Assembly (NCBI GenBank): GCA_020852855.1
Contig: JADZAA010000062.1
Span: 1 to 48,933 of the forward strand
Direction of reading: 5' to 3'
DNA from: Bacteroidota bacterium
GTDB lineage: Bacteria > Bacteroidota > Ignavibacteria > Kapaibacteriales > UBA961
DNA length: 48,933 nucleotides
This document shows, in pieces, positions 1 through 48,933 of the stretch (its first letter is position 1; each line of letters starts with the position of its first letter). Under the pieces are notes generated by a model. The model did no database searches. It was not told the origin of the DNA and saw only the letters and a list, made by a program, of their open reading frames with translations. Made by a program: the position numbers and the translations under genes.

Positions 1-130
1 ACGGGAAAATACAATCGGTAATATCTAAAGCAAGAGGATTTTTAAATTTCGAGCGATTTAGAATTAACGCCCTATTCTACTTCGGAAAACTTAACTTTGC
101 TCCATTAAAATTTTAGTAATGCCATAAATT

Positions 131-886
131 TTATTGATGCAATTTTCCGCAAAATGGCTTTTCTCCGTGCGTGCAATTCATTTCGTCCGATATTGTGCAG
201 AACGTTGAGCAATACTTTGCTATATATTCCGCCGTTTGCTTACGACGGTACTGCATAATAAAGCGCGGATGTTCAAGTATTACAAGCTCATTGAAAAACT
301 TATGTTCATCGTTTAGCCGCCGCATAAATTCCGCGAGTTTGCCTGCGCCCAAGATAATGGCTTTATTGCGATAAAGCCCGAACTCCAACTGTTTTTCAAG
401 AGATTTGACTATAAACGGTTGCAGGGCGGCCGCAAAATCCGCATTGTCATAGAAATTGTAATTCAATTTTTGCTTCGTAAAACCTAAAGGGCAAGCCGCA
501 GTTAAATACACTTTGCCGAAGAATTGCTTAACGCCTCCAATTTCACTCGCTACGCGATAGATAAATTCCGACGATATCTCGCGCTTGCCGGCTATGCTCG
601 ATTCTATTCCTAATTTTTCGCGCAAAGCAAAAGGGTCAGTAAAAGAAATTCCGGTTAATCCGGCACCCAATCGCCCCGGATTAATACCTATAATTGCCAC
701 TCGCAAGAAATTATCGTCGTAAAATTTTTCGACGAATTTCAGGAATATCTCACGAACTTCAGCATTGCGATAAGGATTCAGAATTTCGACACCTGATTCG
801 GCTGCCCAAAGCGGAATAACGGGCGGACGGCGGCCGATTTCGCCAATAAACTCAACCGCTTTCTTACTAAACGAATCACTGCCCAT
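131..886 (-). CDS. SMUG2-like uracil-DNA glycosylase family protein
   Basis: A 251-residue cytoplasmic protein that I assign to the SMUG2-like branch of the uracil-DNA glycosylase superfamily, which removes uracil or related damaged bases from DNA. The first active-site motif is seen at residues 67-75 (GINPGRLGA) followed by a T-G-I-S-F-T-D-P stretch, and the C-terminal motif is HPRFIMQYRRK beginning at His206. Both are diagnostic loops of this family and the length is normal. The ATG at 886 is the only sensible start. It lies 53 bp downstream of the M32 peptidase gene in the same direction, so co-transcription is possible. The 130 bases downstream to the window edge show no gene. The exact substrate (uracil or a modified pyrimidine) cannot be read from sequence. 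Confidence 0.75.
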   Translation of the reverse strand: MGSDSFSKKAVEFIGEIGRRPPVIPLWAAESGVEILNPYRNAEVREIFLKFVEKFYDDNFLRVAIIGINPGRLGAGLTGISFTDPFALREKLGIESSIAGKREISSEFIYRVASEIGGVKQFFGKVYLTAACPLGFTKQKLNYNFYDNADFAAALQPFIVKSLEKQLEFGLYRNKAIILGAGKLAEFMRRLNDEHKFFNELVILEHPRFIMQYRRKQTAEYIAKYCSTFCTISDEMNCTHGEKPFCGKLHQ

Positions 887-939
887 TACATCCGTTGACG
901 AATTGTTCCGGGCGTATATTCCCGCATGTAATTATCATC

Positions 940-2439
940 TTATGTCTCATACACATCGGCTGTTTTGGCATAGGCATAGTCAACAAAGTCTTGTGCGTTC
1001 AAATCGCGTCCGGTAAGGCGGCGTATAAGCTCACCCGGCTTCAATGTACGCCCGTATTTATGCACACGCTCGCGCAACCACTCTAGAACCGGCACAAACT
1101 CGCCGTTGCGAATATAATCGCGCACGAAAGGTATATCGGCCTGCATTACGCGCCACATCATAGCCGCATACAGTTTACCCAGCGTATAGCTCGGGAAGTA
1201 CCCGAAGCCGCCGAAAGACCAATGAATATCCTGCAAACAGCCTTGCGAATCGGACGGAGGAATTATACCGAGATTTTGTCTTGTTTTTTCATTCCAAACT
1301 TCGGGAATATCTTTGAGGTCAATGGTACGATTTACCATATCACGCTCAATTTCATAGCGCAGAATGATATGCATATTATAGGTAATTTCATCGGCTTCCA
1401 CGCGGATAAGCGACGGAGTTACGGCATTTGTTGCCTTATAGAAATCACGCGGCGTATATGGCGTTTTGCCGAAAATCTTCTCAAAATGCGGCATCGCAAA
1501 CGTCCAGAACTCTTCCGTGCGCGTAATTATGGTTTCCCAAAACAGCGATTGCGACTCGTGAATTCCCATCGAAGCACCGTCGGCACCGAAAGTTCGGGCA
1601 AGTTCGGGAGCAAACCCTTGTTCATACAGTCCATGCCCTGTTTCGTGTATAACGCCGTACAGACAACTGTCCAAATTATTTTCGTTTACTCTTGTGGTAA
1701 GCCTTACGTCGAATTGCGAAAACGACGTGCAGAACGGATGAGCGGATAGGTCTATACGCCCGTTTGCAAAATTAAAGCCCAATCTTTCGGAAATAAATCT
1801 CGAAAATTCAAGTTGTTTATCTTTCGAGTAAAAGCGAGTCATAGGTACGGTGGAAACGCGGTCCGAGTACGGTGCAATATTTTCCAATATTTGCTTGGTT
1901 GCGGCTTGAAGTTTATCGAACACCGGATTAAGTTGCTCTACGCTTACGCCCGGCTCCCATAGGTTCAGGAGTGCATCGTAGCGATTGGCCTCGTAGCCGT
2001 AAAGTTCCGCCGCCTCAATTTTAAGGTCGAGCAATTCCTGCAATGCAGGCATAAAAACGGCGTAATTGCTTTCGGCACGTGCGCGAAGCCAAACGTGATG
2101 CGCCAATGATTGGGCTTTCGAGGTGCGACGCACCAAATCTTCCGGTAATTTAACTGCCCGCTCATGGTCTTCAAGGAAAATACCAAGCAACGGCATTTTA
2201 TGTGCGGCACCGTCAAACGAACGAATGGCATCGGCAAATTTCAGTGCTTTATTGCCGGTCAGAAGCTGATGAGCTATCGTGTCAAGCGTACCGATTTGTT
2301 CGGCACGAACCTCGGCCGCACCTTCCGGCATATATGTTTCCTGATCCCAATTCAAAATTGACGAAGCCGCTCTGACATCTTGAATTGTATTCATGTGGCT
2401 TATTACTTCACCGTGCAGAATTTCAAGCGAAGTCGGCAT
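940..2439 (-). CDS. M32 family carboxypeptidase (thermostable carboxypeptidase Taq type)
   Basis: A 499-residue zinc metallocarboxypeptidase that trims amino acids from peptide C-termini in the cytoplasm. The zinc site is visible as HETGH at residues 265-269, with the third ligand Glu295 in an HESQS motif. An HPF motif near residue 234, typical of M32, is also present, and the length matches the family (about 500 residues). There is no signal peptide. The ATG at 2439 is preceded by a roughly 270-bp stretch shared with the rightward DoxX gene, so promoters for both probably lie at 2440-2713. I see no convincing gene in that stretch. Confidence in family is high; the physiological role is general peptide turnover. 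Confidence 0.93.
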   Translation of the reverse strand: MPTSLEILHGEVISHMNTIQDVRAASSILNWDQETYMPEGAAEVRAEQIGTLDTIAHQLLTGNKALKFADAIRSFDGAAHKMPLLGIFLEDHERAVKLPEDLVRRTSKAQSLAHHVWLRARAESNYAVFMPALQELLDLKIEAAELYGYEANRYDALLNLWEPGVSVEQLNPVFDKLQAATKQILENIAPYSDRVSTVPMTRFYSKDKQLEFSRFISERLGFNFANGRIDLSAHPFCTSFSQFDVRLTTRVNENNLDSCLYGVIHETGHGLYEQGFAPELARTFGADGASMGIHESQSLFWETIITRTEEFWTFAMPHFEKIFGKTPYTPRDFYKATNAVTPSLIRVEADEITYNMHIILRYEIERDMVNRTIDLKDIPEVWNEKTRQNLGIIPPSDSQGCLQDIHWSFGGFGYFPSYTLGKLYAAMMWRVMQADIPFVRDYIRNGEFVPVLEWLRERVHKYGRTLKPGELIRRLTGRDLNAQDFVDYAYAKTADVYET

Positions 2440-2713
2440 AATTTATTCCATTGTTAGCAATATATCCATGCGTTTGAGCGTAGCGCAAAATATTCGCAAA
2501 CTGCAAAACGCAATTACCGTAAAAATAACGGCCGCTCGCAAATTACGGAATTTGCCGCCTATTTGCACGAAAATCTTTCTCGTATCGCCTTCCGACTGCC
2601 ATGCGCCGATAGAACAAGTCGTATGGGCATATTGCCGAAAGATTTGCAAAATATGCGTAAAAGCGTAATTTTGCGGCATATTACGTTTTGCCGACTTTTG
2701 CAGAAGAATAATA

Positions 2714-3130
2714 ATGATTAAAAAAATTTGGTCGAACGAGGTATTCTCGACAGATTTAGGCTCGCTGATACTGCGTGTGGGCTTGGGCGGAACATTGTTT
2801 GGTAATCACGGGTTGGTTAAGTTATCGCGTATCGGTCAGGACAATATTCAGTTTTTGCAATTTATGGGGCTAGATGCACATACTTCAATGCTATTGGCAG
2901 GTATAGCAGAATCCGTTTTTGGTATTTTTTTAGCACTCGGAATACGCACTCGATTATCTGCATTACCGCTTATATTTGTGCTTTCTATAGCCGTTTTTGT
3001 GCAACATGCCGCCGACCCGTTCAGAGTAAAGGAATTAGCCGTTATTTATTTAACGGGACTTATCGCATTATTTTTCGTCGGCGGCGGAAAATACTCGGTC
3101 GACGGTTGGTTAGACAGCCGCAGATCCTAA
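2714..3130 (+). CDS. DoxX family membrane protein
   Basis: A 138-residue integral membrane protein with about four hydrophobic segments (roughly residues 15-35, 50-75, 80-98 and 105-125). The DoxX/DoxD-like features are a GLGGTLFGNHGLVKL segment in the first quarter and the conserved second-helix region. DoxX proteins are small quinone- or thiosulfate-associated membrane proteins whose role differs between organisms; some act in redox defence. The gene stands alone on the plus strand between two leftward genes. A weak hairpin (GTTGC/GCAAC, 3146-3160) lies in the short convergent gap with the cytochrome gene. The function is not specified by context. Confidence 0.8.
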   Translation: MIKKIWSNEVFSTDLGSLILRVGLGGTLFGNHGLVKLSRIGQDNIQFLQFMGLDAHTSMLLAGIAESVFGIFLALGIRTRLSALPLIFVLSIAVFVQHAADPFRVKELAVIYLTGLIALFFVGGGKYSVDGWLDSRRS

Positions 3131-3177
3131 CCGCAAGGGAAACGTGTTGCGTAGTGCAACATTACTTTCTGCTGCGC

Positions 3178-4584
3178 TTATTTAACGGGAATAGTTCCCG
3201 AGTATCGCTCCATTTCAAATGTAGGCAGTTTCTCTATAAGGTCAGCACGGCCTGCCAAACGCAACAGAGCGGGCGACATAGCCCGAAAGCGCAATCTTAC
3301 GCTAATGCGCATATCTGCTCCGCTACGTTTAGGAATTGGAATATTAAACAGATTTGTTCGAGAATCAAAAGGAGGTATCATTCTTTCTTCAATATAATCT
3401 GCCTCCCATGCAAAATGCGTTTCTACGCCATGCTTATACGCCGAACCCGTATACACAACCAAGTTGCTGTCGTATTTAATTTTCCCCGCTTTTACTTCTT
3501 CGCTGGTGTTATTGCGTAGGTCGCCGTTCCGGTCTAATAATCCGGTTGCAAACAAAGTATCGCCGCGCTCGTCCGTGACGATTACCTCCAGCCACATTTG
3601 CCTGTTAAATACAGCACCGGAAGGTATACTGTGCCCGGTAAGAACGTTTATTATCTTGACCTTAATCGGTAATGTTTTATCGGATATACGCGCAGATTCG
3701 GAAGCGAGAACGTCCATTTTCACCGAATAATGCAGAATGTCTTGTACTTCCGCTATAGTTTCTTCACGTCCGGGGAAATCAATCAGCGGAACATCTACTC
3801 CTACCATTTGGTGGCGATGCACGCGCTCGCGGTCGGGGCCTCCTTTTGCCGCTTTTCCGCTATAAAATTTCATGTGGCATGATTGGCAGGATAATGCACG
3901 GCCTGGAAACGAACTGTTTTTCCACTCGGTATAGGTTTTCTCTATCAGCAAGCCGCCGTCCGTATACATATCATGACAATTTTTGCAAACTATGGATTGT
4001 TCGTATCGGCTGTCATAAAGCGAAGTATGATACGAGTTTGGTACAGGATCGATTATCGAGCCGCGTCTTGCGCTGTCGGTGGTAAAGCGCGAGGAATTTG
4101 TAACGGCAGACGGCTGGTCAGGTGCAAGTCTATGGCATACATCGCAAGAAACGCCATGTGCCGAAATAGGCGAAATTTTATCTTTCGCACTCGAATGTGG
4201 TGCATTGTCTATCAATATCGCAGTCGGGCTATGACATTCAAGGCAGAATTGTCCGAGTTTTCCGTTGGATCGTATATTTTTGATACTGTCGAAAGCAAGA
4301 TATACCGGGTCTATCATTGCGTATGCGTGCATTGAGCGTTGCCATTCTTCAAAATGTTGCGGATGGCATACGCGGCAGTCTTCCGGCATGGCAAATGCCT
4401 TGCGAAATATTTCAGACGAGTCTTTTCGCGTAGGCGGCGCAGTATTATTTCCCGAGTCGTCTTTGCATCCAGCCGCGACAGCAAGCACCGATACAAAAGC
4501 GGCGATTAACGCAGTGTTACGGAAGAGTGCGAACAACTCGTATGCCGATATCAATTCCCGTTTTCTCAACATATTGACTCTCAC
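3178..4584 (-). CDS. Pentaheme c-type cytochrome lipoprotein (cytochrome c554-like)
   Basis: A 468-residue exported multiheme cytochrome. Five CXXCH heme-binding motifs are seen, at residues 70-74, 114-118, 147-151, 200-204 and 233-237. A hydrophobic signal ending in AVAAGC places a lipobox cysteine near residue 40, so the protein should be membrane-anchored outside the inner membrane. The spacing of hemes in the N-terminal half followed by a heme-free beta-rich C-terminal half (about 265-468) resembles cytochrome c554-type family proteins. The listed ATG at 4584 and an alternative at 4572 both overlap the 3' end of the formylglycine-generating-enzyme-like gene (which ends at 4517), indicating translational coupling. 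The electron partner is unknown. It could be a reductase for N or S compounds or a simple electron conduit. Confidence 0.82.
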   Translation of the reverse strand: MRVNMLRKRELISAYELFALFRNTALIAAFVSVLAVAAGCKDDSGNNTAPPTRKDSSEIFRKAFAMPEDCRVCHPQHFEEWQRSMHAYAMIDPVYLAFDSIKNIRSNGKLGQFCLECHSPTAILIDNAPHSSAKDKISPISAHGVSCDVCHRLAPDQPSAVTNSSRFTTDSARRGSIIDPVPNSYHTSLYDSRYEQSIVCKNCHDMYTDGGLLIEKTYTEWKNSSFPGRALSCQSCHMKFYSGKAAKGGPDRERVHRHQMVGVDVPLIDFPGREETIAEVQDILHYSVKMDVLASESARISDKTLPIKVKIINVLTGHSIPSGAVFNRQMWLEVIVTDERGDTLFATGLLDRNGDLRNNTSEEVKAGKIKYDSNLVVYTGSAYKHGVETHFAWEADYIEERMIPPFDSRTNLFNIPIPKRSGADMRISVRLRFRAMSPALLRLAGRADLIEKLPTFEMERYSGTIPVK

Positions 4585-5641
4585 GATAAGATAACCGCAT
4601 GGTAAATAATTCGCTTGAAAAACTGCCGCCTCGCTTTACGCGATATAAGCCTGACGGCGGACCGCTTGGATTAAGAAGCGGCGCGTATTGATAGTATACA
4701 CCATCGTAAAAATCCCAGCAAAACTCCGATACGTTTCCCATTACATCATACAGCCCGAAAGCATTCGGCTGTTTCTTTCCTGCAATATGCGTTGTTCCGT
4801 CCGAATTTGCACAATACCATGCCAACGGCGCAAGCGCAGTATCGGGCGGGAAACACCCGGCGACTGCCGATTGAAAATCTCCCGTATAGCTTTCGGTTGT
4901 CGTTCCTGCCCGTGCAAAATACTCCCATTCCGCTTCCGAAGGCAGGCGATAACCGTCCGCCAAGAAATCGCATTTTACGGAATCGCCGTCGAAAGAATAG
5001 CATGGTTTGTATCCCGAACGAATTGACAAGCGATTGCAGAAATCAATCGCGCTATTCCAGCTCATATTTTCCACCGGAAGCGAATCTCCCTTGACCCATG
5101 CGGGCGAATAGCCCATTATCGCACGCCATTCCGATTGCATTATCTCGTATTTTCCAACTGCAAGCCGACGGGAAATCATTATTGTCCTAACCGGTTGTTC
5201 GTAGAAATTTTTCTCCGACCCCATGCGAAATTTGCCCGGCGGAATATTTATCATTGCTATAACAGGCAATTCGGAACGTATATTAGCCAGAAATACATCG
5301 GCGGCAATAATATCGCCTTGCGCCATATCGTAAAGATTTACGCGCAAGTAATACCAGCCGTCATGCGGAAATTTCAAATGAATAGATTGTGCCGACGACG
5401 TTGTTGCTATTATCGAATCATCAAGAATCCACTCGAATTTAGGTTTAGTCGGCGCATTTTCCGCAACAGGCGTAAAAGTATAATCTACATTAGGCACTCC
5501 CTCGCCCGCAGACGGTTGCGATACAATTTTAATGGTTGCCTTCGGAATTGCATCCAATATTTGCTCGCTGCCGCAACCCGACAAGAGTGCCGTTATACAG
5601 ATTAATGTAAAAATTATTGCGCAAACAGGACGAATTATCAT
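4517..5641 (-). CDS. Formylglycine-generating enzyme (SUMF1)-domain lipoprotein
   Basis: About 374 residues from the ATG at 5641. I chose this start because it begins directly at a lipoprotein signal peptide (MIIRPVCAII..., ending LLSGC) and leaves a 4-bp gap to the preceding gene; the open frame extends upstream to 5695 but that would hide the signal. After the lipobox comes a PKD/Ig-like beta domain (about residues 30-125). The SUMF1/FGE domain follows, from IPPGKFRMGSE through RLPSEAEWEYFARAG and GNVSEFCWD to RVKRGGSF. This fold either oxidises a cysteine to formylglycine in sulfatases or, in many Bacteroidota (GldK-like), serves structural or secretion roles. No sulfatase is adjacent. Its 3' end overlaps the pentaheme cytochrome gene by 56-68 bp. 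Confidence 0.82.
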   Translation of the reverse strand: MIIRPVCAIIFTLICITALLSGCGSEQILDAIPKATIKIVSQPSAGEGVPNVDYTFTPVAENAPTKPKFEWILDDSIIATTSSAQSIHLKFPHDGWYYLRVNLYDMAQGDIIAADVFLANIRSELPVIAMINIPPGKFRMGSEKNFYEQPVRTIMISRRLAVGKYEIMQSEWRAIMGYSPAWVKGDSLPVENMSWNSAIDFCNRLSIRSGYKPCYSFDGDSVKCDFLADGYRLPSEAEWEYFARAGTTTESYTGDFQSAVAGCFPPDTALAPLAWYCANSDGTTHIAGKKQPNAFGLYDVMGNVSEFCWDFYDGVYYQYAPLLNPSGPPSGLYRVKRGGSFSSELFTMRLSYRESQYVEKTGIDIGIRVVRTLP

Positions 5642-5645
5642 GGCA

Positions 5646-6824
5646 TTAGAGATATTTCCATACAAGCAAAGTGCTTCGACTCTTAAATTCGGCATATTTA
5701 AGGCAAAAATAATATAAAGACACGACTATCAAAATCCATATCACATATACGCCCGACAACCCGAATCCGTAGCCGGCCGGATGACTCATGAACCAATCGT
5801 TCCGAAAAAGCCAATTCACCGGCAGCCCTTGCGCCATACATACTATAACCGCCGTGATATGAATAAGATACAGATGTGCAACGTAATACATTAGCGGAAC
5901 ACGCCCATATATTGTTACGGCACGTGCAAGCCATGAATTTGCAACGGCAAGCTTTTCGGCAAAGCCAAGTACGATTAGCGCGGGGCCGAGCGTCATCAAC
6001 AAATAGTCCAGCGACGGCGGATATTTGGTACAATTAAGAAACGACATAGCTGTAAAAACAATATCGGATTGCATCGCCCACGGTTGCAGGTCACCGTAGA
6101 GATTTATTGCTCTAATTACGGCAAACAGCACGACGGCCGCCATTCCGAGCCTTAATAAGAAGCGTCGTCTTTGCGTTGCCTCCCAAGTGTATGTATCGCC
6201 CAAAGCATAGCCGAGCATCATAACGCCCGGCCATGGAATTATCGGATATAATGCCCAAAGTTCAAAACCTGACCGACCTGTTGCACCGCCTTCATGTAAT
6301 AATTTCCATAGCCAATCGGCCGCGCCGAAGCTCTGCGATGCAACATTATCAAGTGAATTATGCAAGGCTATAATAGCCGCACCTATTATCCCGATAGTTC
6401 TTACGGGCAATCGAACAAACGCGGCAAGAGCTATCATTGCCCAGCCTATTGCCCAGATAACTTGTGCCACGCTTTGAGCGTAATCTAAATTGAAAGCCCA
6501 ACCGAAGCGCACAATGGTTAGTTCAAGAACAATCATCCACACGCCACGCGACAGCAAGAATTTCGGCAAATCCTGCGGCAACCTGCGCCCGTACAGAAAT
6601 GCACCCGTTCCCGCCAACAGCACAAATACCGGAGCGCAAAAATGCGTTATCCAGCGCGTAAGGAACAGAGCCGGCGTAGTGTGCGCCATATCGGCGGGGT
6701 CAATCGAAGATTGATTAAAAAAATAATCCCTCGTATGGTCGAGAGCCATTAAAATCATTACCATACCGCGCAATAAGTCAATGGAATCAAAACGTGAACG
6801 AGAGGCCGCAAATCTTTCGGTCAT
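5646..6824 (-). CDS. DUF1624 / heparan-alpha-glucosaminide N-acetyltransferase-like membrane protein
   Basis: A 392-residue polytopic membrane protein with about ten hydrophobic helices. The N-terminal motif SIDLLRGMVMILMALDHTRD is the hallmark of the DUF1624/HGSNAT catalytic family, which is related to acyltransferases that move an acyl group across the membrane onto a sugar or peptidoglycan-like acceptor. The conserved Asp-His pair lies in the first helix. The C-terminal part has helices with YYVAHLYLIHI, also typical. It sits between the P-loop kinase gene (40-bp gap upstream) and the FGE-like lipoprotein (4-bp gap downstream), suggesting a leftward operon. The acceptor substrate cannot be deduced. 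Confidence 0.8.
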   Translation of the reverse strand: MTERFAASRSRFDSIDLLRGMVMILMALDHTRDYFFNQSSIDPADMAHTTPALFLTRWITHFCAPVFVLLAGTGAFLYGRRLPQDLPKFLLSRGVWMIVLELTIVRFGWAFNLDYAQSVAQVIWAIGWAMIALAAFVRLPVRTIGIIGAAIIALHNSLDNVASQSFGAADWLWKLLHEGGATGRSGFELWALYPIIPWPGVMMLGYALGDTYTWEATQRRRFLLRLGMAAVVLFAVIRAINLYGDLQPWAMQSDIVFTAMSFLNCTKYPPSLDYLLMTLGPALIVLGFAEKLAVANSWLARAVTIYGRVPLMYYVAHLYLIHITAVIVCMAQGLPVNWLFRNDWFMSHPAGYGFGLSGVYVIWILIVVSLYYFCLKYAEFKSRSTLLVWKYL

Positions 6825-6863
6825 AGTATATGAACAATTTTTGGCATATTCGGAGATTTAAAA

Positions 6864-8498
6864 TTATATGATGCTTCTTCGGGCAATATCCGCCAATACA
6901 TTGCCGCACAATTCACGTTGCGAACCTGAGCAGACAGCCTCAATCTTCTGCTCGGCCGATAATTCGTCAGGCTCTTCATAAGCGGCCGCAATGGCTTGAT
7001 AATCCTCAATACGAGCATCGGAAACTGTATGCGAGCTGTGTTCGCGCCGTTTCAGCCTCTCCATTGTTTCGGCTTCGGAAACGCCGGCAACTATAAAAAG
7101 ACATTCCATTTTAGCGCGGCGGGCGGCATCTATGAATCTTGCCCGTAAGTCCTTGCGCCCGAAAGTTGCATCTATAACGATTTGGCGACCTGTTTTGCCG
7201 CAAGCCGTCAGGTCTTTTTCCATGGCAGCATATACGCGCTCGGTCATAGATTTGGAATACAATGCTTTACGCTCGGCCGCACTGCCGCGCTCGAATAAAT
7301 GCACGCCTGCCAATTCCTTGCGAGTAATATCGGACGAACAGTATTTCCAGCCGGTTTCGGCAACTATATGCTGCGCCAGGGAACTTTTGCCGGAAGCGGG
7401 CTTACCCATAACAAAGATTGCCATAGGGCGCGACTGCGAAAGCGCGTAATGCGTTGCCAAACGAAAATATTTTTTAGCGACAGACAGCGATAAACGCCGC
7501 TCGTTATCGGGCAATGCAGCAGAAACAGACCGCAAAGCCGAAACTTTGCCGCGAACATAAGCACGATAGCACTTGTAAAAATTCAATACGTCCTCGTCGC
7601 GGTCATTTGTTTCGTCGGCTATCGTTTCCGCAAAAGCTTTCGCTAGATCGAAATGCCGATGAAATTCCAAATCCATTATTAAAAATGCCGTATCGCAAGC
7701 AATGTCAATGCATCTGAATCTGTCGTTAAATTCAATGCAATCAAAAATTTTAACACCGTCGGGCATAAATGCTATATGCTCGAGATGCAAATCGCCGTGA
7801 CATTCGCGTATGCGCCCTTCAGCTACACGCCGCTCAAGCACATGGGTGCGCGTTTCAAAGAACCTGTCATTATAGGCACGTATCGCTTTATATGCTGCCG
7901 ACGAAATCGCCGTAGCAACGAAGCACTTGGTCTGCTCAAAGTTTTCCTCAACCGAAAAGCGTATGTTTTCCGGTGTGCCGAATAACGATATATGCCTATC
8001 CGGATTTTGACTGCGGTAAAATTCGCCGAGAAGCCGCCCGATGATTACCATATCGGCACGTGTAACACGCTTTTTTGCCAAGCGGTTCTTCAGCAAAGCA
8101 TCGTCGGGAATCTGACGCATTGTAACGGCGTATTCCACAGACTCGCCCGTTTCCGAGAACATCAGCTGCCCGTTTTTGGGCGAACGAATAATCGGCGTAA
8201 TTCCAAGATAAATATCGTGTGCAAGACGACTGTTGAGCTCAACCTCGCGTTCGGAATAAAAGCGGCGCGCTTCGAGTGCAGAGTAATCAAGAAAGCCGAG
8301 ATTTACGTTTTTTTTGATTTTATACACATACGGCGAAGCAACAGCCACAATAGAAGCGTGAGTTTGAATAATGCTTACCGTTGCCGGAAAATGACGATAC
8401 GACCGGCTATCCCCTAAAAATCCTATAAGTTCTTGCGCACCCACCGTATGCTCAATGTCTCCGGTGAAAGTTTCGGAAAATGTGCCGTAATTGCTCAT
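6864..8498 (-). CDS. Bifunctional aminoglycoside-phosphotransferase-like / P-loop ATPase protein
   Basis: A 544-residue cytoplasmic two-domain protein. Residues about 1-340 form an APH-like kinase domain with the catalytic loop CHGDLHLEHI (around 233-242) and a following FDCIEFND segment that supplies the metal-binding Asp. Residues about 355-544 form an AAA/zeta-toxin-like P-loop kinase domain with Walker A GKPASGKSS starting at Gly365. This fusion is widespread and usually annotated as a bifunctional aminoglycoside phosphotransferase/ATP-binding protein. The true substrate is unknown and it need not be an antibiotic. The start overlaps the stop of the upstream PAP2 gene by 4 bp (8495-8498), implying translational coupling. 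Confidence 0.85.
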   Translation of the reverse strand: MSNYGTFSETFTGDIEHTVGAQELIGFLGDSRSYRHFPATVSIIQTHASIVAVASPYVYKIKKNVNLGFLDYSALEARRFYSEREVELNSRLAHDIYLGITPIIRSPKNGQLMFSETGESVEYAVTMRQIPDDALLKNRLAKKRVTRADMVIIGRLLGEFYRSQNPDRHISLFGTPENIRFSVEENFEQTKCFVATAISSAAYKAIRAYNDRFFETRTHVLERRVAEGRIRECHGDLHLEHIAFMPDGVKIFDCIEFNDRFRCIDIACDTAFLIMDLEFHRHFDLAKAFAETIADETNDRDEDVLNFYKCYRAYVRGKVSALRSVSAALPDNERRLSLSVAKKYFRLATHYALSQSRPMAIFVMGKPASGKSSLAQHIVAETGWKYCSSDITRKELAGVHLFERGSAAERKALYSKSMTERVYAAMEKDLTACGKTGRQIVIDATFGRKDLRARFIDAARRAKMECLFIVAGVSEAETMERLKRREHSSHTVSDARIEDYQAIAAAYEEPDELSAEQKIEAVCSGSQRELCGNVLADIARRSII

Positions 8499-9094
8499 GA
8501 TTCAGACTTCGTAATAGTTGCTGTTTTAATTCTGACCACTGAAAAAGCATTGTTTTTCTGAGCCGCAAATTGCTGCAAAACAATCAATACAAACGCTATG
8601 GACGCGCCCAATGCCGCACCGGACGCAACGTCGAAAGGATAGTGCACACCAACGTAAACTCGCGAAAAAGCAACGGTTGTTGCAATAGAATACCAAATTG
8701 CGCGGCGGTTTGGATAAAAATATCCCAGCAATGTGGCCGCCGCAAAATTATTCACCGCATGCGAAGACGGGAAGGATTTGCCCGAACCGCACCAAACACC
8801 AACCAAACGCACCCCTTCGAGTGCATGGCACGGGCGAATACGCCCAACCCATTCTTTCAACCACATCGAATTAAATTGGTCGCCGATTACAGCACCGAGT
8901 GCCAAGATAAGACATATCACGGCTCCTTCGCGGCGACGCTTCCATAGCAACCAAATAAACAACGCAGCATACACCGGCATCCAATATTTTGACTCGGTTA
9001 CAATAGGCATTACAGCATCGAATACCGGATTAGCCAGAGAGCCGTTGATAAAGCGAAACAAGGAAATATCGGTTTGTAAAAGCAAATCAAGCAT
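8495..9094 (-). CDS. PAP2 family membrane phosphatase
   Basis: A 199-residue membrane phosphatase of the PAP2 superfamily, which hydrolyses phosphate from lipid phosphates such as undecaprenyl diphosphate or phosphatidate. All three signature motifs are present: KEWVGRIRP (residues 80-88), PSSHA (109-113) and SRVYVGVHYPFD with Arg145 and His151. Five or six hydrophobic helices surround them. Its start is 140 bp from the rightward hpnC start, and a TATTTTTG element on the minus strand lies about 35 bp upstream. A role in recycling the undecaprenyl carrier is plausible but unproven. Confidence 0.88.
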   Translation of the reverse strand: MLDLLLQTDISLFRFINGSLANPVFDAVMPIVTESKYWMPVYAALFIWLLWKRRREGAVICLILALGAVIGDQFNSMWLKEWVGRIRPCHALEGVRLVGVWCGSGKSFPSSHAVNNFAAATLLGYFYPNRRAIWYSIATTVAFSRVYVGVHYPFDVASGAALGASIAFVLIVLQQFAAQKNNAFSVVRIKTATITKSES

Positions 9095-9127
9095 TATCAG
9101 GCAATAAGAAGCAAGTTAAATTTATCT

Positions 9128-9135
9128 CAAAAATA
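9128..9135 (-). promoter_or_regulatory. Candidate -7 element (TAnnTTTG) for the PAP2 gene
   Basis: Read on the minus strand this is TATTTTTG, an exact match to the Bacteroidota-type -7 consensus, 33 bp upstream of the PAP2 ATG. No good -33 TTTG is evident. Together with the opposite-facing element at 9165-9172 it makes the 140-bp gap a divergent promoter region. Confidence 0.45.
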
Positions 9136-9164
9136 GGTGCAATCGCATTAATAGCGAATTTTTC

Positions 9165-9172
9165 TATATTTG
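9165..9172 (+). promoter_or_regulatory. Candidate -7 element (TAnnTTTG) for hpnC-hpnD
   Basis: TATATTTG matches the Bacteroidota -7 consensus and would start transcription near 9179. That makes the upstream TTG at 9175 unusable as a start codon and supports the ATG at 9235 for hpnC. Confidence 0.5.
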
Positions 9173-9234
9173 TATTGCAAAAACCATATATCTCGATATT
9201 GCGGAAACAGCCGCGTTCTTCCGTATATAAAAGT

Positions 9235-10176
9235 ATGAAATTTTCCGATGATGCACTTCTAGAACTTACGCAACCCGACGGCGGCCGTTTCCGTGTTGCA
9301 AGCGAACACGAAGCATTTGCTTTTTGCAGACGTTTGGCATTAGGACATTACGAGAATTTTCCCGTAGGCTCGGCATTGATTCCGGCAAAACTGCGTCCGC
9401 ATTTTTATGCTGTTTACGCATTTAGTCGCGTAGCCGACGATATAGGCGACGAGCTTGTGCATTTGGGCGAAACGATACAGATTGATGCTTTGCAAAGATT
9501 TGATGACCTTCTTGAAAATGGAAGTACGGGCGGCAATCCGGTTTTTACGGCTTTAGAAATTACACGCCGCACTTTTTCTATTTCGCCCGCGCCGTTTCAT
9601 CGGCTTATTGAAGCGTTTCGGCGCGATGTCCGATTTCGGCAGCCCGATACTTTCGCAGATATTTTGGAGTATTGCTCATATTCCGCCAATCCCGTGGGCG
9701 AAATAATTCTGTACATTGCAGGTGTGGCAAACAAAACGACAATCGAGTTTTCGGATAATATATGTTCCGCACTGCAACTTACCAATTTCTGGCAAGATAT
9801 TTCTTTGGATTTTCAGCGTAATCGGATGTATATTCCGCAAGAACTGACGGGAAAATCCGAATATTGCAAAGATTATTTGCACGGCGAGGAATTTCGTCGT
9901 AAATTCTTGTTTGCATTACCGCAGCTCATCGCCGAAACGCACAAATTATTTATAAACGGGCGCAAATTATTGCAATTTCTGCCATATAAGCGATTGAAGT
10001 TAGAAATAGCCGCAACTATCGGAGGCGGCGAGCGAATTCTAAAAAAAACGGAGCGCATGGGCGAGCGCATCTTAACCGAACGCCCGACGCTGACATTTAC
10101 GGACGGTGTCGCCATTATTTGCAATATCTTAATACCAAGGCGGCCTTATGACACGCAACGCTCTTGCAGACATTGA
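9235..10176 (+). CDS. hpnC: Squalene synthase HpnC (hydroxysqualene synthase type)
   Basis: A 313-residue trans-isoprenyl synthase of the squalene/phytoene synthase fold, needed with HpnD (and usually HpnE) to turn farnesyl diphosphate into squalene. HpnC is understood to convert presqualene diphosphate to hydroxysqualene. The family signature HYENFPVGSALIP near the N-terminus is characteristic of HpnC. The two Asp-rich substrate/magnesium motifs are seen as ADDIGDE and LQLTNFWQDISLDFQRNR. I place the start at the ATG 9235 (MKFSDDALL) because an in-frame TTG at 9175 sits at the predicted transcription start. The 3' end overlaps hpnD by 29 bp. No hpnE or squalene-hopene cyclase is in the window. 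Confidence 0.88.
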   Translation: MKFSDDALLELTQPDGGRFRVASEHEAFAFCRRLALGHYENFPVGSALIPAKLRPHFYAVYAFSRVADDIGDELVHLGETIQIDALQRFDDLLENGSTGGNPVFTALEITRRTFSISPAPFHRLIEAFRRDVRFRQPDTFADILEYCSYSANPVGEIILYIAGVANKTTIEFSDNICSALQLTNFWQDISLDFQRNRMYIPQELTGKSEYCKDYLHGEEFRRKFLFALPQLIAETHKLFINGRKLLQFLPYKRLKLEIAATIGGGERILKKTERMGERILTERPTLTFTDGVAIICNILIPRRPYDTQRSCRH

Positions 10177-11050
10177 AATAGATACCGAACCGCTTACTCG
10201 GAATAAAACGAGTTTCTATTACTCGTTCAGTTTTTTGCCGAAAGACGAGCGAGCCGCCATAAATACCGTCTATGCGTTTTGCCGCCGTATTGACGATATA
10301 GTGGACGAAACGCCGCAAGAATATCCAACGCCGTCTGCCGACGAGTCAATTTTGCGCAAACGCGAACGTTTGGCGCGGTGGCGCGGCGAAATTGAGCGTT
10401 GTTACGACGGAACATCAACCATACTTTTACCTCTCTCCGGAGTCATAAGGCGATTTTCAATTCCCAAACAGTATTTTTTAACGCTGATTGACGGTTGCGA
10501 ACGCGACCTTACGCAAAACCGCTATAATACTTTTGCCGAACTGAAAGACTATTGCTACGGTGTGGCGAGTATCGTAGGATTGATGTGCATCGAGATTTTC
10601 GGCTACAAATATGAAGAAACGAAGGAATATGCCGTCAATTTGGGATATGCACTGCAATTAACCAATATACTGCGCGACATAAAAGCCGACAAAAATCGCG
10701 GCTACATTTATCTGCCCTCAGAAGATATGGAACGTTTCCGCTATACGGAAGCCGATTTGATGAATGAAGTCTATAATGAAAATTTTATAGAGCTGATGAG
10801 GTTTGAAACCCGACGCGCACGCGAATACTATCATAAAGCGCGAATGGCACTGCGCCCCGACGAGCGCGTTACAATGTTTGCCGCCGAGATTATGGACGCC
10901 ATATACTACCGTTTGCTGGAAAAAATAGAACTCAATGATTTTAACGTATTTAAGCGTAAAGTAAGAGTTTCGGCCGTTCATAAAATCATGATAGCTGTCA
11001 AATACTGGCTGTCTACCCGAGTATTCGTAAGAAGGCTCAAGAAGCGATGA
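10148..11050 (+). CDS. hpnD: Presqualene diphosphate synthase HpnD
   Basis: A 300-residue squalene/phytoene synthase family enzyme that condenses two farnesyl diphosphates to presqualene diphosphate. The N-terminal SFYYSFSFLPKDERAAI segment and the CRRIDDIVDE first Asp motif are HpnD-like. The second motif is LQLTNILRDIKADKNRGYIYLP. It overlaps hpnC by 29 bp, a coupled two-gene operon closed by a strong hairpin at 11057-11110. Product use (hopanoids, other triterpenes or carotenoids) is not shown by the window. A phytoene synthase role is the main alternative, but pairing with hpnC argues for squalene. Confidence 0.88.
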   Translation: MTRNALADIEIDTEPLTRNKTSFYYSFSFLPKDERAAINTVYAFCRRIDDIVDETPQEYPTPSADESILRKRERLARWRGEIERCYDGTSTILLPLSGVIRRFSIPKQYFLTLIDGCERDLTQNRYNTFAELKDYCYGVASIVGLMCIEIFGYKYEETKEYAVNLGYALQLTNILRDIKADKNRGYIYLPSEDMERFRYTEADLMNEVYNENFIELMRFETRRAREYYHKARMALRPDERVTMFAAEIMDAIYYRLLEKIELNDFNVFKRKVRVSAVHKIMIAVKYWLSTRVFVRRLKKR

Positions 11051-11056
11051 CAATAA

Positions 11057-11110
11057 TGCGGTAAACGCAAATTGAGGAGACATTCGTTTTTACGTTTACC
11101 GCAGTTTTTT
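11057..11110 (+). terminator. Rho-independent terminator after hpnD
   Basis: A perfect 11-bp stem (TGCGGTAAACG, 11057-11067, with CGTTTACCGCA, 11093-11103) is followed by a run of six T at 11105-11110. The loop is long (25 nt). Confidence 0.75.
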
Positions 11111-11141
11111 GAATATTTCTTGAAATTTTTCGAAAAATCAG

Positions 11142-11172
11142 TTGCACAATCCGAAAGAACATCGTATTTTTG
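11142..11172 (+). promoter_or_regulatory. Candidate rpsT promoter, -33 TTG and -7 TATTTTTG
   Basis: TTG at 11142-11144 and TATTTTTG at 11165-11172 are 20 bp apart, close to the spacing of Bacteroidota housekeeping promoters. Transcription would start near 11179, giving a leader of about 32 nt before the rpsT ATG. Confidence 0.55.
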
Positions 11173-11210
11173 TGTTCTGTTTTTCAGAATCTCGTCATTA
11201 AAGGTAAGTA

Positions 11211-11465
11211 ATGGCTCATCATAAGTCGGCAATTAAACGGATTCGTCAATCGCGTAAGCGCATGATATACAATCGTGCTAATAAGAAAATGATGCGCGAA
11301 GCATTAAAAGCGGTTCGCTTGGCAAAAACCGTAGCGGACGGACAAGAAAAACTCAAGATTGCCTACAGCATTCTCGACAAAGTAACCGCACGCGGCATAA
11401 TTCATAAGAATAACGCCGCAAACCGTAAATCCGGTTTAGCTAAATTTGTCGCCAAATTAGCCTGA
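11211..11465 (+). CDS. rpsT: 30S ribosomal protein S20
   Basis: An 84-residue very basic protein that binds 16S rRNA early in 30S assembly. The N-terminus MAHHKSAIKRIRQSRKR and the later GIIHKNNAANRKSGLAKFV segment are diagnostic for S20, and the length is normal. It has its own promoter-like element (11142-11172) and is followed 22 bp later by a tRNA-Arg gene that may be co-transcribed, with a shared terminator at 11569-11609. Confidence 0.98.
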   Translation: MAHHKSAIKRIRQSRKRMIYNRANKKMMREALKAVRLAKTVADGQEKLKIAYSILDKVTARGIIHKNNAANRKSGLAKFVAKLA

Positions 11466-11487
11466 TATCAGACCAACGCTTTATTCT

Positions 11488-11561
11488 GCACCCGTAGCTC
11501 AACTGGATAGAGCATCTGACTACGGATCAGAAGGTTTGGGGTTCGAATCCCTACGGGTGCG
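11488..11561 (+). tRNA. tRNA-Arg (anticodon ACG)
   Basis: A full cloverleaf is seen. The acceptor stem pairs GCACCCG (11488-11494) with CGGGTGC (11554-11560), followed by discriminator G. The D arm is TAGCTCAACTGGATAGAGCA. The anticodon stem is TCTGA/TCAGA around loop CTACGGA, giving anticodon ACG. The T arm contains GGTTCGAATCC. The terminal CCA is not encoded (CAC follows the discriminator). The ACG anticodon implies A34-to-inosine editing to read CGU/CGC/CGA. Confidence 0.97.
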
Positions 11562-11568
11562 CACAAAT

Positions 11569-11609
11569 AAGCCCTTTGCAAATAATAACTTGCAAAGGGC
11601 TTCGTTTTT
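11569..11609 (+). terminator. Rho-independent terminator after tRNA-Arg
   Basis: A perfect 13-bp stem (AAGCCCTTTGCAA, 11569-11581, with TTGCAAAGGGCTT, 11590-11602) with an 8-nt loop is followed by CGTTTTT. Confidence 0.88.
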
Positions 11610-11682
11610 CTGAAGTTGCCGGGATCCAGATTCTACGCATTTTTTTTGATTGTGCGGCAAAACCATTCTTTCACGTTCAGGA

Positions 11683-11714
11683 CAAAAAAGAGGCTTGTCC
11701 CTTTTGAGACAGCC
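11683..11714 (-). terminator. Terminator for the leftward cytochrome c gene
   Basis: Read leftward, GACAAGCC pairs with GGCTGTC (one bulge) around an AAAAGG-type loop, followed by TCTTTTTT. The sequence GGGGGCTGT...AGCCTCTTTTTT is closely similar to the terminator at 41394-41430. Confidence 0.75.
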
Positions 11715-11753
11715 CCCTTGATTGCGTAGTATCGGCTAAAAGCAGGCGGTAAA

Positions 11754-12179
11754 TTATTTTTTACCTGCAACTTTACGAATTTTCTTCACTTCGGCAGCTG
11801 TTATCACCGGGCCGCTGTTGCCCCAGTTGTTCATTATATATGTTATCACATTTGCCGCATCTTCGTCGGTATATTGTTTGGGAAGAGGTGTCATTACGCC
11901 TTTATACTTTTTTCCGTTAACCGTAATTTCGCCTTTTAGGCCGTTAACCACGTTGTCAATAATGATTTTCTTGTCTTTCGTTTTGAGGTAGTCTGCTTTG
12001 GCCAAAGGCGGATACACGCCCGGCATTCCCGCGCCTGTAGCCTGATGACATGTTTTGCAGTATTTAGTATACACTGCCTCGCCGGCTTTCATAGCGGTGG
12101 CTTTGTCCGCGGCGCTTGCATTGATTGCAATCGCTACGGTTGCAAATAGAATTGCAACCGAAATACGAACGATTTTCAT
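11754..12179 (-). CDS. Class I monoheme cytochrome c, periplasmic
   Basis: A 141-residue secreted electron carrier. Residues 1-23 form a clean signal peptide ending ASA. The heme motif is CKTCH (residues 41-45) and the likely axial methionine is Met96 in GVMTPLP. The YPPLAKADYL and VNGLKGEI segments resemble small cytochromes or cytochrome domains that feed terminal oxidases or copper nitrite reductases. That is family resemblance only, and no such reductase is next to it. It is a single-gene unit: a terminator lies at 11683-11714 and an 18-bp near-palindrome at 12207-12224 just upstream. It could shuttle electrons for the nitrate module farther along. Confidence 0.88.
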   Translation of the reverse strand: MKIVRISVAILFATVAIAINASAADKATAMKAGEAVYTKYCKTCHQATGAGMPGVYPPLAKADYLKTKDKKIIIDNVVNGLKGEITVNGKKYKGVMTPLPKQYTDEDAANVITYIMNNWGNSGPVITAAEVKKIRKVAGKK

Positions 12180-12206
12180 GCTTTTCCTTTTGAAAATGAG
12201 TAAATT

Positions 12207-12224
12207 TACGCCATATATGACGTA
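12207..12224. promoter_or_regulatory. 18-bp near-perfect palindrome upstream of the cytochrome c gene
   Basis: TACGCCATATATGACGTA is symmetric except for one base pair and lies 28-45 bp upstream of the cytochrome c ATG. A TAAATTTA element resembling a weak -7 box (minus strand, 12201-12208) abuts it. Its position suits a repressor or activator site; no regulator is assigned. Confidence 0.35.
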
Positions 12225-12398
12225 TTATTTGTTATTCCCAATTGTTATGCGACTATTAAAATACGACGCACACTATAAAACAATACGTTCTTTTCCGTAT
12301 TTTCTTTTAGTGTATACCGTCGAAAAATCGTATAACCATCATCTTTTATATTGTAAAAATACGAAAAAACAAACTAACTTTATCAATGCCAGCAACCT

Positions 12399-12553
12399 CA
12401 ACTGAAAGCATCGTTGCAATAAAGATTTGCATTGTAATTACTCGGCACGTATTTTCGGATTGTTTGCAACGCCAAATTCTGTATATTTGATACAGCTTTA
12501 AAAAACGCTTTCAGTTGCAGCAGCGTAAAATTTTAATTTGCGCATTGTGCTGC
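12399..12553. other. Dense nested inverted repeats in the 12180-12639 intergenic region (possible structured RNA)
   Basis: This is the only structured part I see in the 460-base gap. An outer stem pairs CAACTGAAAGC (12399-12409) with GCTTTCAGTTG (12507-12517), 11 of 11. Nested inside, CGTTGCAA (12412-12419) pairs with TTGCAACG (12464-12471), 8 of 8. A second inner hairpin is CTGTAT/ATACAG (about 12479-12495). Directly abutting, GCAGCAGCG (12517-12525) can pair with CGC...TGCTGC (12541-12553). Together this makes a multibranched fold of about 150 nt. There is no ORF and no obvious poly-T tail. It could be a small RNA, a leader element of the TPR gene or a decayed MITE. Strand is unknown. Confidence 0.4.
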
Positions 12554-12639
12554 TAATATGCACGAAGCGATAAATGCAAAACAGCATTGCTTTCAGAATA
12601 TTGGTACGTTAGTTTCTTTACTTATATCGGGCGGTAAAT

Positions 12640-14082
12640 ATGAGCGATTATGAATTCGACGAAGGTAATTTGAGCGAATTTTCGGACGAATACGTAAGAA
12701 ATTCGATTGAAGAGTACCGTCGTACCCAAGCCGCCGGCAATACATCGGATATTGCCAATGCATTTTCACCGGAATTTCTCGAAAGTGCTGCTCGTCATTA
12801 TATTCAAGTTGCAAAATTCGACGAAGCTTTGGAATTTGTCGAGGCTCTGTTGGCGCATCGCCCGTATTCGGCAGATGCACAAAGGCTGAAGGCTTTGGTT
12901 CTGATGAATTTAGAGCGTAAAATCGAGGCCTTGGAAACACTGGAGAAAGCCTACGTACTTTATCCCGAAGATGACGAAACATTGTTTGTTCATGCTTCTA
13001 TATTGGAGTTTTTCGGCGAGATTGCAGCAGCCGTAGAATTATATGATAAGCTGCTGGCTCAAGACCAGCAAAACGAAGAGGCGCGTTTCAACAAAGGGCT
13101 TGTTCTTTCAAAGTCCGGCCGTCTGCACGATGCAATAGCCACATTCCGCCCGTTATTCGAGTCGGCTGAATACTCGACCGACGCTATCAGCGAATCCGCT
13201 ATATGTTACGACGAGTTAAAGCAATATGACCTTGCGATTAAATTATACCGCCGTTGCATAGATGCCGAGCCGTTCGATTGGAATATATGGTTTAACCTTG
13301 CTGTAACATATTGCCATGCGGAGCAATTTAACAATGCCATCGAGTGCTATGACTTCGCACTTGCCCTCAATGAAAAATTTGCGCCGTCGTGGTACAACAA
13401 GGCAAATGCACTATGCGATATTGGGCGGCTTGCCGAGGCTATAGTCTGCTACAGCGAGGCATTGCGCTACGATGCGGGCGACGGAGTTGTGTGGCATAAT
13501 TTAGGTAGCACCTACCAAGAAAGCGGCGAATTTACACCGGCAGTTGCAGCGTTTTCGCGTGCTATTGAAATTCTTCCGCAACATTACGATTCGCTTTACA
13601 GCCGCGGCGCGTGCTATGATGCATTGGAACAATACGACAAGGCAATAGATGATTATGATGCCGCGCTATCAATAAAATCCGACGAACCCGATGCTTGGTG
13701 TGCCAAAGGCGACGCTTTCTATAACAGCTCGATGTTCGACAAGGCTCTCGACTGTTACCGACATGCCGTAGAACTCGATGCGCAGAATGCAGAACGCTGG
13801 TTCGACTACGGATCCGCGCTTTTTGAATTAGATAAAACCGACGAGGCGCACTTGGCATTTACGCGAGTAATAGAATTGTCGCCCAACTGGAGCGAAGGCT
13901 ATTATGCTTTGGCAAAAGTTATGATATCCATGGAAATACTCGACCAGGCAACTGCATTGCTTTTGCAGGCAATTCGAATTGAGCCGAATAAATTTTCGGA
14001 GCTGTTCTCCGACTTCGCGCTTATAGCCGAACCGTCGGCGATACGTGCAATTATCCGCAAGCTCAGTAATTTTACAATATAA
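12640..14082 (+). CDS. Tetratricopeptide repeat protein
   Basis: A 480-residue protein made almost entirely of TPR helices, about 11-12 repeats from residue 45 to 450. Clear units include NIWFNLAVTYCHAEQFNNAIECY, SWYNKANALCDIGRLAEAIVCY and DAWCAKGDAFYNSSMFDKALDCY, with the expected W/L/G/Y/A/F/A/P spacing. It has no signal peptide or membrane segment, so it is probably a cytoplasmic scaffold for protein-protein contacts. The N-terminal 40 residues are acidic. It lies 23 bp upstream of the response regulator gene and is likely co-transcribed with it, which suggests the pair work together. No enzymatic domain is visible. Confidence 0.9.
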   Translation: MSDYEFDEGNLSEFSDEYVRNSIEEYRRTQAAGNTSDIANAFSPEFLESAARHYIQVAKFDEALEFVEALLAHRPYSADAQRLKALVLMNLERKIEALETLEKAYVLYPEDDETLFVHASILEFFGEIAAAVELYDKLLAQDQQNEEARFNKGLVLSKSGRLHDAIATFRPLFESAEYSTDAISESAICYDELKQYDLAIKLYRRCIDAEPFDWNIWFNLAVTYCHAEQFNNAIECYDFALALNEKFAPSWYNKANALCDIGRLAEAIVCYSEALRYDAGDGVVWHNLGSTYQESGEFTPAVAAFSRAIEILPQHYDSLYSRGACYDALEQYDKAIDDYDAALSIKSDEPDAWCAKGDAFYNSSMFDKALDCYRHAVELDAQNAERWFDYGSALFELDKTDEAHLAFTRVIELSPNWSEGYYALAKVMISMEILDQATALLLQAIRIEPNKFSELFSDFALIAEPSAIRAIIRKLSNFTI

Positions 14083-14105
14083 ATTCACCTTGCCGAATTA
14101 CCTAT

Positions 14106-14816
14106 ATGCGGATACTTGTCATTGAAGACGAAAAAAAAGTAGCCAGCTTTATTAAGCGCGGCTTGGAAGAGGAACGCTACGACGTAGATGTTGCCGCAGA
14201 CGGGCAAATAGGATTAAATTTGGCTATGGCAAATAATTACGACGCTATAGTATTGGACGTAATGTTGCCCAAAAAGGACGGATTTGCAGTTGTTAATACA
14301 CTTCGCTCGGCAAAAATCGCTACACCGATATTGATGCTGACGGCACGAGGCTCTACGGAAGACCGCGTTACAGGGCTTGACTTGGGCGCAGACGATTATT
14401 TGTCTAAACCGTTCCATTTCGAAGAGTTGGCCGCGCGCCTACGCTCTATATTACGCCGTTCAAGTGTCGAAAAATCTACTAAACTTCACTGTGGCGACCT
14501 TATGCTAGATGCAGTTTCTCACACTGCATTCCGTTGGGGCAAGGAAATAGAGCTTACCTCGCGCGAATATTCGTTGCTCGAGTATCTGATGCGCAATAAA
14601 GGGAAAATTGTCAGCCGCAGTATGATTACGCAACATGTATGGCAGTATAATTTCGACCCGGAAACAAATATTATTGACGTGTATATCAAACGCTTGCGAG
14701 CAAAAATCGAGAAGCCCGGCTCGCCCAAACTTCTAAGCAGCATTCGCGGCGTAGGCTATCGTCTGCGTGAGAGCAATGATGTTGCAAGCGACGACAGTGA
14801 CGGTGAAGAAGAATAG
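14106..14816 (+). CDS. OmpR/PhoB-family response regulator
   Basis: A 236-residue DNA-binding response regulator. The receiver domain (1-120) has the acidic pair in VIEDEKK, the phospho-acceptor Asp51 in VLDVMLPKKDG, the switch threonine in MLTARG and the lysine in LSKPF. The C-terminal winged helix (about 130-225) ends with the IDVYIKRLRAKIE recognition region and RGVGYRL wing, as in CusR/OmpR types. No histidine kinase is adjacent: the neighbours are a TPR gene (23 bp upstream) and, after a terminator, a FtsB-like gene. It is therefore an orphan regulator in this window. The tail beyond residue 225 is acidic. Confidence 0.95.
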   Translation: MRILVIEDEKKVASFIKRGLEEERYDVDVAADGQIGLNLAMANNYDAIVLDVMLPKKDGFAVVNTLRSAKIATPILMLTARGSTEDRVTGLDLGADDYLSKPFHFEELAARLRSILRRSSVEKSTKLHCGDLMLDAVSHTAFRWGKEIELTSREYSLLEYLMRNKGKIVSRSMITQHVWQYNFDPETNIIDVYIKRLRAKIEKPGSPKLLSSIRGVGYRLRESNDVASDDSDGEEE

Positions 14817-14856
14817 CATTTGCGCTATTTTCCGATATTAAACTTACATTATACTC

Positions 14857-14890
14857 ACCCCTCGCCTATATGCGCGGGGTGTTGTTTTTT
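14857..14890 (+). terminator. Terminator after the response regulator
   Basis: ACCCCTCGC (14857-14865) pairs with GCGCGGGGT (14872-14880), with one internal mismatch and a 6-nt loop, followed by GTTGTTTTTT. Its position inside the open frame that extends upstream of the FtsB-like gene argues that the latter starts later, at 14916. Confidence 0.75.
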
Positions 14891-14915
14891 CTTAAATAAT
14901 TACGAAACATTCCGC

Positions 14916-15215
14916 ATGAGCCAATCTGCCAATCGTCGGCGAAATTATTATCGCATTGCTGTTGCAGGTGTGATTGTATTCGCCGTGTGGTTTGGACTGT
15001 TCAGCGGTTACGGTACTCTTACAAGGAGCAGTTTGGAATCCGACTGCACCGATATTCGCACACAAATCGAGGCACAGCAAAAAACGGCAGATTCATTGCG
15101 CAAATATACAAAGGCTCTGCTTTACGACACTATTGAGATTGAGCGTATTGCACGAGAACGCTATGGCATGATTAAGCCCGGCGAAAAAGTTTACATAATC
15201 AGAAAAGAAGAATAA
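14916..15215 (+). CDS. FtsB/DivIC-like septum formation initiator
   Basis: A 99-residue single-pass membrane protein of the septum-initiator family, which with FtsL and FtsQ links the divisome to septal wall synthesis. A short basic N-terminus (NRRRNYYR) is followed by a transmembrane helix (about 15-33), a coiled coil (about 38-65) and the family's C-terminal IERIARERYGMIKPGEKVYII motif. The ATG at 14916 is chosen because the frame upstream contains a terminator and no hydrophobic or family sequence. It lies 24 bp before the tricorn gene. Confidence 0.85.
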   Translation: MSQSANRRRNYYRIAVAGVIVFAVWFGLFSGYGTLTRSSLESDCTDIRTQIEAQQKTADSLRKYTKALLYDTIEIERIARERYGMIKPGEKVYIIRKEE

Positions 15216-15239
15216 TTTTTCCATTTTCAGCTAATTATT

Positions 15240-18200
15240 ATGACTCAAGGCAATTATCGTTTTCCTACTATATGCGGCGATTCCGTAGCGTTTGTATGCG
15301 AAGACGACTTATGGTCGGTACCGGCAAGCGGCGGACGCGCAATACGGCTTACTGCCGGCATAAGCGATTGCAGCCGCCCGTTTTTTTCTCCCGACGGCTC
15401 TGCCATCGCATTCACAGCCAAATACGAAGGCACACCCGAAATATACCACATGGAGGCTAATGGCGGTACTGCACGGCGACTTACGTTTTTAGGTGCAAAT
15501 ACGCAAACCGTAGGTTGGACACCCGGCGGTACAAGTATTATTCTCTCGACAAATGCACGGCAGCCATTCTTGAAAATCCGCAAGCTTTATGCCGTCAGTC
15601 CGAACGGCGGCGAAATTACCGAACTGCCATACGGCATTGCCAACAATATCGCCTTCGGATCCGGCGGCGCGATTCTCATCGGCCGCAATACCGCAGACCC
15701 TGCCGTATGGAAACGATACAGAGGCGGAACTGCCGGAGTTTTGTGGATAGACCGTAAAGGTACGGGTGAATTTTCTCGTATATGCACCGATTTACACGGC
15801 AACCTTGCTTGCCCGATGTGGATTGGCGAACGTATTTACTTTATCAGCGACCACGAAGGTATCGGCAATATCTATTCTTGTCTGACAAGCGGCAACGATA
15901 TGCGCCGCGAAACCTCGCAAGCCGAATTCTTTGCGCGAAACGCTTCAACAGACGGCGAACGCATCATCTATCATGCCGGAAGCGATATTTTAATATTCGA
16001 TCCGACTACAAGCAAAGAACATAAACTTGCAATAGAATTTTACGGACAGCGGCCGCAAACGCAACGGCGATTTGTTGATGCCGCCGAGTTTCTCGAAGAT
16101 TACGACTTGCATCCCAAAGGCAATTATATGTCTGTAACTGCACGCGGCAAAACTTTTGCAATGGGCAATTGGGAAGGTGCCGTACAGCAAATCGGCGCAA
16201 CCGACGGTGTTCGCTACCGCCTGACACGTTGGTTGCCCGACGGTGAGCGTTGTTTGGTAATTTCGGACGAAGGCGGAGAAGAATGTATCGAAATTTACAA
16301 AGCATTAACCGACTATCGTTTAGCACGCTTCGACAATATTGATACGGGTCGTCCGATTGATATTGCAATCAATCCGAAACATCCCGTTGCCGCCATTGCC
16401 AATAGCCGGCTTGAAATGTTTCTGTTCGATTACGAAACCGGCGCACTTACGATGCTTGCCCGTAGCGATTATCACGATATTGGCGGTATGGCCTGGTCGC
16501 CCGACGGAGAATGGTTGGCGTATAGTTTTTCTGCAACACCACAAACTTTTTCGTTGCGAATGTACTCGCTGGCCGATAAAATCCACCGCGACGTAACCGA
16601 GCCTTCTTTTCGCGACTTGCAACCTTATTTCGACCCCGACGGCAAATACTTGTATTTTCTTTCGTATCGGGAGTTTAATCCTGTCTACGATGCGATATTT
16701 TTCGACCTTAATTTCCCGCGCGGCGTAAAGCCTTATTTGATAACATTGCAAAGCGATACACCGTCGCCTTTTATCGCACAGCCCAAGCCGATTGAAGCCG
16801 AAAAGCGGCCGGAAACAGAAGAAAAAACAAGTGCGAAAGCAGATGAGAAACAATCTAATGCAAAAGTCAAGATTGATTTCGACGGTATAAGCCGACGTAT
16901 TATCGCCTTTCCGGTTTCAGAGGGTAAATACGTGCAAATTGCAGGAGTTAAAGGCAAGGCTTTGTTTCTGTCCACCCCTATGCGCGGCTCGCTAGAAAGT
17001 GCAGATACTTCGGCTGACGGTCTGCTCGAACTATATGATTTCGAACAGCAGAAAAAAGAAACTATAGCTACAGGCGTTAAGGAGTTCGCAATAGCCGCAG
17101 ACGCATCTGTTGTGCTGTGCCGTTTAGGGCAACGGCTAAGAGTTGTATCGCCTTCACCGCTTACTACCGATAAATCCGATGACCGTCCGTCGAAGCGAAG
17201 CGGCTGGATTGACCTTTCGCGCATAAAAATCAGCCTGAACCCTACTCTTGAATGGCGGCAAATGTTTCGCGAACTTTGGCGTTTGCAGCGCGACCATTAT
17301 TGGACGGCCGAAATGGCCGGAATTGATTGGGAAGCCATCTACCGCCGTTATTTGCCAATGCTTGACCGCATTGCTACGCGCATCGAGTTTTCGGACTTGA
17401 TAGGTGAGGTTCACGGCGAACTCGGAACGTCGCACGCATACGAACAAGGGGGCGATTTCAGACGTTCTCCAAATTATCAACAAGGATTTCTTGCGGCCGA
17501 CTTTCACTTTGACAGCGAAACCAACGGCTATCGCATCAATCGTATTGTTCGCGGCGACTCTTGGTCGGACAAAGCAAATTCCGCATTGGCACAACCCGGT
17601 GCCAATATTTCCGAAGGCGACACATTGCTGGAAATAAACGGACGACAGTTAGGTGAAAATACTACACCAGGCGAACTTTTGGTTAATCTTGCCGGACAAG
17701 AAACACGCCTGACGTTAAAGAGCAAAAGCGGCGCGACACACTCCGCCACAGTCAAAGTATTAAGCGATGAAACTGCCGTGCGCTATCGGGATTGGGTGGA
17801 AAACAATAAAAAATTCGCGCATGAAGCGACGGACGGGCGCATAGGCTACGTACATATTCCCAATATGGGACCGCTCGGCTTTTCGGAATTTCACCGCTAT
17901 TATTTCCGCGAAGTAGAGCGCGACGGACTTATAGTCGACGTGCGTTTTAACGGCGGCGGACACGTTTCGCAACTAATCCTCGAAAAACTTGCCCGCAAGC
18001 GAATCGCATACACTGTAAAACGTTGGGGACAGCCGCAGTCTTATCCTCATAGTGCAGTACTCGGGCCGATAATTGCCATGACAAACGAATATGCCGGCTC
18101 CGACGGCGATATTTTCAGTCATTGCTTTAAACTGATGAATCTTGGTAAATTAGTAGGCAAACGCACTTGGGGCGGCGTTGTGGGCATCTCTCCGCGCCAT

Positions 18201-18443
18201 CGCTTGGCCGACGGTACTGTTACCACGCAACCCGAATTTTCATTCTGGTTCAAAGACGTAGGCTGGAATGTAGAAAATTACGGTACAGACCCTGACATTG
18301 AAGTAGAAATTACACCGCAGGATTATCGCGAAGGGCGCGACCCGCAACTGTCTGCCTGTATAGAAATCATCACAAGCGAACTTAATGCAAATCCGGTTTC
18401 AATACCGGTTTTCGATAATCGCCCGCGTCTTGCTTATCCATAG
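15240..18443 (+). CDS. Tricorn protease homologue (S41 family)
   Basis: A 1067-residue cytoplasmic protease that breaks down peptides of the size released by the proteasome or other ATP-dependent proteases. The layout matches tricorn. There are two WD40/PD40-like beta propellers (about 1-320 and 325-650, with repeats such as ISDCSRPFFSPDGSAIAFTA), a charged linker near 520-550 and a C1 helical domain. These are followed by a PDZ domain (about 760-850) and the S41 catalytic C2 domain. Candidate catalytic residues are Ser731-His732 in GTSHAYE, nucleophile Ser954 in NEYAGSDGD, and Glu1012 in VENYGTDPD. There is no signal peptide. It starts 24 bp after the FtsB-like gene and ends at a bidirectional terminator. 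Confidence 0.94.
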   Translation: MTQGNYRFPTICGDSVAFVCEDDLWSVPASGGRAIRLTAGISDCSRPFFSPDGSAIAFTAKYEGTPEIYHMEANGGTARRLTFLGANTQTVGWTPGGTSIILSTNARQPFLKIRKLYAVSPNGGEITELPYGIANNIAFGSGGAILIGRNTADPAVWKRYRGGTAGVLWIDRKGTGEFSRICTDLHGNLACPMWIGERIYFISDHEGIGNIYSCLTSGNDMRRETSQAEFFARNASTDGERIIYHAGSDILIFDPTTSKEHKLAIEFYGQRPQTQRRFVDAAEFLEDYDLHPKGNYMSVTARGKTFAMGNWEGAVQQIGATDGVRYRLTRWLPDGERCLVISDEGGEECIEIYKALTDYRLARFDNIDTGRPIDIAINPKHPVAAIANSRLEMFLFDYETGALTMLARSDYHDIGGMAWSPDGEWLAYSFSATPQTFSLRMYSLADKIHRDVTEPSFRDLQPYFDPDGKYLYFLSYREFNPVYDAIFFDLNFPRGVKPYLITLQSDTPSPFIAQPKPIEAEKRPETEEKTSAKADEKQSNAKVKIDFDGISRRIIAFPVSEGKYVQIAGVKGKALFLSTPMRGSLESADTSADGLLELYDFEQQKKETIATGVKEFAIAADASVVLCRLGQRLRVVSPSPLTTDKSDDRPSKRSGWIDLSRIKISLNPTLEWRQMFRELWRLQRDHYWTAEMAGIDWEAIYRRYLPMLDRIATRIEFSDLIGEVHGELGTSHAYEQGGDFRRSPNYQQGFLAADFHFDSETNGYRINRIVRGDSWSDKANSALAQPGANISEGDTLLEINGRQLGENTTPGELLVNLAGQETRLTLKSKSGATHSATVKVLSDETAVRYRDWVENNKKFAHEATDGRIGYVHIPNMGPLGFSEFHRYYFREVERDGLIVDVRFNGGGHVSQLILEKLARKRIAYTVKRWGQPQSYPHSAVLGPIIAMTNEYAGSDGDIFSHCFKLMNLGKLVGKRTWGGVVGISPRHRLADGTVTTQPEFSFWFKDVGWNVENYGTDPDIEVEITPQDYREGRDPQLSACIEIITSELNANPVSIPVFDNRPRLAYP

Positions 18444-18459
18444 TTGTAACAGACTGTAA

Positions 18460-18499
18460 AAAAGGCCGAACTATGCAAAAGCGTAGTATTCGGCCTTTT
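18460..18499. terminator. Bidirectional terminator between tricorn and moaCB genes
   Basis: AAAAGGCCGAA and TTCGGCCTTTT form an 11-bp stem, extended imperfectly by CTA/TAG, with A-rich and T-rich flanks. It can stop the rightward tricorn transcript and the leftward 18-kb nitrate/Moco transcript. Confidence 0.85.
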
Positions 18500-18543
18500 C
18501 TCTTAGATGAACTGACAGAAACAGTCAATCGCAAACAACCTGT

Positions 18544-19455
18544 TTATTCATGCGGAATTGCATCTATTACCTTGAAAATATGAAGTGCGTATGGAAATAA
18601 TGCGTCCATACTTTCGGCCGCACCTTTCGTAGAGCCGGGCAAAGCGATAATAAGAGTTTTTCCTTTTAAGCCGGCAAGACTTCTCGACAGCATAGAATAG
18701 GGCGTTTTCTCTTGTCCGTAACCTCTTGCGGCCTCGCCTATTCCCGGTATTTCGCGGTCAAGCATCGGACGTATGGCTTCGGGCGTAACATCTCTTGCCG
18801 ACAGTCCTGTTCCGCCCGTTAAAATAATCAAATCGGTTCCGCTTTCGTAGATTTCCTGCACATTGTCTTGTATTATTTTTATTTCATCGGGAATAATTCT
18901 GTAGCTTTGAATTAGAACATCCGATTTTTCGAGTTTTCCGATAATTGCTTTCCCGGCCGAATCTTGTTTTGTTCCGGCAGAAATACTATCTGAACAAACA
19001 ATTAAATGAGCCGTTATCGTTCTATTTTTTATTTCAGAATATTGTGATTTTCCACCCTTTTTCTTTACAAGTTTTATATTATTTATTTCTATGCCTTTAT
19101 CAATCGGTTTCAGCATATCGTAGATAGTAAGTGCAGCTATGGACACACCGTGCATAGCCTCTACTTCGACACCTGTGCGATAAATGGTATGCGTTTCCGC
19201 TTCCACTATTATTTCCATATCTCGAACTGTATGTCTTACAGCGGCAAATTCTATCGGCAACGGATGGCAATCGGGAATCATATCGGCTGTTCTTTTTATC
19301 GCAAATAATCCGGCAACGCGACTTGCCTCCAGCACATCGCCCTTGGGAACGGTTTTATTGATAACGGCTTCTATGGTTTCTGGCTTGCTCACCTTGACTA
19401 CGGCTTGCGCCGCCGCACTGCGAAGCGTTTTGATTTTACCGGTTATATCTATCAT
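18544..19455 (-). CDS. moaCB: MoaC-MoaB fusion: cyclic pyranopterin monophosphate synthase / molybdopterin adenylyltransferase-like
   Basis: About 303 residues from the ATG at 19455 (MIDITGKIKT), chosen because MoaC proteins begin there; an in-frame ATG at 19500 would overlap moaE. Residues 1 to about 140 are MoaC, which completes formation of cyclic pyranopterin monophosphate after MoaA. Lys/Asp/His motifs KGDVLEASRVAG, DCHPLP and MHGVSIAALTIYDM are present. Residues about 145-303 are MoaB/MogA, which adenylates molybdopterin to prepare metal insertion by MoeA; motifs are TGGTGLSARDVTPEA and LPGSTKGAAE. Such fusions are known in other bacteria. It is the last gene of the nitrate/Moco array, 17 bp after moaE. 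Confidence 0.93.
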   Translation of the reverse strand: MIDITGKIKTLRSAAAQAVVKVSKPETIEAVINKTVPKGDVLEASRVAGLFAIKRTADMIPDCHPLPIEFAAVRHTVRDMEIIVEAETHTIYRTGVEVEAMHGVSIAALTIYDMLKPIDKGIEINNIKLVKKKGGKSQYSEIKNRTITAHLIVCSDSISAGTKQDSAGKAIIGKLEKSDVLIQSYRIIPDEIKIIQDNVQEIYESGTDLIILTGGTGLSARDVTPEAIRPMLDREIPGIGEAARGYGQEKTPYSMLSRSLAGLKGKTLIIALPGSTKGAAESMDALFPYALHIFKVIDAIPHE

Positions 19456-19471
19456 TTTTTTTACTGATTTA

Positions 19472-19909
19472 TTAATTGATTTTCCAACGATGCTCATCAT
19501 TGCTCAATATCTCTTTTCCCCAGACGGCAACCTCGCTTTTTATTCTTTCAACGATTTCCTCGCAAGCTTTAATTGCATCTGCCCTGTGGGCTGAAGACGT
19601 AAAAACAAAAAGGCTTATTTCTCCGGCATTTACTCTGCCGATACTATGATAAATATGCATACAAATCAAAGGATATTTTTCAAATATATCCTCCCTGACT
19701 ACCGAAAACCTTTCTTCAGCCATTTCTATATATGCACTATATTCAATAGCAATAATTTCTTCGTTGCCGACCTTGTCATTCCGAACTTGTCCCAGAAAAA
19801 TACTGTGTGCACCTATATTTTTCTTTATGCTGTGCTTTGCTATGGAAGCGGCTATAAATTCAGGAGATACAGCACCTTCCACAAATACTTTATGCTTTTT
19901 GTCTTTCAT
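19472..19909 (-). CDS. moaE: Molybdopterin synthase catalytic subunit MoaE
   Basis: A 145-residue large subunit of molybdopterin synthase, which with MoaD transfers two sulfurs to cyclic pyranopterin monophosphate. Diagnostic features are FLGQVRND near residue 40, IYHSIGRVNAGEISLFV, the HR in SSAHRADAI and the two catalytic lysines in VERIKSEVAVWGKE. The length is normal. It lies 12 bp after the moeB-rhodanese gene in a Moco cluster. No fusion to MoaD is present; MoaD is encoded separately two genes upstream. Confidence 0.95.
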   Translation of the reverse strand: MKDKKHKVFVEGAVSPEFIAASIAKHSIKKNIGAHSIFLGQVRNDKVGNEEIIAIEYSAYIEMAEERFSVVREDIFEKYPLICMHIYHSIGRVNAGEISLFVFTSSAHRADAIKACEEIVERIKSEVAVWGKEILSNDEHRWKIN

Positions 19910-19921
19910 ATTTTCATCCTT

Positions 19922-21037
19922 TTATTTTCGTATTGCCGAATTATGTTTTTTCCATTCAGAAATCCCGCCTTGCAAGCTTAATATACGGCGGGCGGCGTAT
20001 TTTTTGCGCATAATTTCCAGAGCATGCGCACTTCTTTTTCCGGATTGGCATATCAGGATAATATTTTCGGCAGAACAGTCTTCTATCGAATAATCGGTTA
20101 TTTGGCCCAACGGAATATTTATACACTCAAATTCGTCTATCGGTGGAAATTCGCCTTGTTCGCGCACATCTATAACCATGATACTCTCATTTAATCGCAA
20201 AGCATCAAATTCGGAAACAGATATTTCATAATTATTATATATAAGATTGCAGAACCAATCATAATTAAATGCTGCAAATTCCGCACTGTTTTTCGGAACT
20301 AAGTAATTATTTTTATTACACGGAGTTACAGTAAACTCGTAGAATCTGTTCGTTAGAATATTGTATGTAATAACCATATTACATAAAGGCTTACCTATAT
20401 TTGCAATTATTTTCAAGGCTTCCGTTGCCTGCAAAGTTCCTATTATGCCCGGCAACACGCCAAGCACTCCGGCCCCGGCGCAGGACGGAACATCCGACGG
20501 TAACGGCGGTTGCGGGAATAAATCGCGATAATTTGTTTTTAATCCCGCGCCGTCTGCCAGATTAAACACTCCCGCCTGACCTTCAAAGCGCAGAACCGCA
20601 CCGTAAATCAATGGTTTGTCCAATAATACGCAAGCGTCGTTCACGAGATAGCGTGTTGCGAAATTATCCGTTCCGTCGAGAACCAGCGAGTAATTTGCAA
20701 TTATATCAAGAGCGTTGGAATTATCGAGTTTTGTTGAATATGCGTCAATCTGAATATCGGCATTTAATTCATTTATTTTTTTAGCAGCTGTTTCTGCCTT
20801 GAGTTTTCCGACATCGCTTGCGGAGTACAACGTTTGCCTGTGCAAATTCGAGTAATCAACCGCGTCGTAATCAACAATGCCGATAGTTCCTACTCCTGCG
20901 GCTGCAAGATATTGCAAGGCCGGACAGCCCAGCCCGCCTGCACCTATAACAAGTATTTTTGCTTGCTGTAATTTATTTTGCGCGGCTTCGCCAAAGCCCG
21001 GCAGAATAATTTGCCGATGATACCTTTCCATATCCAT
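19922..21037 (-). CDS. moeB: MoeB/ThiF-type adenylyltransferase with C-terminal rhodanese domain
   Basis: A 371-residue E1-like enzyme that adenylates the C-terminal Gly-Gly of MoaD so it can be thiolated. The N-terminal ThiF domain (1-240) starts with RYHRQIILPGFG and has nucleotide loop GAGGLG (32-37) and DGTDNF (121-126). The C-terminal rhodanese domain (about 272-365) has catalytic Cys330 in CQSGKRS, suggesting it also delivers sulfur. Oddity: the zinc-binding cysteine pairs of E. coli MoeB are largely lost. Residue 169 is Asn and 172 is Asp where the first CxxC would be, and only Cys240 remains of the second. It is 5 bp after moaD. Use for thiamine ThiS instead is less likely given context. 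Confidence 0.9.
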   Translation of the reverse strand: MDMERYHRQIILPGFGEAAQNKLQQAKILVIGAGGLGCPALQYLAAAGVGTIGIVDYDAVDYSNLHRQTLYSASDVGKLKAETAAKKINELNADIQIDAYSTKLDNSNALDIIANYSLVLDGTDNFATRYLVNDACVLLDKPLIYGAVLRFEGQAGVFNLADGAGLKTNYRDLFPQPPLPSDVPSCAGAGVLGVLPGIIGTLQATEALKIIANIGKPLCNMVITYNILTNRFYEFTVTPCNKNNYLVPKNSAEFAAFNYDWFCNLIYNNYEISVSEFDALRLNESIMVIDVREQGEFPPIDEFECINIPLGQITDYSIEDCSAENIILICQSGKRSAHALEIMRKKYAARRILSLQGGISEWKKHNSAIRK

Positions 21038-21042
21038 ATTTT

Positions 21043-21279
21043 TCAGCCGCCGGAAAACGGAGGCAAAAGACCTATTTCGTCGCCCTCGGCCAACAGTTGA
21101 TTGCCGTGAATTATTTTTCTGTTTATCGAAACCGTGAATTTCATTCCGCTCAATTGCGGATACTTTAAATAAAGTATACGCAGTAATTCTTCGCTGTCGT
21201 TTGCACCTTCAATGGTTGTCTCGGCCGCATCTATTTTTTCGGCAATTATTCCAAACGCTAAAATTCTATGTTGTTTCAT
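21043..21279 (-). CDS. moaD: Molybdopterin synthase sulfur carrier subunit MoaD
   Basis: A 78-residue ubiquitin-like sulfur carrier. It ends in LLPPFSGG, the Gly-Gly tail that is adenylated by MoeB, thiocarboxylated and inserted into the MoaE active site. The beta-grasp pattern and length fit MoaD. The start is placed at the ATG 21279 (MKQHRILAFG), because MoaD starts with this first beta strand; an in-frame ATG at 21300 would add seven residues. It is 5 bp upstream of moeB and about 90 bp after mobA. Confidence 0.93.
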   Translation of the reverse strand: MKQHRILAFGIIAEKIDAAETTIEGANDSEELLRILYLKYPQLSGMKFTVSINRKIIHGNQLLAEGDEIGLLPPFSGG

Positions 21280-21371
21280 CGGTATATTTCGTTGTGTCAA
21301 GAATTTATATATTTTATCGCCTTCAATGCACCTTGTTATTATTCATATAATTTACCGGCGGATACATAGAT

Positions 21372-21950
21372 TCATTTCGTACTGTTTATCAAATCGTCAA
21401 TAGAGTTAATGTTCATTAAAAGCGCGGCATTTCGGGCAGTTAAATCGTACATTTCCACTTTTTTATATTTTACACTTTCTATAAATTCCAGCATTTTTAA
21501 TTTATTGCTTGCCATACGTTTGCTTATATTGTCGCAAAGCGTCGTTTTATATATTGCAAACAAAGGATTTATTTTATTTTGTACCGATGCAACGGTTACG
21601 TCGTCATCGTCCGTTTCCGCAATAATTTTTTGAACAGCTTCTACCGAAATAAAGGGCATATCGCAAGCGAACAAAAAAACAAAATCGGCCTTCGTATTAT
21701 GAAAAGCGGTAAATAAACCGCCCATCGGACCTTTATCTTTAATTATATCTTTTACGGTTTCATATCCGAATTGTTTGTAGTCATTATTATTGGCAATGAT
21801 TTTCAGTGGTAAATGCAATAAATTTATTTTCTCGAGAATATGCGATATCATCGGTTTATCGCGGAACAGCATCAAGCCCTTATCTTGTCCCATTCGACTG
21901 CTTTTGCCGCCGGCCAGAACGAATGTCTCTATATTTTTAATGCCTTTCAT
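21372..21950 (-). CDS. mobA: Molybdenum cofactor guanylyltransferase MobA
   Basis: A 192-residue nucleotidyltransferase that adds GMP to Mo-molybdopterin to make the bis-MGD cofactor used by NarG. The signature LAGGKSSRMGQDKG is at residues 12-25, followed by a Rossmann-like fold with the metal-binding Asp in FACDMPFIS. The length is standard. Its start overlaps the upstream TauE/SafE stop by 4 bp. Presence of MobA fits the DMSO-reductase-family enzyme NarG, which needs bis-MGD. No mobB is seen. Confidence 0.93.
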   Translation of the reverse strand: MKGIKNIETFVLAGGKSSRMGQDKGLMLFRDKPMISHILEKINLLHLPLKIIANNNDYKQFGYETVKDIIKDKGPMGGLFTAFHNTKADFVFLFACDMPFISVEAVQKIIAETDDDDVTVASVQNKINPLFAIYKTTLCDNISKRMASNKLKMLEFIESVKYKKVEMYDLTARNAALLMNINSIDDLINSTK

Positions 21951-22687
21951 GCAATTAAAAATTTAGAAGCCGCGATAATCAAAACTGTTGCCAGTAAAAA
22001 TTTAAGTGCGGGCACATTAAACTTATTGGCACCAAAATACGCTCCGGCTACTCCTCCTATAAGCGTAAGCGGCATAAGCAGTTGCAACTGCTGCTGAAAA
22101 GCGAGTGCGGTAATTCCGGCACCGAACAATCCAGCAATGGAATTAAGAAAAATAAATAACGCGCTAATCGCAGCCGTTTCTTTTACATTTGCCCAACCCA
22201 ATAATAAAAGTACGGGCGACAGTATAATTCCTCCGCCAATGCCGATCAGGCCGGACAAAAAACCGATACTCAATCCAATAATCGGCATCATCCACCATTT
22301 TCTTTCAATCAGGACTGTTTTACGTACCGAAATAATATTGAACAAACGCAATGCCGGAAATATAAGCAAAACACCTAATATTTTTTTGTATAAAACAGCG
22401 TCCACCGAAACTGCACCGCCGAGAAAAGCAGCCGGGACAGAGAATATAATCAGATGTAAAAAAAGCTTTGTCGGAAAATTGCAAACCCGACGATACGAAA
22501 GAAAAGAAACGCCGGAAACAAGGATATTAAGCAGTAAAGCAAACGGACGTACTTCTGACGGAGCAAAATGGAAAAGCGTTAAAAGCATTATGTAACTGCT
22601 TGCACCGCCGTGACCTACGGAAGAGTACAAAAATGCGGCAACAGGCATTAATACCAATAGAGGCAATATTACGCTTTCCGTAAACAT
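21947..22687 (-). CDS. TauE/SafE family membrane permease
   Basis: About 246 residues from the ATG at 22687 (MFTESVILPLL), chosen because the longer frame from 22765 would overlap moeA and starts with non-hydrophobic sequence. It has eight hydrophobic helices and the family feature VGHGGASSYIML in the first half and IGIGGGIILSPVLLLLG in the second. TauE/SafE proteins move sulfur-containing anions such as sulfite or sulfoacetate, but substrates are rarely proven. Lying inside a Moco cluster (5 bp from moeA, 4-bp overlap with mobA), it could handle an oxyanion relevant to the pathway, for example molybdate or a sulfur anion. That is inference only. Confidence 0.85.
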   Translation of the reverse strand: MFTESVILPLLVLMPVAAFLYSSVGHGGASSYIMLLTLFHFAPSEVRPFALLLNILVSGVSFLSYRRVCNFPTKLFLHLIIFSVPAAFLGGAVSVDAVLYKKILGVLLIFPALRLFNIISVRKTVLIERKWWMMPIIGLSIGFLSGLIGIGGGIILSPVLLLLGWANVKETAAISALFIFLNSIAGLFGAGITALAFQQQLQLLMPLTLIGGVAGAYFGANKFNVPALKFLLATVLIIAASKFLIA

Positions 22688-22692
22688 AGCAA

Positions 22693-23868
22693 TTACCAGC
22701 TGTAGATATTTACGGTTGTCCCGGGCTCCAAACACTCCGTTCCTTCCTCCGCTTCCGCAAAACAATCGGCTTCGTTAAACGGCAACAAATTAAACGAATC
22801 TTGTCCCGATAAAATCACGGCTTCATTACTTATCATTTTTGCTTTCAAAAAATAGGTCAGAGACTTTTTTTTCTTAAAACCGTTCGCAACGGGAAGTCTG
22901 TAATCGGGTATAAAAATATTATTTTCCCCAGTCATTCCCTTGATACACGGCTTGATATATTGATTAAAGCAAACGAGTGCGGCCGCAGGATTTCCGGGTA
23001 ATGCAAAAATCCATTTTTTATTTTTTTTCCCGACAAGTAACGGTTTTCCGGGTTTTTGTTTTACTTTATAGAAAAGTGTTGGCACGCCGCTGTCGACAAG
23101 CGCATTTTGAACGTGATCGTATTCTCCGGCCGAGATTCCGCCGCTCAGAATTAAAACATCGAAATGCTCCAAACAGAATGCTGTCTTTTCTTTTAATAAA
23201 TTCAAATCGTCGTCGGCATAAAACTCAGATATATTTTTTATTCCGATTTGCTCAAGATATGCTTGAATTGCCGGAGAATTGGAATTGTATATTTCTCCGG
23301 GTTTCAGAGGCGTACCGGGCGGGCGCAATTCACTGCCTGTGGCTATAATTGCAACGGTTGGGGGCAAATACACGGGAGCCTCGACGATACCGGCCGAAAC
23401 AAGCAATCCGATTAGTCCGGGCGTTACGACACAACCCGATTTGGCTATTACTTCGCCGGCGGCACACTGCGCTCCTTTCAGCCTAACATTGATACCGCGA
23501 TGTGCCAATGATTTATCAAATTCTATACGGTTGCCGTTTATTTTTACAAATTCTTGTTGAATAACCGTATCCGCACCTTCGGGTATCGGCGCACCTGTAA
23601 ATATTCGCGCCGCTTCACCGTCAGGCAAAGCGGCGTAAGAATAATCTCCGGCTTTTATATTTTGCGATACGATAAAACCGGTATTATTTGCATCGTGTTT
23701 AAATGCAAATCCGTCCATTGCGGAATTGTCAAACGGCGGAACGCATATTGCAGATTTTACATCGGCGGCAAGCACCAAGCCGTTTGCTTTATGCAAAGGG
23801 ATTCTGCCTACAGCAGATAATTCGATATTTTCGGCTATTATCTTCTTCGCCTCATTTACCGTTATCAT
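22693..23868 (-). CDS. moeA: Molybdopterin molybdotransferase MoeA
   Basis: A 391-residue enzyme that inserts molybdate into adenylated molybdopterin. Visible motifs are PPFDNSAMDGFAF near residue 45, the IATGSEL loop, GISAGEYDHV and ALPGNPAAALV, all standard MoeA signatures, with the C-terminal MoeA domain IV present. The length is normal. It lies 8 bp after moaA and 5 bp before the TauE/SafE gene, tightly packed in the Moco half of the nitrate operon. Nothing unusual is seen beyond a lysine-rich, AT-rich composition shared by the cluster. Confidence 0.95.
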   Translation of the reverse strand: MITVNEAKKIIAENIELSAVGRIPLHKANGLVLAADVKSAICVPPFDNSAMDGFAFKHDANNTGFIVSQNIKAGDYSYAALPDGEAARIFTGAPIPEGADTVIQQEFVKINGNRIEFDKSLAHRGINVRLKGAQCAAGEVIAKSGCVVTPGLIGLLVSAGIVEAPVYLPPTVAIIATGSELRPPGTPLKPGEIYNSNSPAIQAYLEQIGIKNISEFYADDDLNLLKEKTAFCLEHFDVLILSGGISAGEYDHVQNALVDSGVPTLFYKVKQKPGKPLLVGKKNKKWIFALPGNPAAALVCFNQYIKPCIKGMTGENNIFIPDYRLPVANGFKKKKSLTYFLKAKMISNEAVILSGQDSFNLLPFNEADCFAEAEEGTECLEPGTTVNIYSW

Positions 23869-23876
23869 AACCGTTT

Positions 23877-24860
23877 TTAGCCTCCGATGCCAACCATGCT
23901 TCGATTTACAAGCAAGTCGGCATTTATCAGCTTGTAATCATCTTCAAATTGTCCGCCTCTGACCGCATATTTATTTTTTACCGATTTAATTATCAAATCT
24001 TCAATCGGCAAGCCGTTTCTAAGCGCAGAAAGCAAATCCAATTCTTCCTTACCAAAAAGGCAGTTCTTTATTTTTCCGTCGGAGGTAAGCCGCAAACGAT
24101 TGCAGTCGCCGCAGAACGGCTCGCTCATAGTGGGGATAATGCCAAAAACCCCTTTATGCCCCATCGCTCTGTATTTTTTTGCTGTAGCATGATTTTCGTC
24201 CGCCAATTTTTCGATTTCATAACACGCCGTTACAACCGCAAGAATATCGTCGGAAGAAAAAACCGCATTTTTATTCCAGCCGTTTCCGAGAAAAGGCATA
24301 TATTCGATAAACCGCACCTGAAGCGGCATATCCCTTGTCAATTCGATGAAATCGGGAATTTCATTCTCATTAACTCCTTTCATTACAACAACATTCATCT
24401 TTACAACAAAATTATGTTCAATTAAAAGACGAATATTAGAGAGAACTTTCTCTTGAGCGTTCCGCTTGGTTATATTCAAGAATTTTTGCGGATCCAGCGA
24501 GTCGAGACTAATATTAACAGAGCGTATTCCCGCAAGATTCAAATCATCAATAAAATCATTGATTAGAACACCGTTGCTGGAAAGTGCAATCTCTGCGGGA
24601 AGTTCCGAGAGAAGTTGAATTATTTTGCGAAATTCTTTGCGTGCAAGAGGCTCGCCACCGGTAATCCTTATTTTTTTTATACCGAGGTCAACAAAGGTTT
24701 TGGCAATGGCAAATATCTCTTCGGCTCTCATTCTCTGGGCCTCGGCGAAATGCCCATGAGGCAAGTCGTAAGGCATACAATAAGAGCAACGCAAATTACA
24801 CTTGTCGGTAATGGAGATGCGCAAATAATCGTGTACTCTGTTAAATGTGTCTGTCAGCAT
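23877..24860 (-). CDS. moaA: GTP 3',8-cyclase MoaA
   Basis: A 327-residue radical SAM enzyme that starts Moco synthesis by rearranging GTP. The N-terminal SAM cluster motif is CNLRCSYC (Cys21, Cys25, Cys28), followed by RITGGEPLARKEF. The C-terminal second [4Fe-4S] site is seen in PFCGDCNRLRLTSDGKIKNC. The protein ends in Gly-Gly, the tail known to be needed for activity. It starts 1 bp after the hemerythrin gene ends, and is followed by moeA, so Moco synthesis is transcriptionally tied to the nitrate genes. Confidence 0.96.
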   Translation of the reverse strand: MLTDTFNRVHDYLRISITDKCNLRCSYCMPYDLPHGHFAEAQRMRAEEIFAIAKTFVDLGIKKIRITGGEPLARKEFRKIIQLLSELPAEIALSSNGVLINDFIDDLNLAGIRSVNISLDSLDPQKFLNITKRNAQEKVLSNIRLLIEHNFVVKMNVVVMKGVNENEIPDFIELTRDMPLQVRFIEYMPFLGNGWNKNAVFSSDDILAVVTACYEIEKLADENHATAKKYRAMGHKGVFGIIPTMSEPFCGDCNRLRLTSDGKIKNCLFGKEELDLLSALRNGLPIEDLIIKSVKNKYAVRGGQFEDDYKLINADLLVNRSMVGIGG

Positions 24861-24861
24861 A

Positions 24862-25566
24862 TCAATCCTGTTTATCCGGCGTTTTTTTTTCCTCTAATTT
24901 GATGGAGAAGTATTTTTTCATTTTTTTTGCAGTTTCGTCAAAATCGTCTGCGGTCAAATATTTATGCGCCAGCGGGAAAACCACGTTATCCTCTCGGAAA
25001 ATATGCAGACGCATCAATTCCACCAAAGAAAGTCCTTGTTCTAATGCAGTATCCAGCAACAAGATATGCGACGTTTTATCCGTAATGCGCGACGCTACTC
25101 CCATCAGGCTGAAAGTCAGCGTGGCCAATTCCATTATTTTAATATGGTCGTTTTCCAACATATCAACTGCGGTATCGGGAATCGGGCCCGAACCATGCTC
25201 GCCGTTGTCTATCATTCTGTCGTGAACGAAAGGAAACAAGACGCGCTCCTCTTTCAAATTATGCGTTACGATTGTATCGTCGAGAAAAGCGAAGAACTCT
25301 CCGAGTATTTTATTGTCCTCGCGGCTTATGCCTTCTCTTTTCATCTTAATCAATGCGGTTTCAAATTCCTCCGTTCGCTCCATAATTATTTTATGCTCGT
25401 CGACGAAATGCCTAAGTGTCGGGTGTAATTCGTCGTAAGGAACGGCGTTCATTGTCGGCGGTTTGTAAGCGTCCGGCGGCGACATCGGCGAGTAGACGGG
25501 ATCGCTGCCCTCGTCTTTTTCCACAAATCTTTTTATATGGTCGTTGTTTGAGAAGATATTGTTCAT
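24862..25566 (-). CDS. Hemerythrin HHE-domain protein
   Basis: A 234-residue protein with a hemerythrin-like four-helix bundle (about residues 48-225) carrying a probable diiron site. The His/Glu ligand pattern is visible as VDEHKII, HNLKEERVLFP, LENDHIKI and LHIFREDNVVFPLAHKY. Such proteins bind O2 or NO, or repair iron centres under nitrosative stress. The N-terminal 45 residues are polar and proline-rich with no known domain, and the ScdA_N domain of YtfE/RIC is absent. Its place between narK and moaA (1 bp from moaA) suggests a link to reactive nitrogen produced during nitrate respiration. Confidence 0.88.
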   Translation of the reverse strand: MNNIFSNNDHIKRFVEKDEGSDPVYSPMSPPDAYKPPTMNAVPYDELHPTLRHFVDEHKIIMERTEEFETALIKMKREGISREDNKILGEFFAFLDDTIVTHNLKEERVLFPFVHDRMIDNGEHGSGPIPDTAVDMLENDHIKIMELATLTFSLMGVASRITDKTSHILLLDTALEQGLSLVELMRLHIFREDNVVFPLAHKYLTADDFDETAKKMKKYFSIKLEEKKTPDKQD

Positions 25567-25629
25567 TTGTTACAAATTGAGTTGTTTAATTATCAAACTG
25601 CCAAGCCTTGATCTGTTGCGAAGCAAAAT

Positions 25630-26973
25630 TTAGCAAGGTTTTTCGCAGTTTTTACGGTTGTAAAAATGCCAATTTATGAAAGTTGCGATAAATGTAAATG
25701 CAACAAGCCCGATAAAGAAAGGTTTAGACGAACCTGTCGCTCCTATAATTGCTCCAATTAGCATTGAAAAGATAAAAGGACCGTAAGCCGCTATTGCCGC
25801 GGTCCATCCGATAACGCCGGCCGCCCGGCGCGGATTATCTATAAAAATTATTGGAAATTGACGGAATGTAGACGCATTGCCGATTCCTGTGAAAAAGAAC
25901 AATCCGAACATAACGGCAACAAACATTGGGAATTGTTCGAGGCCGGTCGGGGTTAGCAATCCCATAGTTATCAATACTATGGAGCCAACAACGATTCCCA
26001 ATCCGGTAATAGTCGTAAGTATTGCGCCTCCTGTTTTATCGGAGATGAAGCCGAATAAGACTCGCGACGCCGAGCCGATTAACGGCCCGTAGAACGCATA
26101 CTGCAACGGGTCGGGTGCGCCATCAAATTTACCGTATATAGTTTTTATCATCAATGGGAACGCGGCGGAAAGTCCGGCGAATGTGCCAAAAGTCATAAAA
26201 TAGATTGCCGTACAATACCACGTGTGCTTGTCTTTGAATATATCGAATTGTTCTTTAATCGAAGCCTTTACGGGTATGCTTCGTAGATAATTCCAACATA
26301 CAAAAGTCCATACTACTATGATAGGAACATACCAGAAAGCGGCGCTTTGAAGATAAATTTGCGATGTTCCTATAGCTTCTTTCGTCGCAGGATTTATTTT
26401 TGTGAAGAGTTGCGGCACTCCCACCGTTGCCACGCCAAGCATAACCGGTGTCATAAACTGCGCAAGCGAAACGCCAAAATTGCCTATGCCTGCTTGTATT
26501 CCAAGTGCCGTTCCCTTTAGTCGCTTTGGAAAGAATAAATTGGTGGACGGCATGTGCGACGAAAAGTCGCCGCCTCCGAATCCTGCGGTAAAAGCCAGTG
26601 TCATAAATACCCAGAATGGAGTCGCGGAGTTCATTACGGCTAAGCCTAAACCAATACATGGGATAATTTTAATCGCCTTTGCAAAAGTAATGATATGGCG
26701 CGTTCCGTAAATCGGAAGAAGGAAAGTGTGAATAATTCTTAAAGTTCCTCCGGCAAGGCCGGGCATTGCCGCAAGCCAAAATAATTGATCTGTGGTAAAA
26801 TTAAATCCTATACCCGGTAATTTTACAACGATAGCACTTACCATAAACCATGTTGCAAAAGAAATAGTAAGCGATACAGTCGTAATAATTAAGGACTTCC
26901 AAGCGATTTTTTTTCCTTCTCGCTCCCAGAAGACATTATCTTCCGGCTCCCATTTTGGTAGCCAAGTTCCCAT
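25630..26973 (-). CDS. narK: NarK/NarU-type nitrate/nitrite transporter (MFS)
   Basis: A 447-residue, 12-helix major facilitator of the nitrate/nitrite porter family. The first nitrate signature region is GFGGGDFSSHMPSTNLFFPKRLKGTALGI, and the substrate-binding arginine is expected in GGTLRIIHTF of helix 2, as in E. coli NarK. This protein is closest in pattern to the E. coli NarK/NarU branch (nitrate/nitrite antiport). It has an extended polar N-terminus of about 25 residues. It is the second of two adjacent, clearly different NarK-family genes (35 bp apart), a pairing known for a symporter plus an antiporter. Direction of transport cannot be proven from sequence. Confidence 0.9.
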   Translation of the reverse strand: MGTWLPKWEPEDNVFWEREGKKIAWKSLIITTVSLTISFATWFMVSAIVVKLPGIGFNFTTDQLFWLAAMPGLAGGTLRIIHTFLLPIYGTRHIITFAKAIKIIPCIGLGLAVMNSATPFWVFMTLAFTAGFGGGDFSSHMPSTNLFFPKRLKGTALGIQAGIGNFGVSLAQFMTPVMLGVATVGVPQLFTKINPATKEAIGTSQIYLQSAAFWYVPIIVVWTFVCWNYLRSIPVKASIKEQFDIFKDKHTWYCTAIYFMTFGTFAGLSAAFPLMIKTIYGKFDGAPDPLQYAFYGPLIGSASRVLFGFISDKTGGAILTTITGLGIVVGSIVLITMGLLTPTGLEQFPMFVAVMFGLFFFTGIGNASTFRQFPIIFIDNPRRAAGVIGWTAAIAAYGPFIFSMLIGAIIGATGSSKPFFIGLVAFTFIATFINWHFYNRKNCEKPC

Positions 26974-27008
26974 AGCAGCTTTTTGATTTAGTTTAATTTT
27001 CTATTAGT

Positions 27009-28511
27009 TTATTTGTTAATTGCATCAAATTTCCCTATCGTATGCGGCGCTGCCGTATCTCGCATTTTGGTAATTATATGGTGCATCCACCACAAGCATA
27101 TTATAGATACGCCCCATAAGAATATCCACATACTTGTCCACAGCCCTGTCCAATTCAACAAGTAGCCGAAAACGATAGGAGAAACAAAACCGCCCAAGCC
27201 TCCAAGCACTCCTACCATTCCGCCAACGGCACCGACTTCATTCGGAAAATAATTGGGTATATGCTTGTAAACCGCCGCCTTGCCTATGCCCCATATTATG
27301 CCTACAAGGAAAATAAAGAACGTTGCCACCCATATACTTGCGTGGAACACTATATTTGTTGTTCCTTTGGCTATTATTTGTTTCTTTAATACTTTATCGC
27401 CAATTTTTACGGTTGGCTCCTGCCAAGCTGTTTTATGGGGCAGCGCAGCGTTATCTTCGCCGTTTATTTCGTGGGCGGTTGGATGTTTAATCAATGTATA
27501 ACTCATATCGTCAATTTTTACCAAACTGTCCGAAACATAAGTAACAGACCCAGCCCTTTTTGCCATAATTCCCTCGCCCGGGGACGTTATTGTCATTTTG
27601 GGAATAATCAGCAAAAAGCAAAAAACTATTGACGTAATGAAAATCCAATACATAACTTTGCGCGCACCGAACCTATCGGACAGCCAGCCGCCTAACGCTC
27701 TGATTAATCCGGATGGCATGCTGAATATTGTAGCCAACAGACCGGCAGTTACCAGTGATACCGAATATACATTCAGATAATATGGCACAAGCCACTGCGA
27801 CAAAGCGACAAAACAACCAAAGACTAAATAATAGTACAATCCAAAGCGCCAAACCCTTACTTCTTTCAACGGTTTAAGCATTTCAGTGAATTTTTTATTC
27901 GCTGCAAATTCAGATTTTCTATTTTTTGTAAACAGCAAGAAAATAATACCCATTATAGCCAAAGCAGCTGCATAAATCTGAGGTAATTGTCTCCAATTTT
28001 CCAGATTTGCGCCATTATTAGTAATTTCTTTCAGAAGAGTGGGAGCCACGAGCGTAGTAATCCCGGCACCAAAGTTCCCCATTCCAAATATGCCTAAAGC
28101 AGTCCCCTGCCATTCTTTCGGGAACCACATAGACGTAGAGGCAATTCCTATTGAGAAGCCTACTCCGGCAAGCCCAAAGCCCAAACTACACAAAGCAAAA
28201 GACAAAAAGTCGTTAGCATAGCTCATTAAGAACATTGGTATGGCGCAGAAAAGCAACAATCCGCCCATCATCCATTTTCCGCCGTATTTATCTGTCCATA
28301 TTCCGCCGTGTAGCCTGAATATAGAGCCGCTTAGCACCGGCAATGCTAAAAGCCAGCCTACTTGAACGGGCGACCATTTAAATATTTGATTATCCGTTAA
28401 AAATGCAACAAATACACCGTTGAACATCCACGCTGCAAAACACACCGTAAACGCAAGCGTATTAAGGAATAAGATTCGGTAGGACAATCCGGTAGCAGAT
28501 TTTTGTTCCAT
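27009..28511 (-). CDS. NarK1/NasA-type nitrate/nitrite MFS transporter with an extra extramembrane insert
   Basis: A 500-residue MFS protein of the nitrate/nitrite porter family. The signature GFSIGIASTSMWFPKEWQGTALGIFGMGNFGAG is at residues 117-149. The MFS motif WTDKYGGKW appears after helix 2, and a second such motif (WLSDRFGARK) is near 275. It resembles the NarK1/NasA (proton symporter) branch more than E. coli NarK. An unusual block of about 80 residues (306-388) lies between predicted helices 9 and 10, therefore probably outside the inner membrane. It contains a V-K-I-GDKVLKKQIIAKG hairpin that looks like half of a biotinyl/lipoyl-type barrel-sandwich fold, without an obvious attachment lysine. 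The gene is separated by 233 bp from the upstream membrane-protein gene. Confidence 0.87.
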   Translation of the reverse strand: MEQKSATGLSYRILFLNTLAFTVCFAAWMFNGVFVAFLTDNQIFKWSPVQVGWLLALPVLSGSIFRLHGGIWTDKYGGKWMMGGLLLFCAIPMFLMSYANDFLSFALCSLGFGLAGVGFSIGIASTSMWFPKEWQGTALGIFGMGNFGAGITTLVAPTLLKEITNNGANLENWRQLPQIYAAALAIMGIIFLLFTKNRKSEFAANKKFTEMLKPLKEVRVWRFGLYYYLVFGCFVALSQWLVPYYLNVYSVSLVTAGLLATIFSMPSGLIRALGGWLSDRFGARKVMYWIFITSIVFCFLLIIPKMTITSPGEGIMAKRAGSVTYVSDSLVKIDDMSYTLIKHPTAHEINGEDNAALPHKTAWQEPTVKIGDKVLKKQIIAKGTTNIVFHASIWVATFFIFLVGIIWGIGKAAVYKHIPNYFPNEVGAVGGMVGVLGGLGGFVSPIVFGYLLNWTGLWTSMWIFLWGVSIICLWWMHHIITKMRDTAAPHTIGKFDAINK

Positions 28512-28714
28512 TTGAGGGCAATGTGCGAAATTTAATATAATAAGGCGTAGAATATATTAAAATATTCTTGAGGAAGAAATCTCCAAATTACAATAAGTAT
28601 GGGCTAAAAAGCCGATTAGGAGTAAGGTGCGGAATAATAAAAATCGCCAATATTTACATTGCGGGAAGAAGCAGGCGGCGATAATTTACAGTATAAACGA
28701 CGATTGCAATGTGT

Positions 28715-28752
28715 GGAATAAAGCCCCGAACAAATTGTCGGGGCTTTATTCC
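28715..28752 (-). terminator. 15-bp perfect hairpin between the small membrane gene and narK genes
   Basis: GGAATAAAGCCCCGA (28715-28729) pairs with TCGGGGCTTTATTCC (28738-28752) around an 8-nt loop. The stop codon of the 148-residue ORF lies inside the 3' arm. No U-run follows on the minus strand, so it may act as an attenuator or an mRNA-stabilising element separating narGHJI from narK expression rather than as a full terminator. Confidence 0.5.
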
Positions 28753-29192
28753 GGCTTAAAAATCATTCTTCCTTTGTCTTTGTATTTATCGGTATATCTT
28801 ACTTTATACTTCCCATCTGGTACCTTAATACTGTCTTTCGACACCGGATGGAAAGTGTTGCAACATCGGTATTTTACTCCGTCCGCCTCGTACTCGAACT
28901 CTATCCCCTCGCCTCGGCCAAAGACGTTGCAATAGCCGATTGTAATTCCTTCCGTAAATTTCGGCTCGTTCAGCAGAGAAGTTTCAAATACAAATTCTCG
29001 GGAAACAATAAAAGTCGCCACAACCAATAGGAACAAAATGCAAGCATTGATAATTCGCCTTATACGAGTTTCATGGCGAATTACCCTGTATAGATTGTAA
29101 ATTATACCGCCACATAGCAATACGAGCAAAATTGCTTTTACAATCTGACTTGTCAGCAGTTCATCGTCGGTAACAATGCTAAGAAGCAACAT
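28746..29192 (-). CDS. Small two-helix membrane protein of unknown function downstream of narI
   Basis: A 148-residue protein I do not recognise by name. Two hydrophobic helices are seen (about residues 15-38 and 47-66). They are followed by a polar, beta-rich C-terminal domain (75-148) with a Cys-Cys pair in YRCCNTFHP and a lysine-rich end. With two helices the C-terminal domain should be on the same side as the N-terminus. The pattern loosely resembles DUF3592-like proteins. The ATG follows the narI stop by 2 bp, so it is co-translated with the nitrate reductase genes. An accessory role in assembly is plausible but is inference only. Confidence 0.6.
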   Translation of the reverse strand: MLLLSIVTDDELLTSQIVKAILLVLLCGGIIYNLYRVIRHETRIRRIINACILFLLVVATFIVSREFVFETSLLNEPKFTEGITIGYCNVFGRGEGIEFEYEADGVKYRCCNTFHPVSKDSIKVPDGKYKVRYTDKYKDKGRMIFKPE

Positions 29193-29194
29193 AA

Positions 29195-29923
29195 TCAGTT
29201 ATTTTTGGGGCGCTGCAATGTCCAAGGCGTATCGGCACTTCTGACCTCGCGCCGATTCCAATACCAACGTACTTGTTGATAAGGCCGCCATATATAATGG
29301 AACGGAACAACCAAGAAGTGAATTAGTCGCGAGAACGGTATCAAAGCAATTATAACAAATGCCGTTATGATGTGTAATTGAACCGGCCAAGGCAACATTA
29401 TCACCGAAGATGTATCCGGCTCGAACATAAAAATTGAGTATAGATAAGGCGCAAGTAATGAAGAAAACCATGACGAGCCCCATCTGAAATTATACGCAAC
29501 CCAAAGTCCGGCAAACGTTTGCGTGATTAACAGCAAGTAGACTATCATATCCATTTTATTCGTAACAAACCTTAATCTCGGCGTAGTGTATCTTCTGATG
29601 AATAAATTCACCAGGCCTATAAGCATACTGATACCGAACACAAATCCGGTAATTTCAAGTATCATCAAGCGAACCGGCTGACTGTTCCAGGCCAATACCG
29701 AACGTGGAAACAGAAATGAAATAAGGTGACCGGTGAATACAACCACCACGCCCCAATGGAACGGTGCCGAACCATAGAATAATCTTCTGCCTTCCAAAAA
29801 TTGCGACGACAGCGACGACAGTTGAAATCCTTTTTTGGTATATCTGTAAATAGACCCTACCAAAAACATCGCAAGAGCCACGTAAGGCAAAGCGATAAAG
29901 AAGAAATCATTGAAAATTTCCAT
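29195..29923 (-). CDS. narI: Respiratory nitrate reductase gamma subunit NarI (diheme cytochrome b)
   Basis: A 242-residue five-helix membrane subunit that takes electrons from quinol (or delivers them, if the enzyme runs in reverse) and passes them to NarH. The four heme ligands are visible as His56 and His66 (in FHWGVVVVFTGH) and His184 and His202. These match the E. coli pattern 56/66/187/205 almost exactly, including the 18-residue spacing. The length is slightly longer than in E. coli owing to a basic C-terminal tail. It lies 68 bp after narJ and 2 bp before the small membrane ORF. Confidence 0.95.
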   Translation of the reverse strand: MEIFNDFFFIALPYVALAMFLVGSIYRYTKKGFQLSSLSSQFLEGRRLFYGSAPFHWGVVVVFTGHLISFLFPRSVLAWNSQPVRLMILEITGFVFGISMLIGLVNLFIRRYTTPRLRFVTNKMDMIVYLLLITQTFAGLWVAYNFRWGSSWFSSLLAPYLYSIFMFEPDTSSVIMLPWPVQLHIITAFVIIALIPFSRLIHFLVVPFHYIWRPYQQVRWYWNRREVRSADTPWTLQRPKNN

Positions 29924-29992
29924 ATTACTGCATGGTTTTGTTATTACTTTGTGTTGTTATTTCCCGCAATCTTACAGCGTAGAGTTGCGCTG

Positions 29993-30802
29993 TTATTTGT
30001 CATCGCTTTCGATAACCATTTCTATTTCGATGCTTTCGCTGAAATCCTTAAAATACTCGTTACTTGGCGCACCGCTCGACGTACCGCAACTTTCCCCCGC
30101 ATTCTTTGTATCAATTAAAAATGCGGGTGCGTCGTCCGCTTTCTTATCAACCTTGAAGTATGTCAAGATATCTGCGTCGTAGTAGAAATCACGTTTAAGA
30201 AACAAAAGCAACGTTTCCAAGAGATCTTTATAAGCATCTCTGTATTTTGCCGAAAATTCGATGACAGTTTTCAAGTGTTTCTTATACAACTCGTCTTTTT
30301 TTTCAATACGTTGCGGTGCGAATTCAGATATCATTTTCACAACCGCCGGAATGACAAGTTTTGAGGCTATGTCATCTCGCATAGTTCCATTGGTCATTTT
30401 TGAAAGCAGATTCAGAACGTTCGGTAAATTATCGGCAAGCTCCGTATTGCAAATATTATTTGCTTCGCGATGCTCTTTATTAAGATTCACAAGAAGCTGT
30501 CCGCGCTTGTAGTCTTCGCCAAAAAGCACATAGCCAATGTCTAATGTGGTTATAGCCTGCACGTCGAACGAGCGCATATATAATTCCTGCATTTCGCTTA
30601 TCGACGATTCGCTTACGAAATCCATGAAATTTTTCATAGACTCTTCCGTTTCCGCAATCTCCGATTTGAGTTTTTCGTGAATCGAAATTATCGCGCTTTT
30701 ATATGCTTCGTCTTGCGGATATTCAAACAATTGCGACAGAAGCCCGTAAATTCCATATTCGGATCTCGCGCAACCATTTAGAATTTCATCTTTATTCATC
30801 AT
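29993..30802 (-). CDS. narJ: Nitrate reductase assembly chaperone NarJ
   Basis: A 269-residue all-helical TorD/NarJ-family chaperone that holds NarGH in the cytoplasm while the molybdenum cofactor is inserted. Recognisable features are LLSQLFEYPQDEAYKS near residue 22, DIGYVLFGEDYKRG (about 92-105) and ELADNLPNVLNLLSKM. The C-terminal 35 residues are acidic and less conserved. Position between narH (15-bp gap) and narI is the canonical one. Confidence 0.92.
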   Translation of the reverse strand: MMNKDEILNGCARSEYGIYGLLSQLFEYPQDEAYKSAIISIHEKLKSEIAETEESMKNFMDFVSESSISEMQELYMRSFDVQAITTLDIGYVLFGEDYKRGQLLVNLNKEHREANNICNTELADNLPNVLNLLSKMTNGTMRDDIASKLVIPAVVKMISEFAPQRIEKKDELYKKHLKTVIEFSAKYRDAYKDLLETLLLFLKRDFYYDADILTYFKVDKKADDAPAFLIDTKNAGESCGTSSGAPSNEYFKDFSESIEIEMVIESDDK

Positions 30803-30817
30803 TTTTTTGTTTTGAGA

Positions 30818-32368
30818 TTAAATGCCGCGGCGTATTTTACTCTTGAAACCGAATCCGATTTCTCCCTTTGCGTCGCCTGTGAAATCCATCATTTCTATCG
30901 CTTGTTCGCGATGTGCGGGAGGTATCACAAAGCGGTCTTCAAATTTAGCAAGTGCCGTTAAATAGAAAACTCCTTCTGCTTGTTCGGCGGTCAGTCCGGC
31001 ATCTTTAAGAACTTCATCTGCTTTTTGGTCGCTTACGTCGCCTACCGTTGCACGACGGCGGTGTATTCTTACGGCCATAAGTTTTTTCCACTTGTCTTTT
31101 ATCAACTCTTCATCGCCCGCGCTGAACATATTGGCGAGATATTTGAGCGGGAATCTAACTTGGTCCAAAGATCCCCAAAGCTCGGCTGTACTTGTGTCGT
31201 AAAGCCAATTATCGTCCCAATATTTGGCAATCGGGTTCATTTTTGCTGCTTGCTCCTTATTATCCACTTGCTTCAATGTTGCCATAACCGGAAGAAGCGG
31301 CGGAACATAGAAAAGCATCGGCAATGTTCTGAACTCGGGGTGCAAAGGCAAAGCTAAATTCCACTCTTTTACGTATTTGTAAACAGGTGAATTTTGAGCT
31401 GCGTGAATAGTCGAATCAGCTACGCCGTTCTTTTTGGCCTCTCTGATAACTTCTTCGTCGAACGGGTCCAAAATAAGGTCAAGATGTCTGTTTATCAGGT
31501 TGGAGTCGTCATCGTGTATGGCACTTTCAATTTTGGAAGCATCGTAAAGCAATACTCCCAAATACCGAATCCGCCCTACGCAGGAGTGCATACAAGCGGG
31601 CGCAAGGCCGGCTTCAATTCTTGGGAAGCAAAGAATACATTTTTCCGATTTTCCTGTGTGCCAATTATAGTACGATTTTTTATACGGGCAGGCTGTAACG
31701 CACATTCTCCATGCGCGGCATACGTCTTGATTTATCAGGACAACGCCGTCCTCGCCTCTTTTGTAAATCGCACCCGACGGACACGACGCAACGCAAGCAG
31801 GATTCAAGCAATGATTGCATATACGCGGCAAGTAGAAAAATGCCATTTTTTCGAGTTGGAACATTACTTCCTGTTCCGTTTCGGAAAGATTCTGAAAGTT
31901 AGGGTCGTTTCTGGCAAAATCCGGCGACCCGCTTAGATCATCGTCCCAATTCGGACCCATTTTAATATCAATCGGATCGCCTGTTATCAACGAAACCGGG
32001 CGCGCCGTAGGCTGGTCGTCGCTTTCCGGTGCTTCGATTAAATCAAGGTATTTATATGTAAAAGGTTCGTAATAGTCATCTATTACAGGCAAGTTGGGAT
32101 TGTAGAAAATATTGGTCAATCCGCGTCTTTTGCCGGCACCTTTCAGCGTAACTTTCCCGTTTCTTTTTTCCCAGCCACCTTTGTAAATTCCCTGGTCTTC
32201 CCATTTTGTCGGATAGCCGGTGCCGGGCTTTGTTTCCACGTTATTCCACCACATATATTCAGCCCCTTTGCGGTCTGTCCATATATTTTTGCATGCTACC
32301 GAGCATGTATGGCACCCGATACATTTATCGAGGTGGAAAACCATCGAGACTTGCGAGCGAACATCCAT
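30818..32368 (-). CDS. narH: Respiratory nitrate reductase beta subunit NarH
   Basis: A 516-residue iron-sulfur electron-transfer subunit. The cysteine groups are CIGCHTCSVAC (16-26), CNHCLNPACVASC (184-196), CRAWRMCVTAC (217-227) and CILC...CMHSC (244-263). Trp220 replaces one cysteine in the third group, as in E. coli NarH, giving one [3Fe-4S] and three [4Fe-4S] clusters. There is no Tat signal, so with NarG it should face the cytoplasm. It is 16 bp after narG. The same subunit type is also found in cytoplasmic nitrite oxidoreductases (NxrB), so direction of catalysis is not fixed by this gene. Confidence 0.96.
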   Translation of the reverse strand: MDVRSQVSMVFHLDKCIGCHTCSVACKNIWTDRKGAEYMWWNNVETKPGTGYPTKWEDQGIYKGGWEKRNGKVTLKGAGKRRGLTNIFYNPNLPVIDDYYEPFTYKYLDLIEAPESDDQPTARPVSLITGDPIDIKMGPNWDDDLSGSPDFARNDPNFQNLSETEQEVMFQLEKMAFFYLPRICNHCLNPACVASCPSGAIYKRGEDGVVLINQDVCRAWRMCVTACPYKKSYYNWHTGKSEKCILCFPRIEAGLAPACMHSCVGRIRYLGVLLYDASKIESAIHDDDSNLINRHLDLILDPFDEEVIREAKKNGVADSTIHAAQNSPVYKYVKEWNLALPLHPEFRTLPMLFYVPPLLPVMATLKQVDNKEQAAKMNPIAKYWDDNWLYDTSTAELWGSLDQVRFPLKYLANMFSAGDEELIKDKWKKLMAVRIHRRRATVGDVSDQKADEVLKDAGLTAEQAEGVFYLTALAKFEDRFVIPPAHREQAIEMMDFTGDAKGEIGFGFKSKIRRGI

Positions 32369-32384
32369 AGTTGTTTTTGTATTA

Positions 32385-35300
32385 TTACCAAACTAATTTT
32401 TCCATTTTCTTCACAATTACGTGAGTGTCGCGTTGAGGAGCGATAGGTCCCCAATAATTGAAATGATATGAGAATTGGCCATATCCGCCGCTTAAGTAAT
32501 TAGGCTTAAGGTGGGTTCTGGTAACGCTGTTATGTCCGCCGCCCCTCTTATTGCCTCGCAATTGCGATTTTGGGATGCCGACGGTCCGCTCGGGTACGTG
32601 ATAAACTATGCAACTTCCCGGTGCAATTCTCGAACTGACGCAGGCTCTTGTTACATATACGCCGTGGTCATTATGCACTTCAACCCAATCATTGTCTTTT
32701 ATGCCCAATGTTTCCGCGTCTTTTTCGCTTAACCAGCACGGCTCAATTCCGCGTGAAAGCGTAAGCATTCTTATGTTTTCCATATACGTAGAGTGTATGT
32801 GCCATTTGCCGTGCGGCGTCAAGTAGTTCAGAGCCAATGCTTTGCCGCTTTTCCAAGTTTCGCGCAAATCGCCATAGACTTCCGGGCGCGGCGCAGGCTT
32901 GTATGTAGGCAAATGCTCGCCGTGGGCAATGTACAATTCATGGTCAAGATAGAAATGCTGCCTTCCGGTCAAGGTTCTCCACGGCACCAATCTTTCCACA
33001 TTGTAAGTATAAGCGGAATAAGCGCGTCCGTCGTTCATCAAGCCCGACCATAGCGGCGACGTGTTATACCTTCTCGGCTGTGCCAGCAGGTCTTGATAGC
33101 GCAATCTTACGTCTTTGCTGCCTTCGCCCAAATCAGCCAATTGAAGCCCCGTTTTCTTTTCCATATTTTGATAGGCTTCATAATTCAACTTGCCGTTTGT
33201 CAATGTCGAAAGATTCAGGATAGCATTGCATACCCATTCGTCTTCTTGGATTGACGGCAATGTCTTGCCTTCGTATTTTCTCTTGGGAAAATGATTCGAC
33301 GCACACATATCGTCGTATTCTTCCTTGCAGAAATAGTGATTGCCGTGTGCGCCAAGCCCCTTTTCCCTGATACCTTCGCCAAGAGTAATAAACTGCTCGT
33401 AGAGTTTTGTATAATCTCTTGTAACAACCGTGAACTTAGGCATTGTTTTGCCTGGTATCGGCTCACATTCGCCCTTATACCAATCCTTAATTTTAGGCTG
33501 AGTTATTTCGTCTGCCGAATCGTGCGATAACGGTGTCATGATAATATCTTTCATCGGCTCTGAAAAATATCGTTTTGCCATTTCGCTGGTTGCTTTGGCG
33601 ATATTTTTGAAAATATCCCAATCCGTTTTCGACTCCCAAACAGGCGCAATAGCCTGACCAAGCGGATGAATGAACGAGTGCATATCCGTACTGTTCATGT
33701 CTGCCTTTTCATACCAAGAAGCGGCCGGCAATACTATGTCCGAATAAAGTGCCGAGGAGTCCATTCTGAAGTTAAGGTCGACTATAAGGTCTAATTTTCC
33801 TTCAGGAGCTATTTCGTGCCACACAATTTCTTCGGTACGCTCGTCGGAATCTTTCGAGATTACGTTGTTCTGCGTTCCCAAATAATGCTTTAGCGCGTAT
33901 TCAGTTCCCTTCATACTGCCGTGTATGGCGTTTCCGCGCCAGATATACCAAAGACGCGGGAAGTTTTCTTCGGCATCAGGGTCATTAATGGCAAACTGCA
34001 ATTTCCTGTTTTTCAGTTGCTCTACCGTGTAATTCACAATATCGTCATTCGATTTCGCACCGCTTTTTTCTGCGTCTTTAACCAAATTCAACGGGTTTTT
34101 GTTAAACTGCGGATAATACGGCATCCACCCGTTCCTTACGGACATAAAGATGCTATCGGCAGTGTGTTTTCTGGTTAAGTCATTATCGGGAACGGCGTTG
34201 TAATGCGAGTGCCGTCCATCGTAACGATATTGGCAAGTGTTGATGTAATGCCAAAGCGGGGCTTGTTGCAATCTTGCCGTAGGTACCCAATCTTTGGCGA
34301 AAGTAACACCGCCCCATGAATCAACGGGTGCGAGTTTTTCCTGACCTACATAGTGATTTAATCCTCCGCCGTTTTTGCCTACGCAACCGGTCAAAGCCAA
34401 TGCCATTGCCGCAGAACGGTAAATTAAGTTGGCATGATACCAATGATTGATTCCGGCTCCGATAATAACCATACATTTTCCTTTGGTTATATCGGCTGTA
34501 TTTGCCCACTCGCGAGCGAATTGGAGAACCGTTTTCGAGTCTATTCCGGTGAATATTTCCTGCCAAGCCGGTGTGTATGAAGCGTCTTTATCCGTATAGT
34601 CTTTGGGATATTGCCCTTCGAGACCTCTGTCTACGCCGTATTGTGCCATCAGCACATCGTAAATAGTCGCAACCGGAACTTTTCCGTTCTCCGTGTCTAT
34701 GTATTTTACGGGAACTCCTCGGCTATATTTTTTATCCAATCCGAACTCTACGAACTCGGTTTGAAGTACGCCGTCATTATTTTTAATAGTAGTCAGAACG
34801 GGGTCGAACGCCATTTCGCTTTCGCTACATTCCAGCTTCATGTTCCATTTTCCGCCGTTTTTCTCCCATCTATGCCCCATTGCGCCTTTCGGCACAACTA
34901 ATTCGCCTGTTTTATCATCAATATTCAGGAATTTCCACTCGCTGTTCTCAATATCTTTCCATTTGGAAATTTCACCCGCTCTTACAAGCCGTCCCGGAAC
35001 GTAATGGTCGCCCTCTTTATCCAAATGTATCAAGAACGGGCTGTCCGTGTATTGCTTTACGTAATCAATAAAGTAAGGCGTTTCCTTGTTATGATGGAAC
35101 TCTTTCAAAATCACATGAGTTACCGCCATCCAAAAAGCATTGTCCGACCCGGGATGCACAGGCACCCATTGGTCGGCGTATTTGCATACTTGGCTGAAAT
35201 CGGGAGAAAATACCACGGCTTTTGTGCCGTTATGACGCGATTCCGCAAAGAAATGGCAATCGGGCGTTCTTGTCATATTCAGGCAAGCACCCATATCCGC

Positions 35301-36002
35301 GATAAATTTCGAGTTGTACCAATCTGCACTTTCGCATACGTCGGTTTGTTCACCCCACATTTCGGGGAAATGCGTGGGAAGGTCGCAATACCAATCGTAG
35401 AAACTCAAATTAAAGCCGCCGAATAATTGCAGGAAGCGCGCACCGGCAGCGTAGCTTATCATAGACATCGCCGGTATCGGAGAAAATCCTGCTACACGGT
35501 CAGGACCGTGCTTCTTGGCAGTATAAATATTAGCCGCAGCGATTAGTTCCAAAATTTCGTCCCAAGACGCTCTTCTGAAACCCCCTTTGCCGCGTGCTTT
35601 CTGATACCTTGCGCGTTTTTCCTTGTCATTTTGAATATTTTCCCAAGCTATAACCGGATTTCCGCCGGCTTTCTCTTTTTCTTCACGGAAAATATCCAAT
35701 AATTTTCCGCGTATCAAAGGATATTTTATCCTTAACGGGCTATATAAATACCAAGAGTATGATATTCCGCGCTGACAGCCGCGAGGCTCGTAAGGCGGCA
35801 GGGAGTTTTCAAGCAAAGGATAGTCAAGTTGTTGCGTTTCCCACACAACTATTCCTTCCTTAACATGAATTTGCCACGAGCAACCACCGGTGCAGTTTAC
35901 TCCGTGCGTGCTGCGGACAATTCTGTCATGTTGGAAACGATTGCGGTAGAACTCTTCCCATTGACGAGTTTTGGGCGATATGATATCTTCAATCCAACTC
36001 AT
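32385..36002 (-). CDS. narG: Respiratory nitrate reductase alpha subunit NarG (or NxrA-like)
   Basis: A 1205-residue bis-MGD molybdoenzyme of the DMSO-reductase family. The N-terminal FS0 cluster ligands are His33, Cys37, Cys41 and Cys76. The molybdenum ligand Asp221 is in [14 protein letters not shown], where the usual Pro after TDV is Cys. There is no twin-arginine signal peptide, so the active site faces the cytoplasm. The length is close to E. coli NarG (1247). Phrases such as [21 protein letters not shown] recall, from memory, the group that also includes Nitrobacter-type NxrA, so nitrite oxidation is an alternative. The narJ, narK, hemerythrin and Moco neighbours favour nitrate reduction. 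It lies 26 bp after the cytochrome gene. Confidence 0.94.
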
Positions 36003-36028
36003 GTTACTTGTCTTTTTGAGTTAATAGT

Positions 36029-36679
36029 TTATGTGGATTTTATCTGTCTTTTGTATATCGAGTAATTGACGGCGCGTTTTTTTCTTTTAATCCAGAACAG
36101 CGAGATTAAAATCAGCAAAACAACGGCACCGACTATTCCGCCGCCAAGCATAACACCTCCGATACTGGCAGTACTGTTCGCTGCGGCTTGCTTGTCCGCT
36201 TCTTCAAGAAATGCCGCTATATCGGCTATTTCCTGCTCGGTAACCGGGCGCGGCTCGTAAGATTGACGCATCTGCGGATACGGCAGTCCGGAAATTACTC
36301 CTTCTATGCCTGCTCTGTCCAATCTTGAATGTGCCTGCGTTAAGTCCAGTGCCAAAGCTCCGCCGGTTATTACACCGGCCATATTAACATTATGACAAGA
36401 ATTGCAAGTAGGCCCGCCATTGGTAAAGCTGATATTCCCCACAAACAAATCTTTTCCCCGTGCCGCATCGCCGACAAGTGCCGGAGCCGCCGGCTCTTCA
36501 GCCGGTGTTTCCGATACCGACTCTTCGGCGGCCGGATCTGCAACCGTTGCAGTACTATCACCTTGAGGTGCAGCATTTTCCGCGTCTTGTGCTACAACTT
36601 TTATCGCTGCAAACGAGCCGACAAGCAGAGCAAATACAATGATTCGGGAAAGTAATCTCTTTTTCATAAGATTAAGCAT
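36029..36679 (-). CDS. Membrane-anchored monoheme cytochrome c heading the nitrate operon
   Basis: A 216-residue exported cytochrome. It has a signal peptide or anchor (residues about 6-30), an Ala/Glu/Pro-rich linker (31-68), a cytochrome c domain with CNSCH at 92-96 and probable axial Met137 (YPQMRQ), and a C-terminal transmembrane helix (about 172-197) with a basic cytoplasmic tail. The ATG could be 36679 or 36667 (MKKRLL), which would be a more typical signal start. The first-gene position resembles the narC gene of Thermus nar operons and the cytochrome gene heading Nitrobacter nxr operons. It probably carries electrons between the quinol pool or NarI and periplasmic partners. Confidence 0.85.
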   Translation of the reverse strand: MLNLMKKRLLSRIIVFALLVGSFAAIKVVAQDAENAAPQGDSTATVADPAAEESVSETPAEEPAAPALVGDAARGKDLFVGNISFTNGGPTCNSCHNVNMAGVITGGALALDLTQAHSRLDRAGIEGVISGLPYPQMRQSYEPRPVTEQEIADIAAFLEEADKQAAANSTASIGGVMLGGGIVGAVVLLILISLFWIKRKKRAVNYSIYKRQIKST

Positions 36680-36731
36680 AGCATTAAATTTATTTTCAGC
36701 CGCTTTTCATTAGCGCATTTACTTTTCTTGG

Positions 36732-36739
36732 CAAAAATC
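36732..36739 (-). promoter_or_regulatory. Candidate -7 element of the nitrate operon promoter
   Basis: Read leftward, GATTTTTG differs from the TAnnTTTG consensus at one defined base. It would start transcription near 36727, placing the centre of the 36761-36776 inverted repeat at about -41, the class II activator position. Confidence 0.4.
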
Positions 36740-36760
36740 CAATTAGATAACAACCCAAAA

Positions 36761-36776
36761 TATGACAAATGTCATA
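36761..36776. promoter_or_regulatory. CRP/FNR-family (NnrR/DNR-like) operator upstream of the nitrate operon
   Basis: TATGAC-AAAT-GTCATA is a perfect 6+6 inverted repeat with a 4-bp spacer, about 82 bp upstream of the cytochrome ATG. Its core TGAC-N4-GTCA matches the NnrR/DNR half-site TTGAC better than the FNR TTGAT. It suggests activation of the nitrate genes by a nitrogen-oxide- or oxygen-responsive CRP/FNR protein. Confidence 0.65.
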
Positions 36777-36801
36777 GTTTGCACTATATTTTATACGCAA
36801 C

Positions 36802-36815
36802 TGCCGTGTACGGCA
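36802..36815. repeat. 14-bp inverted repeat in the 36680-37211 intergenic region
   Basis: TGCCGT-GT-ACGGCA lies 26 bp from the FNR-type operator. In the rest of this 532-bp divergent region (nitrate operon versus gcvP) I see only the promoter elements listed separately and a short AGCCGCGGCT palindrome at 37072-37081. I find no gene and no recognisable glycine riboswitch. Confidence 0.35.
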
Positions 36816-37163
36816 CCGAAATTTTCTATACGCAGGCATGAGATTCTTCCAGCCCGACATACGGGAATTACACAAAAAAAAACGATTGCATCAGCCGCAA
36901 ATTCATGTATATCGCTCCATTGAACCTTTAAGTTCAAGTCTGTCATTTCTGCATTGCTTGGCCGGGATCATCAGATATTATGCTTTGGCGATTGGAAAGA
37001 ATAAACACAAAGATATTTCGACATCTTCGTAATTTAGGCGAGCCGAGTGCCGACATACACCATAAGCCCGCAGCCGCGGCTTTTTCTCTGCCTTTGACTT
37101 CGCACACAGACGAACATTGCTGCACATAGCGGCGACGCATAATCCACACTCGATTTTTTCCCG

Positions 37164-37171
37164 TAATTTTG
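37164..37171 (+). promoter_or_regulatory. Candidate -7 element (TAATTTTG) for gcvP
   Basis: An exact TAnnTTTG match 40 bp upstream of the gcvP ATG, giving a predicted leader of about 33 nt, the same spacing as at rpsT. No clear -33 box is seen. Confidence 0.45.
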
Positions 37172-37211
37172 AGAAAAATTTCAGCAATTTGTATCAAAAA
37201 CAGAAGCAAAT

Positions 37212-40088
37212 ATGAACGAGCGACTTACCGCCGCCGATAGTTTCCGGAACAGACATATCGGCCCCAATTCCAAAGAAACAGAGCGTATGCTAAAAGTTAT
37301 CGGCATTGATTCGGTGGATGCGCTGATAGACCTAACAGTACCGGCCGCCATTCGACTGACAAAGTCTATAGAAGTATGCGAACCTCAGACGGAGCCTGAA
37401 TTTCTGACCAATTTACGAAGTATCGCTTCCGAAAACTGCATATTCAAATCGTATATCGGAACCGGATATTACGATACACTGACACCTGCGGTGATTTTAC
37501 GAAATCTACTTGAAAATCCGGGCTGGTACACTCAGTATACTCCATATCAAGCGGAAATTGCACAAGGACGATTGGAGTCGCTGTTGAACTATCAAACAAT
37601 GGTTATAGACCTTACGGGATTGCCTGTTGCAAATGCTTCGTTGCTCGACGAAGCGACGGCTGCGGCCGAGGCTATGCACCTGTTTCACGCCGTAGCCAAA
37701 ACCGGCGCACACAAGCTTTTTGCATCAGATAAATTATTCCCGCAAACACTCGATGCTTTGAAAACACGTTGCGCACCTATCGGCGTAGAACTCGTTATCG
37801 GCAATCATAAAGAATTTTCGCCCGACGCTTCATTCTTCGGCGCAATCGTACAATATCCCGATGCCGACGGTTCAATTGAAGATTATCGCGCGTTCTGCGC
37901 TAAAGCTAAAGCACATCATTGCTTAACTGCCGTTGCAACCGATTTGCTCGCACTTACAATGCTTACGCCCCCGGGAGAATTCGGCGCAGATGTCGCTTTC
38001 GGCTCGGCACAGCGTTTCGGTGTTCCTATGGGCTACGGCGGACCTCATGCGGCATTTTTTGCCGCTCGCGACGAGTATAAGCGTCAAATGCCCGGCCGTA
38101 TTATCGGCGTTTCCATAGATGCCGCCGGAAATACCGCCTACCGTATGGCATTGCAGACTCGCGAACAGCATATTAAACGCGAAAAAGCCACAAGCAATAT
38201 TTGCACGGCGCAGGCTTTGCTGGCCAATATAGCGGCTATGTATACTGTCTATCACGGGCCGAAAGGATTGCGTAAAATTGCCGAAAAAATAAATGCTCTT
38301 ACTTGCGTTTTGGCAAAGGGTTTGGAAATAATCGGCTACGGTACCAATGCAAATTTTTTCGATACTTTGACTATTGAATTGCCAAACGGCACTTTACAAA
38401 CGACATTGCGAAAGTCAGCCGAAAATGCCGGTATAAATCTGCGCTATGACTCTTCCGGAAAAATAGGAATTTCGCTCGATGAAACGACAACTATAGCCGA
38501 CGTTCAAACATTGCTCAATCTTTTTGCGGGCGAATCCGCATCGCGAACAGCGGCACCGTCGGCAGCAGAACTCGGCAAAAACATCTGTGAATCCGTTCCC
38601 GAATTTGCACAACGTAAAAGTGCATATTTGACACATCCTACGTTTAACCGCTATCATTCCGAGCATGAAATGTTGCGCTATATGAAGCGGCTCGAAAACA
38701 AAGATTTGTCATTGGCACACTCGATGATTCCGCTTGGCAGTTGCACTATGAAACTTAATGCCACAGCCGAGATGATTCCCATAACTTGGAGAGAATTCGG
38801 AGGTTTGCATCCATTTGCACCGCGCGGGCAAGCCGCAGGTTATATGCGCATTTTCGATGAATTTGAGCGTTGGCTATGCGAAATTACGGGCTTCGACGCA
38901 GCTTCACTTCAGCCTAATGCAGGCGCACAGGGCGAATACGCCGGACTGTTGGTAATTAGTGCTTATCATCAAAGTCGCGGCGACGGGCATAGAAACGTTG
39001 CACTTATTCCGCAGTCGGCGCATGGAACAAATCCCGCAAGTGCAGTTATGGCCGGAATGAAAGTGGTTGTGGTAAAATGCGACTCAATGGGCAATATTGA
39101 CGTGGAAGACTTGCGTACAAAAGCCGAGCAATATTCCTCCGAACTCGCGGCATTGATGATAACGTACCCATCTACGCACGGAGTATTCGAAGAAAGCGTA
39201 ATAGAAATATGCGGGATTATTCATAAATGCGGCGGACAAGTCTATATGGACGGTGCCAATATGAATGCTCAAGTCGGGCTTACAAGCCCGCGCCAAATAG
39301 GAGCTGATGTCTGCCATCTTAATCTGCATAAAACTTTCAGTATACCTCACGGCGGCGGCGGCCCGGGCATGGGGCCGATTTGTGTTGCGGCGCATCTGTC
39401 ACCATTTTTACCCGGGCATCCGATAATTGAAGTAGGCGGCGACAAGGCTATTTCTGCCGTTTCGGCCGCGCCTTGGGGCAGTGCATCCATTATTCTGATT
39501 TCTTACGCTTATATCGCCATGCTGGGCGGCCGCGGGCTGACCGATGCAACAAAATATGCGATTCTCAACGCAAATTACCTAAAAGCGCGGCTCGAACCGT
39601 ATTTCCCGATTCTATACACAGGTGCGGGCGGATACGTTGCACATGAAATGATTGCCGATATGCGCCATTTCAAACAAACCGCCGGCATTGAGGTGGAAGA
39701 TATTGCCAAACGCCTTATGGATTACGGTTTTCACGCGCCTACGGTGTCATTCCCAGTGCCGGGAACACTTATGATAGAACCTACGGAAAGTGAATCACTC
39801 GAAGAGCTCGACAGGTTCTGCGAGGCTATGACAGCCATTCGCAAAGAGATTGCAGAGGTGGAAAACGGAACAGTAAGCCGCGAGGATAATCCGTTGAAAA
39901 ACGCTCCTCATACTGCCGCTATAATTGCAGCAGACGATTGGAATCATGGCTATTCGCGCAAGCAAGCCGCATTTCCGTTGCATTGGGTAAGCGAGCGCAA
40001 ATTCTGGCCATCGGTAGGGCGCGTCAATAATACGTATGGCGACCGCTCTTTGGTATGCGCTTGCCCACCGATTGAAGATTATATCTGA
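37212..40088 (+). CDS. gcvP: Glycine dehydrogenase (decarboxylating), P protein
   Basis: A 958-residue single-chain P protein of the glycine cleavage system, a PLP enzyme that decarboxylates glycine and passes the aminomethyl group to the H protein. The N-terminal half begins with FRNRHIGPN and contains the IGTGYYDT motif. The C-terminal half has the PLP-binding Lys707 in [17 protein letters not shown]. The length matches full-length fused GcvP. It is monocistronic, with its own promoter-like element and a terminator-like hairpin at 40105-40135. gcvT and gcvH are not in the window. Confidence 0.97.
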
Positions 40089-40104
40089 ACTTGCTTAGAA
40101 ACGC

Positions 40105-40135
40105 CCGGTTCGCCTCATAAACAGAGGCGAGCCGG
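40105..40135. terminator. Terminator hairpin between gcvP and the LytR_C gene
   Basis: CCGGTTCGCCTC (40105-40116) pairs with GAGGCGAGCCGG (40124-40135), 12 bp with one G-T pair and a 7-nt loop. It lies in the convergent gap and can serve either gene; the nearest T-run is 40147-40151. Confidence 0.65.
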
Positions 40136-40154
40136 ATACTTGCAGGTTTTTCAA

Positions 40155-40643
40155 CTAACGGAACGGCTTTAACTTAGGATAATCTTTGCCTATTACCGCT
40201 ACGCAACGCAAATAAAGCGTAGAATCTATATCTAGTTGCCGCATAGAGTCCGCAATGCCGAGAGCATAAGCCACCCGCGCCGTAGAAATAGAATCGCCCA
40301 CGCGGTCTATTATTACCGAACGGGTAAGTATTGTGTCGTAATTACCGATTTCTACAACGTCAAAGCCTCGCGCCCGAAGATAATCCGTTACGGTTCTGGC
40401 TGCGCCGCGACTGCCCGAAGCATTTAGCACGGTGATTTGTATAATGTTTTCAGAGGCAGTACGACGCAAATTCTCCGGCACTTCCGGATTAACCGGCGGC
40501 GAAATCAGCAGGCGATTTAGTAGAGCAAAACCAAGAAAAAATACGATTAAACACAATACGCCGACTATTGCCAAACGCAATAGTAAGCCGCTTGATATCA
40601 TACGCTTAGGTAGGCGTAAACGAAGAAACGGCGGGATTTTCAT
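40155..40643 (-). CDS. LytR C-terminal-domain membrane protein
   Basis: A 162-residue protein with a basic N-terminus, one transmembrane helix (about 18-46) and a LytR_C domain (about 67-155). That domain is seen in ITVLNASGSRGAARTVTDYLRARGFDVVEIGN, a pattern typical of the C-terminal part of LytR-CpsA-Psr proteins. The catalytic LCP domain is absent, so this is a stand-alone LytR_C protein, probably at the cell envelope. Its ATG overlaps the stop of the upstream sigma factor gene by 4 bp. That raises the possibility that it works with the sigma factor, although an anti-sigma role is not indicated by any domain. Confidence 0.8.
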   Translation of the reverse strand: MKIPPFLRLRLPKRMISSGLLLRLAIVGVLCLIVFFLGFALLNRLLISPPVNPEVPENLRRTASENIIQITVLNASGSRGAARTVTDYLRARGFDVVEIGNYDTILTRSVIIDRVGDSISTARVAYALGIADSMRQLDIDSTLYLRCVAVIGKDYPKLKPFR

Positions 40644-41263
40644 TCCTCAAAATGCGCGGAATATTGTTTTAACGCTTCATACATACGTTTCCGCGCTCGA
40701 AAAATCAATGCCTTAACCGTTCCGATCGGTACTTCAAGCCTATCGGCTATATCTTGATACTCCAATTCTTCCTCATGGCGCATTTTCATAACGCGAAGGT
40801 ATTTTTCAGGCAGGCTCTCGAGTGCTTGACGTAGTAATTGCTTGCGCTCGTCCGCATAAATATGTGTGTCGGCCAAATAGGAAGTATCGGGAATTTCTAT
40901 ATGCATATCGCCGTCGTCGGCCGTAATAGGCGCATCTATCGAGATGGTTTGCACTCGACGTTTGCGCAAAAAGTCTATGCAAGTATTGGAAGCGATGCGG
41001 TAAAGCCAAGCCGAAAAAGGAAACTCGGGCTGATAGGACGACAATCCGACGTAGGCCTTGATAAATGATTCCTGCACAAGGTCTGCCACGTCACTGTCGT
41101 TGCGGATCATTTTCCGTATGAGCGACGTTATCAAACGGCGATATTTTTTTTCAAGAGCCTGAAAAGCATTGTTGTCACCGTCGAGAATACGGCGAACCGT
41201 AACGGCATCTTCAGCCGTTGACCGCAGGAAATCTTCGCTATCGTTAGTTTTTACTTCGCTCAT
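40640..41263 (-). CDS. ECF-type RNA polymerase sigma factor
   Basis: A 207-residue sigma-70-family factor with only regions 2 and 4. Region 2 is seen at DLVQESFIKAYVGLSSYQPEFPFSAWLYRIASNTCIDFLRKRR. Region 4 is at LPEKYLRVMKMRHEEELEYQDIADRLEVPIGTVKALIFRARKRM. The N-terminal 25 residues are acidic and less conserved. No anti-sigma gene is recognisable next to it; the coupled downstream gene is a LytR_C membrane protein. It probably controls an envelope-related regulon by analogy with RpoE/SigW types, but targets are unknown. Confidence 0.93.
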   Translation of the reverse strand: MSEVKTNDSEDFLRSTAEDAVTVRRILDGDNNAFQALEKKYRRLITSLIRKMIRNDSDVADLVQESFIKAYVGLSSYQPEFPFSAWLYRIASNTCIDFLRKRRVQTISIDAPITADDGDMHIEIPDTSYLADTHIYADERKQLLRQALESLPEKYLRVMKMRHEEELEYQDIADRLEVPIGTVKALIFRARKRMYEALKQYSAHFEE

Positions 41264-41393
41264 AATTGCAAATTACCGTAAAAACGCCGCATTTCAAAAT
41301 ATTCAGGCATAGAGAATCGGCCGTTGCCAATGCAAAAAACGAACGGTAGAACGCCGCTATGCGGCAAACTTTACAATACAAAGCCCCACACAC

Positions 41394-41430
41394 AAAAAAA
41401 AAGAGGCTGAATCCGCATTGCGGAACAGCC
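41394..41430 (-). terminator. Terminator for the leftward SPOR protein gene
   Basis: Read leftward, GGCTG-TTCCGC-AAT-GCGGA-TT-CAGCC forms a two-part stem followed by TCTTTTTTTTT. It shares the GGGGGCTGT...CAGCCTCTTTTTT frame with the terminator at 11683-11714. Confidence 0.85.
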
Positions 41431-41462
41431 CCCACGTAATTATTCACTGATTTACAGACGCA

Positions 41463-42548
41463 TTAGCGGGTTACGATAAACGGCCTGCAAGCACATTGTT
41501 TCTCGACAATAACTCGGGCTTTTTCTGCATCGGAACGGCTTGCGTACTCTCCTATAAACACAGCGTACTTAGTAGTTCCTTGTACGTTTTTTTCTTCAAC
41601 AGAAGCGCGAAGACGCTTGTTGTGAAAATTCTTAACCTCGTTTTCGGCTTGCTCTTTGGTTGCGTAGCTGCCAACTTGCAAGCTGAATGTTGTCTCATTA
41701 TCTTCTTTTTCGAATGTAGCCGCCTCTATTTCATCGGGATTAGTTTTCTCGGACGGTGCGGCTGCGGGAAAGGCTCCGACAGGCGACTGCGCTTTTTCAA
41801 GGACAGGATTGGTCGTCGCTTTCCGGGCATTCGTTGCAATGCTCTTATCGTCAGATTTTGATTTGCTGCCCGATTGCACCGCCACAGTTACTTCTTTTTT
41901 ATCCTTTGCGGCAGTTTTTACAGTTGTTTTCGGGGCATTTGCTACTACTGCATCTGCTTTGGCGGTAGTATTTTTTGCAACACTTGCCAAGCTCTTATTT
42001 ACAATTTTCTTATCGCTTGCGGCAACCTTAGCTTTTGTTGCTATTGCTGCGGGAGTGTTTTTTGCGGAAGATTTGGCTGTGCCGGCACCGGCTACGGCAG
42101 TTTCTTTGGCTGTAGGCGTTTGTTTATCGGCATGCGCCGACAATCCTACGGAGAACTTGACCGCGTCGGCAGCGGCAAGTAAAAATTCAGATTGCGGATA
42201 TTTTGTACGGAAAGAGGTCAGTTCCGTTCGCGCACGAACGGTGTCTCTTTTCATTGCATAGTATTGAACCACGCGCCATTCTGCATCGTCGGCCCATTCG
42301 CTGTTCGGATAATTTTTTACGATTTTCTCGAACAGCGGCACTGCTTTTGCCGCGTCTTCTATAATTGAAGCGTGCAGATATTGAACACCTGCGTCGTCGG
42401 GGTATTCGGCGAGTAAATCGGGTAATTTCTTACGTATTTCTTCGGTTTTTCCCATTGCTGCCGCTTGCAACAGCGGACGAATTGCCGGTTGTTGCGCATT
42501 TGCCGCAACCGTTCCCATAAATATTGTGGCTAAAATCAAAGCCTTCAT
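41463..42548 (-). CDS. Periplasmic SPOR-domain protein with TPR-like repeats
   Basis: A 361-residue exported protein. Residues 1-18 form a signal peptide (ending ANAQQ). Residues about 25-125 look like tetratricopeptide/YbgF-type repeats (ILEKIVKNYPNSEWADDAEWR pattern). Residues about 130-280 form a low-complexity Ala/Lys/Thr linker. A C-terminal SPOR domain (about 285-361, FSLQVGSYATKEQAENEV...YAVFIGEY) follows. SPOR domains bind denuded peptidoglycan glycans at division septa, and linkers of this kind span the wall. It is followed by its own terminator and faces murG across a 195-bp intergenic region. A cell-division or envelope role is probable. Confidence 0.87.
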   Translation of the reverse strand: MKALILATIFMGTVAANAQQPAIRPLLQAAAMGKTEEIRKKLPDLLAEYPDDAGVQYLHASIIEDAAKAVPLFEKIVKNYPNSEWADDAEWRVVQYYAMKRDTVRARTELTSFRTKYPQSEFLLAAADAVKFSVGLSAHADKQTPTAKETAVAGAGTAKSSAKNTPAAIATKAKVAASDKKIVNKSLASVAKNTTAKADAVVANAPKTTVKTAAKDKKEVTVAVQSGSKSKSDDKSIATNARKATTNPVLEKAQSPVGAFPAAAPSEKTNPDEIEAATFEKEDNETTFSLQVGSYATKEQAENEVKNFHNKRLRASVEEKNVQGTTKYAVFIGEYASRSDAEKARVIVEKQCACRPFIVTR

Positions 42549-42583
42549 GTTTTCCCCCAGTGAAGATTCGGTTTGTTGAAAAC

Positions 42584-42657
42584 TAACTTACGAAAAGTTT
42601 GGGTAATTTTGCCGTTGTACTTGCTATTTTTTTTAAGTTAGCTTAACTTTAAGTTAA
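42584..42657. promoter_or_regulatory. Repeated TAACTT/AAGTTA half-sites between SPOR gene and murG
   Basis: Four copies of the hexamer occur: 42584-42589 (TAACTT), 42635-42640 (AAGTTA), 42644-42649 (TAACTT) and 42651-42656 (AAGTTA). The last two form a 15-bp perfect inverted repeat (42643-42657). A rightward TAATTTTG -7 element lies at 42604-42611, between the first and second copies. It could be an operator controlling one or both divergent envelope genes. Confidence 0.4.
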
Positions 42658-42743
42658 CATAGAGCGGCTTACCGCGGCTTTCGTGTGGATTTTGCTGCAA
42701 AAACCCAAATTACAAGCCTCAACAATCGTGCCATAAGTTTTCA

Positions 42744-43838
42744 ATGAACGTAGTTGTTTCAGCCGGCGGAACAGGCGGCGACTTATTTCCCGCAGTTGCA
42801 GTTGTAGAACAGCTTGCGCAACTTGTCGGCAGCGGGTTTTCCGCTGAATTTGTCGGCAGTTCCGTGCGCATCGAGTCACGCATAGTTCCGTCTTTGGGTT
42901 ACGGCTTCACGCCGATTCCCGTAACGGGCTTCAAAGGTTTAATGCATAGTTCCACGCTTGCTTTGCCGTGGCGTATATTTCGTTCCGAGCAAATAGTCGG
43001 CTCGCTGTTAAAGCGTCAGTGCCCGGCCGGAATGATTTGCGGCGGCACATATATAAGTTTTCCGGCAGCACGGGCGGCTTTCAAGCGGAATATTCCCGTT
43101 ATGCTGATAGAGCCTAATGTTAGGCCGGGCAAAACTAATCGCCTGCTCGCCAAGAAAGCAACAAAAATTATTGCGGCATTTGAGGAATCAAAAGAGTATT
43201 TTTCGCCGGAAATTCAAAGAAAAACAGTTGTTACGGGAAATCCGACGCGCCAATCTCTATCGCTTTCTATACCGGAACAAAAAAGTGTGCGTTTGAGCCT
43301 TGGTCTCAAGCCCGATGTTTTTACGGTTTTTGTTTTCGGCGGAAGTTTGGGTGCAAAAGCGTTAAATACGGCAGTTGAAAGAGCTTTGCCGCAAATTACC
43401 GGTACGGAAATTCAAATTATATGGCAAACCGGATCCAATTACACTCCGCCCGATAAACTACCCCGAAACGTTGTTGCTTTCAATTTTATAGATGATATGG
43501 CCGCTTCTTATTCGGCGGCCGATTTAGTTGTGTGTCGTGCAGGCGGAGGAACGGTAGCCGAGCTTGGCAATGTCGGCAAACCCGCCATACTTGTACCGCT
43601 GCCGTCGGCATCAAACAACGAACAATATTTCAATGCACGTGCAATGGAAACGGCAGAAGCCGGATTAATGGTGTCTAACGCAGATATTGATGCACGTTTA
43701 ATGCCTTTGCTTTACGATTTCATCAATAACAAAACAAAACTTACGGCTATGACTGCCGCAGCTGCCCGACTTGCCCGACCGAATGCCGCCCGACTTGCGG
43801 CCGAAGAATTTTTGGCTATGATTAGCGATTGCGTTTAA
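42744..43838 (+). CDS. murG: MurG-type UDP-GlcNAc:lipid I N-acetylglucosaminyltransferase
   Basis: A 364-residue GT28 glycosyltransferase that makes lipid II at the inner face of the membrane. The N-terminal glycine loop SAGGTGGDLFPA (residues 6-17) carries Asp13 where MurG normally has His (GGTGGH), a residue important for catalysis in E. coli. The second G loop is VFGGSLGAKALN. The donor site is seen in CRAGGGTVAELGNVGKPAILVPLP followed by NNEQ. The overall fold and length are normal MurG. No mur cluster surrounds it; the next gene is a PH-like membrane protein. A diverged glycosyltransferase with another acceptor is the alternative, given the Asp substitution. Confidence 0.85.
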   Translation: MNVVVSAGGTGGDLFPAVAVVEQLAQLVGSGFSAEFVGSSVRIESRIVPSLGYGFTPIPVTGFKGLMHSSTLALPWRIFRSEQIVGSLLKRQCPAGMICGGTYISFPAARAAFKRNIPVMLIEPNVRPGKTNRLLAKKATKIIAAFEESKEYFSPEIQRKTVVTGNPTRQSLSLSIPEQKSVRLSLGLKPDVFTVFVFGGSLGAKALNTAVERALPQITGTEIQIIWQTGSNYTPPDKLPRNVVAFNFIDDMAASYSAADLVVCRAGGGTVAELGNVGKPAILVPLPSASNNEQYFNARAMETAEAGLMVSNADIDARLMPLLYDFINNKTKLTAMTAAAARLARPNAARLAAEEFLAMISDCV

Positions 43839-43863
43839 TGTTAAATTTAGAAAAAACATAGAT

Positions 43864-44358
43864 ATGAAGCGTCAATCTTTGCCCGACGTGGCGACGGTGC
43901 GCGAATTTCGCGGACGATTAGATATTTATTGGCAGTCTACCGCCGTATATGCCGTTGCGCTGGTGATGTATTCACTGCTGAAAGGCGTTATCGAAGCCGG
44001 CAGGGTTTCTCTGGCGATATACGATCCTATCGTAATGCTTCTGTTCGGCTTCGTACTGATTTCGGCTGTCGCTTTATGCATTCGTCGGTATATGCGCCCC
44101 GTTATTGTTATCACTTCCGATTGCTTAATAGTGCGCAATCATTTACGCGAGAAACGGCTGCCGTACAGTGAAATTACCCGCATCGCTTTCGGACGCGGCG
44201 GACGCTCGCGGCTTGCACGTTATCGCATAATCAAAATTAAAATGTCTAACCGCCGGCGTGCCATAAGAATCAGGCCTTCGCTGTTCGAAAATGACCGTGA
44301 ACTGATGACTGCGGTTACAGATTTAAAGCGCAGACTCGGCAAATCGCCCATAGCATAA
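43864..44358 (+). CDS. Two-helix membrane protein with a PH-like C-terminal domain
   Basis: A 164-residue protein. Two hydrophobic helices (about residues 22-42 and 54-74) precede a cytoplasmic, basic beta-rich domain (80-164) with [28 protein letters not shown]. That is the typical opening of bacterial PH-like (bPH/YdbT-type) domains. No enzymatic motif is seen and I assign no function. It lies 25 bp after murG and is probably co-transcribed, with 71 bp to the acyl-CoA carboxylase gene. Confidence 0.7.
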
Positions 44359-44429
44359 TTATTGCTTTAAGCGAGGCTTTAATTACAAAAAATACAAATA
44401 AAAACTCATCTGTAAATTTTCGGAATTTT

Positions 44430-45974
44430 ATGACTTCACGCATAGAGCAATTAGAAAGGTTGCGTCGCGAGGCATTGCTTGGCGGCGGCGAAAAACGTAT
44501 TGCCGACCAGCATCGCAAAGGGAAACTGACTGCACGCGAACGACTCGATTTACTATTGGACGAAGGCTCGTTCGAGGAAACCGATATGTTTGCGCGGCAT
44601 CGCTCAAATCGCTTCGGATTGGAAAAAAATCGTCCGTTAGGCGACGGCGTTATTACCGGAACAGGAAAAATTCACGGAAGAACAGTATGTGTTTTTTCAC
44701 AAGATTTCACGGTTTTCGGCGGCTCGTTATCGGAAGTTTACGCCGAGAAAATATGTAAAATCATGGACTTGGCCGTGAAAATAGGCGCACCGGTAATAGG
44801 GCTGAACGATTCGGGCGGCGCACGTATTCAGGAAGGTGTTGTTTCGCTTGGCGGATATGCCGATATTTTCCTGCGAAATACGCTGGCAAGCGGTGTTGTG
44901 CCGCAAATATCCGCAATTCTCGGCCCTTGTGCAGGCGGAGCGGTTTATTCGCCGGCCATTACGGATTTTATATTCATGGTAAAAAATACGTCGCACATGT
45001 TCGTAACAGGCCCAAACGTCGTCAAAACCGTTACGCACGAAGAAATTACATTCGAGGAATTAGGCGGCGCGAACTCTCATGCGTCGCGCTCGGGCGTTGC
45101 TCATTTCGCTTGCGAAAACGAAATAGATTGCCTGCGCAAAATCAGAAAAATGACGACTTTTCTGCCTTCGAATAATCGCTCTGCGGCACCGAAAATTCCA
45201 ACTGCCGACCGACCTGACCGGCTGTGCGAGCGTTTGGACACCATCGTTCCGTCTAATCCAAACAAGCCTTACGATATTCGGGAAGTTATACGCGAAATTG
45301 CCGATGAAGGCGATTTCCTTGAGGTTCACGCCGATTATGCACCCAATATTATCGTCGGTTTCATAACGCTTGACGGACGTTCAGTTGGCGTTGTAGCAAA
45401 TCAACCGGCTTCTATGGCGGGCGTTTTGGACATAAACGCAAGTGTAAAGGGTGCGCGTTTTGTTCGTTTTTGCGATTGCTTCAATATCCCGCTTGCAGTT
45501 TTTGAAGATGTGCCCGGATTTCTTCCCGGTTCAGACCAAGAATGGCGCGGTATTATTCGACACGGTGCAAAACTTCTCTACGCTTTTTGCGAGGCTACCG
45601 TACCGAAAATGACCGTTATCACACGCAAGGCTTACGGCGGTGCTTACGACGTGATGAACTCCAAACATATACGCGGCGATTACAATATTGCCTGGCCAAC
45701 TGCCGAAATTGCCGTTATGGGTGCAAAAGGTGCCGTTGAAATTCTTTTTAATAAAGAAATTAAGTCTGCCGCTAATCCTGAAATTCGCGCCGCAGAACTT
45801 GAAGCCGAGTATAATGAACAATTTTGTAATCCCTATGAAGCCGCCGAGCGCGGCTATATTGACGATGTTATTTACCCTCGCGAAACACGTTGCCGCCTGA
45901 TTCGTGCTTTGCATATACTCGAAACTAAGCGTGACGAAAACCCTTGGAAAAAACACGGTAATATACCACTCTGA
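44430..45974 (+). CDS. Acyl-CoA (propionyl-CoA) carboxylase beta subunit / carboxyltransferase
   Basis: A 514-residue biotin-dependent carboxyltransferase that moves CO2 from biotin to an acyl-CoA, probably propionyl-CoA, or runs in reverse as methylmalonyl-CoA decarboxylase alpha. Key motifs are [48 protein letters not shown] (oxyanion hole), [12 protein letters not shown] and, in the second half, [20 protein letters not shown] and [10 protein letters not shown]. The length matches PccB/MmdA. No biotin-carrier or biotin-carboxylase gene is adjacent, so the complex partners lie elsewhere. It ends at a hairpin terminator at 45983-46018. Confidence 0.93.
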
Positions 45975-45982
45975 AAAATCTA

Positions 45983-46024
45983 TTAAGGCCGTGCGACACA
46001 TTAAGTCTGCGGCCTTAACGTTTT
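45983..46024 (+). terminator. Terminator after the acyl-CoA carboxylase gene
   Basis: TTAAGGCCG (45983-45991) and CGGCCTTAA (46010-46018) form a perfect 9-bp stem followed by CGTTTT. Confidence 0.75.
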
Positions 46025-46273
46025 GGTGGCTTGGCGCAGGGCAGTTGGACATAAATGTTCATGCAGGCGTGAACGCTTGAATGACCGACCGGACTTTTCG
46101 GCAGTCATAATCCCAGCCTTGTGTAGAACCGCTTGTTACCGGTTCGGTGTTCTTTATCGCATGTTGGGTTGTCGGTCGTTCTTGGGGTGCGGTTGTACAG
46201 CCACACTCTTTGCCAAGCTTGTGTTGTAGCGTGGGCTTGTGCAAGCTGCAAATGTGCTTGACTACTGCGTTGG
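46025..46273. other. Non-coding boundary of the hsd locus
   Basis: This 249-base stretch downstream of hsdM has a composition visibly unlike hsdM: richer in G+C and rich in short GTT/GCTTG words. It contains small open frames on both strands (for example minus 46059-46244) but none shows a family pattern or a supported start. I treat it as a probable boundary between the chromosome and the accessory restriction locus. No tRNA or clear attachment repeat is seen. Confidence 0.3.
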
Positions 46274-47791
46274 CTATTCGTCTCCGTTTATGGTTTCCAT
46301 TATTTCTTTAAAACTGTTTAGTCCTGCCTCAATGTTTTCTATAATTTCATTTGCCAAAACATCAGGGTCGGGCAAATTGTCTAAGTCTGTGAGGCTTTTG
46401 TCTTTAATCCAAAACATATCCAAGTTGGTTTTGTCACGCTCAATGATTTCTTGATAGGTGAATTTTCTCCAACGACCTTCAGGATTTTCTTCGCTCCAAG
46501 TTTCTACTCGTTTGTTTCGGTTTTCAGGATTATAGCATTTTACAAAGTCTTTCAAATGCTCCGAAGTCATCGGGTTTTTCTTGAGCGTGTGGCTTATGTT
46601 GCTGCGGTAATCGTAAATCCAGACTTCTTTTGTCCAAGGGTCTTTGGAAGCAGGTTTGTTGTCGAAAAACAACACATTTGCTTTTACGCCTTGAGCATAA
46701 AATATCCCTGTCGGCAAGCGTAAAATGGTGTGCAGCTCGGTCGTTTTCAATAATTCTTTACGCACGGTTTCACCTGCTCCGCCTTCAAACAACACATTAT
46801 CGGGCAATACTACGGCTGCTTCGCCTGTGAGTTTGAGCAGCGTTTTTATGTGTTGCAAAAAGTTCAGTTGTTTGTTGGCGGTGGTTGCCACAAAGTCCTG
46901 ACGATTGATAATGTAGTCTTGCTTTTCTTGTTTGCTTTCTTCGTTGGTAATGGTCATACTGCTTTTTTTACCAAAAGGCGGATTGGCAAGTACATAATCA
47001 AAACGCTGACCGTTGTCTGAAATCAGGGCATCTGCCGAAGAAATCAATGGTTTGCCATCTATTTCGCCAATGTTGTGCAGAAACATATTCATCAAACACA
47101 TTCTGCGGGTGTTGGCTACAATTTCGTTTCCGTAAAAGGTTTTGTTTTTCAAAAACTCTTTTTCCTCTTTATCTAATTCCTGTGCTTTGATAAAATCATA
47201 AGCTGCCAAAAAGAAACCACCTGTACCGCAAGCAGGGTCGTTAATGGTTCGCATTGGTTTAGGGCGAACACAAGTCACCATTGTTTTGATTAATGAACGT
47301 GGCGTAAAATATTGCCCTGTACCGCTTTTGGTGTCTTCGGCATTTTTCTCCAGCAGACCTTCGTAGATTTTCCCCTTTATGTCGGTTCCCATCAGGCTCC
47401 ATTGCTCTTTGTCAATCATATCAATGATTTTTAAGAGTTTGGAGGGGTCTTGTATTTTGTTTTGGCTCTTTACGAAAATCTGTCCCAATGTCCCTTTTTC
47501 GCTACCCAAACTGCGAAGCATTTGGTTATAGAATGTTTCCAACTCCAAGCCACGTTTTTGAGATAGCGTTTGCCAGTCACAGGTTTCGCCTTTGGGGTCT
47601 TCTTCGCCTTGGGCGTTTTTGAGTTTAGGGAATTTTAATCCTTTGCTGTATGGCGGTTTGTTGAATTCATCTGCCATTTTAAGGAAAAGCAAATAGGTGA
47701 TTTGCTCTAAATAATCACCATAACCCACGCCATCATCACGAAGGACGTTGGCGAAATTCCACACTTTTGATACGATTGCACTTTCTGACAT
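46274..47791 (-). CDS. hsdM: Type I restriction-modification system DNA methyltransferase subunit HsdM
   Basis: A 505-residue N6-adenine methyltransferase subunit. The N-terminal HsdM_N helical domain starts with SKVWNFANVLRDDGVGYGDYLEQITYLLFLKM. The SAM-binding motif is DPACGTGG (185-192) and the catalytic motif NPPF (270-273). The protein seems complete and could methylate DNA if paired with an HsdS. In its direction of transcription it follows a RAYT-type transposase gene (16-bp gap) and a truncated hsdS. No hsdR is in the window. AT-rich composition relative to neighbours suggests horizontal acquisition. Confidence 0.96.
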   Translation of the reverse strand: MSESAIVSKVWNFANVLRDDGVGYGDYLEQITYLLFLKMADEFNKPPYSKGLKFPKLKNAQGEEDPKGETCDWQTLSQKRGLELETFYNQMLRSLGSEKGTLGQIFVKSQNKIQDPSKLLKIIDMIDKEQWSLMGTDIKGKIYEGLLEKNAEDTKSGTGQYFTPRSLIKTMVTCVRPKPMRTINDPACGTGGFFLAAYDFIKAQELDKEEKEFLKNKTFYGNEIVANTRRMCLMNMFLHNIGEIDGKPLISSADALISDNGQRFDYVLANPPFGKKSSMTITNEESKQEKQDYIINRQDFVATTANKQLNFLQHIKTLLKLTGEAAVVLPDNVLFEGGAGETVRKELLKTTELHTILRLPTGIFYAQGVKANVLFFDNKPASKDPWTKEVWIYDYRSNISHTLKKNPMTSEHLKDFVKCYNPENRNKRVETWSEENPEGRWRKFTYQEIIERDKTNLDMFWIKDKSLTDLDNLPDPDVLANEIIENIEAGLNSFKEIMETINGDE

Positions 47792-47807
47792 ATTGATATT
47801 TTTCTGT

Positions 47808-48488
47808 TTATTTGTAAAATTTGTCTTTGTCCCATTTTAATGGGTTGTTGATAATGTATTGGGAAATGGTATGAAAAGATTTTTCATCTCTAATGATATG
47901 GTCGTGGAAACGGGTTTGCCATTCAAATTTATAACCCAATCGGTGGGAATGTTTGCTAACAGCCGATTTGTATCCACCAATGATAGATGATATAGAATTT
48001 TTGCCGATATTTTGAAATCTGTTTGTTGGGTCGGGGGTGGGTTGAGATAGTTGAGACAGGGCATGCCCTGTCTGTACGGGGGATTCGGGAGTGGGTTGAG
48101 ATAGTTGAGACAGGGCATGCCCTGTCTGTACGGGGGATTCGGGGGTGGGTTGAGATAGTTGAGACAGGGCATGCCCTGTCTGTACGTTCGTATTGCCGTT
48201 TTCATTATCATCATTTCCGTTCAAAATCAAAATCCCGTGTATATGATTGGGCATTACCACAAATTCGCCTAATTCAATGTTTTTTGCATGGTTTTTTATT
48301 TCATGCCATAATATATCCGCAATAATACCTACGGCAGATAATTGCATTTTGCCATTGATTATTTCCCCAAAAAAATGTTCCCGATTTTGGGTGCAAATGG
48401 TAATGAAATACGAACCTGCCCAGCGGTAATCCCATGTTTGTAACCGAGCAGAAGCAATGCGATATTTATTTTGAAATTTATCTGACAT
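47808..48488 (-). CDS. IS200-like/RAYT-type transposase with internal repeat insertion
   Basis: A 226-residue Y1-transposase-family protein of the REP-associated (RAYT) kind. Family features are WAGSYFITICTQNR near residue 23, the metal-binding His pair in VVMPNHIHGILIL (77-89) and the catalytic Tyr211 in SQYIINNPLKW. Between the two catalytic halves, residues 102-152 are three near-identical 18-residue repeats (VQTGHALSQLSQPTPESP type) encoded by the 54-bp DNA repeats at 48033-48186. No flanking terminal hairpins of a full IS200 element are evident, so it is likely a domesticated, non-autonomous transposase. It sits 1 bp after the hsdS remnant and 16 bp before hsdM. Confidence 0.85.
   Translation of the reverse strand: MSDKFQNKYRIASARLQTWDYRWAGSYFITICTQNREHFFGEIINGKMQLSAVGIIADILWHEIKNHAKNIELGEFVVMPNHIHGILILNGNDDNENGNTNVQTGHALSQLSQPTPESPVQTGHALSQLSQPTPESPVQTGHALSQLSQPTPDPTNRFQNIGKNSISSIIGGYKSAVSKHSHRLGYKFEWQTRFHDHIIRDEKSFHTISQYIINNPLKWDKDKFYK
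48033..48186. repeat. Three 54-bp tandem repeats, each with a perfect 18-bp palindrome
   Basis: Units are 48033-48086, 48087-48140 and 48141-48186 (the last partial); units 1 and 2 differ at one base. Each contains GACAGGGCATGCCCTGTC, a perfect palindrome, at 48055-48072, 48109-48126 and 48163-48180. The period is a multiple of three, so the transposase reading frame stays open. Confidence 0.97.
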
Positions 48489-48489
48489 C

Positions 48490-48807
48490 TTATTGCTTGC
48501 TTTTCTTTTTAATGATTAGTTTCTTCTTCTCTTGTTCTTTAGCCAATTTCTCGGCTTGTATTTTTTTGAGCAACTCACCGGCTGGTTCGTAGTCTGCTGC
48601 GGCTTTGCATTGTTCTATTTCTGCCTCGCTGAGCAGCTTGCCTTCAAAGGCTTTTTTCAAAATGCTTTGGCGAAGGGCTTCGGCTTTTTCTATGCTCTCG
48701 TTTATGCTTTGCTCCATGTTGTCGCAGACGGATAGGCGGCTTTCTATTTCCTGGACGATTTGGGTTTGTTCTTGGATAGAGCAAAGTGCAAAATAAGCGT
48801 TATTCAA
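48490..48807 (-). pseudogene. hsdS: C-terminal remnant of type I specificity subunit HsdS
   Basis: About 105 residues matching only the last part of HsdS: the second conserved coiled coil and tail (CSIQEQTQIVQEIESRLSVCDNMEQSI...ALRQSILKKAFEGKL). Normal HsdS is about 400 residues with two target-recognition domains, both missing here. The frame opens with a TTG at 48807 and meets a TAA at 48817-48819 just upstream, so homology is broken near 48785. The likely cause is insertion of the rightward element starting at 48867, or recombination among hsdS fragments. If expressed, it could not by itself specify a DNA target. Confidence 0.8.
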
Positions 48808-48866
48808 TTTACATAGTTACCGTTAAATATTCACACAAAACAGGGTTGCATTTACTTAAAAAAACT

Positions 48867-48933
48867 ATGGCAAAAGTACTAGTAATAAAAGGTTACACCT
48901 CAGAGCAGATTAAAGCCGAGCTCAGCGAGTGTG
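48867..48933 (+). CDS. Start of an unidentified rightward gene, cut by the window edge (possible IS transposase)
   Basis: An ATG at 48867 opens 22 codons (MAKVLVIKGYTSEQIKAELS...) that run off the window. The short peptide looks like the beginning of a helix-turn-helix transposase N-terminus, perhaps IS630-like, which would explain the adjacent broken hsdS. The evidence is only pattern memory plus context, so identity is uncertain. Confidence 0.35.
   Translation, partial: MAKVLVIKGYTSEQIKAELSEC

Follow-up and report, generated by a model that had tools for sequence, protein, structure and literature searches.

In-frame REP-derived palindromes in the linker of a predicted subclass 2.4 RAYT gene of a Bacteroidota bacterium

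A gene predicted to encode a REP-associated tyrosine transposase (RAYT, or TnpA-REP) of a Bacteroidota bacterium was found to carry, in frame and between the two catalytic halves of the enzyme, a triplicated unit with a perfect palindrome. These palindromes exceed what the encoded protein requires and belong to the same family as REPs dispersed in other genomes; their feet are altered, and no other copies are present in the host genome. Most probably, a double-foot REP entered the loop of a subclass 2.4 RAYT, its feet drifted and the unit was triplicated, leaving hairpins that would be poor substrates of the enzyme.

The RAYT gene and its tandem units

The window (the whole stretch of 48,933 nucleotides that was analysed) encodes a 226-aa protein (Table 1) which, as judged from its sequence, is a member of TnpA-REP subclass 2.4, a subclass that we take to be group 4 of Bertels. 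Its NHIH, WQ and YIINNP motifs are conserved among relatives (around NHIH, HxH and M-P are invariant and N is kept in at least 90% of the 28 aligned sequences) and agree with the motif table of the subclass, i.e., NH[IFV]H, WQ and YIxNNP (Quentin et al., 2018; PMC6006769). In the Escherichia coli enzyme, the residues contacting GTAG are W94, Q95 and R104 (PMC6006769). The NCBIfam model REP_Tyr_transpos matched the protein with an E value of 5.6e-19 and 68.5 bits, which is under its 80-bit cut-off, and a Pfam search matched no family; the identification of the RAYT rests on motifs, homologues and fold. For an AlphaFold2 model derived from an alignment of 28 relatives, the best PDB fold match (E value of 4.5e-06) was 4er8, the E. 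coli RAYT with a bound REP hairpin, which has the HuH/Y1 fold and is also the sole PDB sequence relative of the protein. The RAYT-type transposase proposed in the preliminary description is thereby upheld. The flexible linker suggested there also agrees with the model, in which the core blocks exceed 90 pLDDT, and residues 95-161, between the catalytic halves, are mostly below 50 and hence predicted to be disordered.

The region between NHIH and YIINNP was resolved by Tandem Repeats Finder into 2.9 copies of a 54-bp period with 98% matches, and this likeness of the units makes the triplication look recent. Each unit comprises a perfect palindrome of 20 nt, AGACAGGGCATGCCCTGTCT, encoding QTGHALS within the repeated unit peptide VQTGHALSQLSQPTPESP, and takes in 34 bp of Pro/Ser-rich linker downstream of the palindrome. 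The open reading frame, the repeat analysis and the palindrome positions all bear out what had been described earlier, namely three in-frame 54-bp units with a perfect palindrome, lying between the HIH and Tyr halves and encoding QTGHALS. With up to three mismatches allowed, the three sites of the 18-bp core GACAGGGCATGCCCTGTC were the sole matches in the window, and none appeared in 100 shuffles. The palindrome region folds as single-stranded DNA (z = -8), and an Rfam search of positions 46000-48933 gave no match, and so no structured-RNA family. The variation in copy number anticipated for the repeat was found between relatives, most of which have one full palindrome, compared with three in the window and five half-units plus one full palindrome in genome G251; each species is represented here by one genome, and the window count is read from one draft assembly (138 contigs).

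Table 1. Features of the RAYT locus in the window, and type I restriction-modification genes at related RAYT loci.
Feature	Coordinates	Strand	Basis or remarks
RAYT/TnpA-REP coding sequence	47808..48488	-	226 aa, subclass 2.4 type; motifs, homologues, fold
NHIH (HuH motif), aa 81-84	48237..48248	-	28-sequence alignment
WQ, aa 190-191	47916..47921	-	starts the region that in the E. coli enzyme contacts GTAG
YIINNP (catalytic Tyr motif), aa 211-216	47841..47858	-	YIxNNP form of subclass 2.4
Three 54-bp tandem units, in frame, in the linker between the catalytic halves	48031..48186	-	Tandem Repeats Finder
Palindrome AGACAGGGCATGCCCTGTCT, unit 1 in coding order	48162..48181	.	18-bp core at 48163-48180; outer tetranucleotides GTAC (coding strand), GTTG (other strand)
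Palindrome AGACAGGGCATGCCCTGTCT, unit 2	48108..48127	.	18-bp core at 48109-48126
Palindrome AGACAGGGCATGCCCTGTCT, unit 3	48054..48073	.	18-bp core at 48055-48072
hsdM, type I restriction-modification methylase	46274..47791	-	Pfam N6_Mtase 1.5e-72, HsdM_N; PADLOC MTase_I 6.7e-192
hsdS, 3' part	48490..48807	-	stop one base from RAYT start codon (TAAGATG)
End of multi-copy insertion sequence	48807..48933	+	cuts off 5' part of hsdS at contig end
hsdS/hsdR around RAYT, L212			Pfam
hsdS/hsdM around RAYT, L213, L216, L228			Pfam
hsdS upstream of RAYT, L229			Pfam
hsdR downstream of RAYT, L232			Pfam

At 20 nt, perfect and present three times, the palindromes fall within the size range of canonical REPs (20-40 bp), which carry a GT[AG]G foot at one or both ends and have dispersed copies in the same genome. 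In all three window units the usual GTAG is replaced, by GTAC in the coding strand and by GTTG in the complementary strand, and because GT[AG]G feet are missing we refer to them as REP-derived palindromes rather than REPs. A general loss of feet inside RAYTs can be ruled out, as at least one foot is kept in 13 of the 15 in-gene copies in other RAYTs and the feet are lost in two. The TnpA-REP of Stenotrophomonas maltophilia binds GTTG and GTAC variants yet leaves them uncleaved, and with the Marinomonas TnpA-REP, GTAC redirects cleavage (PMC8266576). Both enzymes belong to group 3, so for the window RAYT we infer, by carrying over their foot effect, that GTAC and GTTG should impair cleavage. 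The idea that the RAYT recognizes its own gene in the canonical way is therefore not supported for the window copy, both feet of which have forms that prevented cleavage by a RAYT studied elsewhere (PMC8266576).

The palindrome in the host genome and in other genomes

Pattern searches located the exact 18-mer core in the host genome solely in the window RAYT gene; allowing three mismatches added two sites, which is not convincing beside the one site given by the reversed-pattern control. No core copy flanks the gene within 445 bp upstream, where the contig end cuts the searched side, or 608 bp downstream (10 of 20 positions mismatch in the best candidate). The great majority of subclass 2.4 members have REPs within 1 kb of the gene, a typical though not strictly defining feature. 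With neither a second genomic site nor a flanking copy, the host genome offers no trace of entry from a resident REP family.

The core is dispersed in other public genomes, where it was found in at least 119 stretches, mostly of Bacteroidota, with some of Chloroflexota and a few others. Among the matches listed, most copies are intergenic or lie in short frames, and the core is also read in frame within unrelated long ORFs. Other RAYT genes contain at least 15 copies, in frame and at the same position, between the N half and the C half. Many copies extend outward to GTAGRGACAGGGCATGCCCTGTCYCTAC, a sequence that corresponds to the double-foot REP described for subclass 2.4. The recurrence of the core in many genomes and in other RAYTs rules out a chance palindrome or an ordinary minisatellite, and it supports the REP-like nature originally ascribed to the palindromes. 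The preliminary description had held that absence of the palindrome both elsewhere in the genome and in relatives would speak against it; the genome indeed has no second site, whereas relatives commonly have the core.

Links between linker palindromes and dispersed elements were visible in several relatives. The linker palindrome of G310 is one of 12 identical genome copies (11 further); G341 and G385 yielded no double-foot element other than the in-gene one. The complete genome G251 contains the core three times only, in the left flank, inside and in the right flank of its RAYT gene (L203; G251:C1:557700-560500); this gene has one in-frame stop, and both flanks and the linker are occupied by arrays of half-REP units (VETGHA, about 18 bp each) together with a full palindrome. 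Across 99 relatives, 50 genomes had a RAYT match and 27 of these contained double-foot elements, compared with 13 of the 49 genomes lacking a match (p = 0.008, phylogeny uncorrected).

Several further occurrences were recorded. A second, diverged RAYT of the host genome (L168; contig 91, G000:C91:16900-19200) has different linker palindromes, GGGGCGAAAAATTTTTCGCCCC. Long non-RAYT ORFs in which the palindrome is read in frame as TGHALS are found in L069, L084, L120, L133, L143 and others, and L120 looks like a DNA primase by local sequence. Pasteurella atlantica NVI-9100 (L097, L111, L142 and L151) is a gammaproteobacterium with several copies of this mostly-Bacteroidota palindrome; its RAYT has a broken frame, with one palindrome copy inside and one just upstream, and lateral transfer is possible. 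Plasmid relatives amount to two records, of which the Spirosoma one lies outside any restriction-modification operon.

For a wider comparison, RAYT relatives were gathered by protein similarity, with palindromes ignored, and the best linker inverted repeat of each was set against synonymous-codon shuffles of the same peptide (p <= 0.05). The linker inverted repeat went beyond the shuffles in 41 of 60 relatives and was not significant in 19, and equal-length stretches of the N half, used as a control, were positive in 2 of 60. A second, phylum-wide sample gave 18 of 23. Pooled, this amounts to 59 of 83 RAYTs, a count of genes that are not independent, since both samples include close relatives. 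The usual linker form is a 28-bp double-foot palindrome, GTAGRGRC-N6/N6'-GYCYCTAC, in which the outer part is constant, the inner part varies and the arms covary. For 18 chosen 28-mers, both members change in 10 of 14 pairs and 99.2% of cells are paired, compared with 73.7% in shuffles; as these sequences were chosen as palindromes, the pairing is inflated and covariation is illustrated rather than proved. The synonymous-shuffle test is the less biased evidence. The closest natural experiment on palindrome upkeep is the L006/L007 pair, in which GTA->GTG (silent) on one arm is accompanied by CTA->CCA (Leu->Pro) on the other, and the palindrome stays perfect.

Among 67 linker palindromes with a recognisable foot, 56 are read in one open frame, 11 in the other and none in the frame that reads GTAG as a TAG stop. 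One universal TGHALS frame is ruled out, since L059 and others use an RDRACPVS frame. No same-family copy occurs within about 700 bp outside the gene for 44 of the 61 genes with a linker palindrome. RAYTs of this clade carry in-frame palindromes as a general feature.

Origin and upkeep of the palindromes

In the explanation that we favour as probable, the surface loop between the HuH and Tyr halves in subclass 2.4 would be unstructured and offer a place where REP palindromes can land and expand. The loop would have been entered by a double-foot REP of the GTAGRGACAGGGCATGCCCTGTCYCTAC family, in the frame reading VxTGHALSx and probably via the action of the RAYT on its own REP family. The feet would then have drifted to GTAC and GTTG, and slippage of replication at the hairpin, the simplest cause of such a triplication, would most likely have turned the palindrome and its downstream spacer into three tandem units. 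The presumed outcome is a longer flexible linker with three hairpins still present, expected to be poor cleavage substrates that may still bind the enzyme in a bound-but-not-cut state, the repeats being tolerated, it would seem, without a strong function.

How the palindromes are kept could be answered in other ways. It is possible, if less probable, that no selection is involved: replication errors templated by the opposite arm would mend imperfect palindromes and slippage would expand them, which is compatible with the above account of their origin. The both-arm changes among the 28-mers, the tandem half-unit arrays, (VETGHA)n in G251 and (VGTGHD)n in L089, and the three near-identical window units are in line with such mutational upkeep, but it leaves unexplained both the presence of the same few cores at the same place in different RAYTs and the identity with dispersed REPs in G310. 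Covariation does not by itself prove selection, because the arms would also stay matched under template-switch correction of imperfect palindromes, or if new REPs replaced them time and again.

We consider it unlikely that the RAYT targets itself with a function, i.e., that it binds the hairpins of its own mRNA, or those of its gene when single-stranded at the replication fork, and thereby limits its own expression or carries its substrate to new genomes. Linker palindromes are preserved at the DNA level across many RAYTs, and the S. maltophilia enzyme retains binding to GTTG and GTAC substrates (PMC8266576); moreover, the 44 of 61 genes that have no nearby copy and the solitary elements of G341 and G385 suggest that the in-gene copy could be a portable substrate of the enzyme. 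Such self-targeting is, however, at odds with the loss of feet in the window and in 2 of the 15 in-RAYT copies elsewhere, and with the 19 of 60 related RAYTs in which the linker palindrome is not significant. Scarcely credible is the idea that selection acts on the peptide, as a flexible spacer, with the palindrome a side effect of the codons used. In its favour, the linker is predicted to be disordered and lies between two conserved halves, but synonymous-codon shuffles of the same peptides rarely yield such palindromes, which rules out a protein-driven repeat, and linker peptides vary widely among relatives in sequence and length while palindromicity stays.

Operon context and relation to known systems

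The RAYT gene lies within a type I restriction-modification operon (Table 1), with hsdM starting 16 bp after the RAYT stop on the same strand; the insertion sequence that interrupts hsdS occurs at 22 other places of the host genome, many of them at contig ends. Type I genes were identified (Pfam) on one or both sides of the RAYT in 6 of 27 new phylum-sampled close loci, of which L229 and L232 contain near-identical RAYT genes from one genus, and the RAYT and hsdM overlap at their stop and start codons, respectively, in L213 and L216. Six RAYTs found through their palindromes also adjoin restriction-modification-type genes. The RAYTs of the clade recorded in restriction-modification operons are those of the window (46274-48807), of L212, L213, L216, L228, L229, L232 and L259, and of L054, L060, L074, L089, L116 and L125. 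A small query set gave no match to 223 more distant control ORFs, and an anti-phage library search left the window RAYT itself unmatched. Among 30 operons of the window HsdM type, the RAYT occupies the hsdS-hsdM junction in three (window counted), and in many hsdS directly adjoins hsdM. The window and L228 share 66% identity in HsdM and 44% in the RAYT cores, which suggests separate acquisition. A literature search, with most subscription papers outside its reach, found no paper on RAYTs between hsdS and hsdM/hsdR, and their recurrence there is probably new. That the RAYT is a working part of Bacteroidota type I operons, co-translated between hsdS and hsdM/hsdR, with its altered-foot hairpins forming a bound-but-not-cut self-site that tunes the operon, appears to us very unlikely.

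In-frame REPs in tnpAREP subclass 2.4 have already been described (Quentin et al., 2018; PMC6006769); in-gene palindromes of this subclass have thus been known since 2018 and the window gene is a further case. It shares with the subclass (i) the catalytic motifs, (ii) a variable HuH-Y insertion, (iii) the double-foot REP type, (iv) a maintained frame and (v) occurrence in Bacteroidetes, and departs from the norm in its triplicated unit with a 34-bp spacer, in the alteration of both feet, and in having neither a flanking REP nor another genome copy. A literature search found no biochemistry on subclass 2.4. Intragenic GTAG and CGTC REPs have been reported in other genes, including Rickettsia palindromic elements (Di Nocera et al., 2013; PMC3733652); they too are short palindromic repeats in frame in protein genes, plausibly tolerated in linkers or loops, but they sit in unrelated genes, whereas the window host gene belongs to an enzyme family thought to spread repeats. 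The E. coli REPtron (TnpA-REP, PDB 4er8) resembles the window system in its HuH/Y1 fold and in the W-Q...H..R region contacting GTAG; in contrast, its REPs flank the gene, have a bulge and need intact GTAG, and its protein (165 aa) is without a long linker.

To this prior work the present analysis adds the codon-shuffle test, the L006/L007 pair and the foot comparison. RAYT genes with their own in-frame palindromes offer a test case for how RAYTs meet and spread REPs, as the palindromes can be removed or re-footed via synonymous or near-synonymous codons with the catalytic halves left untouched. The nesting of such genes between hsdS and hsdM/hsdR ties a single-strand DNA enzyme to restriction-modification operons.
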